Positions 1 to 64,000 of a DNA stretch of 64,000 nucleotides are shown here, piece by piece. Positions within the stretch are counted from its first letter, which is position 1. The number at the start of each line of letters is the position of its first letter. Under the pieces are notes generated by a model. The model had not been told where the DNA came from and did not search any database. It was given only the letters and a program-made list of their open reading frames with translations. Origin of the DNA: Isoetes taiwanensis (taxonomy: Eukaryota > Streptophyta > Lycopodiopsida > Isoetales > Isoetaceae); the NCBI GenBank assembly GCA_021234155.1, contig JAJEKV010000097.1:2866477-2930476 (forward strand), in the 5' to 3' direction. The position numbers and the translations under genes were made by a program.

Positions 1-165
1 AATTGTTTAATGTTCGTTGTTGTTCAAATATAAGCAATTAGCTATCTGAATATATATGATAGGATACAGAAGCAAGTCCAAAGCATAAGGCCGCAGCCTA
101 ATTACTCATGTTTGGGGAAACAGAACAACTTTTTGATATCTTCTTATTTAAAAAGGTGAGGCTTT

Positions 166-225
166 GATTTTCGAGCCCCGAATGCCGCATGTAACGCCGC
201 ATGCGGCGTTCTGGGCTCGAAAATC
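166..225. repeat. Compound inverted repeat
   Basis: Outer arms GATTTTCGAGCCC (166-178) and GGGCTCGAAAATC (213-225) are exact inverted repeats of 13 bp. Inside lies a second perfect palindrome, AACGCCGCATGCGGCGTT (193-210). Together they could fold into a two-part hairpin. No gene depends on it. It could be the end of a fold-back element. A palindrome with a related core occurs at 56771-56793. Confidence 0.7.
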
Positions 226-472
226 ACCATCATCACGACTACCACCACCATCACCAGTTGTTCAGAGACTTTTTTTTTATCGTGCATCTGGGTTTCCTCT
301 CCTATTGTAGTTTAAAACTTTCGACCTACTATAGTTCAGAACTCAAGCAGGGCAGATGGCCACGTAGGAGTCGATGGCCCTAATCGTGCTTCTAAAAGTA
401 AGTTAAAATGCACTCTTCACGTCTTCAGATCTCTTTTTGCCATTCGATCTGTTCTGAACCAATTTGTTGCAG

Positions 473-571
473 ATGGCTGAAACCCCGTTGCATCAGGCTG
501 CTGCCAGCAATCAGGTTGATGTTATTCAAATCCTGCTTGAATAGCACGGGCTGGAGAAGGTCGAAGAATCA
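473..571 (+). pseudogene. Ankyrin-repeat fragment
   Basis: Directly after a good splice acceptor (pyrimidine tract then GCAG, ending at 471) the + strand reads MAETPLHQAAASNQVDVIQI, followed by LLE, a stop and HGLEKVE. The TPLHQAA...G/N..D.V..LLE pattern is one ankyrin repeat, a protein-protein interaction module of about 33 residues. The in-frame stop at 542-544 falls where the inter-repeat turn would be. No second repeat is visible downstream, so this is a single-exon remnant, not a working gene. Family assignment rests on this one repeat. Confidence 0.45.
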
Positions 572-1562
572 CATCTTTTGATGCAAACAGATTCCTATCC
601 TATTTCGTCAAGGTTTTATTGCTCAGCTTTTATTTTGCTGGATCAACATTGATACTAAAAGTGCTGGATTGGATACTAAAAGTGCATAGAGCCCATTGAA
701 TCTGCAGGTAAAGCACAACATTAAGACGATTTAGCCGGATGGGATTGTGCAACAAAACTAAATATCATTTTCTCAGGATTTTCCAGGATACACAATTGAA
801 GTTCAAGAGAAATCTTCGCTCGCTTGCCGGGGAATGAGCTGGGTGCCAGTTTTGAGGCTTAGGATCAACCAGGTCGGTTTGTATTTTGTCAAATGTTATT
901 GTAGATCGATTTGTTGGTGAACGTTTTCATGCATGTTTAAGCTTTTTTATGTTTTCATATGCAGGATTCTACATACAATATTCTGAAATCCACACTACAA
1001 CTCGTAAAGATCTAAGGACATTCGTCAGCCAGTCTATAAACGTCGTGAGTTGTTTCTTTTTTTTCCTTTTCTTTTTTTAATGTATTGAGATGTAGAAGTG
1101 CTTCTATTCTGACATTACATATGCCTCACTGTCACAGCCTGAACCATTTGCCATCCTCCAATCAAATCTGTAATAATGGAACGAAAATGGATTTATAGAT
1201 ACGTATGAACAATTTTATGCATGTTCAAGCTTTCTTATGTTTTCATCATGCAAAATGTTTGTTCAAGATAAACGAGTGGCACATTATTCTACATCTATGC
1301 ACAACTCCAATTTCAGCCAGAAGAATGATAGTTTTACAAAACTTTTTACTATTATAAATCGTAAGGTATACATTGTATCTTTTGTTGCACACAGTATCAA
1401 GATTATTGCTTACTTCAATACCATCCCCTATAAATTTGTTGTGGCCATAAAATGCCTGTTATTGGAGTACTTTTTGTTTGTTTTTTTTATTTAAGCCTTA
1501 TCCCAGGAAATATGTAGCGATCCTTAGCTGCCTGCAACATATCGTTGCTCTCCTTGTTGATC
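572..1562. other. No recognisable gene
   Basis: AT-rich sequence. A short splice-flanked stretch near 780-870 (acceptor TTTTCCAG, reading GYTIEVQEKSSLACRGMSW) looks exon-like but I recognise no family. Nothing else is supported. Confidence 0.4.
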
Positions 1563-2600
1563 TGTGACGTTCCAGGGAAATATACGCCATAAATACGTAT
1601 ATTTCCAGGTCCGCCACTATACAAGTCTACCTTCATAGCCTTGTATACTATAGATTAGTGGCATAAGGTGCATGACTAAGTTATTTATATAACTTAGCCA
1701 ACCTTAGATTAAGACCATTTTCCACGTGGCCTTAACCTATTGGGCACCCACCACATGGGACTACCCTACTGGAGCCACGTGGCATAACATGTGGACCCTA
1801 ACCTATAAAGTCCTAAACCCTAACCCTAGGCCTCTTTCCCCGCTCCAATAGTGCAGGAACCGCGTCTTGGCGCAAACTCCGCTTTCGAACCTGTCTCTTG
1901 TGGCATAGCCTAGCACAAGAGCCCCCAGCATGTGCACGCCCTTGGAGTGAGAGCTACTTCCGACCACCTCAAGACTATGGAGACGCCCAGGGAGTAGGAG
2001 GGAGTTCCCTCGAGGCGTGTATTTGGATTAGAGTTCTTTGTAGATCATCTGGAAGTTAGGACTCCAGAGGAGTAAGCATTTCGTGTCTCTAGTAGAACCT
2101 TCCTAGACACCTCAGTATAGATCTTGAACCCTAATCAATGAACCCTAACTGTAAGTTAGATGTATATGATTAGTTTTAGATGTTCTTCTTATTATGATTA
2201 TGTTATGTGGATACGTGATATGGGTTGATCATGTTTGCTCCTCTTGTGTTGGGAAGGGGGGTAGAGACCTAGCAGCCATTACTTAGTAATGCTCCTAGTT
2301 AGACCCTTTAGTTTCTATTATTATTGTGGCCTGTGCAATAGGAACCCACCAGGCTATGGGAGCTATGGTATGACGGGGCTAGAGGCGAGACGGAGGGAGG
2401 GTCCCTGCTGAGCGCGGCTACTGGGCACTCCATAGCGGGCTAGGCTTATGGCCGGTCACTTCGAGTGGACCGGGCATGGGTCCGACACCTCCTGGGGCAA
2501 TGGTGTTGCCCTGCCTCTCAAGAGTTGCTGGTGATGGCCTGGCTCTGGTTTTAACAAGGGGGGTGCACCAAGTATATGTCGTATGAACCATCTGCGTGAA
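1563..2600 (+). repeat. Decayed LTR related to the chromovirus LTR
   Basis: It begins TGTGACGTTCCAGGGAAATA with ACGTATAT soon after. That closely matches the start of the chromovirus LTR (read on the - strand from 49023 and 37141: TGTGACGTTCCAGCATAATA). Further in, CACGTGGCATAACATGTGG followed by CCTAACCTATAAAG and repeated CCCTAA resembles the U3/TATA part of the same LTR. The segment near 2240-2300 resembles its GGGGTAGAGACCT stretch in the same orientation. Similarity is patchy, so this is an old or related family member on the + strand. Confidence 0.5.
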
Positions 2601-3396
2601 CTATATGGGTTTTTTTATTAGTTTAGTCGTATCGTATACTTACCAAAAAAATAAGGAATTTGGTTTTGAAAGTCGTACGGATACGACAAGCATTGTGGGG
2701 AGGCCAGTTTGATGTCCGTATCATATGACTAGGGCTCTAGACGCAGAGGATTCATTTTTAAATTGCTAGAATGTTGATGAGCTTTGCTAGATGTTGGAAC
2801 CTCCTTGTCCCACTGACGTGAGGCATCAGCAGATCCAGGCGTATCCACCGAACAATAAGAAACCTATGTAACACCTCTAAAAAATGCTTATGTACTTGAG
2901 GACATGGAAGAATTATACCAGGCGCGCACTCAAATTCATACCCTCACCCTATAGCCCCCTAACCTTCACCCCAATCCAGTTTACTTTTGCAGAGCAGAAA
3001 GGGAAACGAAAACTTGTATGAGTTGTTGCTTTGGTTACTTTAAAAGTTAGTGACATGGAATTAAGACACTAGGATATACTGGCTTTGATATTTTATGTTT
3101 CAAGCTTGAAGTTTGTGCTTCGTATTGTGCATATAGTTTACTAGATTCATTTATGTTCTATCACCAAGTTCATGTTCATTAGATCATAAATATTTATTGT
3201 TAATAAGGATATAGTAGTAATAATACAAATAAGATTGGGAACAAAAAAAAAAAAAAAAACACGTATATATAAGGAAAGGACTACTTTGTAATGCATTTTT
3301 GGCATGTAAATGTATGATATGGGTTGCATTTCCTTACCATTGACTAGTCGTATTACAAGGGGTTTTTGATATAAATGTGTCGTATACAATAGGTTT
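2601..3396. other. No recognisable gene
   Basis: AT-rich sequence with a poly(A) run near 3243-3260. It separates two LTR-like stretches and may be a later insertion. No coding signal was found. Confidence 0.35.
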
Positions 3397-3399
3397 TTG

Positions 3400-4075
3400 G
3401 GTTACATGAGTAACGCAGATGGCATATCCACCTATAGTATATGTGAACCCCCCGGGGGTTTTAAGGGGTTAAGTTGGGGAAGAATCGTGTGTCGCCACGA
3501 TTTTCTAGCCGCCCGTGGAACCTCTAGACCCCGGGAAGGGGAGATGGAACCCTTCCTGTCTCGACGGACCGGGGAGATGCAACCCAGAGCAGTCTCGATG
3601 GGTGATACCATGAGATTGCGTATCCGGAAGGCTAGAGTCATACCAGAGCCTGATCTAGCCCATCTGCAAAGTATGCACAGGAGGGGCGGATGGAGTGGTC
3701 AACCCTAGCCATTGTCTATAGCCAGCCCCGCCATTGTTATGATTCGGTCTGCTCTATCTTGTGGCCTAGCCATCAGTCTACCTCCCCATGAGTCTGAGCC
3801 TTGGGTAGGAGCTCTCATGTTTTACGGCATGTGTTTATCCCCATTGTATCTATGGATGTGCTACTCTTCGAGACGGTTGGTGTATCGTTATTGTTAGTTT
3901 TGATGTTATAGGAGCCCATAGGGGAAGGGCGCTGTAAGACACCTTAATTGTCCCCTTCCCACTAGGGATACCCCGGAGTGCGGGGATAGATGGAGGGCCC
4001 CGTCGTCGAGGGACCGGATGGGGGATTTCCTACGGCGTGTCTGGCCCGGCCCGTATATTTGTGGGGAGCATCACA
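3400..4075 (+). repeat. Second part of the decayed LTR
   Basis: GC-rich, gene-free stretch. CTGCAAAGTATGCACAGGAG followed by GGGCGGATGGAGTGGTCAACCCTA is the reverse complement of a similar stretch in the chromovirus LTR near 35950-35990 (ACTCCATCCGCCCCTCCGG and TGCACACTTTGC). This fits the downstream part of the LTR that starts at 1563. The boundary is uncertain. Confidence 0.4.
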
Positions 4076-4269
4076 TGATCATTCTTACCATGTGACCTAC
4101 TCCTCATTAGCGCATGCATACCATTTTCTAAGTCCATTATTTGTTCAAACATTACTATAGTCTTTACATGCTTCTTTAATGGAACATCTCATGTGCCATA
4201 CTCCCCCATTGCATTCCTACTTCTTCAGCCCAACTAAGATCTATAGTATAAGTATTTGGAAGCAAGACA

Positions 4270-4340
4270 CTTCCAAACCCGGGGCCAAATCGGGACCTCT
4301 TGCTTGCAAGTGAAATATTCTACCATTGAGCTACTGACCC
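4270..4340 (-). other. tRNA-Ala(TGC)-like sequence, copy 1
   Basis: On the - strand it starts GGGTCAGTAGCTCAATGGTA, which contains a good pol III A box (TAGCTCAATGG). An anticodon-arm-like CTTGCAA loop with TGC in the anticodon position follows. The T-arm side is poor and the 3' acceptor strand does not pair. It is a tRNA-derived relic or SINE head, not a functional tRNA. Confidence 0.45.
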
Positions 4341-4385
4341 TTTTATGGGATGTTGGCACTCTTCCATGGAATCATTCTTCGTGGT

Positions 4386-4455
4386 GCATCCATGGGGATC
4401 AAATCCGTGATCTCTTGCTTGCAAGTCAAGTATTCTACTCTTGAGCTATCGGCCC
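4386..4455 (-). other. tRNA-Ala(TGC)-like sequence, copy 2
   Basis: Second copy about 115 bp downstream in the same orientation, starting GGGCCGATAGCTCAAGAGTA. It has the same CTTGCAA loop, a stem CTTG/CAAG and a B-box-like GGATTTGATCC. The flanking CACTCTTCCA...TCATTCTTC is repeated with it, so a unit containing the tRNA-like piece was duplicated in tandem. The acceptor stem does not close. Confidence 0.5.
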
Positions 4456-4459
4456 TTTG

Positions 4460-5560
4460 ATGGGCTTTTCGGCACTCTTCCACAAAGTCATTCTTCATGT
4501 GCGTCCATTACACATACTCCAATTTCAACAGCCTGAAATGGCATTCTAGTAAAAGGAATCATCTGCTTCATTGAACCATCCAACATGACTAATAAGATTT
4601 AATAGGTTGTACTCACCAAAGGTAAGATGCCATAATCTGTATACGTGGAAAAAAAGCAGTGCTGTACTTTGTCCATATGCAGAGAGAATGCTAAAGAAAG
4701 TGATTACATGAAAATAGAACAATGCTGACTGTTGTCCCATAGACTCGGAATGGCTAGAAGTGATATTGTTTGGCTTTGTGCCATCCTGCTGCATTTCACC
4801 GAAGACTTCCAAGGCCCCTTAGCATGACCGTGCAGAGAGCACATGCTGCACTCGTGGTAGTAAAAAAAGTTACAGCTACATATTTGCCATACATATTGAG
4901 TAGTGCAGTCTTAAAAAAAAATAAAAAAAACTTTGTTTGCGGATATATTCTCTCTCTGCAAATCTAATAATACACATATTACGCACATGGTAGCATCATT
5001 ATTGTCCATGATACTATATTCTTTTTGATGCATACCATAGAACATCACACATGCCTTCTCATGCTACAATTACTCTTGGGGTTCCATAAAAGATCTATTC
5101 TATATTCAAAATCGTGATATTTTATCTTCAAGTACAATTACTATATTCCATGCTATCACTTTTGATCGAGCATGGAAAGGTCTAGATTTTGAAGCCTCCG
5201 AGCTCGCTCTCACCGATATAAACTACTTGGTTACTCAGTACTGTTATACCATTGCCACTCATGCCTAAATATCCAATGCTAGAAGGGAATATGTTGGAAG
5301 ATACATTTGTAGAAGATGGTCCAACATTGGAGGTTAGAGAGGCTACCAATGCCTTCTACGAATGATTCCAGATATAGACATAGAGGATGGATCAAGATTT
5401 TTGAATTTGGACATGCAGATTAAGTGATGAGGGATTGAAGCATTGTATGTTTATCCCTTGTAATATAACTTGTTGTAAATTGTAAAAACTTCCTAGCCAC
5501 TGAATTCATCTACCAAGTTTAAAATTGTATTTTTTTTTTATTGAAGGCGAGTTTATATAT
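4460..5560. other. No recognisable gene
   Basis: AT-rich. A short + strand reading near 5180-5270 (GLDFEASELALTDINYLVTQ) looks coding-like but ends in a stop and I recognise no family. Confidence 0.35.
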
Positions 5561-5563
5561 TAA

Positions 5564-6048
5564 TTATAAAGTATAAGTTAACAAAAGATCCTTTTTGAAG
5601 GGAAGTTTAACCCTGTTTAAGGTAACAAAAAGAAACTTTTTAGAGGGAAGTATAACCCTAAAATGTATGTATATATGGAATATATTCAATAAAGACTGGA
5701 GCATGTTATCTAAACTCTGTATCGTCTGCAAACATGGATATCCACTAAAAGTAAGACCTGAGGTTGGAGTTCCTGGATTTGCTACCTCTGCCTCTGACCA
5801 TGACTGATAGTACGTAATGGGCACATGCGGAGGATTCTCTTTATGCATGTTGAGCCGTCCCTTACTGTCTTTTGCCTCACAAAGCATATCTCTTCTAGCA
5901 TTTGGATTCTGATCACAACAGCAGTTACAAAAGCATGGCTCTTCATGGCCATAAAGATTGGGAGGGCCAAACACTTTGATCCATTGCTGATTAGTAGCTG
6001 CATCAATCTTCTTCCATTTGAGTTTGCGCACCAGTATGAATATGATAC
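5564..6048 (-). pseudogene. Cys-rich exon of unknown host gene
   Basis: A good acceptor on the - strand (TTTCAG, ending at 6049) opens an exon. It reads a hydrophobic start (GIIFIL), then LVRKLKWKKIDAATNQQWIK, VFGPPN, and a Cys cluster CFCNCCCDQNPNARR with further DSKGR downstream. It remains open to 5564, but a donor-like GAG|GTAGCA near 5790 may end the exon earlier. The same domain, with an acceptor at the equivalent place and the same splice phase, recurs on the + strand at 32269-32573 inside element B. I do not recognise the family. The hydrophobic start followed by basic residues could be a membrane-proximal segment, and the CxCxCCC cluster could bind metal. Confidence 0.45.
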
Positions 6049-6069
6049 CTGAAATATCAGAAGAATACA

Positions 6070-7412
6070 AATTAGAATTGAGTCTATAAAGTGGCCGAAA
6101 TCCATTTAATGTCGTATTGAACTTGTTTGATGATAGCCTCCGGGTGAGTTATCTAAAGTTCAACGGACTATATTTTAGAATGGCTGCCAAGCACTTCAAA
6201 TTCTGCATCTACATAGAAACATGAAATGAGAAAAAAGAATGAATCGAGGTATGCGTTGACATAATGGCTATATGAAGCATATCATTAGACTCTGTAATTA
6301 GCTGAAATTCACTCTTCTTGAAGCACATATTTTCAGGGGATTCTACCATGTAATACGAGAAATAAAGTACAGATGTAGATGAGAATACATTTTACGTGGT
6401 TCAGTAACTGATGATTTAACACAAGGACAGAGACAATGGAAGAATGTAGAGACGGATATGCTTAATATATTCGACTCATCGTTAGACTGCATCTTATGCA
6501 CAATATCTGTATAGAGACAATTCAACTACGTATTAAGTCCGAATAGTACTGCTGCAAGAATAACATGCTTTGATATGCTCCAAAATACTTCATTCTTAGT
6601 TGTGATGCCATTGTTTTTTTCAGTTTGTGTATTGGAATAGTGAGACATGAGCTTCTCAAGACAGAATTAAATGGGAAGCAATACCGTACTTCTTTGCTTA
6701 CACTGTTTTTAGATGGAAAAAGACATGTTTGTTGCTACCTGATTTCCTGCTATCTGGTCACCTTTGGATTGTTAGGAAATACAAGCACCAAGAGGGCCAA
6801 GCTAGAGGAAGGTGGCCAACATGACATCAAGGAAACATTGGTAGGTAATATTCAAACAGGGAAAAATTATATGGCATCAGCCAAGCCAGCGTTGCTTTAG
6901 CCACAGTGGTATATTCCATGTCAAATTTGAGTATGTTAAATAAGGCTTCTTATTTCTCCAAAGTGTGTTTACGGCCCTTTGCAAAGCTCAGCAGTGGAAA
7001 CTTCAACACTTAAGAACATTTTAAAATAGACATTGGCAGTTTAGAAAACCCATTGTGTTGATGCAATGTGCATTATTATAGATGGTTAATTACATGTTAT
7101 AGCATGTGGGAGAGTTGGAATAATGATGTTGAGCTTCATACAGTTTATATTTATATTGGAAATTGGTGCTAAGCTTTAAATTGTTAATGATGGAATAATA
7201 AAAAAATATTTGTTACATATATTTTAACCAAATAAATAGCAAGTAAAAGCACACTTTCATAAATATTTGATGATGTTCATGAAATTCCATATTACACATT
7301 GTAAGACATCTCCTACTAGCATTTTCAAACATTCCATTTGTTTCCTACTTTATTTCTTCATCTAAATGTCCAATTTTTGAATATATTTTTATTAAGCGCC
7401 CATGATGACTAA
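6070..7412. other. Mostly non-coding, AT-rich
   Basis: A possible + strand exon at 6776-6900 (acceptor TTGTTAG, then GNTSTKRAKLEEGGQHDIKE to a stop) has no recognisable family. The rest, up to the Helitron end at 7442, is AT-rich with no gene. Confidence 0.35.
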
Positions 7413-7442
7413 TGCCCGGCGATGCCGGGCATACATTTCTAG
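7413..7442 (+). mobile_element. Helitron 3' end
   Basis: The hairpin TGCCCGGCGATGCCGGGCA (7413-7431: 8 bp perfect stem, GAT loop) is followed 7 bp later by CTAG (7439-7442) and then T. A short GC-rich hairpin just before a terminal CTRR, inserted ahead of T, is the standard Helitron 3' terminus. The same hairpin with an ATC loop and the same spacing to CTAG occurs at 63622-63651, so the two belong to one family. I could not place the 5' TC end. Confidence 0.75.
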
Positions 7443-7483
7443 TACACTTTGATTTTGACATGCAATGCATAACTTTTATGCAG

Positions 7484-7593
7484 GTAGAGACATAAGAGAG
7501 AGGTATTAGTTAAAAGGACTGTTGTTGCAAGGCTTCCCACACAATGGGGGATTTTTAAAGCCTACAACTATAGGGCAAAACGAGATGGAATAG
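7484..7593 (+). pseudogene. RIBA-type riboflavin biosynthesis exon
   Basis: After a CAG acceptor (7481-7483) the + strand reads RHKREVLVKR, then TVVARLPTQWGIFKAYNYRA, KRDGIE. This matches the junction of the DHBP synthase and GTP cyclohydrolase II halves of plant RIBA proteins, where a basic R-KR--LV-R segment leads into a conserved ARLPT-WG-F-AY-YR--LDGIE motif that opens the cyclohydrolase II domain. A GT donor sits right after GGAATAGAAC. No adjacent RIBA exon is visible, so this is an isolated exon fragment. It lies 40 bp past the Helitron end. Confidence 0.65.
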
Positions 7594-7766
7594 AACGTGA
7601 AGAGGACTTCTAAGTTTTCTTTATAACTCTGTTGTAAGAATGGCATAAATATGCAGAAGGTGATGAAGCAGGAACCAAAGATTGCTGGATTACATTAAAG
7701 AAAAAGAAATCCGACACAAGAACCCAAAAAATGCTGGATTTACATCAAAGAAATACAAATGCTTAC

Positions 7767-8009
7767 CTTTCCTTTCTTTCTCATTTCCAGGTTTTCATAT
7801 TTTCTCTTAAATCGCCATTGGGCTTCTGAAATGGCCTGGATGAGTTGTTTGAATCATCACTTATAGAATTTCTCGACTACTTTTCTCCAACTCGCTTATT
7901 AGAGCAGCCAATACATCTTCAGGCACATATGCAAGGCAACTTTGAAGCCTTCCTCCATTGGACTCATCCGTTGAATCCTCCTTGTCCTTGCCAGATCCAT
8001 CGGGAGACA
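7767..8009 (-). pseudogene. Coiled-coil exon with frameshifts, unknown gene
   Basis: It is bounded by an excellent acceptor (TTTGTTTTTCTTTCAG) and donor (GGAAAG|GTAAGC) on the - strand. The first frame reads SPDGSGKDKEDSTDESNGGR, then YVPEDVLAALISELEK. A frame change follows, and the end reads FKQLIQAISEAQWRFKRKYE, NLEMRKKGK. This is typical coding composition with a probable coiled coil, broken by at least two lesions. Family not recognised. Its 3' splice phase does not fit the Cys-rich exon at 5564-6048, so they need not be one gene. Confidence 0.5.
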
Positions 8010-8214
8010 CTGAAAGAAAAACAAAGAGTAATAAATGTCATCGACTCAGATACCCTAATCAAAAACTTGTTTCTTTCTATGTCAAGATACTTACTGTTGG
8101 GCATTGTGGCGATGGCAAATAAAGCTGGCAATAGCAACCAGTGAGCTCAATTTGATCAAGAATAGAGAATCGAGCTTTAAGGTTAGTGATCGCGTCGTTT
8201 TGTTGTTAAAAAGA

Positions 8215-9500
8215 TCTAGGAAGGAGGGAGGGACACAGACCCATAGTGCTCAAGATGAATGTGGCAAGGGGAAGAACAGATGACGAGTAAGGAAGAGGCA
8301 AACAAGCCAAAATAACAATTAAATTCAGAGAAAACAGAGTGGGAACATTCATAAAAACGGTAAAAAAGAAAATAAAAGCAAAGGAATGGGGAGAGGGAAT
8401 GAAGGACAAAGGGAATGACATGAATGACATCTTGGAAGAAGCAGCTAGAGTGGCATTCGGGAGAAGAGAAAGAGGAAGGAGGGCTATAGCATTTCAAAGG
8501 TCAGTATGGTTTGACGAAGGGTGCATGGAACAACGAAGGAAAGTCAAACAGGCAAAAGGAACTGAGGCATACCAAGAGGAGCGCAGCAAATATGTGAAAA
8601 TATTGAAAAGAAAGAAAGCTTAGGACCTGAAGAACCATCAATGGGGATTGGCCGAAGACCTGAAAAGGAGACCTAAGGTATTCTGGAACAATATGAAAAA
8701 AGGCTCAAAAACAAAAGCGGGTACAACGGCAGGGGAGGAGGGGAGAGGAACGGAAATAGAAATAGAAATAGACTGGACAAGATACCTAGAACGGCTGTAC
8801 AAAACAGGAGCTGCACCAATCATGGACCCAGAAGGTAGACACAAACCCCCCTTCTCCAAGGAAGAAGTGACATGGGCACTAAACAAAATGGCAAACAACA
8901 AAGCTCCGGATCTATATGGGCTAACAGCGGAGATGTTGAAATGCGTAGGAACAGAGATAATAGGGATCATAACAGAAATATTCAATGAGGTAGTACATTC
9001 GGGTCTTCCGGAAAGATGGCAGTTTAACAAGGTAATCCCGCTCCATAAAGGAGGAAACAAAGAAGAACCGAGCAATTACAGGACTATTATGGTCAGTTAG
9101 GTATTCGCGAAATGGTTCGGGAAAACGCTGGATCAAAAACTGAAAACGTGGGCAGAAGCAGGGAAGCTCAGAGCACAAGGCCAGGCAGGTTTTCGACCAG
9201 AGTATTCGACTACGGACCATCTGGTGACCCTAAGGATAATGATAGAGCAGACAAGGGAGAGTAACAAGAAGATCATATGTTGCTTCGTGGACTTTAAAAA
9301 AGCCTTCGACACAGTGCCTAGGGATAGGCTTCTACTTAGACTAATAGGACTAAGAGCGCCAGAAGGGTTCGTAGGATCAATTGCAAGGCTATACCAAAAG
9401 GTATATGCCAAAACAGATGGGGAAGGAGAAGCCATAGAATGCGACACAGGAGTAAAGCAAGGATGTCCACTATCACCCACACTGTTTGGGATATACATAG
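8215..9500 (+). mobile_element. LINE-1 (first part): end of endonuclease, start of RT
   Basis: 5'-truncated non-LTR retrotransposon. The first recognisable residues are the end of the APE-like endonuclease (GHRPIVLKMNVARGRTDDE, matching the C-terminal SDH-P motif), then a linker with Trp and Lys-rich helices. From 8648 it enters the RT N terminus: VIPLHKGGNKEEPSNYRTI, the NNKAPD block, and near 9290 FVDFKKAFDTVPRDRLL (RT domain A) and TGVKQGCPLSPTLF (RT domain B). The frame is cut at 9500 by the LTR of element A and resumes at 20615. Several stops make it inactive. It would act as the RT/endonuclease of target-primed reverse transcription. Confidence 0.85.
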
Positions 9501-10095
9501 TGTTTGGGGTCTGGGTTCGGGAACTCCTGCAAGACAGCCCTCTGTGAGGACCCTTGGATCTAACAGGAGAATCCGGGGGACTATGTCACGCGGGATTTGC
9601 AAGAAAAGAACAAGAAGAAGAAAACAGAACAGAAGAGAACAATGAGAGGAAAATGATAAGCTTCCTTGATATCAATGATGAACATACATGAGCTCTCGCA
9701 ATCGAGAGAAGACTGAAGAGAGACAAGACTCAAAACTCATCTAAAAACTCATGTGCTAGCTCTACTCATATATATAGTACAATGGCCTTTGGCCCAATAT
9801 AGACACTCTGACTGATCTCGGTGCCGACTCCTGGAAGGAGGCCTGATTTGCAGGAATGCTGGCGGTGCCTCTTGAAATGCCTAGAATCACGCTGATGCTG
9901 ACGCGGGCAGTGACGGGCCGTCACTTGTCTGAGCGGCGCCTCTTGTGGACGGACGCAGGCTTTGACTGCGTGGTCTGCTGCTTGGTCTTCTGCTGAGCCT
10001 TTGATGGCTGACCCGTGGCTGACTGTGGATCCTTGTTCTTGACCTGGTCCGTCGTATGCATGAATAGTCCTGTACCAGGAGGCACAGGACTAACA
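9501..10095 (-). repeat. Element A 3' LTR
   Basis: 595 bp, starting TGTTTGGGGTC and ending GGACTAACA as read on the + strand. Its partner is at 20020-20614. A TATA-like CTATATATATGAG lies on the - strand near 9769-9781. The promoter-proximal (U3) half is coding: the extra ORF of the element runs into it and stops at 9921. Confidence 0.9.
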
Positions 10096-13000
10096 CTCCC
10101 CCCCACCAAACGACACTCAGGGTGAAGAAAAGGAGGAAGTGTTTCTGAAGGCGGGAAGCCATCAGTCTGAAAGTGATCCTCACGGGAGTGAGGACGGGCA
10201 CCATTATGGTACTTGCCAATGAGATCCTGGCGTGTTTGTAGAGCAGGAGGAGTGTTGAGGCCAAGGGCAGGATCTGCATCAATGAGAAAACGAGATCGCA
10301 CCATGTCTTCAAGGGCAGCATGGGCGTCTGAAGAAACAAACTGACATTCCATGAGTAGGCAGGTCTGGAGGCCGAAGGCACTGACACTGGCATTCGGATT
10401 GCAGTGAAAAATGGGACGCTGCCGATTTAAGGAGCTGAGCAAGATGCATTTGAGAGCAGCACAAAAACCTGCTTGAAGATGGACTGAAGGATCTGGTGAG
10501 GTGGCGGCATTCTGCAAGAAGGTGTCAAGACCATGAAGCGCATCAGCAGGGCGTTGCCAACCACGCTCATTAGCAATATAGATCCAATTCATGGTGTTAT
10601 CAAGAGTGGCACCCTCCTCCCAATTGGAGCGGCGAACAAAACGGGGATCCCACCGAGATCCAGCCGAGATCGAGGTGGAGTCCATCCAAAGATGGCCATC
10701 CATGACCTTGGTCCAAAATGGGCGACGCCAATCAGAGGTAAGGAACCTGGGGCGTGGAGGAACACCTAGGGAAGCATAGGGAGAGGGAACCATGCCCGTG
10801 GGCGTGGGTTCTTGAGCACGCTCCCTCACCAGCGACAAGGGCGGATCAAGGGCTTGGCACCAACGATCCCGCATGCAGGCGAGAGAGAGTTGAGAGTTGG
10901 ACAGAGGGCTATCCCCAGCCGTGGGGACCGCTTGCTATCCGAAGAGCACGTAATTGATTGTACCCGGCGAGGTGTTGCATGTAAACTTGTGCATATGGAA
11001 GATCCTCGGGATGTCCCAGATACTTCCTTATTTGTTGCAGCACTTCCGCTTGCCAGAGAGGCAAATGATGAGCAAGCTCAGGCATGTACTCTTGATGAAG
11101 AGCGTGGGTCTGAGCATGATCAGCGAGATAGGGGTTGTTATCCTGAAGCAACCATTGAAGAGTGGGGTCACCACGAAAGTTACAATAAGTGGCCCATCCC
11201 CAAATCTCTTCCGTATCACCCGGATAGAAATCATGAAAAATGTAAGCCATGGGCTGAACAATTCTGAAAGTGATGAAGTCCGGATCGTCATGATGAATGA
11301 GATCAAAGACCAAAAGGGCACAAAGATAAACCTTTGTCTTCAATTGAGAGTTACGGCCAGATCCGAAGAAAATCTCTGCGAAGGCGCAGTGAACATCCAC
11401 GGGACCATCAGCCCCATGCCACTTGAAGGAAGAAGAGGTGGCGGCAACCACATAATCTAGATAGCGAGGAAGGAACCGGGAAATCAACGAGCGGTGATTA
11501 ACGATGGCAATATAGCCGCCAAGTTTGGTGCAGGCCTCATCCCCAGACCCGAATAAGCGTCTTTGTGCTTGTTGTTCAAGGTCCGCGGATCACGTGGTCC
11601 TTTTCTAACGAAGGCGTGGCCGGGTCACGGACCCGTTCGAAAGTGTGGACTGTGAGGTGGATTGCCCAGAGCATTGAGTCGAAGCCGCGGCAATCTCCGC
11701 ATCATCAAAATTTTCTGTTTCGAACCTCCGTAAGTGATCTTGGAGATGTGAGCTGAAGTTTCGCGTGGAGAGCCGAGCCGTCGGAGAGGCAATTTGAGCG
11801 TCCACGCTTCGGTAAGGTTTTGAACTTGAGTCTTGTAATTGTCACAAAGCTCACGAGTACAAAGGCGTCAAGCTTGGCAATATCTTTCTCTTTGTCACTT
11901 TCGAGAGTATCTTTGGACTTGTTTTGCTCCAATAAGTCCTGAATTTGGGATTGGAGTTGAGCTTTCTTGACCGTAAGTAGGCTGGTCCGATCCCCGCGCA
12001 CTTTTGAGATCTATACGGGCCCGTAAGAGAGCTCGCGTGCTTGTCTTGAAGTTGGGCCTCAAAGTTTGAACTTGTGCGAAGGCAGCTTGAAGGTCACGGT
12101 GAACCGCTTCGAGGCCTCTAGGGCCGTTTGAACCCCATTCATAAGAGCTTCTTGGGATTCTTGTAACTTTAGAACGGCGGCTTGAGCATCCCCGGCGATC
12201 TTTTGATACAACAAAATTGACGAGGGTGCTTTGGGTGGTGGAGCCCTTCTTTGTTGCCCAGTTTCGCGATGTTTGTGAGACATGGTGTGAACCGGAATGC
12301 TTGGATTCTCAGCGGAGGAGGAGGAAAGTGACATGGGAGTGCGAATTTTGACATGACCCGGAGGAAGAAGGGCGTGAAGTGCCGACTTGGTGAGTCCGAG
12401 GGAAGGGACCGCTGAGTGGAATCATGAGAATTAGGAGGTGTGGGAGGAAAGTAATGACGGATAATGGCTTGAAGGTGGCCTCCCACGGATACTTCCGAGA
12501 AATAGAAGTGGCGGCCCAAGATGGTCCACTTCTTGGAGAAGACGGTAGAAACGGCAATTGGGGCCAATCAATATGTTGGTTGGAGTGCGTAAGCAGTGAG
12601 CACAATATTATAGAAAGGCTTATTGATATGGGTGTTCTTGATAGAATACCCAAGGAACTTGCGCCACAGAAACTTAACAAAAGTTTCATGGGGTTTGTCT
12701 ATATTGGTCGAGCGATGCACATTGGCGTGATAAGGAGGTGCACCAAACTCGGTGACATCTAGATCCCGTATGGCGGACCAAGATAAACAAGGGGGTTGCA
12801 AAGGAATATGGAATACCTCTGAAATCGGTGTTGAGTCAAAGAAAATGGTGGTGCCATCGACCACCGTGGTGTATCCATGCGGTCGTTGGCGATGTTAGTG
12901 ATGAACCGCTTCAACCGGGTCGTGATTTGGAGCCTAAGTTCCATTTGAGAGAATTCGTAAGTTTCACGCGCTCGCGACTTCACGATTCGGGCCAACAAGG

Positions 13001-13105
13001 GCTTCCGCGGAAAGTGGGCCAAGAAAGATCTGACTTCGAAAAAGAGCCAACCCCGGGAGCAATAGCTTGAAGTGTAGAAAATTTTGGTGCAGCCATGGCA
13101 AAGAT
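9921..13105 (-). pseudogene. Extra ORF downstream of pol, element A
   Basis: A long coding region follows integrase in several frames. It probably starts MAAPKFSTLQAIAPGVGSF at 13105 and runs through VDGTTIFFDSTPISEVFHIP (12864 frame), which resembles the plant transposon-protein domain found in Athila/Tat accessory ORFs. A coiled-coil segment follows (SQIQDLLEQNKSKDTLESDK near 11950). A better-kept segment at 11487-10909 contains FRIVQPMAYIFHDFYPGD and EYMPELAHHLPLWQ. The last part (10874-9921) crosses the PPT into the LTR and ends in a basic cluster KRRRSDK. Element B has a homologue at 30390-32034. Function unknown; breaks around 11500-13000 make it a pseudogene. Confidence 0.6.
10096..10111 (-). 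other. Element A polypurine tract
   Basis: On the - strand TTTGGTGGGGGGGAG directly abuts the start of the 3' LTR (TGTTAGTCC). This is the plus-strand primer position of an LTR element. Element B has the same tract (GGTGGGGAG) next to its 3' LTR. Confidence 0.75.
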
Positions 13106-14050
13106 TTCGCGGAAAAGAACGAGTGATTCAAGGGGGAGGACGAAGGCAAAGAACGGGAGGACAAAGGCGCAGAGGGACGGGGTGTGGTTTAGGGCTGCGC
13201 AAATAGAGGCGAAGAGGCATGATGAGGACGAAACGGCAACCGTTGATGGTGCCAGTGTTGAAAGATGCCAAGGAGGCGATTGAGAGGCAAAAATTTGGCT
13301 AAGTCCCCAAACAACCAAGGGAGAAGTAATGAACGGTGGAGATGAGGCGTGAGAAAAATGATCGGATGTGACAATGGCCAAAGGACACATATTAATGTGT
13401 GACGGGTATGAAAAAAGCAATGGCATTTAATCTTTGGCAACTTCGAAGTGGGATATCATTAAAAAAGCGAATGTGTCGAGGAAGGTACCATGGCTAGATA
13501 TCTGGCGGAGAACAGATTCTACGTTTAGAAAGCGACCTTGCATTGCAAACCGTTGGCGATTTTTTGATTGGTCCACGTCGACAAAGGAGTTCCTTGGTTG
13601 GCTATATAAGGCGAACGGGAGTGAAGCGAAGACATTCGATGGCTTCGGCATGGCGGTTTCTTTGGGTTTGAACGAGAATTACCTGATGCCCACTAAGCGT
13701 CAAGAGTGGATTACTTGCAAAATGAATTGTCTACGGACCTGCGGCGGCTGCCACAATGTCGTGGCTTTGAGAATGGATGGCTGGTGTTCGGGATGGCTGA
13801 ACATCCCGATCCTCATACCAGCGGGATGGAGGTGGTTCTCGCACCTTCGCGGACCACGAAAGCGGGACCTCTACCATCTGCGCATCACCTCTGCTCCAAC
13901 CCGGAGTAGAGGGTTTTTCTTCTTAGGACTTAGTAGATAGGCTCACGAGCCCATTTTTGTATATAGGGCGGTGCCCATAAGCCCGAAATAGTTGGGCATG
14001 CCCCACATGTTATAAAAAAATTCCACCTATAATATAATATGCCCTTTGTT

Positions 14051-15143
14051 TTAGTCACTTTTCGGTTGTGGTTGTGTCTTGAATCGCATCGTTTGTTGAT
14101 TGTAAACTTTTCGTGTGATGAAATGTTTTGGTGCGAAGCCATTAACCAAAGCAATAGGTAATGGAGTGCCATCTAACTCAGCTAGTTGGAAAACGGTGGG
14201 TCGAACCACTTGAACAATTTGATAAGGGGCCAAACCAACGAAACTTAAGTTTACCCGAAAATTTTTGTACCGAGAATCATAAAGAAGAACCAAATCTCCT
14301 TCGTTGAATGTTTTTGTCTTCAATCGTTTGTCATGTAAAGATTTTTTGCAAATTGTTGTCCATGAAGAACACGAATATAAGCATCCCTTCTAAGTTCATC
14401 CAAGCTGTTCCAATTGATAGACCCTTTCTTTGAGTCGGCAAAGGTAGATTATGGGCGTGCCATTGAAAGCGTAGAGTTGGTAGGATGTATTCAAGCGGCA
14501 TGAGAGCTTCGACCATAAACCAATTTGAAAGGAGTGTGACACAGTAGCTATTTTGAAACAAGTATTGTAGGCCCGTTAGGAAGCTTTGTTTGCGGTCACG
14601 ATGCGAAGCGTCACAAATTTTCTTGAGAATTGTGACCAGAGTTTTGTTGGTGCTTTACGCCCAAACCATTACCTTGAGGATAGTAAGGTGTGCTCTTGTG
14701 ATGATGTATCGAGGAGATAATCCGTCGGCTCCTTGATGGTATGATTGATAAAATGGACACCACGATCGCGACCAGCTCGGTAGGGCAGCCAAATCGCGTG
14801 ATAATTTGTTGATAGAGGACCTTGGCGTGCTTGTCGCAGATGTTGTGCGGAAGTCGCAAGCTTCCGCCCATTTAGTAAGCGTGTCGGTGAGAACCAGAAT
14901 GTAGCGGTACGGGTGTGCCGCCAAGGGGAGGATCGATGGGTCCCACAAAATCCATTCCCCATTTGCTGAAGGGAAGTGGCGTGGCGACCGGGCGTCAAGG
15001 AAGAGTCGCGGGCGTGGATCGCCCCACATACAAGCATCACCGCGTCGGCGGCGTGGGCGTGGCGTCTTTGAAGCGTGGGCCAAAAAATACCCAGCTAGAA
15101 GGATTTTTGCGTCGCGTGGTGTCACCATGAAAATGACCACCAC
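14051..15143 (-). pseudogene. Element A integrase
   Basis: Integrase of a Ty3 element, which joins the cDNA to host DNA. Pieces lie in different frames: a core region reading KWG-DF-G-type residues around 14980, STPYYPQGNGLGVKHQ near 14680, and a C-terminal piece (14323-14051) with FNEGDLVLLYDSRYKNFRVN and LAELDGTPLPIALVNG, the GPF/SH3-like end typical of this family. Multiple frameshifts destroy it. Confidence 0.7.
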
Positions 15144-15180
15144 CTAGCCCTTGATGAGCCAGCGGACAATATCGGGAACT

Positions 15181-16055
15181 TCATGAGGTAGAACCACGGC
15201 GAAAGGATGTTATCCTTACCCTTTTGTAAAGATGTCCCGCAACCATGGTGTAGTCACGGGACGTCGCGGAGAAATTGATGACGGCGGGATTGTCGTTTGG
15301 CATGAGAGGCGTCATGTCCTCACGGTGGAAGAGCTTTGTGAGGAGGTGCTGCTGAAAGTCATGGAACCAATGTGGTGTTGCCGTGACTAAAAAGAGTTGG
15401 CGTCGGGGAAAAGCGTCCGGAGACTCCAAAGGGAGGATCATCCGTGTGGATCGTGAAAGATAATCCGGGGACAACATGAGATTTGCGGCCTTGTGAACAA
15501 TTTCAAAAGGTGCAAATTCCTGGAGAAGAAGGACCCAACGAGCAATGCGGCCCGTGGGTGTGGATTTGTTGATCAAATAAAGGAGTGCTTGGTGGTCAAC
15601 AAAGAATTTGATCCGACCGCCTTAAAAGGTAGTGGCCGGGCGTTGGACCGCGAGAAAATGAGACCCAAAGCTTCACGCCTCGTGGCGAGAATAGTTGCGG
15701 CTCAGCGCCAGAATTGAGTTTTTGGTGGCGTGTCGATTTGGTTTGTCGATTAATGCGCATCATATTCTTGAGAAAGAACAGCTCCAATAGCAAACGCCGA
15801 GACATCGACATGTACATGAAAGGGCTTGTCCCATTGAGGAGGAACAAGAACCGGGGCCTGAGTAAGCAAAAGCTTCAATTGTTGGAAAGCAGCATCCGCC
15901 TGGGAATTCCAAGCCCAGGTGGATTCATCACCCGTGAGTTTATGAATGGGATCTGCAATGGCTGCTAGGCCAGGAATGAAGGTGGAGTAATAATTGACCT
16001 TACCCAGGAAAGAGCGTGTCTCCTTGATATTGGCTGGTGCTTGAGCTTTGAGCAC
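15181..16055 (-). pseudogene. Element A RNase H
   Basis: The 16055-15750 frame gives the tether to RNase H: ETRSFLGKVNYYSTFIPGLA, then HVHVDVSAFAIGAVLSQ (the catalytic-Asp block, with D kept as VDVSAFAIGAVL). The 15576-15181 frame continues with RIARWVLLLQEFAPFEIVHK and ANLMLSPDYLSR, the end of RNase H that leads into integrase. The two halves are separated by lesions near 15600-15750. Confidence 0.8.
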
Positions 16056-16218
16056 ACAACTGATTTTGGCGGGATGCGTCTTGATACCGCTTTCGACAAC
16101 GTGTCCTAACAGAACACACGAGGTGACACAAAAGGTGCATTTCTCCTGATTGAGACTAATGCGGACTCATCACATTTTGAAAGACGAGTTCCAATTTATC
16201 AAATGGTCAGCCATGGAA

Positions 16219-18208
16219 CTATAGCGAGAAGTCATCTTGAAAAATTTGTAAGAAGGGATTTTCCTTCATAAAATCATGAAAAACTGAGAGCATGATGCGT
16301 TGAAACGTGGATGGAGAGTTTGACAAGCCAAAAGGAACCACCTTGTAGGCAAAAGTGCCCCACGGGGTGGTGAAAGTAGTCTTGAGTTGATCAGATTCTT
16401 TGATTGAGATCCGATTGTAGCGGAAAAAACCATCCATGAAGGAGTACATCTCATGTCCGGCGACCTCTTCGAACACAGTGCGTGAAGGAAGTGGAAAATG
16501 ATCACGCTCCGGTGGCACGATTGAGTTTTTTAGTCGTCCCGCAAAGCGGATCTTACCATTGTGTTAGAGTGCAATGGCGATGGGGCTCACCCATTCGAAT
16601 GTTTGACCTCATAGATCAAACTGCGGCAAGGAGTTTGTCAATTTCGCCTTGGCGATCCGCGGTAGTGGGGTTGAGCCGGTACTGTCGTTGCTAGACTGGA
16701 CGTGCATCAGACTTGGTAGGAATGGTGAGTTCCCCCAAGGTTTTGTTGATCCCCCGAAGATCTCTGTAGCTCCAGGCGAAAATGTGTTTGAACTTTTTGA
16801 AGAGCGTGACGGCCCTGTTACGATAGGGTGTCGGAAGATTTGCAGCAATGCGACACCAGTGATTGTTGCCGGCGTCCACAATCTCGACCGGGGAGTCTGA
16901 ATATGGGGGATAACTTAGGTGTCTGGACAATATGAGCGGGGAGGTTGAAGCATAACGGGGATCGCGTGGCACTCTGCGTGGTGAAAAAGAGAGGTTCTTT
17001 GAAGTTTCATCAAGCAGAGGTTGCTTCATGACAGCGTGTACATCTACAGGAGCGGCAGGAGGTTCAGCATCTGAAAAGTGATCAACACGTTGGATTCGAT
17101 TGCAAGGAGCCAGGTAAGGGTCAAGCAAAGCAGCCACAGCCTGGTCCTGATCAAGAGTCATTTCTCCCCAAGGATCAGCATATTCGGGGTAGGATGACAG
17201 AGGCAGACTCGCAGGTGGAGCCTGAACTTGATAGATATTCTGGGCTTCCTCAGAATCAGTGTCAGAGAGAGAGGGTTCAGCATTATCGACCGAAATGATC
17301 TTACCAGTTTCCAAGTCCATGGTGGCATTAAGGTGACCATCGGTGATGACTAACTGATCCGTGGCCCAGTAATGGATACTCTTGGCTTGGCGGAGAAAAG
17401 GTCTGCCGACCAACATTTCATAATCACCTGGATCTTCTCCAGCCTTCCAAACACCAAATTCCAAGGGGAATCTGAGATCACCAATGTTGATGTGAAGAAG
17501 AGGCGTGACGCCTTGAGGTCTCGTGATATGGCCATTGGCCAATTTGATGTCATATGGGGCACGATAGAGTTGTGTGATGCCCATTTGTTTGCGGAGTTTA
17601 TCCGTGATGAGATTAACGGCGCTACCTCCGTCAATTTGAACATGGTTGACTTGCTGACTACCCACCGTGGCATGGACCGTGGGTGTAGAGGTAGCAACAG
17701 CCCCAACCAAAACAGTCGGGAGTGGTAACTGGTCCTTGAGAGCAGGACAGAGTTTCAAAATTGTGGCCAAACTTAAGGGAATTTTGATTTTTGCCAGCTC
17801 CTCTTGGAGTTCCAGAGGCACATGAGAAAAAGGATCTGCTGGATCAACAGGTGCGGGAGTGCGTGGTAAAGAAGCAGCAACTTCTTTGAGTAGGTCAACC
17901 TCTGCAGCGATATTTGGATATGTCTGAGAGCGTGGAGGTTGAGACGTGGAAGGTGCTTCTTGTCTTTGTTGAGCTCTAGTGGTGGCATGAACATTAGCCA
18001 ACGTGCGGCCTTCAGCAGCTTGCATGAGGTTCAAAATGCTTTGGCGAACTTTAGGCATAACATGCGGCATGAGTTTCTCCAAGTCAGGTGCAAAGTGAAC
18101 CTTTTTTTCTGCTTCATGAGGAATGGTGTCGGCAAAAAGGCAGGTTCGCGTGCCATTAGGAATAATGGTTAAGGGGCGTGTATACAGTCCAGCGTGAAAC
18201 CAAACCAA
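16219..18208 (-). pseudogene. Element A protease and reverse transcriptase
   Basis: The 18208-16691 frame holds a gag-pol linker (VHFAPDLEKLMPHVMPKVRQ), then an aspartic protease with NHVQIDGGSAVNLITDKLRK and YEMLVGRPFLRQ. The D-G-G form in place of D-S/T-G is usual for Tat/Athila. The RT follows in other frames: EMYSFMDGFFRYNRISIKES, FTTPWGTFAYKVVPFGLSNS, and the catalytic block FLQIFQDDFSL at 16219-16255. The Met usually found before DD is Gln here. Lesions near 16550-16700 split PR from RT. Confidence 0.85.
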
Positions 18209-18233
18209 CCCAATTTGATGGCGGACTGGAGGA

Positions 18234-19969
18234 TTAAGAGCCCGAAAAATTTCTTCCCCGCTTGTTGATCCATCCGAGGTTGATTGGCAGGAGCCGGGTT
18301 GATAGCGTGGATCTGGCGCTGCGCGGTGGCTTCAAGAACAGGGGCGGGCCTTGTTTGCCATTAGCAATCGAGTTGGTAGGTTTGTGAGGCGCACCGATGT
18401 GGTCCGATTTGTGCCGTGAAGCCTGCACCTGAACTTGTGGAAGTTGAGGACACGCCGTGGTGGTATGACCCCATTCGCGTTGCGATAACACCGAGCTTTG
18501 AAGGATCAAAAGGAGGACGTGTGTTGGGTCCCCGTTGTTGCTCCCATTCGGCGATAGAGTTGATTGGGTTGCGCCTGCGGTGGTGGTCAGCGATATTGCG
18601 ATTGGTGCTGAGGTGTGGTTTGCACTTGATAAACCATCTTGTTGCGGAAAGGTGTAGGATGGGTGCGAGTGCACTCTTCCGTGGCATGATTGCACATGTT
18701 GCATCTTTTACAATGAGGCGGGCCATTGGTGGAGTTGCACTCATTCGCCAAGTGGCCTTGATATTTGCAGATATGGCACCAGATCTGACTGCGCTGCGGA
18801 TTGGCGTGTTGAGGTTGAACAGCAGTCTGGGGAACCATGACGGGTGGAATGAAAGGGAGCTCCTGAAGAGCCACGCCACGGGAGGAAACATTGACTGAGT
18901 GATTGACAAGATCGATAGCCTGCTCCAAAGTCTTCGGGCGCAGGTATTCAGTCATGAGTCGGATAGCTGGAGGAAGTCCTTGGAGAAACCAGACCAAGAT
19001 CTGGCTCTGTGTGGGGTACTCCTTGAGTTTGCTGAGCAGAATGTGAAGTCGATCTGCAAAATCCCTGGCAGACTCCGTGGGCTCTTGTTGAAGGTCATTG
19101 AGTTGCTTGAGATGAAGTTGATCATCATCCGTGGTCCCATAGTGAGAAAGAAAAGCAGTTCTCATTTCCGACCAATCTTGTTTCCAGTGGCTTTTGTTGG
19201 ACATGAGCCATTGATGAGGGGAGCCACGCAGTGTGGTGGAAAAGATGTGGAATTTCAGTTGAGGTTGCGCATGACCATTCAGGACAGCCAGAGCCTCAAA
19301 TTCTTCCATGTGGGCCTGAGCACTTTGGTCTAAAGGTTTGCCTTTCGTGTTGCCAAAGGTAGGATAAGTCAGCTTAAGGGTCTGAAAGGTAGAGGTAAAA
19401 GTGCTGGGCTGGACAGGAACATGATAGTGAGGATATTGAGGTGGAGTTGGAGGTGGTATGGTGCTGGAAAGACCCTGCTGAAGGGGTGGCTGAGGTGGAG
19501 GTACGGGAGGTGCCTGATCATTGGTTTTGAGGTCTGTAAGATTGTAAACAGGAAGGGCGGTGGGAAAGGTAGGGAAGGGAAATTCCTGGGGAGGAGCAAA
19601 AGAGACATGTGGATATCCCTGTCCACCCGTAGGAGATGATGGTTGTGAAGGCAGAGGCGTATGGCCAGAAGACTGATGGATGAAGGCATGTTCTGGGGTA
19701 TGAAAGTAAGGTTGAGCAGGTTGAGCCGGATAGGGCTCCTGATAGTGATGAGGAGACTGAGGCTGTGAGCAATGTTTGCACGCTTGAGGCGGAGAATTTG
19801 GACGTGACATGACACGAGGGGTGGGTGGCGCCGGACCGAGCCCTAGACCCATCGTGTGGCCTCCTCAATGTCATAAGGATCCATACATGTCACGAACAGC
19901 TTCCCGATGATGGCGCCCAAGCGAGACGCCGTCTGGGGGAAGAAGTTCTTCCGGGCGAAGTTTCGGCAT
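18234..19969 (-). pseudogene. Element A gag
   Basis: Capsid/nucleocapsid polyprotein. By comparison with element B the start is the ATG at 19969 (MPKLRPEELL). A frameshift near 19860 leads into the main frame (19852-18587). That frame has a Pro/Gln/His-rich region, the Retrotrans_gag core (TYPTFGNTKGKPLDQSAQAH, ALAVLNGHAQPQLKFHIFS, GSPHQWLMSNKSHWK) and two CCHC zinc knuckles (CHICKYQGHLANEC and CKRCNMCNHATEEC). A third knuckle, intact in element B, has lost its cysteines here (REWGHTTTACPQ remains near 18475). Confidence 0.85.
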
Positions 19970-19989
19970 TCTGGCGACGAAGAAAGGAA

Positions 19990-20019
19990 AATCGAATCGG
20001 ACCCGCCAGCGGTGGATGT
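19990..20019 (-). other. Element A primer-binding site
   Basis: Just inside the 5' LTR the - strand reads CACCGCTGGCGGGTCCGATT. Element B has CGTCGCCGCTGCCGGGTCTGA at the same place. Both resemble the tRNA-Asp-type primer site used by Tat/Athila elements, with a few base differences. The offset from the LTR edge is a few bases. Confidence 0.55.
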
Positions 20020-20614
20020 TGTTTGGGGTCCAGGTTCGGGAACCCTGCAAGACAGCCCTCCGTGAGGACCCTTGATCTAACAGAGAATCCGGGGACTATG
20101 TCACGCCGGGATTTGCAAGAAAAGAACAAGAACAAGAAAACAGATGTAAGAGAACAATGAGAGGAAAATGATAAGCTTCCTTGATATCAATGATGAACAT
20201 ACATGAGTTCTCGCAATCGAGAGAAGACTGAAGAGAGACAAGACTCAAAACTCATCTAAAACTCATGTGCTAGCTTTACTCATATATATAGTACAATGGC
20301 CTTTGGCCCAATATAGACACTCGACCGATCTCTGCGACTCACGGAAGGAGGCCTCGATTTGCGGGAATGCTGGGCGGTGCCTCTTGAAATGCCTAGAATC
20401 ACGCTTGGACGCCGACGCCGGGCCGGCGGCCAGGACGGAAATCACTTGTCCGAGGCGCCTCTTGTGGACCGGACGCGGGCTTTGACTGCGTGTTCCGCCG
20501 CTTGGTCTTCTCACAGCCTTTGATGGCTGACCCGTGGCTGACTGTGGATCCTTGTTCTTGACCTGGTCCGTCGTATGCATGAATAGTCCTGTACCAGGAG
20601 GCACAGGACTAACA
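20020..20614 (-). repeat. Element A 5' LTR
   Basis: 595 bp, the same length as the 3' LTR and clearly paired with it. It differs by substitutions and by short indels clustered at CG-rich sites (for example near 20325-20345 and 20405-20515). A TATA-like box on the - strand is near 20283-20291, so transcription would run leftward into gag. Confidence 0.9.
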
Positions 20615-22145
20615 ATGCCCTACAGGAATTTGTCAAGGAGAGACAGGGAGACAGTGAAGCACCAGTGATAGGGAAAACAAAAGTCCCAATAATGCTATAT
20701 GCAGATGATTTAGGTATGATGGCGACCAAAGCCAAAGGGATGCACAGAATGCTAGAGATACTAGAAGAATTTTGTGAGGAGACAGGACTGACAGTCAACC
20801 TGGGAAAAACAAAAATAGTGACCTTCGGCACAAAGATAAAGCACCGGCCATTTAGATACAAGGGAAAGGAACTAGAAGAAGCCACAGGGTACAGATATCT
20901 GGGATACGACACACATGGGGGGAGGAGGGGGAAATGGTCAAAAGGAGCGGATACCAGATTCCAAGCAACAATAGGCAATTATTACATCATGATGAATTAT
21001 TGCAACAACAACAGGATCATCAATTGGGAAATCAAAGCATACCTATTTAGCACAATAGTAGCATCAACACAGCTGTACGGATGTGAGACATGGGGACCAA
21101 AACCCTGTCGAGGAGAAGAAATGGGAAAACAAGAAGGCATACCGAGGCAATGGCACCCACAGAATTTCAGGTGAAGACAGTACATCATTAGCAACAATCT
21201 TATATGAGACGGGGAAAAGCCAATGGAAGTGAGGGCACTGGAAAGAACAATTAGGTACCTAATAAAGGACAATAGCTATGGGAAAGAGGACAAACTATGC
21301 GTCACTACTACGATAGATGAATCAAAGAAAACAAAGACATAACAACATAACAGTGGGCAAGGGATGGTTTAACGAATGGCGAAAATGGACGGCAAGTATG
21401 GGGATGCAACTAAGCCGATTATACAAGCCGGCGGATGGGACGAAAGAATGGACAAAGCAGATAGGGGCATGGCACACAGGGCCTAAGGCAAACTGGCTAT
21501 TGGAAACCTTCAACCCAGGGGGACAGATAGGGCATATCACGTACAAAAGCAGCATGTTGAATAAGAGTAACAGGGGAACGCTGGCCAGATTCAGGATGGG
21601 AAGCCACGACCTCCGAATTGAGAAAGATAGATGGAGGAAAATAGATAGAGCAGAGCTTAATATGCCGAAATATGTGACTCGAAAAATAGAAGACGAAGAG
21701 CACATGGTAAAGAGTGCCCGGTTTACACCGCATAAAGGTCCAAATTTAACAAGGTCAGGTGGGATCTCCCACTCCCAGCACTGATGGACAAAGAAGAGAC
21801 ACTCACAGATGTAGCGAAAGCTATAAAAGAAATGATAATAAGACACCGGGGCGTGCACAAAGAGAGAGGGCTAATAATCTGAAAAGCACGGATGAGGCAG
21901 ATCAGAGAAGCCCACAAAGTATAGTTCAAAACTGTTTATAGCGATGCATTGTGTATGGCCAAGAAGCCAGCTATAAGCACGATGCGGGTAATATAAAGAA
22001 CAAGAGAAGCCCGCTAGATGGCTACATAAAACCTATGCGTCTGTTTGCTGGCAGCACCCTATGGGAGCTCGCAGGACGCTACACAAGTCCAGGGGCCTCA
22101 CGGCCTGAGGGACGTTAATGTATATTCTATTCTATTCTATTCTAT
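20615..22145 (+). mobile_element. LINE-1 (second part): RT core to 3' tail
   Basis: It continues the frame cut at 9500: ALQEFVKERQGDSEAPV, then the RT catalytic block VPIMLYADDLGMMATKA (YADD near 20696), GLTVNLGKTKIVTFG and ATGYRYLGYDTHG, and past 21060 STQLYGCETWGPKP. The C-terminal part (21317-21784) has RGTLARFRMGSHDLR and EDEEHMV before a Cys/His end. The element stops in a (TATTC)n run at 22120-22145, its 3' tail. Several frameshifts and stops are present. Confidence 0.85.
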
Positions 22146-22359
22146 ATTTCATCTGCATATTTCGTCTGTTAGCTCCCACCATTTTTTTCCCTCCTCTTTT
22201 ATCTTGCCCTTTCTAATCATAAATGGCAAAAGAATACATTTCATCATACGTGGTCAATGGTTTAGGATATAAGCTCAATAGTTGAAATGGCCTTGTCTAC
22301 ATTGTTTAACTACACAATACAGATTACAGATATTTTTGGAACAAGGTGAGCTTATTACC
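22146..22359. other. No recognisable gene
   Basis: Short AT-rich spacer between the LINE tail and the CACTA element. Confidence 0.4.
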
Positions 22360-22590
22360 ATTATTATCAGAAGTAGAGGCCGAAAGATTATCTTCTTTAA
22401 TCATGATCCTCTATTCCAAGATTTCCTATAATGTAGAGGCCCAAAGATTTTCTATAGTGATAATAGAGGTCCTCTATTCAAAAAGTCTCTATAGTGATAA
22501 TGGAGGCCCAAATATTTTCTATAGTGATAATAGAAATCCTCTATTCAAAGATTTTATGTAGTGACAATAGAAGCCCAAAGTTTTTCAATT
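22360..22590 (+). repeat. Short tandem repeats, probable CACTA subterminal repeats
   Basis: Three to four imperfect copies of a unit of about 60-70 bp, built from AGGCCCAAAGATTTTCTATA, GTGATAATAGAGG and TCCTCTATTCAAAGA. CACTA (En/Spm) transposons carry short repeated motifs near their ends that bind transposase. The location just upstream of the TNP2 relic and the recurrent TATAGTGATAAT motif fit that role. The CACTA terminus itself was not found. Confidence 0.5.
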
Positions 22591-22837
22591 TCATCATATG
22601 GTCTTGTCCCCCGCCCCCTCCAAAAACCCGCGCTGCCTTTTTTGGGTGGAATATAAACTCTTTGGGCGTTATCTTTTTATTTTGGTTTTATTTAAGGTAG
22701 GAAGATAATTGTCTATTGAAGTTTACTATTGATTTTCATTTACGTCATTGATCATGTAAATTATTAACAGGTTCAACATGTCGAGCTCAGAAGTGGCAAT
22801 GGTAGGGATAGTTGCTTGCCACGTCGCATCTTAAGAA

Positions 22838-25800
22838 ATGCATCTTCTTCCTCATCAGTTGAAAAGTCAACATCTTCAACACCCTCATCATTTTGCGAAC
22901 GAAAGAGAAAATGAGCTAGAAGAGACCCAAACAAAGCTTTCTATCTCCATCGCGATCGTTGTTGGTGCAACAAGTGTAAAGGCAAGACTATTCGTTCGTA
23001 CCGTATTCGTCAAGAACATGAAGTAAGGTTTGGTCTTTCGCAAAGCCGACCAAGTCAACCTGGTGAAGGATATGATCCCAAACATGGTTTCTAATATTAT
23101 TATTTTGTAGAATAGAATGAAATGAAATAGGTTTTTCTTATTTTTTATTCTATTATATGTGGTCCATGTAGTCCTCAGATGAAGCATCTGACTCACATGA
23201 TGCATTAATTAGTGAGGATGTGATTAATGATACCATCAAAAATTTCTTTCCAATAAATAAACAAGCCAATGATAGCAAAAACGATGATGGTGCACATGCT
23301 AGCAATGTAAATGACAACCAATATAGGGATAAGGCAACATTTCTCCAGGATGAGGCAAGCATTCCATTATTCCCAAATGCTCGTGTTTTTCGCCTTGCCA
23401 CTTGTATACTTATTCTAAATCTCCAACACAAAGTTGGTTGGAGTAACAACAGTGTCTCTGAACTTTTCAGGTACATAAGTGCAACTCAGTTGAATGTTGA
23501 AGTTTAATGTGTATATGCTTACTTTTTTTTTTTTTTTAGTTTACGTGATAAAATCTTGCCAGATGGGCATTGTCTCCCAAAGTCTAGGAAGGAAGGAAGG
23601 AAGGTTCTTGGAGGCTAGAGAGCCATTGTGTTCATTTGGACTTGAGTATAATGTCGTGCATGCATGTGTTAACGATTGTGTTCTATTTCGCAATGACTAT
23701 GCAAATGATCAATCGTGTCTAAAATGTGGAGAACCGCGTGGGTAGAAAGACAAAGGTGGCAAGAAAGGTATTGCGGCATATGCCTATAGTCCCTCGTCTT
23801 CAGTATATTTTTCGACCACCAACACTAGCAGACTTCATGGATTACCATGCACGACATCGCAGCAGGGATGGAAATATGAGAACTCCTGCAGACGGGGCTT
23901 TATGGAAGCATATAGAAGAAAACTGGCCCATTTTTGAATTGGAACCCCGTAGCGGGATTGATGGTGTTTGCCCATGGGGGACTAGTCATCCTCACATAGT
24001 GTGTGGCCTATAGCGGTTGTAAATTATAATATTCCACCATGGATGGCCACAAAACCTGGCCATATTATGTTGACTTTGATCATTCTAGGTATGTATGTGT
24101 ATAATTTCATTTATCCTTTGTATTATTTGATCATTCCAAGTATGTATTTGTATAATTTCATTTATACCTTTTATTAAGCATGAAATGGCTATTAGAGGAA
24201 AATATGAAGTGAAAAACATGAATGTTTACTTAGAATCTCTAGTAGAACTTGAAACTTTGTGGAAGGAAGTGCATATGTACGACATTTCTAAAACTCCACA
24301 TGACTATGCTTTACTCCACTATGCTATGCTTTACTCTTCATGACTATCCAAGATTTTCTGAAGCTTCAGGTATGATATAGTTATTGCAAAATCTATCAAT
24401 TATTATTCTAATAGTTTCCTTTTATCCTCATTGAAAGTCTAGAAACAAGTGGTGCATATGGATGCCCATCTTGTGGGACTAGCTTAACCTCTTACAGGTC
24501 AAAGCATCTGACAAACCAAATATATTTGGGGCATATAAAGTACTTGGCAGATGGCCATTTTGCACGTGGCTCTGATGACACGCCAAAGCCAAAGAGATGG
24601 ATGCCCAAGGATTCTTGGATGCTTGGCAAGAGAAGAATCCCAATGTGGATTACTTGACTGGTTATAGAGATGTTAATGCAAAACCTCCCCTTGGAATGAA
24701 GAGGTTATCTATTTTTCATAGGTTGGAGTACTGGACTGACTTGGAGTTGGTCCATTTACTTGATCCTATGCATATTTTCAAGAATGTTGCTCATTCTCTT
24801 TGGCAGCATTTAACAGGTGAATGGAAAATATTGGCTGCTAGATTGGATCTGAAAGAGCACAAAATAAAAAAGAAATATTGGCCCATCGAGAGGAAAGGCA
24901 AGACAACTCTAACATGGAAACAAGGTGCATGGGTTCTAGGAAAGAAAGAACATGTTGAAGTGAATAAGAGGATAGCAAAGGTGCGGACACCAACTGGATA
25001 TGGGGCTTCTTTGAGAAAGGTGTTCTCAAAGAAAGGCACCCTCACTGGGTTAAAGACGCATGATTGGCACAAGTTTCTTCAGGTACATTTTGATTATTGT
25101 AGTCTTGTTTCTTGTAATAAATTATATTGCAACGTATGCAATGATACTATATGTACTTTGAGCACATACTTCCTTGTGTGATAGGGAACTTCTTGAACCC
25201 ACAAGTAAGGAGCATTATATTTCGATTGGGAAAGTTTGCAAGGTGGGTCTCTTTGAAAGAAATTGATGTGGCCAAAATATAAAAAATGGAGAGAAAGTGA
25301 TTATACTGCTTTGTGACATTGAAACGGAGTTTCCCACCCATTTTTTTGACCTCAAGTACTACTAAACAAATTCTATGCAATTATGTAATTTTGTTTCTAG
25401 CAACTATACTATAAGTACATTTAACAATGTGGTTATATACACAGGTACATCTGTTGATACATATTCCAAATGAGATAAGGTTGGCAGACCCTAGTCCTAG
25501 CAAATGGATGTTTTTTCTAGAGTGCTACATGAAGGTGCTCAAAAGTTTTGTACGTCAAATGGCAAAACCAAAGGGTTGTATGGCTGAAGGCCATCTTTTA
25601 CAAGAAACGCTATTTTATCTTAATGATAGCACTACCTCATGCTATCCTGATGGTTCTAAATTATGGGAGAAAGAAGAACTCAACGAAATTACATCAGAAG
25701 TATTACAGGATAATGGAGTAGAGTGAAGTCTGAGTGATGACATGCTTCTTGCAGTAAGCACATCTGTTTTTAATAATACTGCAAGTTTACAACCATGGAG

Positions 25801-25980
25801 GGACGTGCATGAAATTGCTAAGGAGGATGCATGTAGAAGGTCAACAGGACGATCAATAGGACAATCTATTCCAAATGTTATGGTTAATGCATGGTTGTTG
25901 GCTCGTATGGACGAAGCTAAAGATTGTGGTCAAGTTATTCTAGATGATGATTACGGGCTTGCTCTTGACTGTAGTTGAAA
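22838..25980 (+). pseudogene. CACTA (En/Spm) TNP2 transposase relic
   Basis: Transposase of a CACTA DNA transposon, broken by many stops. In order: CNKCKGKTIRSYRIRQEH near 22970 (transposase-associated N terminus), KVLRHMPIVPRLQYIFRPPT (23775), then DGNMRTPADGALWKHIEENW, and NIPPWMATKPGHIMLTLII near 24040. Further on, SGAYGCPSCGTSLTSYRSK (24450), the LEYWTDLELVHLLDPMHIFK core (24735) and, after a probable intron, the DUF4218 part VHLLIHIPNEIRLADPSPSK and SFVRQMAKPKGCMAEGHLLQ (25450-25610). Domain order and motifs match plant TNP2/DUF4218 transposases. No terminal inverted repeats were found. Confidence 0.85.
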
Positions 25981-26099
25981 GGTATTCTAAATCTTTGATC
26001 TGATTTCATTCTTTTTATACTATATTACTCATTTTACTATTAATTTATTCTAGGCACGATTTTATACTTCGGTGTGGTCATATGGGCAGCATTTTTGTG

Positions 26100-26645
26100 T
26101 CAACGGTGTGGATAAGTGTGTAAGAATAGGTCATGTAATATTATACAGTTGATAGTATGAAGACATGAGGGAAAGCTAAGGTTGAGTTATAAGGTTGAAT
26201 ACCTATGTAGGAAAAGGCTTGAACATTTGAGAAAAGCAAGTTATAATTGGTTGGTTCAATTATAGACAGTTATGGCTTAAAATATAAAGGGGAGCAAACA
26301 ACAAATAGCACGATGACAATTATAACCAACTGGATAAGATTGCCTATCGGCACGGCACTGCTGAGATCGGTCCGACACACAAGCTAGATCGATCAATATA
26401 AACTTAAGAAGTATAATTCATTGTGACAGGGCCTTGCATTTGAAGTTGTTCCGGATCAGTTGTATTGATCAAATTAAGAGCTTGGGTTCTCGGGGTTAAT
26501 GGTCAACTGCTACAGTATTCGGGTCAATCCCATATGAACAGTAAAATTCACTGTAGCATTATGATTTAATATAATGACAAAGTCTAGACCTTAATATGTT
26601 CTTATCTTGCTCTCACAGATATTTTTGTCTAGGCTATTTTCTTCA
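26100..26645 (+). repeat. Probable copia-like 5' LTR (start uncertain)
   Basis: The sequence ends CTTCA at 26645, one base before a textbook tRNA-iMet primer site. A TATA-like AATATAAAGGGG occurs near 26281-26292 and the last 100 bp are pyrimidine-rich, as in plant LTR U5 regions. The left end was not located. No copia coding region follows, because the partial LTR at 26698 begins within 40 bp. Confidence 0.5.
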
Positions 26646-26646
26646 T

Positions 26647-26660
26647 TGGTATCAGAGCCA
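26647..26660 (+). other. tRNA-iMet primer-binding site
   Basis: TGGTATCAGAGCCA is the exact complement expected for the 3' end of plant initiator tRNA-Met. It marks the internal side of a + strand LTR element whose body is missing. Confidence 0.8.
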
Positions 26661-26697
26661 AGCATTAAAAATGTCAACCCGTTTTGGTCCACAGATG

Positions 26698-28037
26698 TCG
26701 AGCCCATGCCTTGCCCACACGCAGTGGCAAGGCATTAGACGTAGCTCACTGGAATCCCTGGTAGGCTTTACACACTAGAGGGATTGATCTGTATTGGGAC
26801 AAGTACCTCCTTGTTCTGCCGGTCTAGCCCCTCCACCTTCAATCCGATGGGCTCTTGTGCACAGGCCGCAATAATTGGGTACTAATGATACTATTCTAGG
26901 ATCATCTTCTACAAGGTTGCTAGGGTCTCTACCCCCCTTCCCAATACATGGAGGTCACAGAATGAAATACCAACTTCATCACAGAACTAAAATGAAGAAT
27001 ATCATCTAATCTATCTACCTAAACATCCAGAGTTAGGTTCCTTTGTTAGGGCTTATGATCTCGGGATCTATAAGGTCTCTAAAGCTGAACTAACATGCTA
27101 AACTAGCTCATTGCCAAGCTAAAAGGCGGCTTTGCACAATAGAATGACCATTTACCTGGCACCTGGCTTGCTCCTGATCCTCGGAAGGCGTCCATGCTCC
27201 TAATCCTGTTGAAGACTGCTGTTACTCCAAGATCTATTGTGCAAGGGCGGCTTTTCAGAGCCTGGCAATGCGAATTCGAGTGCTGGTTTGGCCGAAATGG
27301 CTCAAGAGAACCCCAAATGCGAAAGAAGGAAATGAGCTCAAGGAAAACCCTAAATGCAAAGAATAGAATAGAATAGAATAGAATAGAATAGAATAGAATA
27401 GGTTTTTAGCATCCACGGAGACCAATTGGCCTATGGGACCCAAACAAAAAAGAGAGCAGCAAGTGTATTACTGACAGGATTAAAAAACCCCCGCCCCGAA
27501 GGGTTTTCAAGGAAAAAACCTTAGCAGTAAAAAGTATGCTGGCACGCTGTACAATTGTGTAGGATAGTTCAGTACCGTCCCGTAGGACACAAATGAGTCC
27601 GTGCATCCAGAACCTCCTGGAGGTATGACCCCAATAAACCCACTGACGCCGTAGCCAATAACTGATGCAACGGCTGGCCAGGCACTAGTAATCAAACATA
27701 TCGCTCTCGGATGTGGGCAAATGCTGGGCAGACCTGGAGGGCATGACATTGAAGAAAAGGTTTAGGGTTTAAGGGGAAAGCCCTTATATAGAAACCCTTA
27801 GGGTTAGGTTAGACATTGGCCAAATGGGGTTTAGCCATGTGGCAATGGGGTCCATGGGGTTTATTATTGTGTATGTTTATTTAACATGCACAACATTCGA
27901 GGTTGCCCCCTAGGTGCAACTCTTGCCCCCTAGGTGCAACCTTATACGGCTCGCAAGTACATGTCAATTGTGGCATGTACATGTGACGTGGTGGTATAAT
28001 ATACGTATTCGGACCGTATATTATGTTGGAACGTCAT
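26698..28037 (-). repeat. Partial LTR of the chromovirus family
   Basis: It matches the chromovirus LTRs from about 36195 to 37141. Shared stretches include GTCGAGC-CATGCCTTGCCCA, ATCATCTTCTACA followed by GGTCTCTACCCCCCTTCCCA, AGCCCTTATATAGA, GGTTGCCCCCTAGGTGCAAC and TATAATATACGTATT, with the end GGAACGTCATACA. The first 600 bp of the LTR are missing. It is interrupted by a LINE 3' fragment at 27357-27760. No internal element sequence follows on either side. Confidence 0.8.
27357..27760 (-). mobile_element. LINE 3' fragment with (TATTC)n tail
   Basis: A (GAATA)n run at 27360-27402 on the + strand is the (TATTC)n tail of a - strand LINE. The sequence just upstream of the tail (to about 27760) is absent from the other copies of this LTR, so it is an insertion. 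The tail repeat matches LINE-1 (22120-22145) but the adjoining 3' sequence does not, so this is another subfamily. Coding identity is unclear. Confidence 0.55.
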
Positions 28038-28039
28038 AC

Positions 28040-28600
28040 ATAATCTCCATAGATAGATGAAAATAATCTCTCTCTCATACACCTCCACTCTCTTTTTTCC
28101 CTCCCTGCTTAGATAACACACTCCTGATAATGGGATCCTCGACACCACAATGCATACGTGTATATATCCTCCACGCATGCATGTGCGTATATACAACTGC
28201 CTATACGACTATGTATATGGTCTCATATACCACCGCAACAATGGCGACCACAATGGGAAAATGTGCCACTCCGTGGCGGATAATCCACAACAAAAAATAC
28301 TAGTATGGTTCTTGGGACATGTCCCCAAAATAACACCTTTACATGTGTGTTTAGAAAAGAAATATAACCTCCTCAATATAACCTCAAAAAAAAAAAATAG
28401 TGACGAGACATAGCCTGTGTAACTATGGCAAACTATATCTTGAGTTCCAGGCCTCTATTTGACCTGCATCATAACTCTTAGATTTATATCGCCGAAATAC
28501 ATCCATTGACATAGGAGAAATGATGTATTAATGAACTGTCACCCTCTGTTTTTACAGAAAAACGACATGCTATCACCCAAAAATTCTCCACCAATTCCCT
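28040..28600. other. No recognisable gene
   Basis: AT-rich sequence with alternating ATGCATGTGCGTATATAC-type purine-pyrimidine runs (28150-28230). It may be the 3' untranslated part of element C, but no LTR was recognised. Confidence 0.35.
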
Positions 28601-28639
28601 GTAATTGGAGCTATTAGAATAGCACTTCTCTTTCAAAAT

Positions 28640-29488
28640 AAGGCCTGAGATCCTTGCCATTTCTGGAATTAGGCAACAATTCCCCTTCTGGAGTCATCAA
28701 GTAGAAAGCCCCACCTGGTACCTCTTTATCAATAAAAAATGGGCTTTCCCATGGGCTATAGATGCCACTTAGTGGTCATGCACAAAACCAATTGCCCTGC
28801 CTCCAATGGATTAATAACCTGGAACTTATCTTTGATCATCTTTACTTTTTGTTTATGCCGAGGTCATATTAAAGTCTGACTGCTTCTAGTCTCATCTCTT
28901 GCAATTGCAGCAAATCATCCATCCTATTATGCACTTGATTTGGAGTTGGAACTTCTAAATTCTCATAAACTGGAAACTCCATAAGGCACTTGTCAAGGCT
29001 TCATGCCAATTTCTTTAATGATCCTTCACTATTTTAGCCAAGATGGCTTTCAAAGTTTTATTTGTAGATTCAACTTGCCCATTTCCCTATGGGTAATAAG
29101 CAGAAGCTTGCACATGTTGAACACCAATCTTTTTTATTAACTGAGCTACTACTTTTCCTATGAAATGAGTACCCCGATCAAACAAAAGAATGGTTGGAAC
29201 ACCAAATTGAGAAATCAAATTGTGATAAAGAAAGCTTACTGCGGTACTTTCTGTAGCATGCTTTGCTGGAATTGCTTCTACCCATTTCGTAAACATGCAT
29301 GTGGCTGCCAAGATATACTTTATGACCTTTGGAAGATGGAGGATTGATAGACCCAATGTAATCCAATTCCCACATATGAAACGGACCAATGCTCAAAATA
29401 GGATGGAATGGCATATTATTATGGCATGTTAATTGCTTGTGCCTCTGACAGTTTTCACATCTGGTCACAAAGTCTCTAGTATCGTTAT
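28640..29488 (-). pseudogene. Element C integrase, core and C terminus
   Basis: Ty3-type integrase. From 29488 leftward: YNDTRDFVTRCENCQRHKQL (the CxxC half of the HHCC zinc site), MWELDYIGSINPPSSKGHK, FTKWVEAIPAKHATESTAV, SQFGVPTILLFDRGTHFIGK and GVQHVQASAYYP (core DDE region), then near 28690-28760 KEVPGGAFYLMTPEGELLPN, the C-terminal GPF-like domain. The family's core D-x-G residue is present as FDRGTHF. The HH half of the zinc site is at 55006-55120, on the far side of element B. Confidence 0.85.
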
Positions 29489-29493
29489 AAAGA

Positions 29494-30079
29494 TGTTTGG
29501 GGTCTGGGTTCGGGAACTCCTGCAAGACAGCCTCTGTGAGGACCCTTGGATCAAACAGGAGAATCCGGTAGCTGTGTCACGCGGGATTTGCAAAGAAACA
29601 AAGGGAAAAAGAGAGAACACAAGAAACAGAGAAAACACAATGATGGGAACAAAAACTCTTTGATGTCAATGATGATACATGAGTTCTCGCAATAGAGAGA
29701 AACAAAATGGAGACAAGACCAAAAACTCATCTAAAAACTTGAGTGCTAGCTGTACTCATATATATAGTACAATGGCCTTTGGCCCAATATAGACACTTTG
29801 TCAGATCTCAGTGCCGACTCCTGGAAGGAGGCCTGATTTGCAGAAATGCTGGCGGTGCCTCTTGAAATGCCTGAAATCACGCTGACGCCGACGGTGACGG
29901 CCCGTCACTTGTCTGTTCTCGGCCTCTTCTTTGTCGCGGGCGTGGCCTGCTGCTTGGTCTGCTGCTTGGTCTTCTGCTGGGCTTTTGACGACTGTCCTGC
30001 ACCTGACTATAGATCCTTGTTCTTGACCTGGTCCATGGTGTGCATGAATAGTCCCGCACTGTGACGTCTGAGACTAACA
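29494..30079 (-). repeat. Element B 3' LTR
   Basis: 586 bp, TGTTTGGGG...GACTAACA, flanked on the left by AAAGA. The PPT (GGTGGGGAG on the - strand) abuts at 30080. The reading frame that in other copies ends in a nuclear-localisation-like cluster is interrupted by a stop here. Confidence 0.9.
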
Positions 30080-30373
30080 CTCCCCACCAAACGACACCTC
30101 GGGGAGGAGAAAAGGGGAACGATTTCAGAGGGCGAAAAACCCCAGATCCTCGAAATTCATCCCGGCGTGTATGAGGATCTGCCATTGTGATAGTTCCCAA
30201 TAAGATCTTGGCGTGCCTGGAGAGCTTTCGTGGAGTGTGGAGACCTATTGTCGATGAGCGCCAATAGAAACCCGAGTGCACCATTTCTTCAAGAGTACGG
30301 TGTGCTTCAAATAGGTACAAACCGGCATTCCATGAGAAGGCGTGTCCGAGGCCGAAGGTACCGACGCTGCCGT

Positions 30374-30978
30374 GGATAGGTTCTATACGCATAAAATTAA
30401 AAATTCTGACGATAAAGTTAAAAAATAATGTATTTTTTAATAAAATAATGATTTAACGAGCAATACCTCACCGGGCCGGAAAAAAAAAATTTTCGCGCAT
30501 CGAAACCTTCGCGGAAAGCCGCGACGCTGAAATTTGTTCGCGCACGCCGAATAGAAAGAATCGCGCGCCAGAAGGACAGTGCGACATTCAGATGAAAGTT
30601 GATGGATAGCCGCACGTGAAAATTTTTCACAGACGCTATCCGCCATTTCGCGACGCCGAAAGCAGCTGCGTTTGAAAAAATAAATGAAAAAATACGGCAA
30701 AAAACAATTCCCGAAGATTTTCGCGTGCCGGGTAACAACTAAATCGCGTCGCTAAAAAGTCCGTGCCGTTGTAGGCGTTGTTTTTAACGCCTGTGAAAAA
30801 ATGGTTTCACAGACGCCGCCCTTCGAAGCAGACAGACGCTGAAAAATTTTTCACAGACAAAATCTTCCGACGGAATTGTTTTTTTGTATTTTTTATGCTT
30901 TATACGGCAAATTTGTGCCCGTGATCATACAATTCATAATTATTCGTGATAAACGCGTGGCCAGTATTGAACCTATCC
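30374..30978. mobile_element. 605 bp non-autonomous inverted-repeat element
   Basis: It begins GGATAGGTTCTATAC and ends GTATTGAACCTATCC: terminal inverted repeats of 15 bp with one mismatch. It interrupts the extra ORF of element B at a point where element A is continuous. CCGACGCTG (30361-30369) and CCGACGCTT (30979-30987) flank it as an imperfect target duplication of 8-9 bp, which would suit a hAT-type element. The interior is non-coding, with CG-rich motifs (GCGTCGC, TCGCGC) set between A/T runs and repeats of TTTTTCACAGACG. A related copy is at 55575. Confidence 0.75.
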
Positions 30979-32034
30979 CCGACGCTTGCATTCGGTTTGC
31001 AATAATAGATAGAACACCGTGCGGCTAGAGAACTCGCCAGAAAAGCATTTTAAGGCAAAGACAAAACACGCTTGGCGGTGAAATGGATGGATCCGGAGGA
31101 AGTGGCAAAGATGTTCCAAAAATAGATCAAGGCCAGAGACAAGATGTGTGGGTGTCTCCCAACCTCGCATGCATTAGGGATGTAGATCCAATTTTCTGGT
31201 ATGGTCCAAGGTAGCCCATTCTCCCAATTAGAGCTGCCGAACAAAACGCTGATCCCAAATGAGATCCGTGGAGATCTGAGGAGGAGTCCACCCAGCGTGG
31301 CCTTCCAGGAACTTAGACCAAAAGGGAAGACGCCAATCCGAGGTGAGATACCTGGGGTGTGCGGGTGCACCTAATGAAGCATACGGGGATTGGGCCATGC
31401 CCGTGGGCGTGGGCTACTGGGCCTGCTCTTTTCACGAACAAGGCGCATCGCATCCGCGGCACCACACCACCGCTCCCCAACTCAATCGATAGCATGGTAT
31501 AGACTGGAGGATTAACCCAACCCGTGGATATAGTCTTGCTGTCCAAAAGGGCACGCAGGGAGTTGTAGCCACCCAGGTGCTGAATATAAATTTGTGCAAA
31601 CGGAAGATCCTCAGGATGGGCTAAATTCTTCCAAGACTGTTCCAAATGCGTCTCCTCACCTGCCATAGAGGTAGGTGATGAGCAAGCTTAGGCATGTACT
31701 CAGTGCATAGAGTGTTGGACCGAGCTGGATCCTGTAAATACGGATTGTTTTCTAATAACAACCAGTGAGCATGAGGGTTGCCTTGGAAAATTCGATGGGC
31801 CTCATCTCTGAATTTATCTTGTGTGTCAGCCAAATAAAAATCATGAAAAATATAAGCCATAGGCTGAACAACACGAAAGATAACCAAATCAGAATCCTCA
31901 CAGTGGATTTGATCAAAGACTAAGAGGGCACAGAGTAAGCCTTTGTCTTCAACGGAAAGGTCCGACCAGATCCTGAGAAAATCTACGCCTGTGGGTCGCG
32001 TGATTAATCTTGTCGCTTTCGCCGAAAATACCAC
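30390..32034 (-). pseudogene. Extra ORF downstream of pol, element B
   Basis: Homologue of the extra ORF of element A. Best-kept piece at 32034-31621: VFRVVQPMAYIFHDFYLADT type residues, NPYLQDPARSNTLCTEYMPK and LAHHLPLWQ. Frames 31666-31313 (EDLPFAQIYIQHLGGYNSLR) and 31370-31050 continue it. The inverted-repeat element at 30374-30978 splits it, and the tail continues at 30373 through the PPT into the 3' LTR. That the FHDFY and HHLPLWQ motifs survive in both A and B suggests the protein was once under selection. Function unknown. Confidence 0.65.
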
Positions 32035-32049
32035 TTGAGAAGAAAAAGG

Positions 32050-32820
32050 TGGCGTCGGTTATGATCTAATTCATCTCAATGAAAAAGATTTTTTTATGCC
32101 AGAGAACCCCAATGATTGGAGAATCTTTGTCCTTCTCTGGAGGATCTAGAAGGGCAGGAACTCCTTCATTTTTAATTGTGAAATTATTCCACCAGAAGGA
32201 ATAATTAAACAGTTCCAATTTGATGTTAAGTGGATTCAAGAGATTAATGGGTGATTTTATGATTGCAGGTACTTTATTTCTGCTGGTGCGCAAGCTTAAG
32301 TGGAGGAAGATGGATCTAAACGCGAACAATGAGTGGATAAAAATATTCGGAGCAGCCAAAGTGTTGGAGCACTTGGAACAATGCCAGTGTGGATGCTGTT
32401 GTGACCAGAATTACAACATAAGAAGAGAGTTAATCTGCCAAGCAAAAGACAGCAGGGGCCGGTCCAATATGGCTAAAGCAAAATCATGCATGTGCATCTA
32501 TTGCACTTTTCATGAGAAAACAAAGGGAAAGGCAAGGAAAACCAGGAACCTCCATCTGAAATCTTACCACTGAATACTCTATCTAATTCGAAGATATAGA
32601 CTTTTTTAGCAAGATATTTTCAAGTATTTATCAGTTTATCTCGGTATGAACAATTAAAGGTTGATCCCTGATATAAAATCATGTTCTTTTTTGGATCACC
32701 TCTCTATTTTAGGGTTCCTTCTCCCTTGAAAAAGAAGTTTTTGTAAAATCTCTTATTTATATATATATATACAAGCCTTCAATTAAAAAATAATAATTTC
32801 GAAAGCTCAGGTGTACATGT
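32050..32820 (+). pseudogene. Host-derived exon fragment inside element B
   Basis: This 0.8 kb has no counterpart in element A and replaces its integrase/RNase H region. On the + strand an acceptor GATTGCAG (to 32268) opens an exon reading LFLLVRKLKWRKMDLNANNE, WIKIFGAAKV and a Cys cluster CQCGCCCDQNYNIRRELICQ, ending at a stop (32573). It aligns along its length with the Cys-rich exon at 5564-6048 (LVRKLKW-K-D--N--WIK-FG, then C-C--CCCDQN), including the splice phase. It could be a transduced host fragment or the remains of a gene-carrying DNA transposon. Confidence 0.6.
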
Positions 32821-32842
32821 AAAAGGTTTATCCTTCATATAG

Positions 32843-34739
32843 TCATGAAAGACGAGAGCATGATGCTGAAATGTGGAAGGAGAGTTTGATAAACCAAAAG
32901 TACCACCTTGTAGGCAAAAAGTACTCTACCTGGTGGTGAAGGTAGTTTTGAGTTGATCCTCTTGCTTGATAGAGATTTGATTGTACCCCTGAAAAGCCAT
33001 CCATGAAAGAGTACATCTCATGACCAAAGAATCTCTTCAAGAACCCAGTCCGTGAAGGAAGCGGAAGTGATCACGCCCGCGGCCCGATTGAGTTTTTGGT
33101 AGTCCACACAAACGCGGATCTTATCATTGTGCTTTAGAGCAATGACAATGGGGCTCACCCATTCAGAGTGTTTGACCTCATAAATCAAGCTGGCAGCTAA
33201 GAGTTTATCAATTTCGGCCTTGACATAGTCACGGTAATTTGGGTTGAGCCTGTACTGTCGTTGCTAGATTGGGCGTGCATCAGGTTTGGTAGGAATGGTG
33301 AGTTCCCCCAATTCTTTTTGATACCTCGAAGGTCTTTGTAGCTCCAAGCGAAAATATGTTTGAATTTTTTGAACAGCGTCACATCACGTGCTTTATAGTT
33401 GGGTGGAAGATGGGCAACAAGCGGAATGTTTGATTGTTACAAATGCCCACAATGTCCACCTCTGGAGTTTGAATATGGGGTACCACTTCGGTGTCCTGAA
33501 CATGATGAGCAAGAGGTTGGAGCATAACTGGAGGAGCAGCATTGTGAGTGGTGAAGAAAAGAGGCTGCTGAGTGTCATCAAGCAAGGGTTGCTTCATGAC
33601 GGCATGTACATCTACTGGCGCAGGAGGAAGTTCCGTGTCCGTAAAATGGTCAAGACGTTGAATTCGATTGCAAGGAGCCAGGTAAGGGTCAAACAGGGCT
33701 GCACAGCCTGGTCCTGATCCAGCGTCATCTCACCCCAAGGATCAGCATACTCCGGGTAGGATGAGAGAGGCAGACTCGCGGGTGGAGCCTGAATATGATA
33801 GATATTATGTGCTTCTTTGGAATCAGTGTCGGAGATGGAAGGTTCAGGATTCTCAACAGAGATCAATTTGCCAGTTTCCAAATCCATAGTTGCATTGAGA
33901 TGGCCATCTGTAATGACGAGTTGGTCTTTGGCCCAGTAATGAATACTTTTAGCCTGGCGGAGAAAAGGTCTTCCTACCAGCATTTCATAATCACCAGGAT
34001 CTTCTTCAGCTTTCCAAACCCCAAATTCCAAGGGGAATTTGAGGTCACCAATGCTGATATGGAGGAGAGGAGTGACACCTTGTGGTCGCGTGATATGGCC
34101 ATTGGCCAACTTGATGTCATAGGGGGCACGGTATAGTTGTTTGATCCCCAATTATTTTCTGAGCTTATCAGTAATAAGATTGACGGCACTACCTTCATCA
34201 ATTTGAACATGATTGATGTGTTGATTGCCCACCGTGGCATGTACCGTGGGTGTTGAGGTGGCAACAGCTCTAACCAAAACAGTGGAAAGAGGTAACTGAT
34301 CTTTGAGAGCCGGACAGAGTTTCAAAATGGTGGCGAGACTCAAAGGTATCTTGATTTTGGCGAGTTCTTCTTGAAGTTCCAGGGGAACGTGAGAAAAAGG
34401 ATCAGCAGGATCCAAAGGAGCAGGAGACTGAGGTAAAGAAGCTGAAACCTCTTTGAGAAGCTCCACCTCTGCAGCAATATTAGGATACGGCTGAGAGCGT
34501 GTGCTTGTAGATGATGATGGTGCCTCCTGACGCTGCTGAGCCCGAGTGGTGGCATGAACATTGGCTAGGGTGCGGCCTTTCGCAGCCTGCATGAGTTTGA
34601 GAATACTCTGTCTCACCTTGGGCATGACGTGAGGCATGAGTTTATCGAGGTCAGGAGCGAAGTGCACTTTTTTGTCTTCTTCATGTGGTACCGTCTCGAC
34701 AGCAAAAGCTGGTTGCGTGTCATGAGGAATGATGGTCAA
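32843..34739 (-). pseudogene. Element B protease and partial reverse transcriptase
   Basis: The 34739-34152 frame carries VHFAPDLDKLMPHVMPKVRQ and the protease start NHVQIDEGSAVNLITDKLRK. The second catalytic-loop residue is Glu where element A has Gly, which should disable the protease. The 34151-33612 frame continues with KLANGHITRPQGVTPLLHIS and YEMLVGRPFLRQ. RT remains as short frames to 32843 (GHEMYSFMDGFSG). RT stops before its catalytic block, at the edge of the captured host fragment. Confidence 0.85.
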
Positions 34740-35559
34740 GGGGCGTGAAGCCCGGGTCTGGCGTGAGACCAGACCAACCCAATTTGACTGTTTTTCTTGG
34801 AGGATTGAGTGCCTGATAGATTTCCTCTTGAGCTTGTTGATCCAGAGGATTTGAAGTAGATGCTGCTTGCTGAGGTCGCTGTTGTTGAGGGGGCCGTGGA
34901 GGCTTCCTCAAAACAGGACGGGGGCCTTGTTTACCATTGGCAACCCACAGCTGATAAGCCGTGAGGCGTACTGAAGCTGGTTGATTTGTACCCGGAAGTT
35001 GGACTTGAACTTGGGGAAGTTGAGGGCATGCCTTGGTGGTGTGACCCCATTCATGACAATGATAGCATTGAGCCTTGGAGGGATCAAAAGGAGGACGAGA
35101 GCCTTGTCCCCGTGACGGCTGAGGTTGTTGCTGAGGCGTGGTCTGGACTTGAAAAACCATTTTATTCCTGAAGGGTGTAGGATGAGAACGAGTGCATTCC
35201 TCCGTGGCATGATTGCACATATTGCACCTTTTACAATGAGGAGGCCCATTTGAAGAGTTACATTCATTTGCCAAATGTGCTTGATATTTACAGATATGGC
35301 ACCAGATCTGAGAACGTTGTGGATTTGTTTGTGCAGGTTGGACAGCATTTTGAGGAACCATGACGGGGGGCATGAAAGGTAGTTCCGTGAGAGCAACACC
35401 TCGAGAGGAAACATTAACCGAAAGTGATTGACCAATTCAATGGCCTGCTCCAAAGACTTGGGACGCAGTGTATCGGGCCATGAGACGTAATGGTCGGAGG
35501 AAGGCCTCGCAGAAAACCGCACTTAACTGGCTTTGGAGGGGGTACTCACGGAGTTTCAT
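34720..35559 (-). pseudogene. Element B gag, C-terminal part with three zinc knuckles
   Basis: The 35373-34720 frame holds three CCHC zinc knuckles in a row: CHICKYQAHLANEC, CKRCNMCNHATEEC and CYHCHEWGHTTKAC, each fitting CX2CX4HX4C. They would bind nucleic acid during RNA packaging. The upstream part (LRPKSLEQAIELVNHF, capsid end) is in another frame because of a lesion near 35420. The gene is cut at 35560 by the chromovirus and continues at 49024. Confidence 0.85.
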
Positions 35560-37141
35560 CAGGACGTCCCCTACTCCGCCTTATAACCGCCCGCATCGCA
35601 CTTCGGAGGAGCATTCCCCGCAAATGCCTGACAGGGCCATCCACCACTCCACTCCCATGGGGCGAGCCGGCAAGGGAAGAGTGGATGTTCATTCATCCGC
35701 CTTCCATCGGATCGACCTATATCTGGAAGCGTAACAAACAAACGTGAGCACAACTAATAATATACAACACAATCACCATAACAATAGCAACATCACAGAA
35801 GTCGGCAATACCTTCATAACAATAATACAAAGGAGGGTCCTACCCGGGGTTCGACTCTCAAGGGGATGACCGACGGCTAGGCCTCGAGTTCATTGCAGGC
35901 AGTTCATGGCAATGGATTTGGCTGGCATAGAACATGGCTTAGGGTAGTCCACTCCATCCGCCCCTCCGGTGCACACTTTGCGAATAGGCTGAAAAGTGTT
36001 GGGACTTGGCCGTAACTCATGGGTGAGTAGCGGAGGGGCTACTACTTTGGGTTGCATCTCCCCAACCCCGATGAGGCGGGAAGAGAGCTGCCTCTCCTCC
36101 GAGGGTATCCATGCTCATCGCTTGGCGGCTAGAGGGCCACTGCCCTTATTCGACTTGAACTCACTTTGGAAGGTCATATCCACCACCCCACAGTGTCGAG
36201 CTCATGCCTTGCCCACATGGCAGGGCAAGCCATTAAGCCTAGCCAGCAAAGACCCCCCGATAGGCTTTACTACCGGAGGGTCAGTCCAGCGATGAGACAA
36301 GTTCCTCCTTATCAACCGCCTTGCCCCTTCACCCACGGCCGGTGGGCTCATTGCCGCGGGCGCATTTATGTGGGAACTAAGGTGCTATGCTAGGAGCATC
36401 TTCTACACAGCCTTTAGGTCTCTACCCCCTTCCCACAACAAGGAGATCCGCGAGTAGAATACATACAATATCACGTAAGCGTAGATAGAGAATCATATCA
36501 ATCTACCTACTTAACATCCAATGTTAGGTTCATTCGTTAGAGTCTCGGATCTAGGGATCTACAAGGCTTCGAGAGATGATCTAACATACTAACCGGCATA
36601 TTGCCATGCCTAAAGACGGTTTTGCTTTTGCACAAACAACTAGATACCTGCTCCTTGGCTTGCTCCCGATCCTTGGAAGGCGTCCATGCTCCTGATCTTG
36701 CGAAGGCAGCTGCTACTCGGCAACTTTGTTGTGCAAATCCGACTTTTTTTGAACTGGCAATGCGATTCGAAACCTTACCTTGGCCGAATTGGCCCAGGAA
36801 AGCCCTAAATGCGAAAGAGGAAAGGAAGCTCTAGAAAACCCTAATTGGCAAAGTGAAAGGAGAGCTAGGGTCTAGGGTTTTAGCCCTTATATAGACCCTA
36901 TCTAGGTTAGGGCATCCACATGGGCAAATGGCTTTAAGCCATTTGGAAATGGATGAACAAGGAACCTTTTGTTGTGTATGTTTAATTACATACCCAACAT
37001 CCAAGGTTGCCCCCTAGGTGCAACCTTTAGCTCCTAGGTGCAACGTTGTCCTACTCTCAAGTACATGTCACTTGTGACATGTACGTGTGACGTGGCAGTA
37101 TAATATACGTATTAGGGCGTATATTATGCTGGAACGTCACA
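35560..37141 (-). repeat. Chromovirus 3' LTR
   Basis: About 1.58 kb, paired with 47429-49023. On the - strand it starts TGTGACGTTCCAGC and contains TCTATATAAGGGC (TATA, 36886-36897). Sequence before the TATA includes GGTGCAAC repeats; sequence after it includes CCCTAGACCCTAG. Differences from the 5' LTR are mainly small indels at CG-rich sites. Confidence 0.93.
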
Positions 37142-37154
37142 TTCTCCCCACCTT
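37142..37154 (-). other. Chromovirus polypurine tract
   Basis: AAGGTGGGGAGAA on the - strand directly precedes TGTGACG of the 3' LTR. A second copy of AAGGTGGGGAGA lies about 45 bp upstream (37184-37195), so the tract is duplicated. Confidence 0.85.
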
Positions 37155-37157
37155 GAC

Positions 37158-38060
37158 TTGATGCTGTCCTCAGCATCACGCGTCTCCCCACCTTGGGTAC
37201 CTGCATATCCTGCAATTACAACACTTACATATCCATATTATATTAATCACCTCAAGTAATATTTATAGTTTACTGTAATTGTACTATGGTGAGAGGCTCT
37301 TCCGTCCTCTACTTCATTATCGACTATTACAATATTAACGTCAATTATAGCTTTAAGGTTTTAACTAAAAAAAACTTCCCGTCGCCTCCTCACAACACAT
37401 TATGGCAAAATTATGCGTTGTGAGTTCTTGTAGCGCTACCCTCCTGCCGCTCGGTCCTTCTAGTTGCCTGCAGGATGTACGCTACGTTAGTATATATTTA
37501 ATTATTATTATAAGGGTTGGTTGTAAGGGAACCACCCATTAATTACAATTATATGGATGCAAGGCATATCTCTTCGGCATAGGAAGATTATGTTTCTCCC
37601 ATCCTGGCCGAAAAGATAGCGCCTATATGCCTATATGCCGCTCATGCCTACACCTCTAGTTGCCCAGCGTGGAGGATATCCTTCCCGTATATGGGGCGTG
37701 AAGGATAGATTCCTCCTATCAAAGCATATATGGGGCTAAAGGTGCTTTTCCTATCAATGCATCTCTCAATGACCTCCTTTCTCTCGAGGTCGTCTACTTA
37801 GTGGGGGACGGAGTAGACTTCTAATCTACCTTCCACTCAAACAAAAGCGGAAGCGCGGTCATGCCTACATTGACATTACACCACGCCCTAGAGAGCACCG
37901 TAGTGGTCTCATCATCGGTAACAACGCATGCAACCCATGCCTAGCATAGGCTGCATCGCGTGGATTAGCCTTAGCTACACATGCTTAAATGCAAACCCAA
38001 ATCGACATGCACGAGCCGATTTCTTGGTTGCTGATGTCGACTACTTCGCGTGACGAAATG
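37158..38060. other. Chromovirus 3' non-coding region
   Basis: About 0.9 kb between the chromodomain and the PPT. No sustained reading frame or recognised motif. Confidence 0.5.
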
Positions 38061-38089
38061 ACCCTTGCTTTGCTCCATAAAGTCGGGTC

Positions 38090-38246
38090 TTGTTTCTTAA
38101 GATCTGACTCAAGTACCCGCGTGGCGTCTTCCAATTGTAAGTGCTTCCACTTCACAAGGTATTGGAGGAATTTTGACCTTCTTGTCTTCTTATAAGATCT
38201 ATTAAGAAGGACTTAGGAGCGATTTCAATATGCTCGTCCGTCATTT
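38090..38246 (-). pseudogene. Chromodomain of the chromovirus integrase
   Basis: Past the TAG at 38247 a shifted frame reads KKTRRSKFLQYLVKWKHLQL, then EDATRVLESDLKKQ. This is the core of a chromodomain: the Y-LVKWK strand, the acidic EDAT turn and the C-terminal helix. Chromodomains bind methylated lysine in the H3 tail and steer chromovirus integration to heterochromatin. The Trp usually following EDAT is Arg here, so one aromatic-cage residue may be lost. The domain is joined to integrase only across a stop and a frameshift, which may be decay or sequence error. Confidence 0.8.
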
Positions 38247-39366
38247 CTAAAAACTCATTTGTCTCCATATTTCCTCGGGGTTTGGGGTGTGCCTCTTTAG
38301 CAAACTTACGTGGAAAACCTTATGTATCTTGAGATGTCTTGGCAAGTCCAACTTGTAGGATTGGTTACCTACTCTCTTCTCTATTACGAAGGGTCCAGCC
38401 CATCTTGGAGCAAGCTTCTTGCAATTGCCGATCGCGAGCTTGGCCTGCTTGACTTTGATCTTCAACCACACTTTGTCTCCCACTTCAAATTCTCTTACCG
38501 TCCTATGCTTGTCGGCGATGCTTTTCTGCTTTTTTCTTCTTCTTTGCAAGGAGATATCCTCTCACTTCCTCCACCAAGTCTTGCATTTCCGAAAGCATCT
38601 GCTGGGAGACTTCCACCTTGGACACAGGGTTGTGCCAAGTATCTGGGGTAAGACACTGATACCCGTAATTAATCATAAAAGGACTCATCTGCGATGACTC
38701 CTGCTTGGTGCTGTTGTAGGCAAACTCTACTAGGTAGATGAAATCATCCCACTTGGATTGCTTGTTCCATACATAGCTTCTTAACATATCTTCGATGATC
38801 CTGTTGGTCCTCTCCGTCTGACCATCTGTTTGGGGATGATATGCCGTGCTCATCAAAGCTTAAATGCGGATGGTGGTGAATAGGTCCTGCCAAAAGGCAC
38901 TCATAAACTTGGAGTCTCTATCCGAGATTATCTCCCTTGGCATGCCATGGAGCCTAAAAATCTCCTTAACAAATAGGTTGGCTGTGTCTAATGCCGTATC
39001 TGTTGTCCTGCACGGCACAAAGTGTGCCATCTTTGACAACTTATCTACTACCACCATCAAGGCATCTTTGCCCCTTGCTGTTCTTGGGAGTCCTGTAATA
39101 AAATCCATACTTATCACCTCCCACTTAGCATTTGGCACGGGCAATGGTTCCAAGGCACCTGGGATCCGGAGCTGTTCCGCCTTTGTCTGCTGGCATATCT
39201 GGCACTCCCTAATATATCTTGCTATTTCCTTCTTCATGCCGGGCCAATAATAACTGCTTCTAATCTTGAAATATGTCTTCATGAACCCTGCATGCCCTGC
39301 TATGGGACTATTGTGTGTATCATTCAAAATAAGCTTTCTAACTTGCGAAGATTTTGGTACACACAA
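38247..39366 (-). pseudogene. Chromovirus integrase
   Basis: The 39366-38860 frame has the HHCC zinc site (HNSPIAGHAGFMKTYFKIRS, then ECQICQQTKAE) and the core start (WEVISMDFITGLPRTARGKD, with the catalytic Asp, then GMPREIISDRDSKFMSAFWQ with the second). The 38856-38503 frame continues with MSTAYHPQTDGQTERTNRII, carrying the third catalytic residue (Glu in QTERTNR), and 38549-38247 has the GPF/SH3-like domain (EVGDKVWLKIKV, LAPRWAGPFVIEKRVGNQSY). All catalytic residues are present; two frame changes interrupt it. Confidence 0.92.
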
Positions 39367-39985
39367 TTTGTTTTATAATATAGCAAGTTCCTTCCTTCTT
39401 ATAGTGCCTGAACATCTCCCTTTCCTTGTCGGTCCTGGCCTCTTTGGAAAGGCTCGCCCAAACTTCCTTGAAGTCGAGGTCCGTCGGCAATGCTTCCTCA
39501 ATCTTCTTGCCAAAGTCACTTACAAGTGTTGATATGGCGTTACAATGAATTCTGGTTGCCAAGGGCTTCCTGGAAAGGGCGTCCGCAACCACATTGAGCT
39601 TCCCTGGCTTATAACTTATCTCAAAGTCATATTCTTCCAAGAATTCCATCCATCTCCTTTGCCTCAAATTAAGGAGCGGCTGCGTAAATATATATTGGAG
39701 GCTTTGATGATCTGTGTCTAAGCTGGAATTTTCTTCCCAATAAATAATGCCTCCAAATTCTTAAAGCCCTTACTATAGCCGGGAGCTCCCCGATCATGCG
39801 TTGGGTAGCGCTTTGCTTTCGGCGTCGTTCAACTTCTTGGAATCATAGGCTACTACTCTTTCCTCTGCATGAGGAGGACGCTGTGTCGCTATCCTGCTAG
39901 CATCTGTTGCTACAAGCTTATCTTTGGTCGGATCTGGCAAGACCAATCTTGGCGCCGTCGTCAAAGCTTCCTTTAAGCGTCTCAA
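39338..39985 (-). pseudogene. Chromovirus RNase H
   Basis: The 39985-39794 frame reads LPDPTKDKLVATDASRIATQ and VVAYDSKKLNDAESKALPNA; the 39667-39338 frame continues with [20 protein letters not shown] and [12 protein letters not shown], the usual end of Ty3 RNase H. The catalytic Asp of ATDAS is present. Lesions near 39700-39790 split it. Confidence 0.88.
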
Positions 39986-40172
39986 ATGCTTTATGGGCCT
40001 TGTTTTGCCAATGGGCTGCCCAATCTTTTATCTTCCCACCTTTTGTGAGATCCGTTAATGGCGGCTGCTACCTTGGCAAAATTCTTGACAAATCTTCTAT
40101 AATAGCACTGCTAGCCCTAGGAAGCTTCGACTTCATCGTATTCTTTGGTGCCGGCCAGCCGATCCGCGACTT

Positions 40173-41067
40173 CTATCTTCGCGGGTGCAGCGTGGAAATG
40201 CCTTCCTGCTGTGATCCGTGCCCCAAGTACTCCACTCTTTCCGTTCTTGGTGGCGCCCGATAACCCATAAAGAGTTGATGCCTTCTTAACTTTTCAAGCA
40301 CCTTCCTCAAGTGTTGGGCGTGCTCCTCCACAGACTTGCTGTAAACCAAGATATCGTCGAAGAAGACTATGATGAAGGAATCCAGAAATTCGCGGAAGAC
40401 GTCGTTCATTAATCTCATGAATGTTGCTGGTGCATTAGACAATCCAAAGGGCATAACTGTGAACTCATAGTGCCCATATCTTGTCTGAGCAATTTGTCTT
40501 ATGAATGTCTTCCTCCTTGATCCTAATCTGGTGATATCACGATCGAGATCTATTTTGGAGAAGATCTTTGCTCCTGCAGGCCCGATCCATTAAGTCATCT
40601 GACCTAGGCAAGGCATACTTATTTTTGATGGTGTGCTTATTTAACTGGCGGTAATCAATGCACATCCTAAGGCTACCATCCTTCTTCTTCACAAAGAGAA
40701 TAGGGGCTCCGAACGGGGAGACACTAGGTCTTATGAACCCTAGGTCTAGCAATTCTTGCAACTGCTTCTTTAACTCTGTCAACTCCTCGGTTGACATCCT
40801 ATAAGGTGCCTTGCTTGTAGGCTTCGTCCCAGGTTCAAGTGCTATTTCACACTCGACTCCTCTATAGGGCGGAAGCTGCTTAATCTCATCAGGGAACAAG
40901 TCGTGAAATTCCTCGATCAACTTTGCTATTGGCCTCGGAAGCTTGCTAGATTCTTTGATCTCTTTATTTCTCTCCGGCTCCTGATCTTGGAGCTCAAGCT
41001 TAAGGAGATAGGCCACCTGCTGCTTTCTTATGCACTTAAGCAATTTTTCGCTACTCATGCATTGCAT
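40173..41067 (-). pseudogene. Chromovirus reverse transcriptase
   Basis: The 41067-40537 frame covers fingers and early palm: [60 protein letters not shown] and [20 protein letters not shown]. The 40454-40173 frame has MPFGLSNAPATFMRLMNDVF and the catalytic block FIIVFFDDILVYSKSVEEHA. FFDD replaces the more common YxDD, as is normal in plant chromoviruses. A lesion near 40455-40540 separates the frames. Confidence 0.93.
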
Positions 41068-41104
41068 GATTGGGGTTACTTCTTTACACCGTGATTTCGA
41101 TGAC

Positions 41105-41500
41105 TTTGCCCTCTGGCGTTGTTAAGGTCACCTTCGTTTCCCACAATCGATGATTGCTCCTGCTGGTCAAGATATTCCATTCCAATAATGAGATCATACT
41201 TGCCTATATTCATGACTTCGCTCCCAACGCAACATTAACACACAGCAAGTCTACATTGAAGTTTATTCTCTTCCCATTTGTATGCCTAATTGCTCCATTG
41301 GCTAACACCAGCGGCACGGGCTTGGACTTTAACGGCTTTAGCTTCAACATGCTTACCATCCTAGGGATGCAAAATTATATTTGCTTCGAGTCTATCAATA
41401 CTATAAAGGATTTCTCTTGGGCTTTTCGGTCGTTGAGATCACTTTATCTTGACTTTCTGCATTCCACTGTATCAATAGCTGCAAAGATGTGACACTCACC
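41105..41500 (-). pseudogene. Chromovirus aspartic protease
   Basis: The C-terminal protease motif MNIGKYDLIIGMEYLDQQEQ is clear near 41160-41220. The N-terminal catalytic D-S/T-G lies in more damaged sequence further upstream (to about 41500) and was not read cleanly. The protein would process the gag-pol polyprotein. Confidence 0.7.
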
Positions 41501-41589
41501 ATGGATGTAATCCAGGTGCTTCGTCGTCGTCTGCGTCCGATGGTGTCTCCCATCCCAGCTACGCCAATGCCGCATTCATAATCGGGGGG

Positions 41590-42846
41590 CAGTTGTTGGT
41601 CCTATGCCACAGGCTGGAAGCATCTGGCTCACAACTGCTTCTCTATACATTCTGCTTCTTTTCCTTGGGAATGGACTGCGCGAAATTGCCTCACCGCTTG
41701 GGAGTAGTTAGACTTGGCTCCTTGCTCCTTGAAGCTTACCTGTTTCTTTTCACCTTGCCACTACTTGTGTTGCCTTGCTTCCCATAATTTGAATTGTCTT
41801 TGCGTCTTGCTAGCTCTTTGGGCTTGCCGCCTTGGGCTATAGCCCCCCAATGCTCTTCCCTTATCACGGAAATCTTGCTGCCTTGAAGCCTGCTCTTGTG
41901 GACTGTTCCTTGCAAACTTATGGCCTTTGCTACGCCTCGACCTGGACTTGGGTTTATTGCCCTTACAAGCTTGCGGATCTCATCGTTCAAGCCTTCAATA
42001 TAGCCTTCCACCGCATGCTTTTCACTCAACTTTGGCACATAAAGCCTTAGTCTCATGAATTCCTCCGTGTATTTACGGACTGATTTGTTGCCTTGTTGCG
42101 ACCTATAGAACTGCTGCATCATGTTGCACTTATGTTCTCTCGGTACATAATGATGTTTGAATGCCTTGGCGAACTTTACGAACTTGCAAGCTGTCCTGCT
42201 CCTCGGCCCCATGTGCTTTGGCATACCCCTTCCACCAAATTCTGGCTGCACCCTTGAGGTTTCTTTGTTGCTACCACCCCTTTGTCTTTATCTTTCATGC
42301 CATAGGCGTTGCCATACTCACTCATCTCATCCAGCCATGCCTCTGCTTCCATTCGGATCTGTTTTCCCTTGAAAACTGCTCTAACTACGGCTTTCCACAC
42401 ATTACTAAGGGCGGAGTCGACTTTCTTCTGGTAGTCCGTCTGTGATCTGTCCCTGACACGGTTTGGATCCTGCCGGGGACCTCGTGCCTCTTCTTCCAGC
42501 TCTTCCGATGCCGAGTCTGTATCCGAGCTGGAGCTTGAGGATCCCGAGCTAGGAGATCTTCTCCTTCTGCTTCTCTTCGCCGTTTGCCTTTGTTCGGCCC
42601 GGTGGCGTTTCCGGCAAAGGGGACATTCTCGGTCTGTCCTCCCTCTTTGCTTTGCCCCGCTAGCAATGCCCTTATGTCGTGGATGTCAGACCTGATTTGG
42701 GATAGCTCCTCCTCCGGTGTTACCGCATCGAATTCTGGGCGCAAATTCCTCGGCTGGAAGCGCCTTGGTGGGGTACGTCCTTGTTCTCGCTGCCTGTGTT
42801 CATCAAGGTTTCTAGGTACTCTAGCTGCATGCACATTAGAGTACAT
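41590..42846 (-). pseudogene. Chromovirus gag
   Basis: The 42846-42385 frame gives the N terminus (MYSNVHAARVPRNLDEHRQR, then FDAVTPEEELSQIRSDIHDI). Overlapping frames give the capsid core: EAEAWLDEMSEYGNAYGMKD (42400-42176) and FKHHYVPREHKCNMMQQFYR, NKSVRKYTEEFMRLRLYVPK, AVEGYIEGLNDEIRKLVR (42251-41736), the Retrotrans_gag domain. A single CCHC-type knuckle near 41595-41640 can be made out (H-RTNN-C end) but is frameshifted. At least three lesions. Confidence 0.85.
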
Positions 42847-43497
42847 TCTGATTATTAGTTCTTGTTTTGTGTGTTACGTTGTTTTACTTGTTTATACAAT
42901 TTGAGGGAGCAATTATATACAAAAAGAGATATATATTATATTCATATATAATAAGCTTTTACATGCAAATTTATAAACTTTTACTCTTCAAACTTCTTGA
43001 GGTAATCAGGGTGGTCCTCCAAAAATTTCTTCACTTGGGCGTTACCTAATGATCTGTTAAGTTCTGAGGATATTTGTTGGCGTTCCTCCTTGAATCTTGC
43101 CTCCATGTCTTGAATTCTCCTATCCGATGTATCTTTTCACGCAGGTTATTTTTATTTGTATAAACATACACTTTTTGATTTTATGTACTTTGCATATACC
43201 TTTTCGCCAATTTGGGTGATTTGTGTAATATAGCCACATGTACCAAAAGGGATACATTTATAGCCCCTTTCATGCTTTTACCTCATATAAGGGATGGCGA
43301 AGTCGAAGATGGTCAATGCAATCGCTCTCTTGATCGGGGACAACATGGTCGATATTTGGAGGTAATCGTGCATGGTGTCCAAACCACGAGAGGCGATAAG
43401 CATAAAGACCCCCTTCTTCACCCCTTGGGCTAAATTGGCGGTGAATAACCGCTATTCTTCCGATCCGTGAGCAGCGGCGGGTAGTATCGGCGCCTTA
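42847..43497. other. Spacer between unknown ORF and gag
   Basis: AT-rich, no sustained frame on the - strand. It may serve as the gag leader. Confidence 0.4.
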
Positions 43498-44565
43498 TCA
43501 TGCCTGTTTCTTCTTGGGGCGAGGAAGTTGCCACATTGCCTTCCCGAAGTCATCCACTTTGGTATCTCCTCTAGCTCTCACGAAGTCTTGGTGCACCAGC
43601 CTCCTTAGGTTGATCTTGCCTCCATCTTTGCCGGGGATGGGTGTTGGCGAGCTTCGGTAATAATCTTGATGTGGACTTGCCTTTGATGCCCATTTGTTCT
43701 GAATTGCCATGAACTCCTCCTCCTCGAGGGGCAATTCCGTTTCGGCCATCATCATGCGATGCTGCGTAAGCCTCTATATCGATGATGTCTCGCGGTGAAG
43801 GTCTTGGCTTCTCTTATGCTGATAGGGAAGTCACGGGCTTCTCGATCGATGAAGTCGTCGAGATACACTTTCTTTGTCGTAGAAGGTGTAAAATCTCATC
43901 CACCCTAAGGCCTGCCGGCGACAACATGGAAGATTCTTGATGTCGTGAAGGGTTAGATATGCCTCGCCTGCTATGAACACCGGTGTCAAGCTTGTAATGC
44001 CCTGCCCGAGTGGTGGGGCTCTTCTTGTTGCTCGCAGTCCCTCTTCGAAGCTTTGGATCTGCTGTTCTGCTTGCTGCCTCTCCTGTTCTAGATCCAAGTC
44101 TTCTGGGTCTGATTCGTATTCATCCTCCTCCTCTTCTTCTTGCTCGTACTCGAGTCGCATCCGTTCCTCCTCTGCTGCGGCCATGGCTATGGGTTCAACT
44201 TCTAAAGGCTGCACTGAGGGTTCCCCTATCTGGGTTTGACCCCGAAGAGATAGAAAGATGGCTACAGCTGCTGTATAGGAGAAGTACCTCCTCCTATTGA
44301 CAGAGATGGACATATAGTTGGGAAGGCGGACTGCTTTATTCTCTAAGTACTTATCTACATTTGGGATATCTTGCAGGGCTGACTTGAGGGCAGTGTTAGG
44401 TGCAAAATACCCTACACAAGGTGGGAGTTCTACCAGAAAGGGTCCTATCTTGGCATGGAACTCAGACATGATGTTCTGGTAGAAGGGAGTGGCGTTGATG
44501 GTGGCCTCAATGTCGAGTTCCCTTCGGAAGACACTGAAGACAGATTCGATGTCGACTTCACCCAT
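43498..44565 (-). pseudogene. Unknown accessory ORF with acidic stretch (chromovirus)
   Basis: The second extra gene, between the H3-like gene and gag. I choose MGEVDIESVFSVFRRELDIE at 44565 as the start because it follows a non-coding-looking stretch; the frame itself is open from 44712. The first part (FVELPP-type residues, YLENKAVRLPNYMSISVNRR, YFSYTAAVAIFLSLRGQTQ) looks globular. A strongly acidic run (EQEEEEEDEYESDPEDLDLE) and a Gln/Glu helix follow, then ITSLTPVFIAGEAYLTLHDI. After a frameshift near 43870 a second frame continues (VYLDDFIDREARDFPISIRE), and a third ends at 43498 in PRPKKKQA. It is probably one protein of about 350 residues. No family recognised. The acidic run could bind basic proteins such as histones (inference). 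Confidence 0.6.
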
Positions 44566-44891
44566 GGTGAGTTGTGTATTTGTACCATCGCTTGAATGAA
44601 GAAGTGGCCATGAGCAATCGAGGAGCTGGGGATGACGACGGATCTGACGCCCTAAGGATCGGGGAAATCGGCTTGGAGCGCCGAGAGCGAGGTTGGAAGG
44701 CGCAAATGACACTTGGGTTCCCCTTTATAGGCAAAACCCTAATTTTGGGAAAATTTTAGGTTTACAATTCTCTGACTTTCTGAGGTCTAGAGGTATGATT
44801 TATAGGCTAACTGAGCTTGGAAATGCTCCTAAGGGTCCCTAAGCAATGATTTTGGTTCGTCTAAGGACAACTTGGATCAATTCGGACGAGA

Positions 44892-44964
44892 CCACTCACA
44901 CAGTGCGCCAGGGTGGGATCGGTTTGCAAACCGAACTGGTTGGGGCGCACTCTGTGAGGGGTGG
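44892..44964. repeat. 73 bp compound palindrome, copy 1
   Basis: Arms CCACTCACACAGTGCGCC and GGCGCACTCTGTGAGGGGTGG pair with a 3 bp bulge and one mismatch. The centre holds the perfect palindrome CGGTTTGCAAACCG. It lies between the acidic ORF and the H3-like gene. Confidence 0.95.
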
Positions 44965-45096
44965 GCTGCTGTTTAGGTCACTAATGATGCTAAACTAGAG
45001 AACTAAAGACATAATCCTGGATATCTCATCGAGATAGATAGGATTGAGCCTTTACTCGCCTTATTTGGGCAAGTTGTGGTGGAGTTTGGGGTTCGA

Positions 45097-45169
45097 CCAC
45101 TCACACAGTGCGCCTGGGCGGAATCGGATTCCAAACCGAATGGGTCTGGGCGCACTCTGTGAGGGGTGG
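45097..45169. repeat. 73 bp compound palindrome, copy 2
   Basis: Same length and arms as copy 1, starting 205 bp after it. The central palindrome is imperfect (CGGATTCCAAACCG). Confidence 0.95.
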
Positions 45170-45300
45170 AGCTCCATTTGACTCGGCGTTGGCCAATTTG
45201 GACAGATTAGGGGTCAATTCCTACTAACTGGGATGAGTTAGGTCGAATAATATACCTACTTTCTGCATTTAGGCAAGATTTGGCACCAAACCATGCTCAA

Positions 45301-45373
45301 CCACTCACACAGTGCGCCAGGGTGGGATCGGTTTGCAAACCGAATGGGTCGGGGCGCACTCTGTGAGGGGTGG
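45301..45373. repeat. 73 bp compound palindrome, copy 3
   Basis: Starts 204 bp after copy 2 and has the perfect centre CGGTTTGCAAACCG. It lies 140 bp beyond the end of the H3-like gene. Confidence 0.95.
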
Positions 45374-45513
45374 AATCAAAATGCCTGGTTTGTTCCGAAT
45401 TTTTGCTATTTCTAAATGTAGAATTCTGTAATACACCCTATTTAAACTCGATTCGACTTATTTATTTATCAAAATTTTAGACTTATACCAAAGAAAAGGT
45501 CATTTACAATAGT

Positions 45514-46705
45514 TCAGGGGCCCTCCTTCTTAATAAACTGAGCTAGTCTAATATCCTTGGGCATGCAAGTCACTCTCTTAGCGTGTTGAGCACACGCAAC
45601 AGAGTCTTCGAAGTAGTGTACAATGTCTTTGCTCAGGCGCCTCTGCGGTCACGAGCAACATGTCGTCCGTGACCCGTTTGGATGGGTCGAACTCCTGCAA
45701 AATCTCCCTCGTTAAACGTGCAAAAGGGGCTCTGGGAATGAGGAAGCCATAGCTCTGCTGGAAGTGTTTAATTTCTTGGGCCGCCCTTGCGAATTTTGAG
45801 TCTGCCGGTCTTTTCATCGGCTTCTTCGGAGGGGTTGGCAGTTCCGGTGGCCGCTTCAACGTGTTCTTCTTCGTCGGCCGACCTCCCTCAATGGTCTTCA
45901 CTCTGTGTTCTTCGTAATATTTGGAGTATTCTTCGTGCATTTTCATGTACGCAGTATACTCCTTTAGCTCCTTCCGGTACTGCAAGTCCCTCTTCAGCGC
46001 ATAGGACTCCCTCTGCGGCCTTGGTTTCTTGGTGCTGTCGCTGGGGTGCTTCGGCGACGGCCATTTAGGATAGGGCGGTGCATTAGCCACAGGGTCTTCA
46101 TCCTCCGGTATTGGATTCGAAGGGCCCGAAGTCTCTCCTGGCTCGTGTCCTCCCGCTCCCTCCTCAGGTTCGGAGTCGGACGAAGATGGGGGCTTCTCGG
46201 GATCCGGCTCCTGTATAGTTACTGCCGCGGCCGGTGTCTTCTTCTTCTTCGGCTTCTCCGCCGGCACTTCCGGGTCCTTACCCTTCTCTGCTCTCACCCT
46301 CTCCCGCTCCTCTTTGCGCTTCCTCCTTTCTTCCCTCTTCTGTTTCTTCTCCTCCCTCCTCTTTCTGCGCTCTTCCTTTTCCTTCCGCCGCTCCGCCTTA
46401 GATTTCTTCGGCTCGCCTTCTTCTCTTTCCCTCTTCTTCTTCTTCGGTTCCTGCTCTGGTTCTTCATTATCCCCGAAGATCTCACTCAGCAGCTCCCTCC
46501 GCAGCTCCGCCGCCGCGTCCGCCTCCCAGTCGAGGTGCTCCGATACCTGTTCCTGCTCTTCGGGGTTAGGGTTAGGTTCAACCGGTGCCTCCTCTTCCCC
46601 GATGTGCACCTGCCTCCGTCTGGCCTTCTGTCGGACGGCTCGCTCCTGGGCGCTCACATAACCAGGTGGCATAACCTTGCGGGCAGTCTGTTTCGTCCGT
46701 GCCAT
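45514..46705 (-). CDS. Histone H3-like protein encoded by the chromovirus
   Basis: The ATG at 46705 starts [10 protein letters not shown]. After Met removal the first nine residues are exactly those of histone H3, with K4 and K9 in place; Ser10 is Val. A charged linker follows (about residues 30-300): acidic/Pro patches, then a long E/K/R-rich helix ([20 protein letters not shown] onward), likely nuclear-targeting, and a Pro/Ser region. From about residue 303 there is an H3 fold: [56 protein letters not shown]. One extra base (A run at 45628-45630) shifts the frame, which otherwise stops at about 375 residues. The next frame reads [36 protein letters not shown] and a stop at 45514. Helix and loop lengths equal canonical H3 from alpha-N to the last residue, about 396 residues in all. 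The frameshift may be decay or a homopolymer error. Confidence 0.92.
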
Positions 46706-46927
46706 GCTTTTGTTTGTCGGGTTTCGAGCTTTGGCGCCTGAAGATCGTCTTCTTGGGCGAGCTGTTCTCCGGGAAAGGTGGGGGTAAAATGGAAACCCTA
46801 ATTTTCTATTTATAGGGAGGTGGGATTTAGGGTTGGGACCTGCAATTCATATGGGGAAAAAAAAAAACTAGGGCATTAGCGAAGGTACGAGGCATTCATC
46901 TGGGTTCACCATACTCCAAAACACCCA

Positions 46928-46999
46928 CCACTCACACAGTGCGCCTGGGCCAGATTGGATTACCAACCGAATGGTGCTGGGCGCACTCTGTGAGGGGTC
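46928..46999. repeat. 73 bp compound palindrome, copy 4
   Basis: It lies upstream of the H3-like gene, between it and the PBS. The arms are conserved; the centre is diverged (TTGGATTACCAACCGAA). The length is 72 bp. Confidence 0.93.
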
Positions 47000-47141
47000 G
47001 ACTGTTCCCGGGGCTATTTTACAATTTACAGGGAGGTTCTTAGTGTTATAACATACAAACCTATCTAGAACTAAGGGAATAAGCCAAACTACACCAATAT
47101 CTTAATTAATTGGGACACCTAACTAGGTCAACGGAGGTCAA

Positions 47142-47214
47142 CCACTCACACAGTGCGCCTGGGCGGAATCGGTTTGCGAACCGAATGGTGCTGGGCGCAC
47201 TCTGTGAGGGGTGG
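47142..47214. repeat. 73 bp compound palindrome, copy 5
   Basis: Starts 214 bp from copy 4, with centre CGGTTTGCGAACCG. It is the copy nearest the primer-binding site (47409-47428), so copies 4 and 5 would be in the leader of the genomic RNA. Confidence 0.95.
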
Positions 47215-47408
47215 CCTATTTTTTGGCAATTTAGGTTGGGAAAGATGCTACACTTCACTAGCAATCTATCATGGAGCTAAAATCTACCCAAAAATTGGAA
47301 ATTTTCCCAATTGTTCGAAGCTCTTGCTTGGGTGGCTATACCCCAAGACTTCGAATCTCTTGTTAGTCCTAAAGGGAAAATGGCGGTGCTTTCGATCTTG
47401 GATGCCAA

Positions 47409-47428
47409 GATCATGCTCTGATACTGCT
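47409..47428 (-). other. Chromovirus primer-binding site
   Basis: Immediately inside the 5' LTR the - strand reads AGCAGTATCAGAGCATGATC. The core TATCAGAGC matches the tRNA-iMet primer site (TGGTATCAGAGC). The first bases differ. Confidence 0.8.
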
Positions 47429-49023
47429 TGTGGCGTCCCCTACTCCTTATCGATGCCGCATCGTTACTCGAAGGAGGAGCATTCCCCACAGCGGCTGCGG
47501 CGGGGGCCATCCACTACTCCTCCACTCCCATGGGGGCAGAGCCCGCAAAGGGAAGAGTGGATGTGTCATTCATCCGTCTTCCATCGGATCGACCTATCTG
47601 CGGGCGTAACAAACAAACGTGAGCACAACTAATAATATACAACACAATCACCATAACAATAGCAACATCACAGAGTCGGCAATACCTTCATAACAATAAT
47701 ACAAAGGAGGATCCTACCGGGGTTCGAGACTCAAGGGGATGACCCGGCGGCTAGGCCTCCGAGTTCATTGCGAGGCGAGTTCATGGCAATGGATTTGGCT
47801 GGCATAGAACATGGCTTAGGGTAGTCCACTCCATCCGCCCCTCCCGGTGCACACTTTGCGAATAGGCTGAAAAGTGTTGGGACTTCAACCGTAGCTGCCG
47901 GGTGAGTAGCCCGAGGGGCTACTACTGTTGGGTTGCATCTCCCCAACCCCGATGAAGAGGCAGGGAAGAGAGCTGCCTCTCCTCCGGAGGTATCCATGCT
48001 CATCGCCAGTGGCGCTAGAGGGCCACTTGCCCTTATTCGACTTGAACTCACCGGAAGGTCATATCCACCACCCCACGAGTGTCGAGCTCATGCCTTGCCC
48101 ACACGCGGTGGCAAGCCATTAAGCCTAGCCACAAAGACCCCCGATAGGCTTTACTACCGGAGGGGTCAGTCCAGCGATGAGACAAGTTCCTCCTTATCAA
48201 CCCGGCCTTGCCCCTTCACCCACACCGGGTGGGCTCACGTGCCGCGGGCGCATTTATGTGGGAACTAAGGTGCTATGCTAGGAGCATCTTCTACCACACC
48301 CTTTAGGTCTCTACCCCCTTCCCACAACAAGGAGATCCGCAGTAGAATACATACAATATCCGCGAGCAGAGATAGAGAATCATATCAATCTACCTACTTA
48401 ACATCCAATGTTAGGTTCATTCGTTAGAGTCTCGGATCTAGGGATCTACAAGGCTTCGAGAGATGATCTAACATACTAACCCGCATATTGCCATGCCTAA
48501 AGACGGTTTTGCACTGTGAGAACAACTAGATACCTGCTCCTTGGCTTGCTCCCCGATCCTTGGAAGGCGTCCATGCTCCTGATCTTGCGAAGGCAATTTG
48601 CTACTCGAACTTTGTTGTGCAAATCCGACTTTTGAACTGGCAATGCGATTTGAGCCTTACCTTGGCGAATTGGCTCGGGAAAGCCCTAAATGCGAAAAAG
48701 AAAAAGGAAGCTCTAGAAAACCCTAATTGGCAAAGTGAAAGGAGAGCTAGGGTCTAGGGTTTTAGCCCTTATATAGACCCTATCTAGGTTAGGGCATCCA
48801 CATGGGCAAATGGCTTTAAGCCATTTGGAAATGGATGAACAAGGAACCTTTTGTTGTGTATGTTTAATTACATACCCAACATCCAAGGTTGCCCCCTAGG
48901 TGCAACCTTTAGCTCCTAGGTGCAACGTTGTCCTACTCTCAAGTACATGTCACTTGTGACATGTACGTGTGACGTGGCAGTATAATATACGTATTAGGGC
49001 GTATATTATGCTGGAACGTCACA
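47429..49023 (-). repeat. Chromovirus 5' LTR with promoter
   Basis: About 1.59 kb, TGTGACGT...ACGCCACA on the - strand. A TATA box (TCTATATAAGGGC, 48767-48779) with GGTGCAAC repeats upstream is the likely promoter for the H3-like gene and the genomic RNA. The region downstream of the TATA contains CCCTAGACCCTAGCTC. Confidence 0.93.
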
Positions 49024-49971
49024 TTTACTGATAAGAATGTGAAGACGGTCGGCGAAATCACGTGCAGACTCCGTGGGTTGCTGTTGAAGATCATTGAGTT
49101 GCTTGAGCAGGAGTTGATCATCATCCGTGGTGCCATAGTGAGAAAGGAAGGCGGTTTTCATTTCTTGCCAATTTTGCTTCCAGTGGCTTTTGTTGGCCAT
49201 GAGCCATTGATGAGGGGCGCCTCTTAATGTGGTAGAGAAAATATGAAACTTGAGTTGAGGTTGCGCATGACCATTTAGTATGGCCAAGGCCTCAAATTCT
49301 TCCATATGAGCTTGAGCACTCTGATCCAGAGGTTTGCCTTTAGTGTTGCCAAAAGTTGGATAAGTCAGCTTCAAATTGTGAGAAGGAGACGAAGGTGGAA
49401 CTGGCGCATAGACAGGTGGAGCAGCCATGTGCTGAGAGTACGGCGGTGGTGGAACAGAAAAATCCGGAGGGGCAGAAAAGGTAGCATCCGGTGAGGAAGG
49501 ACCCTGAGACCCTGCCTCATTGGGTTTGAGATCTGTGAGTTGTTAAACAGGGAGAGCATGATGAAAAGACGGTGAAGATTGAAATTCCTGGACTTGGGGA
49601 GGACCAAAGGAAACTTGAGGGTAGCCCATCCCAGTTGGAGGTGAAGAAGGTTGTGACGGTAGAGGGGTGTGGCCTGAAGGTATATGAATATAGGTGCTTT
49701 CAGGAGTCTGGAAATAGTGAGGCGTGGGCTGAACAGGCGTGTGATGGGGCGACTGAGGTTGAGAACAATGCCGACACACAGGGGGAGACCCAGGCCGAGA
49801 ATGAGCACGAGGAGTAGGAGGTGCCGACTGAGCTCTGGAGTGGACACGACCACCCTCAATGTCATAGGTAGCGTCATACATATCCCGAACAGCCTCGCGT
49901 CGTTGATGGCGCTCCAAATGAGCCGCCGTTTGGCAAAGAAGTTCTTCAGGAGTGAAACCACGAGCCGACAT
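49024..49971 (-). pseudogene. Element B gag, N-terminal part
   Basis: Starts at the ATG at 49971 (MSARGFTPEELLCQTAAHLE). It continues with a Pro/His/Gln-rich region (CSQPQSPHHTPVQPTPHYFQ) and, in the 49428 frame, the capsid core (LKLTYPTFGNTKGKPLDQSA, HGAPHQWLMANKSHWKQ-type block, TESARDFADRLHILIS). It stops where the chromovirus LTR begins and resumes at 35559. A lesion near 49545 changes frame. Confidence 0.88.
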
Positions 49972-50018
49972 GATGGAAAGAAGGAAAAAAGAAAAATCAG
50001 ACCCGGCAGCGGCGACGG

Positions 50019-50323
50019 TGTTTGGGGTCTGGGTTCGGGAACTCCTGCAAGACATCCCTCTGTGAGGACCCTTAGATCAAATAGGAGAATCCGGTAGCTG
50101 TGTCACGTGGGATTTGCAAAGAAACAAAGGAAAAGGGAAAAAGAGAGAACACAAGAAAACAGAGAAAACACAATGATGGGAACAAAAACTCTTTGATGTC
50201 AATGATGATACATGAGCTCTCGCAATAGAGAGAAACAAAATGGAGACAAGACCAAAAGCTCATCTAAAAACTTGAGTGCTAGCTCTACTCATATATATAG
50301 TACAATGGCCTCTGGCCCAATAT
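50019..50323 (-). repeat. Element B 5' LTR, first part
   Basis: TGTTTGGGGTC to GGCCCAATAT, including the - strand TATA-like CTATATATATGAG near 50289-50301. It is interrupted by LINE-2; AATAT (50319-50323) is the target duplication. Confidence 0.92.
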
Positions 50324-50999
50324 TTATTTATTTATTTATGTCTATGCTCACTCGGGCCAAGAAGGCCATGGAGCCCAAATACATCATACTTTAAGCAGTA
50401 AAGAACGGTGCTCATCTACTGCTTTGATATACAATCCTACTGTAAAAAATGGTAATTGAAACAAAGACTTGAAGTTTTCTACATGTATGCCGAATCTCTC
50501 TCTAAGATCTTCATATGCTGGGCACTTAGTAAAAACATGATCTTCGCCCTCAACACTATCTCAGATCACACAAGCCGCAAAGTCTCTCTTCAATGGGTTT
50601 TTAGACCATCGACCGGTCTCGATTGCCAACCCCGTGAGAGCTTAACCTATACCGCGTGCCATTATTTTCTTCAAAAATCTCTTGTATATCAGCTCTCATG
50701 TATTCTGATACGCCATATGAGTCTAAAGAATTCACATGCTCTCATAATGGATCATTCGCTTCCTCTTTCGACCACAAGCGCCGGAATGCAAGCCGCTCAA
50801 GCAATTGTCTTGCTTCCTTTTTATTGTCCGCCAATTTTCATCCGTCGCCCCCATTTTTTTACGCCCATTTCATCACATCCACCAACCAGCCATGTTCTAA
50901 TGAGACTCGCATTGCTTGATGCGCTAATCAATCGATGGCATGCTATTCAATCTATTCACAAAGTTTATAGTTTGATACGTGCTTCTAGCTCCAAGGGAT

Positions 51000-53510
51000 A
51001 CAAACCCGCCTCTCGCAAGCATAAGAGCATATGGTATTGTGCCTTTTACCCTAATTCTTCTCGATAAACCTGTTTTTGCAATGATTCCACTTGTATCCGT
51101 GAGCTTAGAAGACAATCCCGCTCCCCAAACTGGGGACCCATACGTAATTCGGAGCTACCGATTGTCTTATACAAAAACTTTTTCAGCCCCCAATCATGTA
51201 AGTGTATGGCCGGAGCAAATGGATAGCATCCCATATAGAGCAGCTTTTTCCACCGCAACACGCCTTTTAATGCAATCTTTCCAATTATAATTTGATGAGA
51301 AATCTATCCCCAAATATTTGAAACTCTCCACATTTACAATAGTGACACCGATATGTGAGCTGGGTCTCTCTCTCGTACCAAGATCATGATTTTCGTTTTA
51401 GCTATGTTCACTTTCATGGATTTCCTTATACAAAACTCCTCCAAAGCATTCAAATGTGCCTCAGAATGCCGCTTTCTTGGTTGCTAGAGCGCTACATCAT
51501 CGACATAAAGCAACAATTTTATCACATAGTCTCCTAACTCGGTTCCGCCAATTCCACCGACTTAGCTTGCATCCACTCATCCAATTGCCTATAAACAAAC
51601 CGGAATAATGTGGGAGACAGGGACATCCCCGTCTCACACCTATATTATTCCCGATCCGCGAATTTAAGTCCCATGCTACCGATACAAGAACTTCTCGAGT
51701 ATAAGCTGTGACAATCGCTCCTTTGATCTCATCCGGAACCCCAATCGATCCATACGATCCCCCAACTCTCTTCTCCTTGGATCAAAAATGCTTTGGTAAA
51801 ATCTCTCTGAAAGCAACATACAATGCTCATTAGGACCTTTCGCTTGTTCAACCCGAACTCTCAGAGCTAAAGCATGATCCAATGTGCTATGGGCTGCTTT
51901 CGGAAACCAGGCGACAAGAGGATCTTTTTTTCATTGTGTTCAGCCCACATACTTAATTTCTGCTCCAAAAGCGTGCCCAAATCTTGGTGAATGTGTTTCC
52001 TATCAAAATTGTTCTGTAGTTTTGAACCTGACTCTTGTCTCCTGATTTGTACACCGGGTGAACCCTGTTTATCTTCCATGTATCTGGCAAACCAAATTTA
52101 AGACTATCATTTAGGCTGCGTGTCAAACTCTCTAATGTATTCTCACCTCCCCATTTAAACAGCTCGATGCACATTCCATGTATATCATGAGCCTTCCCAT
52201 TTTCCATGTTTGCTAAGACATCTGCCACCTCTTCTACTGTGAACAAATCTGAAACGAGGGGTGGGAAGAACATGTTATTCCATCAGGGACTGATAAAGGC
52301 TCTCTACCAAATTGCGCAGATCTTGTGGATCTAAATTTGGCTGCTCTATTTTACCCTGTAACCTTTTCCAAAAGGCCTTGGGCGTGGTTATCAGCTGCTC
52401 GCTCAGCTCCTTTAGTTTGTTCTTAAAATAGGTACGCTTTTTCTGTCTCACGAGCTTTTTGTACCAAGTAGGTTTATGTCTGTAACCCGCTGGAATACTA
52501 GCTCGGGCTGCAGCACAATCCTGATCCCACCATGCATTATTCGGTCTGCCTTGTACCGGTTTTCTGGTGAATCCAAAGACATCCCCAAGCTGCTTGCATA
52601 ACGGAAGCTGCAAATGCTCAGCATCTTTCTCGAAAAATCTCCTCACATCCATGTATGCTTTGCGCCCAAAGAACTCTTCTACTCTCTTCTTATATGTAAG
52701 CTTGCATCTAGAATCTACTTTGAGTCTTGGGTGAAACTGTTGCTGGTTCAAATTGGCTGCGCAAGAGATATTCACGTCCACATGCAAAGAAACATGATCA
52801 GATTCATATTCTTTCTCCCCTAGAGTGAAATGTTTTATCAGACTACAATCCTTAGTGATCACATAATCTGCCACACTTGATCCCATGTGGTTCATGCATG
52901 TGAAGCCATTGGAATTCTGAAAACTGTTTAAGCCATTCATAATCTTCAAATTATTCACCGTGCACAATTCTAAGAGCTTCTCACCAGTCATATTCACAAG
53001 GTGGTCTTCTGACTTTCTTTGAAAATGTGGTTCATCCAACTCGGTAGATTTAAATCATCAAATTATCAAAAGTTATGGATTGTTTACTTCCCCGCTCTTG
53101 CATTAAAATCCCCGATGAGTAAGATGTCTCCATATCTGCCATAATTTGCTACATCCATGCATAAACTCTGAAATGGGTCTGCCATATCAATCTCCAAATG
53201 ATTATATGTGCTTGAGTTTGGAGGTGCAAAATAGCATGCTCCAATAAAAAGCTTTTTAATTTGCAGCCAAATATACTGTTTGTTGGCATCCACTGATGCA
53301 ATCTTAACATGCTCAGACATATTCTCCCTTACATAAACCGCTATTCCACCAAAACTCGTCCTACTCCAATCTTTTTTCTCATTCCATGTGTGTTCCATCA
53401 ATGCAAAACCTGTAATCTCGGGCAACAAAAATTGGTGTTCCCAAGTCTCTAGAAAAATTAACAGATCATGTTTTCCCATACATGTCTCGTTGATGCTATT
53501 TTAGCCCCAC
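51000..53510 (-). pseudogene. LINE-2 ORF2: endonuclease and reverse transcriptase
   Basis: Endonuclease (53479-53084): LLIFLETWEHQFLLPEITGF, SFGGIAVYVRENMSEHVKIA, IGACYFAPPNSSTYNHLEID and YGDILLIGDFNARAGK, the conserved GDFNA block. The 53039-52275 frame carries the end of the nuclease (ESDHVSLHVDVNI, the SDH motif) and the long linker. RT begins at 52273 (FTVEEVADVLANMENGKAHD, HPVYKSGDKSQVQNYRTILI), and the catalytic block KLLLYVDDVAL is readable near 51490-51515, followed by a stop. The C-terminal piece at 51261-51046 (WKKLLYMGCYPFAPAIHLHD, WGLKKFLYK) is the post-RT region. Not functional as read. Confidence 0.88.
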
Positions 53511-53558
53511 TCGGGCAAGTGAATGTTCCAAAGAGACCACCTTCAAGGCCCGAGCTTC

Positions 53559-54268
53559 CTAATTCTTCTTCCTGCTTGTGATAACTGCTTTGCCAGATTG
53601 ATCCAGGTAGGCAACTAGTCCAGCATCTCTGGCCTCTTTAACTTTCTGCCATTCTTTTTTCTTGTTCTCTAATTGAGCTGGAGTCAAGTCAAAATCCAGC
53701 CAAATCTTAGCACCTTTGAGCACGCTTCTGTTGTACATAACCCTGTCTCTTGCTTCTTTGCTCCTAAACTTAACAAGGATGGCACGGTTATTGAAGCTCG
53801 GTTTTCCCAATCGTCTTCCAGAGACAAACTGAGGCTCATGTAAATGCATGGTATCTGAGAAGAAGTGGTTAAGAACATCATGAATGCTCTCATTTTCTGT
53901 CTCAGGAATACCAGAAATTTTCAGATTGCGTGCTCTGGATTCTTGCTCTAACCGCTCAGAAGTGGTCTCTTCTTGATGTATTCTCATTTGTTCTCTCGTG
54001 GTTTCAGCTACTAAAGAAGCCGGTTTGCTTTCCGAGTTGCAATGCTTCTGCATAATTGACCACGAGGATTGGATAGCGGCATTGATTTGAGTTCTCAATC
54101 TTTAAATTGGTGTTTTGGAGCACCAATTCATCTAGTCTGAGGCGGAGCCCAAGTACATCTTTTCGGAGCGTGAGATTTCTTCTCTCATCTCTTGTACAGC
54201 AAGTAGGAGATCATTCTCTCGAATCGCCATCTCCCCTTGGAAGGGGATCCGCTCTCTTCTTGCCCATA
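53559..54268 (-). pseudogene. LINE-2 ORF1: coiled coil plus RRM
   Basis: RNA-binding chaperone of the LINE particle. The N terminus near 54268 (MGKKRADPLPRG) is frameshifted into EMAIRENDLLLAVQEMREEI, a coiled coil. The main frame (54098-53559) continues the coiled coil (TREQMRIHQEETTSERLEQE), then the L1-type RRM (RARNLKISGIPETENESIHD, NNRAILVKFRSKEARDRVMY) and a basic end ITSRKKN. The layout matches L1-type ORF1p. Confidence 0.8.
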
Positions 54269-54704
54269 CGAAACCCTCTCGAACGTAAAACAAAAACCCG
54301 AACGGAAAATGGTAAATTCAGATATCTAATCAAACGCAAACCTGGTCATGCCATACACCGTTGAAAAGGTCTCAGAATGAGCTTTCCAACGAGTCCAAGA
54401 ACGTGACAATCGACAATCGTATGTGAAAGTTATGGCCTGTCAAAGTTTTGCCATAAAAACCCTAGCGTCCAGACCCAAGCTATACTACCAAGCTGCCACT
54501 GCATATACTATTCTTACCATAATACAAAAAGTGAAAGAAAGAAAACAAATCAGTTTAAGACGAGCAGCCTGCCACTCTGCTCATAGAAGCTGCCTGGATT
54601 TTGGTCTCTCGGTTTATAAACAAACAGATCTTTTATGAACTGAATCAAATCAAATGCTGCATGGGGTAAGCAGCCCATCTGAAACCTGGCTAGATAAAAA
54701 ATAT

Positions 54705-55000
54705 AGACACTTTGTTAGATCTCGGTGCTGACTCCTAGAAGGAGGCCTGATTTGCAAGAATGCTGGCGGTGCCTCTTGAAATGCATGAAATCACGCTGAC
54801 GCTGACGCTGACGGTGACGGCCCGTTCACTTGTCTGTTCTCGGCCTCTTCTTTGTCGCGGGCGTGGCCTGCTGCTTGGTCTGCTGCTTGGTCTTCTGCTG
54901 GGCTTTTGACGATTGTCCTGCACCTGACTGTGGATCCTTGTTCTTGACCTGGTCCGTGGTGTGCATGAATAGTCCTGTACCAGGACGTACAGGACTAACA
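54705..55000 (-). repeat. Element B 5' LTR, second part
   Basis: It resumes AGACACTTTGTTAGATCTC and ends GGACTAACA at 55000, followed by the target duplication AAAGA. The coding part of U3 is intact here: on the - strand it reads MHTTDQVKNKDPQSGAGQSS and ends KKRPRTDK with a stop at 54826. Confidence 0.92.
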
Positions 55001-55574
55001 AAAGAGTTGGCCAATAATACCCCCAATGAAGGATCTTCCTAGCTGTCGTTCTGCAAAATGCCCCTGACAATCATGTGCTTGCTGCAACAAATCATGAGTC
55101 TGCTGACCAGCAACGCACCTCAACAAGAGACCTTCCATAGTCTTCTTATAAAGAATAGCTTCATGCACCACATAACCAGCTGCTTGTACTCTAAGAGCAT
55201 GCTTTTGTTGCTTTGAAAATGAGGAAAAGTCTGATGTTGTAAATACCTGTATATATTAGCATACCAAAGATCCATGGTCTCAATGAACCCTTGTAATACT
55301 CCATTATCCTAAAATGCTGCTGGTCTTATTCCTCTTCTATTTCAGCACCACTACTCAAATAGACACTTGAATTCTAAGCTCCTGACATACTTCAACTCAA
55401 ACTCTTGTATGATAAGAGCCCATCTTGTAAATTTACGATCTTGGACTGTCTTGTTGTAAACGCATGGCAAGGGATTGACATCGATATGAATGTAAACATA
55501 TTGTACATTTGTTGAATTCCATTGTGAAGGAAGAAGATAATGTCTAAATTTGTTCAAGGCCCACTTCAATGCAG
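55001..55574 (-). pseudogene. Element C RNase H end and integrase zinc domain
   Basis: The 55623-55351 frame gives ALKWALNKFRHYLLPSQWNS and DRKFTRWALIIQEFELKYVR, the end of Ty3 RNase H. Nearer 55010-55110 the - strand reads HDLLQQAHDCQGHFAERQLG, RSFIGGIIGQLF, the His half of the integrase HHCC site. It joins directly to YNDTRDFVTRCENCQRHK at 29488 once element B and one AAAGA are removed. Confidence 0.85.
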
Positions 55575-56045
55575 GGATAGGTTCCGTAACTACGAAATTA
55601 AAAATTTTGACGTATAAAGTCAAAACATATGTATTTTATTGTGCCGGCCGGAAAACAAAATTTTTGTGTACGCGAAATCTTCTAAACTGCGTATGCAAAA
55701 AAACTTTCGCGTACGCGGTTATAATAAAACCACGACACAAATTTGAAATTTGAATTTTGCATATGCGTTTTTTTACTATTTTGCATACGCGAAAGTTTTT
55801 TCGCATACGTGAAACAGTGAAAACCGCGCAAAAAGGCAAAAAAAAAAGTTTTTTTTTTCACATATGCATTTTATACTATTTCGCGTATGCAAAACAGTAA
55901 AAATCGCGTGCAAAAAAAAAAAAAAAAAAAAGGAACTGCATGTATATGAAAAGGCAAAAAAAAAATTTGCCTTTTCGCATACGCGATTTTCACTGTTTCA
56001 TGCAGTATATATCGCGTACGCAAATTTTTTTTTTTTTTTTTTTTT
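55575..56045. mobile_element. Second GGATAGGTTC inverted-repeat element (right end unclear)
   Basis: It opens CAGGGATAGGTTCCGTAACT, then ACGAAATTAAAAATTTTGAC and GTCAAAACATATGTATTTT, aligning with the first 70 bp of the element at 30374. The interior is a run of short palindromes (CGCGTACGC, GCGTATGC, GCATATGC) set in poly(A) and poly(T). No GAACCTATCC end was found, so it is truncated or the end has decayed. It interrupts element C. Confidence 0.6.
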
Positions 56046-57270
56046 AATATTGGAGAATGTTTCTGGACAGAACATAAGAGCTGAAAATAATATTCCTCTA
56101 ATATCTAGTTGGATCCATTAAGTACATGGCATGACCATAGTTGGAGAAATACTGAAAAGGGTAAATATACCATATAGAAGTTAAGTTGCAACATGCAATT
56201 TTAAGGACATAAAGTTTGATAGGGTGACCCCAATAAGGGAAATAACCTTAGATGTCAATATAGACAGGGGATATAAAAACAAACTCCTCTTGTCTATAAA
56301 TAATTCGAACCATAATTACTGAGCAGCTAAATATAGCATAAAAGAACTTAAAAATCAAGGATCTTTCATATATTAAGCTGTATTAGAGCCTATTGTTAGA
56401 GCCTCAAACCACGTAAACCTTGGGATTATGGAATACACCTATAACTTAGCAGCTAGGTTCTGCATTTCAAAAGGGTATAATACCAAGTATGAGCACTAAG
56501 GACCGGCCACCAGAAGTTAATATTGGTGGTAGAATTAAAAGTAAAGTCTTTATGAAACTGCAGATTGGGATTGTTTTTGGGCTCTGATACCCAAATATCG
56601 GCTATGACTCTGACGGAAAGGAAACATCCAAAAGTGAAGAAGAAATACTAGAGGCGGAAACACTCAGAAGGGCATTTTCTGCAAATAGATCTGAGGTGAT
56701 CTAAGGGAATAAGTATAATAAGGGTTTTTATCTTCTTTTTTATTTTGTGATAATGTTGGGTTGTGTGCCAGGGAACGCCGCATGCGGGTTCCCTTCAGTC
56801 TTGCGTTCCCCCTTGCGGTCCGAATCAGACGGTAGTTGCCCGAATTGAATGCACAGAATTTGTACTCGCGCGCCAGCAGCATTGAATGGAAAAATTTAGT
56901 CTGAAGGGATGCTTCTCTACGAATTTTATGTTCTACCATTCTCCTATTTGCATTCTAGCGCCTTATTTTGGGCCTCAAATCTGGCGCCTCAGCTAATCCG
57001 ACCTTGCAAAGGTGAGTAGAAGACCGCATTCAGCTCCTCCATTGGGCTCTTCCTGAAACTAACGATTATCTTCTTTTCTTACCGGTGTGTAGGTTCTACT
57101 TTTGTTTTGAGCTGCTGCCTCTGCCTCTCCGTCGAAAACGCTCCAAGCTTCTCTTTCTTCCTTATTAGATCTGTTGTACGCTTAGTAAAAATCCTAATTC
57201 CTGATGGGTTCTTCCGCTTTTGCTTAGCCTCCTCAGCTTCGAAGCTTTTTCGCTAAGTAGAGCGACAACT
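56046..57270. other. No recognisable gene
   Basis: AT-rich to about 56750, then more mixed. The sequence from 57000 has the look of a plant 5' untranslated region leading to the ATG at 57271. It contains the palindrome at 56771-56793. Confidence 0.4.
56771..56793. repeat. Palindrome with GCCGCATGCGG core
   Basis: GGGAACGCCGCATGCGGGTTCCC: arms GGGAAC/GTTCCC around a CCGCATGCGG core, with one extra base. It shares CGCCGCATGCGG with the inner palindrome at 193-210. Confidence 0.7.
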
Positions 57271-57591
57271 ATGGCAGAAAAAATTGTTTCAGATGAGAAT
57301 CTTATACAAAGCTTGAACGCATTGTTGTCCCAGTCGGATCTCTCTAACATCTCGATCTCGGCCATCAGGCAGCAGCTTGAACATCAGCTCCAGACTGACC
57401 TGTCTGAAAAACATGTCGTCATCCAGGAGCATGTCGACCAATATTTGAAGTAATCAGGTGAATGATGAAACATCTGGGAAGCAGAAGATTGAGGAGGTCA
57501 ACGAAGAAACAAAAGTCAAGGTTTTGCCAGTGCAGCAAGTGGAGGAGCAAGGGCAGGCTTGGGAGAATGTACCGCCTACAAATGAACAGAG
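57271..57591 (+). pseudogene. DEK_C-domain gene fragment
   Basis: The ATG at 57271 follows a leader-like stretch. It reads MAEKIVSDENLIQSLNALLS, QSDLSNISISAIRQQLEHQL, QTDLSEKHVVIQEHVDQYLK. Helix-turn pattern, length (about 55 residues) and the LS-K--I-E-VD--L end match the DEK_C domain, found at the N terminus of plant SWIB/UAF30-like and DEK-like chromatin proteins. A stop follows at 57451-57453, but a shifted frame continues as coding (VNDETSGKQKIEEVNEETKV, AWENVPPTNEQR) to a donor G|GTGGGC at 57591. So this is one exon with a frameshift. No SWIB domain was found downstream. Confidence 0.6.
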
Positions 57592-59067
57592 GTGGGCTTT
57601 TTGTTTGTTCGTTTATTTGTTGGTTTGTTTGGCTGTTTGTTTTTTTGCCTCCTTTTAAGAGGATGTTTATGACATTGTTTTTTCTAATCAGAAAGCTGAT
57701 CAGCATAATAGCTTTTCCATTTTCTTTTACATAAGGCATGAAAAATCAATTTTCTTATTACAAGAAATTTAGAAGTTTCCTATCATTGTATCCAGGCTGG
57801 CACAATGGGATTACCTTAAGAGATAACTCCGTTAAGACAATGGGCAGAGTTGAACTGCCTATACTATCAACATGGACAATCTTCAGTCTTCTTCTCTTGC
57901 TGGACAGGGTTTTTGAAAAGGCGTTTGGAAAACACCAGGTAGAACACTTCATTATTGGGCGCCTCACCTTGACCGGATCTTGCTAACAAATAATTAACAT
58001 TTTTTGTCCATGATTGAAAGGTTCTAGAGTTGTGCTTCTTGCTTCTGCAGGTGATTTTGGAAGGCAAGTTTTATGTTGTGAGCAGACAGATACAAGTAAG
58101 CAGCATTATTTTATGTTTCAGTTTAAGTTACTCTTTTAAAATTGGCCTGAACAGCTTGCTCAGCATTCAAACTTCTGGAGATGTGGTTCTGTCGATTTTG
58201 GAGCCATCTTGGAAGATAAGTATGTTATAAGTCTTGCTTCTGTTTTAAGTCTTTTTAAAATGTAAGTGAGCAGATTCATTTGGGGTCAAGGTTTCCCTTT
58301 TCTTGCAGACAAAGAAGCTTCAACCCTCGATATCCGTGTGGTTATAGATTTCAAAAGCTAGGCTATGTTTATTGTTCTTTGCATTGGCTGAAATAATTGA
58401 AGTCCAAGTGTAAATACTAGGCCTGCAAACTGTGTTAAGCATGATTGGCTTCAAGTAGTCTGCCAGAAGAAGATGGGGGCAAAGAAATGAATTTGATATC
58501 CAAAACAGAAAAAATAGTGTTAGTAGCAGCCTATATCTATCCTATGAGATAACACACCCTTTGTTGAAGCAAACTTAACTGCACAAGCTGAAATGGAGCT
58601 TCAATGGCCTTCGATTTTCATGCATCTGCAGGACATACAGCCTGGTTAAGCAGGGAAGTATTTTGGTGGATGTTAAACATGATGATTTAAAGTTGCCTGC
58701 GAGGAATTCACTTCCATACAAATGATAGAAAACTGCACATCACTACCATGATGTGTAGGACCTGCTGAAGTATGAACTTATTGAAGGATGCAGCTTCAAT
58801 GGTTGCTTGGTTAGTTGAGCTTCTAGCTTGCCATTTATGGTGGATGATTGCATTAAGAAAGCAAATGGCGTTGCTCTTGATGTATTGCCTTATTGCTTCA
58901 AATTTAGGTATCTTCTTACATGGAGCATAATGTCAGCTAGCTAACATGAGGTGGATTCACCGTGCCTATGCATGCCTTTTACTTTTAGATAATTTGTGTT
59001 CATACATGCACTTACGTGTTGGACTTGCCGCCTAAATTTGTGCAAATTTATCATGTTGCCTTGCCAG
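57592..59067 (+). other. Intron-like sequence with weak exon candidates
   Basis: Candidate exons follow in the same orientation: 57797-57890 (after TATCCAG; WHNGITLRDNSVKTMGRVEL) and 58051-58096 (after TTCTGCAG; VILEGKFYVVSRQIQ, donor GTAAGC). They may belong to the DEK_C-type gene. None shows a known domain. Confidence 0.35.
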
Positions 59068-59159
59068 GTTACATGCTGTCGCTGTTGAACACCAGGGAAG
59101 ATCTCTTGATGCAAGGGTGCTTCTGTAAGCTCTACAATGGCATCTACAAGACCAACCAG
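59068..59159 (+). pseudogene. Isolated exon candidate
   Basis: Acceptor TTGCCTTGCCAG and donor ACCAACCAG|GTATTA bound an open frame reading YMLSLLNTREDLLMQGCFCK, LYNGIYKTNQ. The splice sites are strong. Family not recognised. It may be a downstream exon of the DEK_C-type gene. Confidence 0.4.
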
Positions 59160-61220
59160 GTATTATTTGGAGTAAGTGTTGTTTCAGAGTTATATTTTTG
59201 CATTTGAAGTCTCTAATAAAATTGATTTCTGATTTTTATTCTTCTTTCAGCAACATGTATCAATATGTAGCATAATAACAGGGGGTTTTCTTTGTGTTTT
59301 TGTACGCTTTTCACAAAGGTTTTCCTAAGATTTCATGGCGTATTCGAATGGATGTACTAATGCGTACATCTAGAGTGCACCATTTCTTAGTCGTTGATTT
59401 AGCTTTTTTTTTTTTAATGGTCCAACATCCAAAGGTTCACAACAAAAGCCCTCTTTTTATTTTAGGGCTGAACATGCAAGCCTTCTGGAGAGCATTTTAG
59501 GGCATTCTTTGCCCTAAAGCATGGCCATGAACCACTGTTGGGGTTGGCCGACATCACTGCACATCGATTTGAAGCAGCGGATTTGCAGCATATTTGAAGC
59601 AGCGGATTTGTCAAGGCAGATGTAAGTTTTGGGCCTTTATAAAAACTTCTAGGGCGCCAAAGAAAGATGACAGCGTTGAAGTGGCTCGCGCTCACACACT
59701 ATACTCTTTTCTTCATAGCTCCACTTCTTCGTATTCATTTTACTCGGCTTCATAGTCTTTGGGCCACAATGCGATCCTTCCAACTCCTCGCCTTCCTCGC
59801 CAGGACTTGCCTCCTGCCTTTCGCTTCCTTGGCCCAGCCCACATTGGCCAAACACAAAAAACCGAGGACGTTGTCCAAAGAACCCAAATGGTTGGTTTTT
59901 ATACGCCTTCCTCCTCCTTCGCACCAGGCTCACGCTATTTGCTTGTAATTCCTCTCCGACTCACGATATTACTCTCATAATGCAGGCGGGCGTTGGAGCA
60001 AAGGCGGGCTTTGCTATCCGCTTTTGGAAATTTGTGGCAATGAAGGGATTTCTTACTTAAGAAGCCACACATCTCGGTCCGAGTAGAATTTGGTGGAAGT
60101 GAAAGGGCTTTCTTATGTAAAAGCTCAATATCTTTTCCTTCTCCCTATTTGCAATCCCTGTAAAAAGGTCCTTGGTCCTTTGGGTTCCATCTCCTTTCGA
60201 CAGTGTGTATCAGACTTAGGTTATTTGTATTTGCACTGTGGTTGTTTGCTTATGGAGGTGAAGGAATTCATTATTTTGTGAGACAATTTATCCAGCTGGT
60301 AAGATGATTCTTTTTGCATGACATATCCACAAACGCCTCTGATGTTGTGATGGCATAACATTTGTGACCTGTCTAAATGAGATTGTAGCGGCTGAACACA
60401 CAAGGGAGCTAAATCTTGTGTTCAATGATATCTCTGTAACATCATTTAAAATGTGTGAACAGCAGCCATGCAGGCTTTGGAAATATGTCTTGTACATAAT
60501 TGTTTTGGCTTTTGTGCAATTATGAAATTCTTACCCCTCTATTTTGGTTTTATAGTTCTACACAAGATATATTGCCATCTCTTTGTTTCCCTAAGGGCCC
60601 GAAGGGCCCAAAATTTTTTTTAATACAACAACCAACACAAAACTACCATTAATATAATTAACACAAACCATTGTGTTTAACACATTTAAATTAAAATCCC
60701 CCTTAAACCCCCTTTGGTTTGGGTGCATATTCACACGGGGGGTTACGTAGGGCAGCGAGAGCCCCAAAAATATACTTACAATACATGTACAAGATTAACA
60801 CCATTAAGTACATTCTCTCAAACCTTATAGTATTTTGTAAACCTTAATATACAGTATACAAAAATTTGTACATGCATACCCCATAAACGAGGATTGCTAT
60901 GTATGGTCTAGATCTTGGACGAATTTAGAATGGTACGCAAGTGCGAATTTTTAAATATATTAAGCCATATGTTGGAAACAAAATTGGAACGAAGCAATGC
61001 TTTCCTTGAAGTCTGCATACAAAAATGGGCTGGACGGAGCAGCTGTCCTCAATTTATTAACATGTTATTGAATTGCATTTCGATTTGCTGCATCCACTTT
61101 GATTCCTTTTTATCCAGCTTGCAACAACATCCGGCTCTTCTTATGCACATTGCTTGGAATATATGAGGCTCTTGCAAACTATAGAGACGGATCGGAATGC
61201 CAAATACAATTAATTAGAAA
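59160..61220. other. No recognisable gene
   Basis: Mixed AT-rich sequence with poly(T) at 59404-59416 and repeated AAGGGCCCGAAGGGCCC-like motifs at 60593-60612. No sustained coding. Confidence 0.4.
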
Positions 61221-61666
61221 TAGTGGCTCAGCTCAAGTAAGTGTCTAGATTAAGCTATGTTCTCTTGACTAGCATTTTGATTGGTTATGGCAAGTTTTAG
61301 TATTAATTATAACATAGATTCAATGTAGCTAAGACTCTTAACCTGTAGGCTGGAATAAAGGTATACAGGTATTCAATGGGGGTCTTGGATGAACTAGGAG
61401 GCTATTCTGCAAAATAAGCAGAAGAATGACAGGCAGCTGATAGTGGCTCAGCTAAGTAATTGCCCAGATTAAGCTATGTTCACTTAACTAGCATTTTGAT
61501 TGGTTATGGCAAGTTTTAGTATTAAATATAACATAGATTCAATGTTGGTAGGACTCTTATCCTGTAGGCTAGAATAAAGGTATACATGTTTTGATTGGGG
61601 GTCGTGAATGAACTAGAGGGCTATTTTAGATCTGCAAAACAAGCGAAAGCATGACAACTAGCTGGT
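61221..61666 (+). repeat. 220 bp tandem duplication
   Basis: Two direct copies (61221-61440 and 61441-61666), each opening TAGTGGCTCAGCT and containing TTGATTGGTTATGGCAAGTT and AATAAAGGTATACA. They differ at scattered positions, so the duplication is not recent. Confidence 0.9.
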
Positions 61667-62430
61667 GGCCATTTGGAGACACTACTCAATGTCATTGAAT
61701 GAACGGCTGAGCACCCTAAATAAAAAAATATTCTTTACATTTTTTCAAATATTAAAGACCAATTTGTTGGACTTTCAAGGTCAGATTATTTGTTGATTAT
61801 GGAAGTATTTGCTCTTAGAAGGATTTCAATTGGTTGTTGCATCGAAATGAGTACTTCTGGACTAATAGAATTTGGACAATAGAGAAAGTGCAAGAAGACA
61901 TGGTGAAGTGAGGATAGGAGATAGTTGACTAACCAGATGAAAGGCTTCAATATCCAGGTGAATGTGTCGCTTTCAATTTTCATTTTTTCTAATTATAATA
62001 GCACCAATATGGTTTATTTTGTGTAACCAAATGCATTGGATGTTCACAACCTACTTTTTCATGTTGCATGCAAGAATATTTTTTATTCTGCATGCAAAAA
62101 TGACAAAAAAAAAACAACCAAACTACACATGTCCAGCATTTGTTTATATAAGTGATATTTACATTCTTAAAGGATGTTGGAAATTTAAAATTTTTAGTAA
62201 ACATTATGAAATTATTTGTTTGTCAATAACATCAACTAATTGTATGAAAATGTTGCACACTCAAATCAATTAAATCAATTGGAATTGGAATATATCTAAC
62301 ATATGATGGTGTCACAACAACAATGACTAATATCATAGAAGGTTCTTTACGACGACACAACTATGACCTATATTTTAGAAAGTTCTTATATATTATGCGG
62401 CAATTTTAGGCACCCACTATTTTTACTAAC
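61667..62430. other. No recognisable gene
   Basis: AT-rich. Upstream Helitron coding may once have filled it, but nothing readable remains. Confidence 0.4.
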
Positions 62431-62880
62431 ATCTACCCCAACTTACCGGTTCCCATTCAATGGGTGTAGTTTACATTTGTCGACTTTTCCCCATGGCCAT
62501 TAACAAGGCACAAGGCCAAACAATGAAAATAGTTGGTCTATATTTACCAAATCCTACATTATTCTATGACCAGCTCTATCTTGCCCTATCTCAAGTCCAA
62601 AGTATTAAGGAAGAAAGAACGCGTAATCAAGATATAGTGGTACACAATATTCTCTTAAAACTCGGAAGTGTTTTCTGCATTTGCAGGGTGCGACATGGAC
62701 CATAGTCCACGATATTGGGGAGTGGGCCTCTTGCATGCAAGAGGGATATCTTTTGTTGGAATTTGTTCGTGTCAACAATTTTCATAGAGGATTTCAATCA
62801 CAATTGTTGGGGCAATCATACAACTTCGACCTCCATTTGTATGGTCCACAAGTTACAATTACATCCTTAAATAGATAGAG
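62431..62880 (+). pseudogene. Helitron PIF1-type helicase, C-terminal end
   Basis: Rep-helicase proteins of Helitrons end in a PIF1-like helicase. Here the + strand reads AINKAQGQTMKIVGLYLPNP (the INKAQGQT motif) and LFYDQLYLALSQVQSIKE (motif VI, where the family has Y-ALSRV; the Arg is Gln here, which would weaken ATP hydrolysis). A further open frame to 62878 (LLEFVRVNNFHRGFQSQLLG) is not recognised. The strand matches the Helitron 3' end 0.8 kb downstream. No Rep/HUH domain is left in the window. Confidence 0.85.
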
Positions 62881-63621
62881 AAGGATAACAATAGCGCACA
62901 AGGTTTGATATACTCTACATTGTATATTAGAAGCATTTGATAGCATTTTGAAATAGCATTTTGTGAAAAACCATTTATGATTTAGGGTTCAAGGTTGAAG
63001 GGTTTAGAATTTATGATTTAAGGATTTTCAACTTAAAATTCATGGTTTAAGGGGTTTCTTCATGTTTAGGGTTTTATGTAGTTTAGGTTTCACATGGTAT
63101 AACTTTTCACCCAAATGCCTAAACTCTAAGCCATAAGTTGCCACAAAATTGACAACGTGCAAATTCCTCACGAGTCATTGCACTTGCTAATGAACCATTG
63201 CACTTGCTAATGAAACATTTGACTAATGAACCATTTAATCCAATGATTTTCTCTAAGACAACTTTGATAACAAATAGATCACTCTCATAAATATCAATGT
63301 TTTTACTATGTTCATAAACTTTGTTGCTTTTAAAAATCAATGGTAAAGGTATACATATTTTATACAAGATTAGTTCATAGCATGTTCACATTTAAAAACA
63401 AGGTTTGTTCTCATCCTTCATGCGGATGTACATTCTATTGTCAAGGTGGGGGAGTAAGTTGTATCCATGGGAGAAGCGGCTTACATATATCTATTCCTAT
63501 TTCTACTTAACAATAATGCAATATGCATTTTTGCCCATTTCATCTACAAAGATAAATCTATCTATAAATTCTATTGTAGCTGCAGAATATAATCCTAGCC
63601 ATTCCACACATTCTTGAGAAA
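62881..63621. other. Non-coding 3' part of the Helitron
   Basis: AT-rich, with short direct repeats (GCACTTGCTAATGAACCATT twice near 63180-63215, and GGTTTAAGG/GATTTAAGG motifs near 62990-63050). It leads into the Helitron 3' hairpin. Confidence 0.5.
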
Positions 63622-63651
63622 TGCCCGGCATCGCCGGGCACACGTTTCTAG
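63622..63651 (+). mobile_element. Helitron 3' end, second copy
   Basis: The hairpin TGCCCGGCATCGCCGGGCA (63622-63640), 7 bp, then CTAG (63648-63651) and T. It is downstream of helicase sequence on the same strand, which confirms the identity of this terminus and by extension that at 7413-7442. Confidence 0.88.
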
Positions 63652-64000
63652 TGTTAATTAAAATATGAAGGCGCTGTTATAAAACTCGGGGTTGAAAACA
63701 GGTAACGCACTTCATTGTACAAGTGAAGAGAAGAAGAACAATAGCATAAGCATTAATACTGATCTAGTTATACGGAGGCTAGAAAATATGTATGACCTTA
63801 TTGGTTTGTCTATAGAAGGATATAGTTAATCCAAAGTAACTACCTCGGAGATCATATATTAAAGTAGCTCCTTAGCCAGTGAATACTTTCTGACATAAAG
63901 CCTTTAGATTCTTGTTGATCATTGTATGCTAAAAGGGGTAAACAGACAATGGGTGACCAAATGAAGAGCGAAAATCCCAATGTACCTTTTGGCCTTTGTA
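63652..64000. other. No recognisable gene
   Basis: Host flank beyond the Helitron end. Nothing recognised. Confidence 0.4.

Follow-up and report, generated by a model that had tools for sequence, protein, structure and literature searches.

A histone H3-like gene carried by a chromovirus and kept under purifying selection in Isoetes taiwanensis

The locus and its carrier element

The window, a 64,000-nucleotide stretch of Isoetes taiwanensis DNA, holds a 13-kb chromovirus that is nested in another Ty3 element and carries a gene for a chimeric histone H3-like protein (the H3-chimera gene). The coding and terminal features of the carrier are listed here from the 5′ to the 3′ end of the element.

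47473–49025 (−), 5′ LTR (match limits; the true end is near 47430)
47415–47424 (−), PBS-like site GTATCAGAGC, adjoining the 5′ LTR (sequence)
45580–46705 (−), H3-chimera gene, first frame (open reading frame; PF00125, E = 3.2e-7; paralogues)
46676–46705 (−), codons 1–10 of the H3-chimera gene, equal to H3 residues 1–9 after the initiator Met (by comparison with the host H3 start)
45632–45847 (−), first part of the H3 fold (Pfam profile positions 20–88)
45514–45633 (−), second frame, with the remaining H3 fold (PF00125, E = 9.4e-7, profile positions 91–118)
42984–44565 (−), ORF2, a protein of about 505 residues, interrupted in the window copy (tblastn)
41904–42451 (−), gag capsid region (tblastn; PF03732 and PF19259 in copy L018)
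40191–40716 (−), reverse transcriptase region (tblastn; PF00078 in copy L018)
38860–39372 (−), integrase zinc-binding and core domains (PF17921, E = 9.1e-22; PF00665, E = 7.4e-8)
37988–38212 (−), chromodomain at the end of the integrase (PF00385, E = 9e-6; E = 7.7e-11 in copy L025)
35605–37143 (−), 3′ LTR (match limits)

The two LTRs are about 1.55 kb each and 93.1% identical, and the PBS-like site, which we take to be linked to initiator tRNA-Met, recurs as TGGTATCAGAGC in five of the six relatives aligned. Domains of gag, protease, reverse transcriptase and RNase H follow one another in order in the related copy L018, which was scanned for them, and the carrier is classed by its domain content as a chromovirus, that is, a Ty3 LTR retrotransposon. 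No hAT domain was found among the proteins scanned; the element is bounded by LTRs and encodes a Ty3 pol. Because both flanks of the element (35522 and 49025) match neighbouring positions of one related gag-pol stretch, at about 16691–19864 in the window, the chromovirus is placed within the gag region of the other Ty3 element. No target-site duplication was recognised at the LTR ends of the window copy. A first-pass annotation of this DNA had placed the H3 gene between the two LTRs, after the primer site and before gag; the position is correct, but ORF2, which lies between the H3 gene and gag, had been missed. Elsewhere in the window, two long overlapping open frames occupy 9921–11589 (−), and the one that was scanned (9924–10934) has no Pfam match.

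In the broken window copy, the first frame encodes 375 residues comprising an N-terminal H3 tail, a charged linker and the start of the fold. Because the gene is broken, its two frames were searched separately, and the PF00125 ranges that they match (20–88, then 91–118) are collinear. When the first frame was compared with PDB sequences using phmmer, all of the best 60 matches were H3 chains or H3 variants (top E = 7.5e-6). The Pfam and phmmer matches rule out a chance resemblance to H3 and bear out the earlier reading of 46705–45514 (−) as an H3-like start with a C-terminal H3 fold. The N-terminal start of the window copy is shared by 11 of the 16 intact copies described below.

The single extra base that had been noticed within the fold is a real change of frame. 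The stretch between two motifs of the fold measures 91 nt in the window copy, 91 nt in copy L013 and 88 nt in copy L009, compared with a frame-keeping 90 nt in the other 13 of the 16 copies measured; a frame-changing length is thus confined to three of these, and intact, unsplit copies exist. The window copy (45514–45660) and L013 are identical in length across the changed stretch, and both may descend from an already broken copy that was moved in trans, or the site may be prone to slippage.

The tail is not joined straight to the fold as it is in canonical H3. Instead, residues 1–9 (in 11 of the 16 intact copies) are followed by 260–290 foreign residues. A linker of about 290 residues, as proposed at first, is right if counted to alpha-N, but the foreign insert may be closer to 260 residues and may sit inside the H3 tail, because the PDB alignment of an intact copy begins at query residue 274 and H3 residue 11–12, in a weak part of that alignment. 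The linker is both acidic and basic.

Copies across the genome and selection on the gene

The genome that was searched is that of the window itself (1,658,258,908 bases, or 1.66 Gb, in 1110 contigs). A search with the window protein scored 109 of 48,133 candidates, and one with the distant copy L036 scored 107 of 28,523. Pooled, the matches listed represent at least 185 distinct loci of what we call family A, where starts less than 1.5 kb apart were counted as one locus. Besides the window copy, 32 copies were read, 20 as 10-kb stretches and 12 as gene stretches, and these were mostly copies with high scores or few stops. At least 16 of the 33 copies (window included) have one intact frame that runs from the ATG through the whole fold and encodes 385–421 residues, which is a minimum because L030/L031 and L038/L039 are each split in two stretches and L042 is partial. 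An H3-profile search, proposed at first for the C-terminal part of the window protein, matches PF00125 there and also in all 16 intact copies; in a phmmer comparison, the intact copy L011 matches H3 with E = 1.1e-21.

By tblastn on the window copy and the 20 copies read as 10-kb stretches, 16 of the 21 have H3, ORF2, gag and reverse transcriptase in that order on one strand. Taken singly, H3, which served as the query, is present in 21 of these copies, ORF2 in 20, gag in 19 and reverse transcriptase in 17. Copy L024 has H3, gag and reverse transcriptase, with ORF2 only as an opposite-strand fragment and none between; L017 and L021 have no reverse transcriptase within the stretch, L025 has H3 alone, and L027 has H3 and ORF2 alone. 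Both kinds of relative that the first-pass annotation had proposed to look for, other gene-bearing copies and copies free of the frameshift, are therefore present in this genome.

A similar picture emerges from ORF2. Among 84 listed ORF2 loci (from 85 scored, with one on C1097 and second matches of the same copies left out), 20 are preceded on their own strand by one of the listed H3 loci, at a median gap of 1013 nt, and none has an H3 gene in the wrong order or on the wrong strand within 6 kb. Among the matches listed, a family A H3 gene lies within 4.5 kb of none of the 24 ORF2 matches at 60–63% identity, versus 21 of the 60 others; one 97% copy, which does have such an H3 gene nearby, is not counted in the former group. 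In the 60–63% group, the H3 gene is either too diverged to be listed or absent, and this observation counts in part against a captured H3 that the element keeps. Fifteen of these 24 ORF2 copies have no internal stop (for example, G000:C1026:14333504-14335024).

ORF2 is intact in copies L014 (3903–5414, −) and L022. Its protein has no Pfam or NCBIfam match, and a structure model with a mean pLDDT of 41 is too poor for use. A homologue of 501 residues, P0004, is 45% identical over 99% of the query and comes from a 2007-base contig of source lgn. This sequence may be from another species or from another subfamily of the same one; whichever its source, the ORF2 gene occurs with an open frame in independent data. 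No ORF2 match was found in viral contigs. For the H3-chimera protein, a protein database search in which 8000 candidates were scored gave three hits (best E = 3.5e-6, 33–35% identity), which span 17–18% of the query and each have histone-fold domains, and a search with the fold region gave 35 candidates, none significant.

A second, high-copy family of H3 fusions (family B) was found by searching the genome with PF00125, which scored 150 loci of 8705 candidates. Profile coverage of the first 15 matches starts at position 2, and all 12 of those that were read proved to be host H3 genes. Open frames of more than 400 residues are common among the remaining 135 loci, and the four of these that were read (L055–L058) consist of an N-terminal domain of unassigned kind, a polar middle and a C-terminal H3 fold, and do not have an ARTKQT start. 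Their fold is 85–88% identical to host H3, with synonymous sites saturated and dN values of 0.10–0.14. A genome search with L057 scored 92 of 11,964 candidates; no listed ORF2 lies within 15 kb of the first 40 matches, and ORF2 gives no homology signal with the family B N-terminal domain. Family B, which is tail-less and has the more conserved fold, points to the fold as the common need of both families.

The dispersal of family B would also suit a scattered host family of H3 variants that mobile elements carry or have landed beside. For family A, this explanation is refuted by the ordered position of the gene before ORF2, gag and reverse transcriptase, by the upstream, same-strand placement seen from ORF2, and by the location of the window copy inside an element that is itself nested in another. 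We consider it very improbable overall.

Selection was assessed by the Nei–Gojobori method on the 16 intact copies, from whose 120 pairs the 66 without a defined dS in the fold were dropped. For the 15 far pairs, in which fold dS is 0.5 or more, mean dN divided by mean dS gives 0.03 in codons 1–10, 0.14 in codons 1–31, 0.16 in the linker and 0.06 in the fold. The corresponding values are 0.00, 0.16, 0.15 and 0.07 for 35 middle pairs, and 0.00, 0.09, 0.23 and 0.13 for 4 close pairs. A wider set of 26 copies has a fold ratio of 0.057 (154 of 325 pairs usable), with a largest single value of 0.43. Pairs in which neither copy belongs to the intact set, drawn from ten copies that are broken, altered or partly read, give 0.060 (21 of 45 pairs usable), although the search motif for folds is itself biased towards conserved ones. 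This equal ratio argues against a bias from choosing intact copies. Low dN/dS values in both the intact and the wider sets indicate that the gene is maintained by selection, and this purifying selection is strongest on the fold and acts on the linker too. The earlier suggestion of a captured H3 whose tail and fold are under selection is thereby supported, with fold ratios of 0.06–0.13 by distance class and 0.06 in the wider set.

Provided that the codon analysis holds, these values also rule out a passenger or pseudogene, that is, a trapped host H3 sequence copied along without function. Such a fate has a counterpart in the H3-like copies of fungal hAT elements, which are mostly truncated and inactivated (PMC6710886). 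In family A, the fold ratio is 0.06 where dS approaches or exceeds 1, subfamilies retain the tail along with the fold, and at least 16 copies are intact. The probability that we would give to passive carriage is close to nil.

Conserved residues, control signals and a proposed role

The fold aligns with residues 49–133 of host H3 without gaps and at 49–53% identity in all 16 intact copies. Every one of these keeps F67, R69, L70, E73, R83, L92, Q93, E94, A95, E97 and F104, as well as D106, C110, H113, A114, K115, R116, D123, L126 and I130. Within this set, R69, R83, C110, H113, A114, K115, R116, D123, L126 and I130 are positions that we take to face H4, the second H3 or chaperones in H3. Other positions have changed, including R63 to P (15 of 16), L65 to A (16 of 16), K79 to D (16 of 16), R129 to F or Y (16 of 16) and R49 to Q (10 of 16), and in H3 several of these lie at or next to the nucleosomal DNA. 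Because several DNA-side residues are changed, entry of the protein into ordinary nucleosomes is doubtful and may be poor.

An AlphaFold model places helices in H3 order, although at a mean pLDDT of 58 and a pTM of 0.26 it is weak, and Foldseek ranks H3 chains first for this model with a poor superposition (rmsd of about 12). Derivation from CENH3 is unsupported, as the best 60 PDB matches in both phmmer searches are all H3 or H3 variants; the fold has no extra residues, that is, no longer loop 1 of the CENH3 type. An H3.3-type origin, considered because of L90, was dropped because both host H3 forms that were read have L90.

Among the 30 tails found, K4 is present in all 30, TKQT in 27 and K9 in 20, where the search pattern itself favours the first codons, K4 included. 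Tails without K9 are those of L013 and L029, which are frame-damaged there, and those of L027 and L032 to L038 as read. The constant feature of the tail is therefore the TKQT end, and the K9 site is not.

Signals that could control expression lie on both sides of the H3-chimera gene.

47133–47214 (−), 73-nt palindromic unit with flanking nucleotides, upstream of the H3 gene
46919–47000 (−), 73-nt palindromic unit with flanking nucleotides, upstream of the H3 gene
46806–46817 (−), TATA box CCCTATAAATAG, 112 nt before the H3 ATG (sequence)
45292–45373 (−), 73-nt palindromic unit with flanking nucleotides, between the H3 gene and ORF2
45088–45169 (−), 73-nt palindromic unit with flanking nucleotides, between the H3 gene and ORF2
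44883–44964 (−), 73-nt palindromic unit with flanking nucleotides, between the H3 gene and ORF2
44720–44732 (−), TATA-like GCCTATAAAGGGG, upstream of ORF2 (sequence; same context in other copies)

In 17 of 19 copies, a TATA box of the form CCCTATAAATAG or CCTATAAGTAG stands 106–129 nt ahead of the H3 ATG, and conservation between subfamilies in its vicinity peaks at 0.95 from −140 to −120 and is moderate elsewhere. In other copies, the ORF2 ATG is preceded, at a distance of about 119 nt, by a second TATA with the context AGGGTTTTGCCTATAA. The first TATAA hit falls at this place in 10 of the 15 copies with an ORF2 anchor, lies farther upstream in 4, which this count does not settle, and is absent in 1; the window copy, whose ORF2 anchor was not detected by this count, is outside the 15. 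Shortly after the H3 stop, AATAAA or TGTAAAT is present in 11 of 12 copies.

The palindromes, two before the H3 gene and three between it and ORF2, are imperfect and are mostly spaced 202–214 nt apart. Left arms of all five occur in 14 of 21 copies, every copy has at least two, and 84 of the 86 units with both arms are 73 nt long. For 67 distinct units, the mean folding energy is −35 kcal/mol, with a z value of about −5 relative to simple shuffles. The arms have no match in 12 host H3 loci, which argues against an origin of the palindromes from a host promoter. We read the TATA boxes, palindromes and 3′ signals as putative control regions of two separate genes.

The data establish that the gene exists, where it lies in the element, that it is present in many copies and under purifying selection, and which residues it has kept and lost. 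Its product is an H3-like protein with a free ARTKQT end, and is predicted from these residues to bind H4 and chaperones. We propose that an H3 gene was captured by the chromovirus in the distant past and has since been retained as a functional accessory gene that acts through an H4/H3K4 route, and we regard this proposal as evenly poised between right and wrong. In such a pathway, the protein would be made from its own promoter, enter the nucleus and pair with host H4 through the host H3–H4 chaperone route. It would then sit on or near the DNA of the element, where host factors directed at the H3K4 end would bind or modify its free ARTKQT end. As an outcome, silencing of the element or of its integrating DNA would be reduced and a more active state favoured.

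The same features could instead serve a protein made in excess that soaks up H3 chaperones, H4, and the enzymes and readers of H3 modification, so that silencing would be weakened everywhere and not specifically on element DNA. The retained chaperone-facing and H4-facing residues beside several changed DNA-side residues, the long charged linker, the TKQT motif in most tails and the promoter-like signals would all suit such a decoy, and this explanation stays alive because loss of DNA-side residues makes nucleosome entry doubtful. K9 of H3 is the site of heterochromatin methylation, yet it is missing from 10 of the 30 tails (two of them frame-damaged) while K4 is kept. Since K9 has been lost in several subfamilies, acting as a decoy for H3K9 enzymes is not the general function of the protein. 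We judge the decoy explanation unlikely, but weighty enough to keep in view.

Alternatively, fold and linker might be part of the particle, packaging nucleic acid or tethering the pre-integration complex to chromatin together with the integrase chromodomain. The H3 gene shares its sense strand with ORF2 and gag, its product has a charged linker, and the integrase chromodomain is present, all of which would fit. However, the acidic as well as basic composition of the linker is not simply that of a nucleic-acid-binding segment, only one of the three cage positions is retained in the chromodomain of L025 by comparison with HP1, and the separate promoter-like signals speak against a Gag-like role. 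A particle component is, in our estimation, improbable.

Returning to the accessory-gene proposal, a broader suggestion is that mobile elements have built H3 into their own proteins in two architectures, certainly a retrotransposon in the case of family A and conditionally in that of family B, should the latter be mobile, that they maintain it under strong selection, and that this private variant of H3 marks or assembles the elements' own chromatin. We offer this more tentatively and consider it somewhat doubtful. If it is true, family A carries a detached H3K4-end flag with its own promoter alongside the ORF2 protein, and the chromatin concerned would be element-encoded rather than element-targeted.

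Comparison with known systems and significance

Among the open-access full texts listed by our literature search, there was no report of a histone-encoding LTR retrotransposon. Plant chromoviruses, including the centromeric CRM elements, encode Gag, protease, reverse transcriptase, RNase H, integrase and a chromodomain, and CRM elements associate with host CENH3 chromatin. We know of no CRM element or other chromovirus that encodes a histone, and in the PDB ranking the protein described here falls nearer to H3 than to CENH3.

The nearest parallels among mobile elements are H3-like genes in hAT DNA transposons of fungi, namely H3L of Pyrenophora tritici-repentis (PMC3538342) and the copies of Pseudocercospora fijiensis (PMC6710886). 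A mobile element has captured and multiplied an H3 coding sequence there as it has here. Those carriers are DNA transposons, whereas the present one is an LTR retrotransposon with a long insert within H3 and strong purifying selection, in which LTRs and a Ty3 pol stand in place of a hAT transposase and terminal inverted repeats. Truncation affects 90% of the H3-like copies in P. fijiensis, where 11 of 784 are near full length, and the copies are damaged by RIP (PMC6710886).

Single H3 genes are also carried by DNA viruses, including clam xenomavirus, Dishui Lake phycodnavirus and others (PMC9145170). These resemble the present case in that a selfish genome holds one H3-like protein with a conserved fold that is thought to work with host histones. 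Some of the viral proteins have an extended or changed N-terminal tail, whereas here the first residues are kept and the extension follows them. Viral folds are given as 73–87% identical to H3 (PMC9145170), compared with 49–53% for family A and 85–88% for family B.

Plant LTR elements with additional open reading frames (aORFs) have likewise gained an extra conserved protein domain, such as the AlkB demethylase of orchid Ty3 elements (PMC9289625). Within the consulted text of the same source, a screen of 121 angiosperm genomes names nine of 15 extra domains, with no core histone among them. In the part of an aORF review that we used, the word 'histone' is absent and most aORFs are placed between pol and the 3′ LTR (PMC7264820), unlike the two genes described here, which lie between the PBS and gag. 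LTR elements with captured host genes are thus already known, and it is the histone cargo that is unusual.

Modification of histone H3 is the main means by which hosts silence retrotransposons, and an H3-like protein made by the element itself would be a direct counter-move to such silencing. It would open to experiment the question of whether the nucleosomes of a mobile element can be supplied or marked by the element itself. The protein is also a naturally occurring H3 whose end of the tail, linker and fold have become separated and are maintained by selection, and it offers a test bed for the role of each part. Family B hints that H3 fusion may not be a one-off in this lineage. The conservation of an altered H3 suggests that the element uses a captured piece of the host chromatin machinery.
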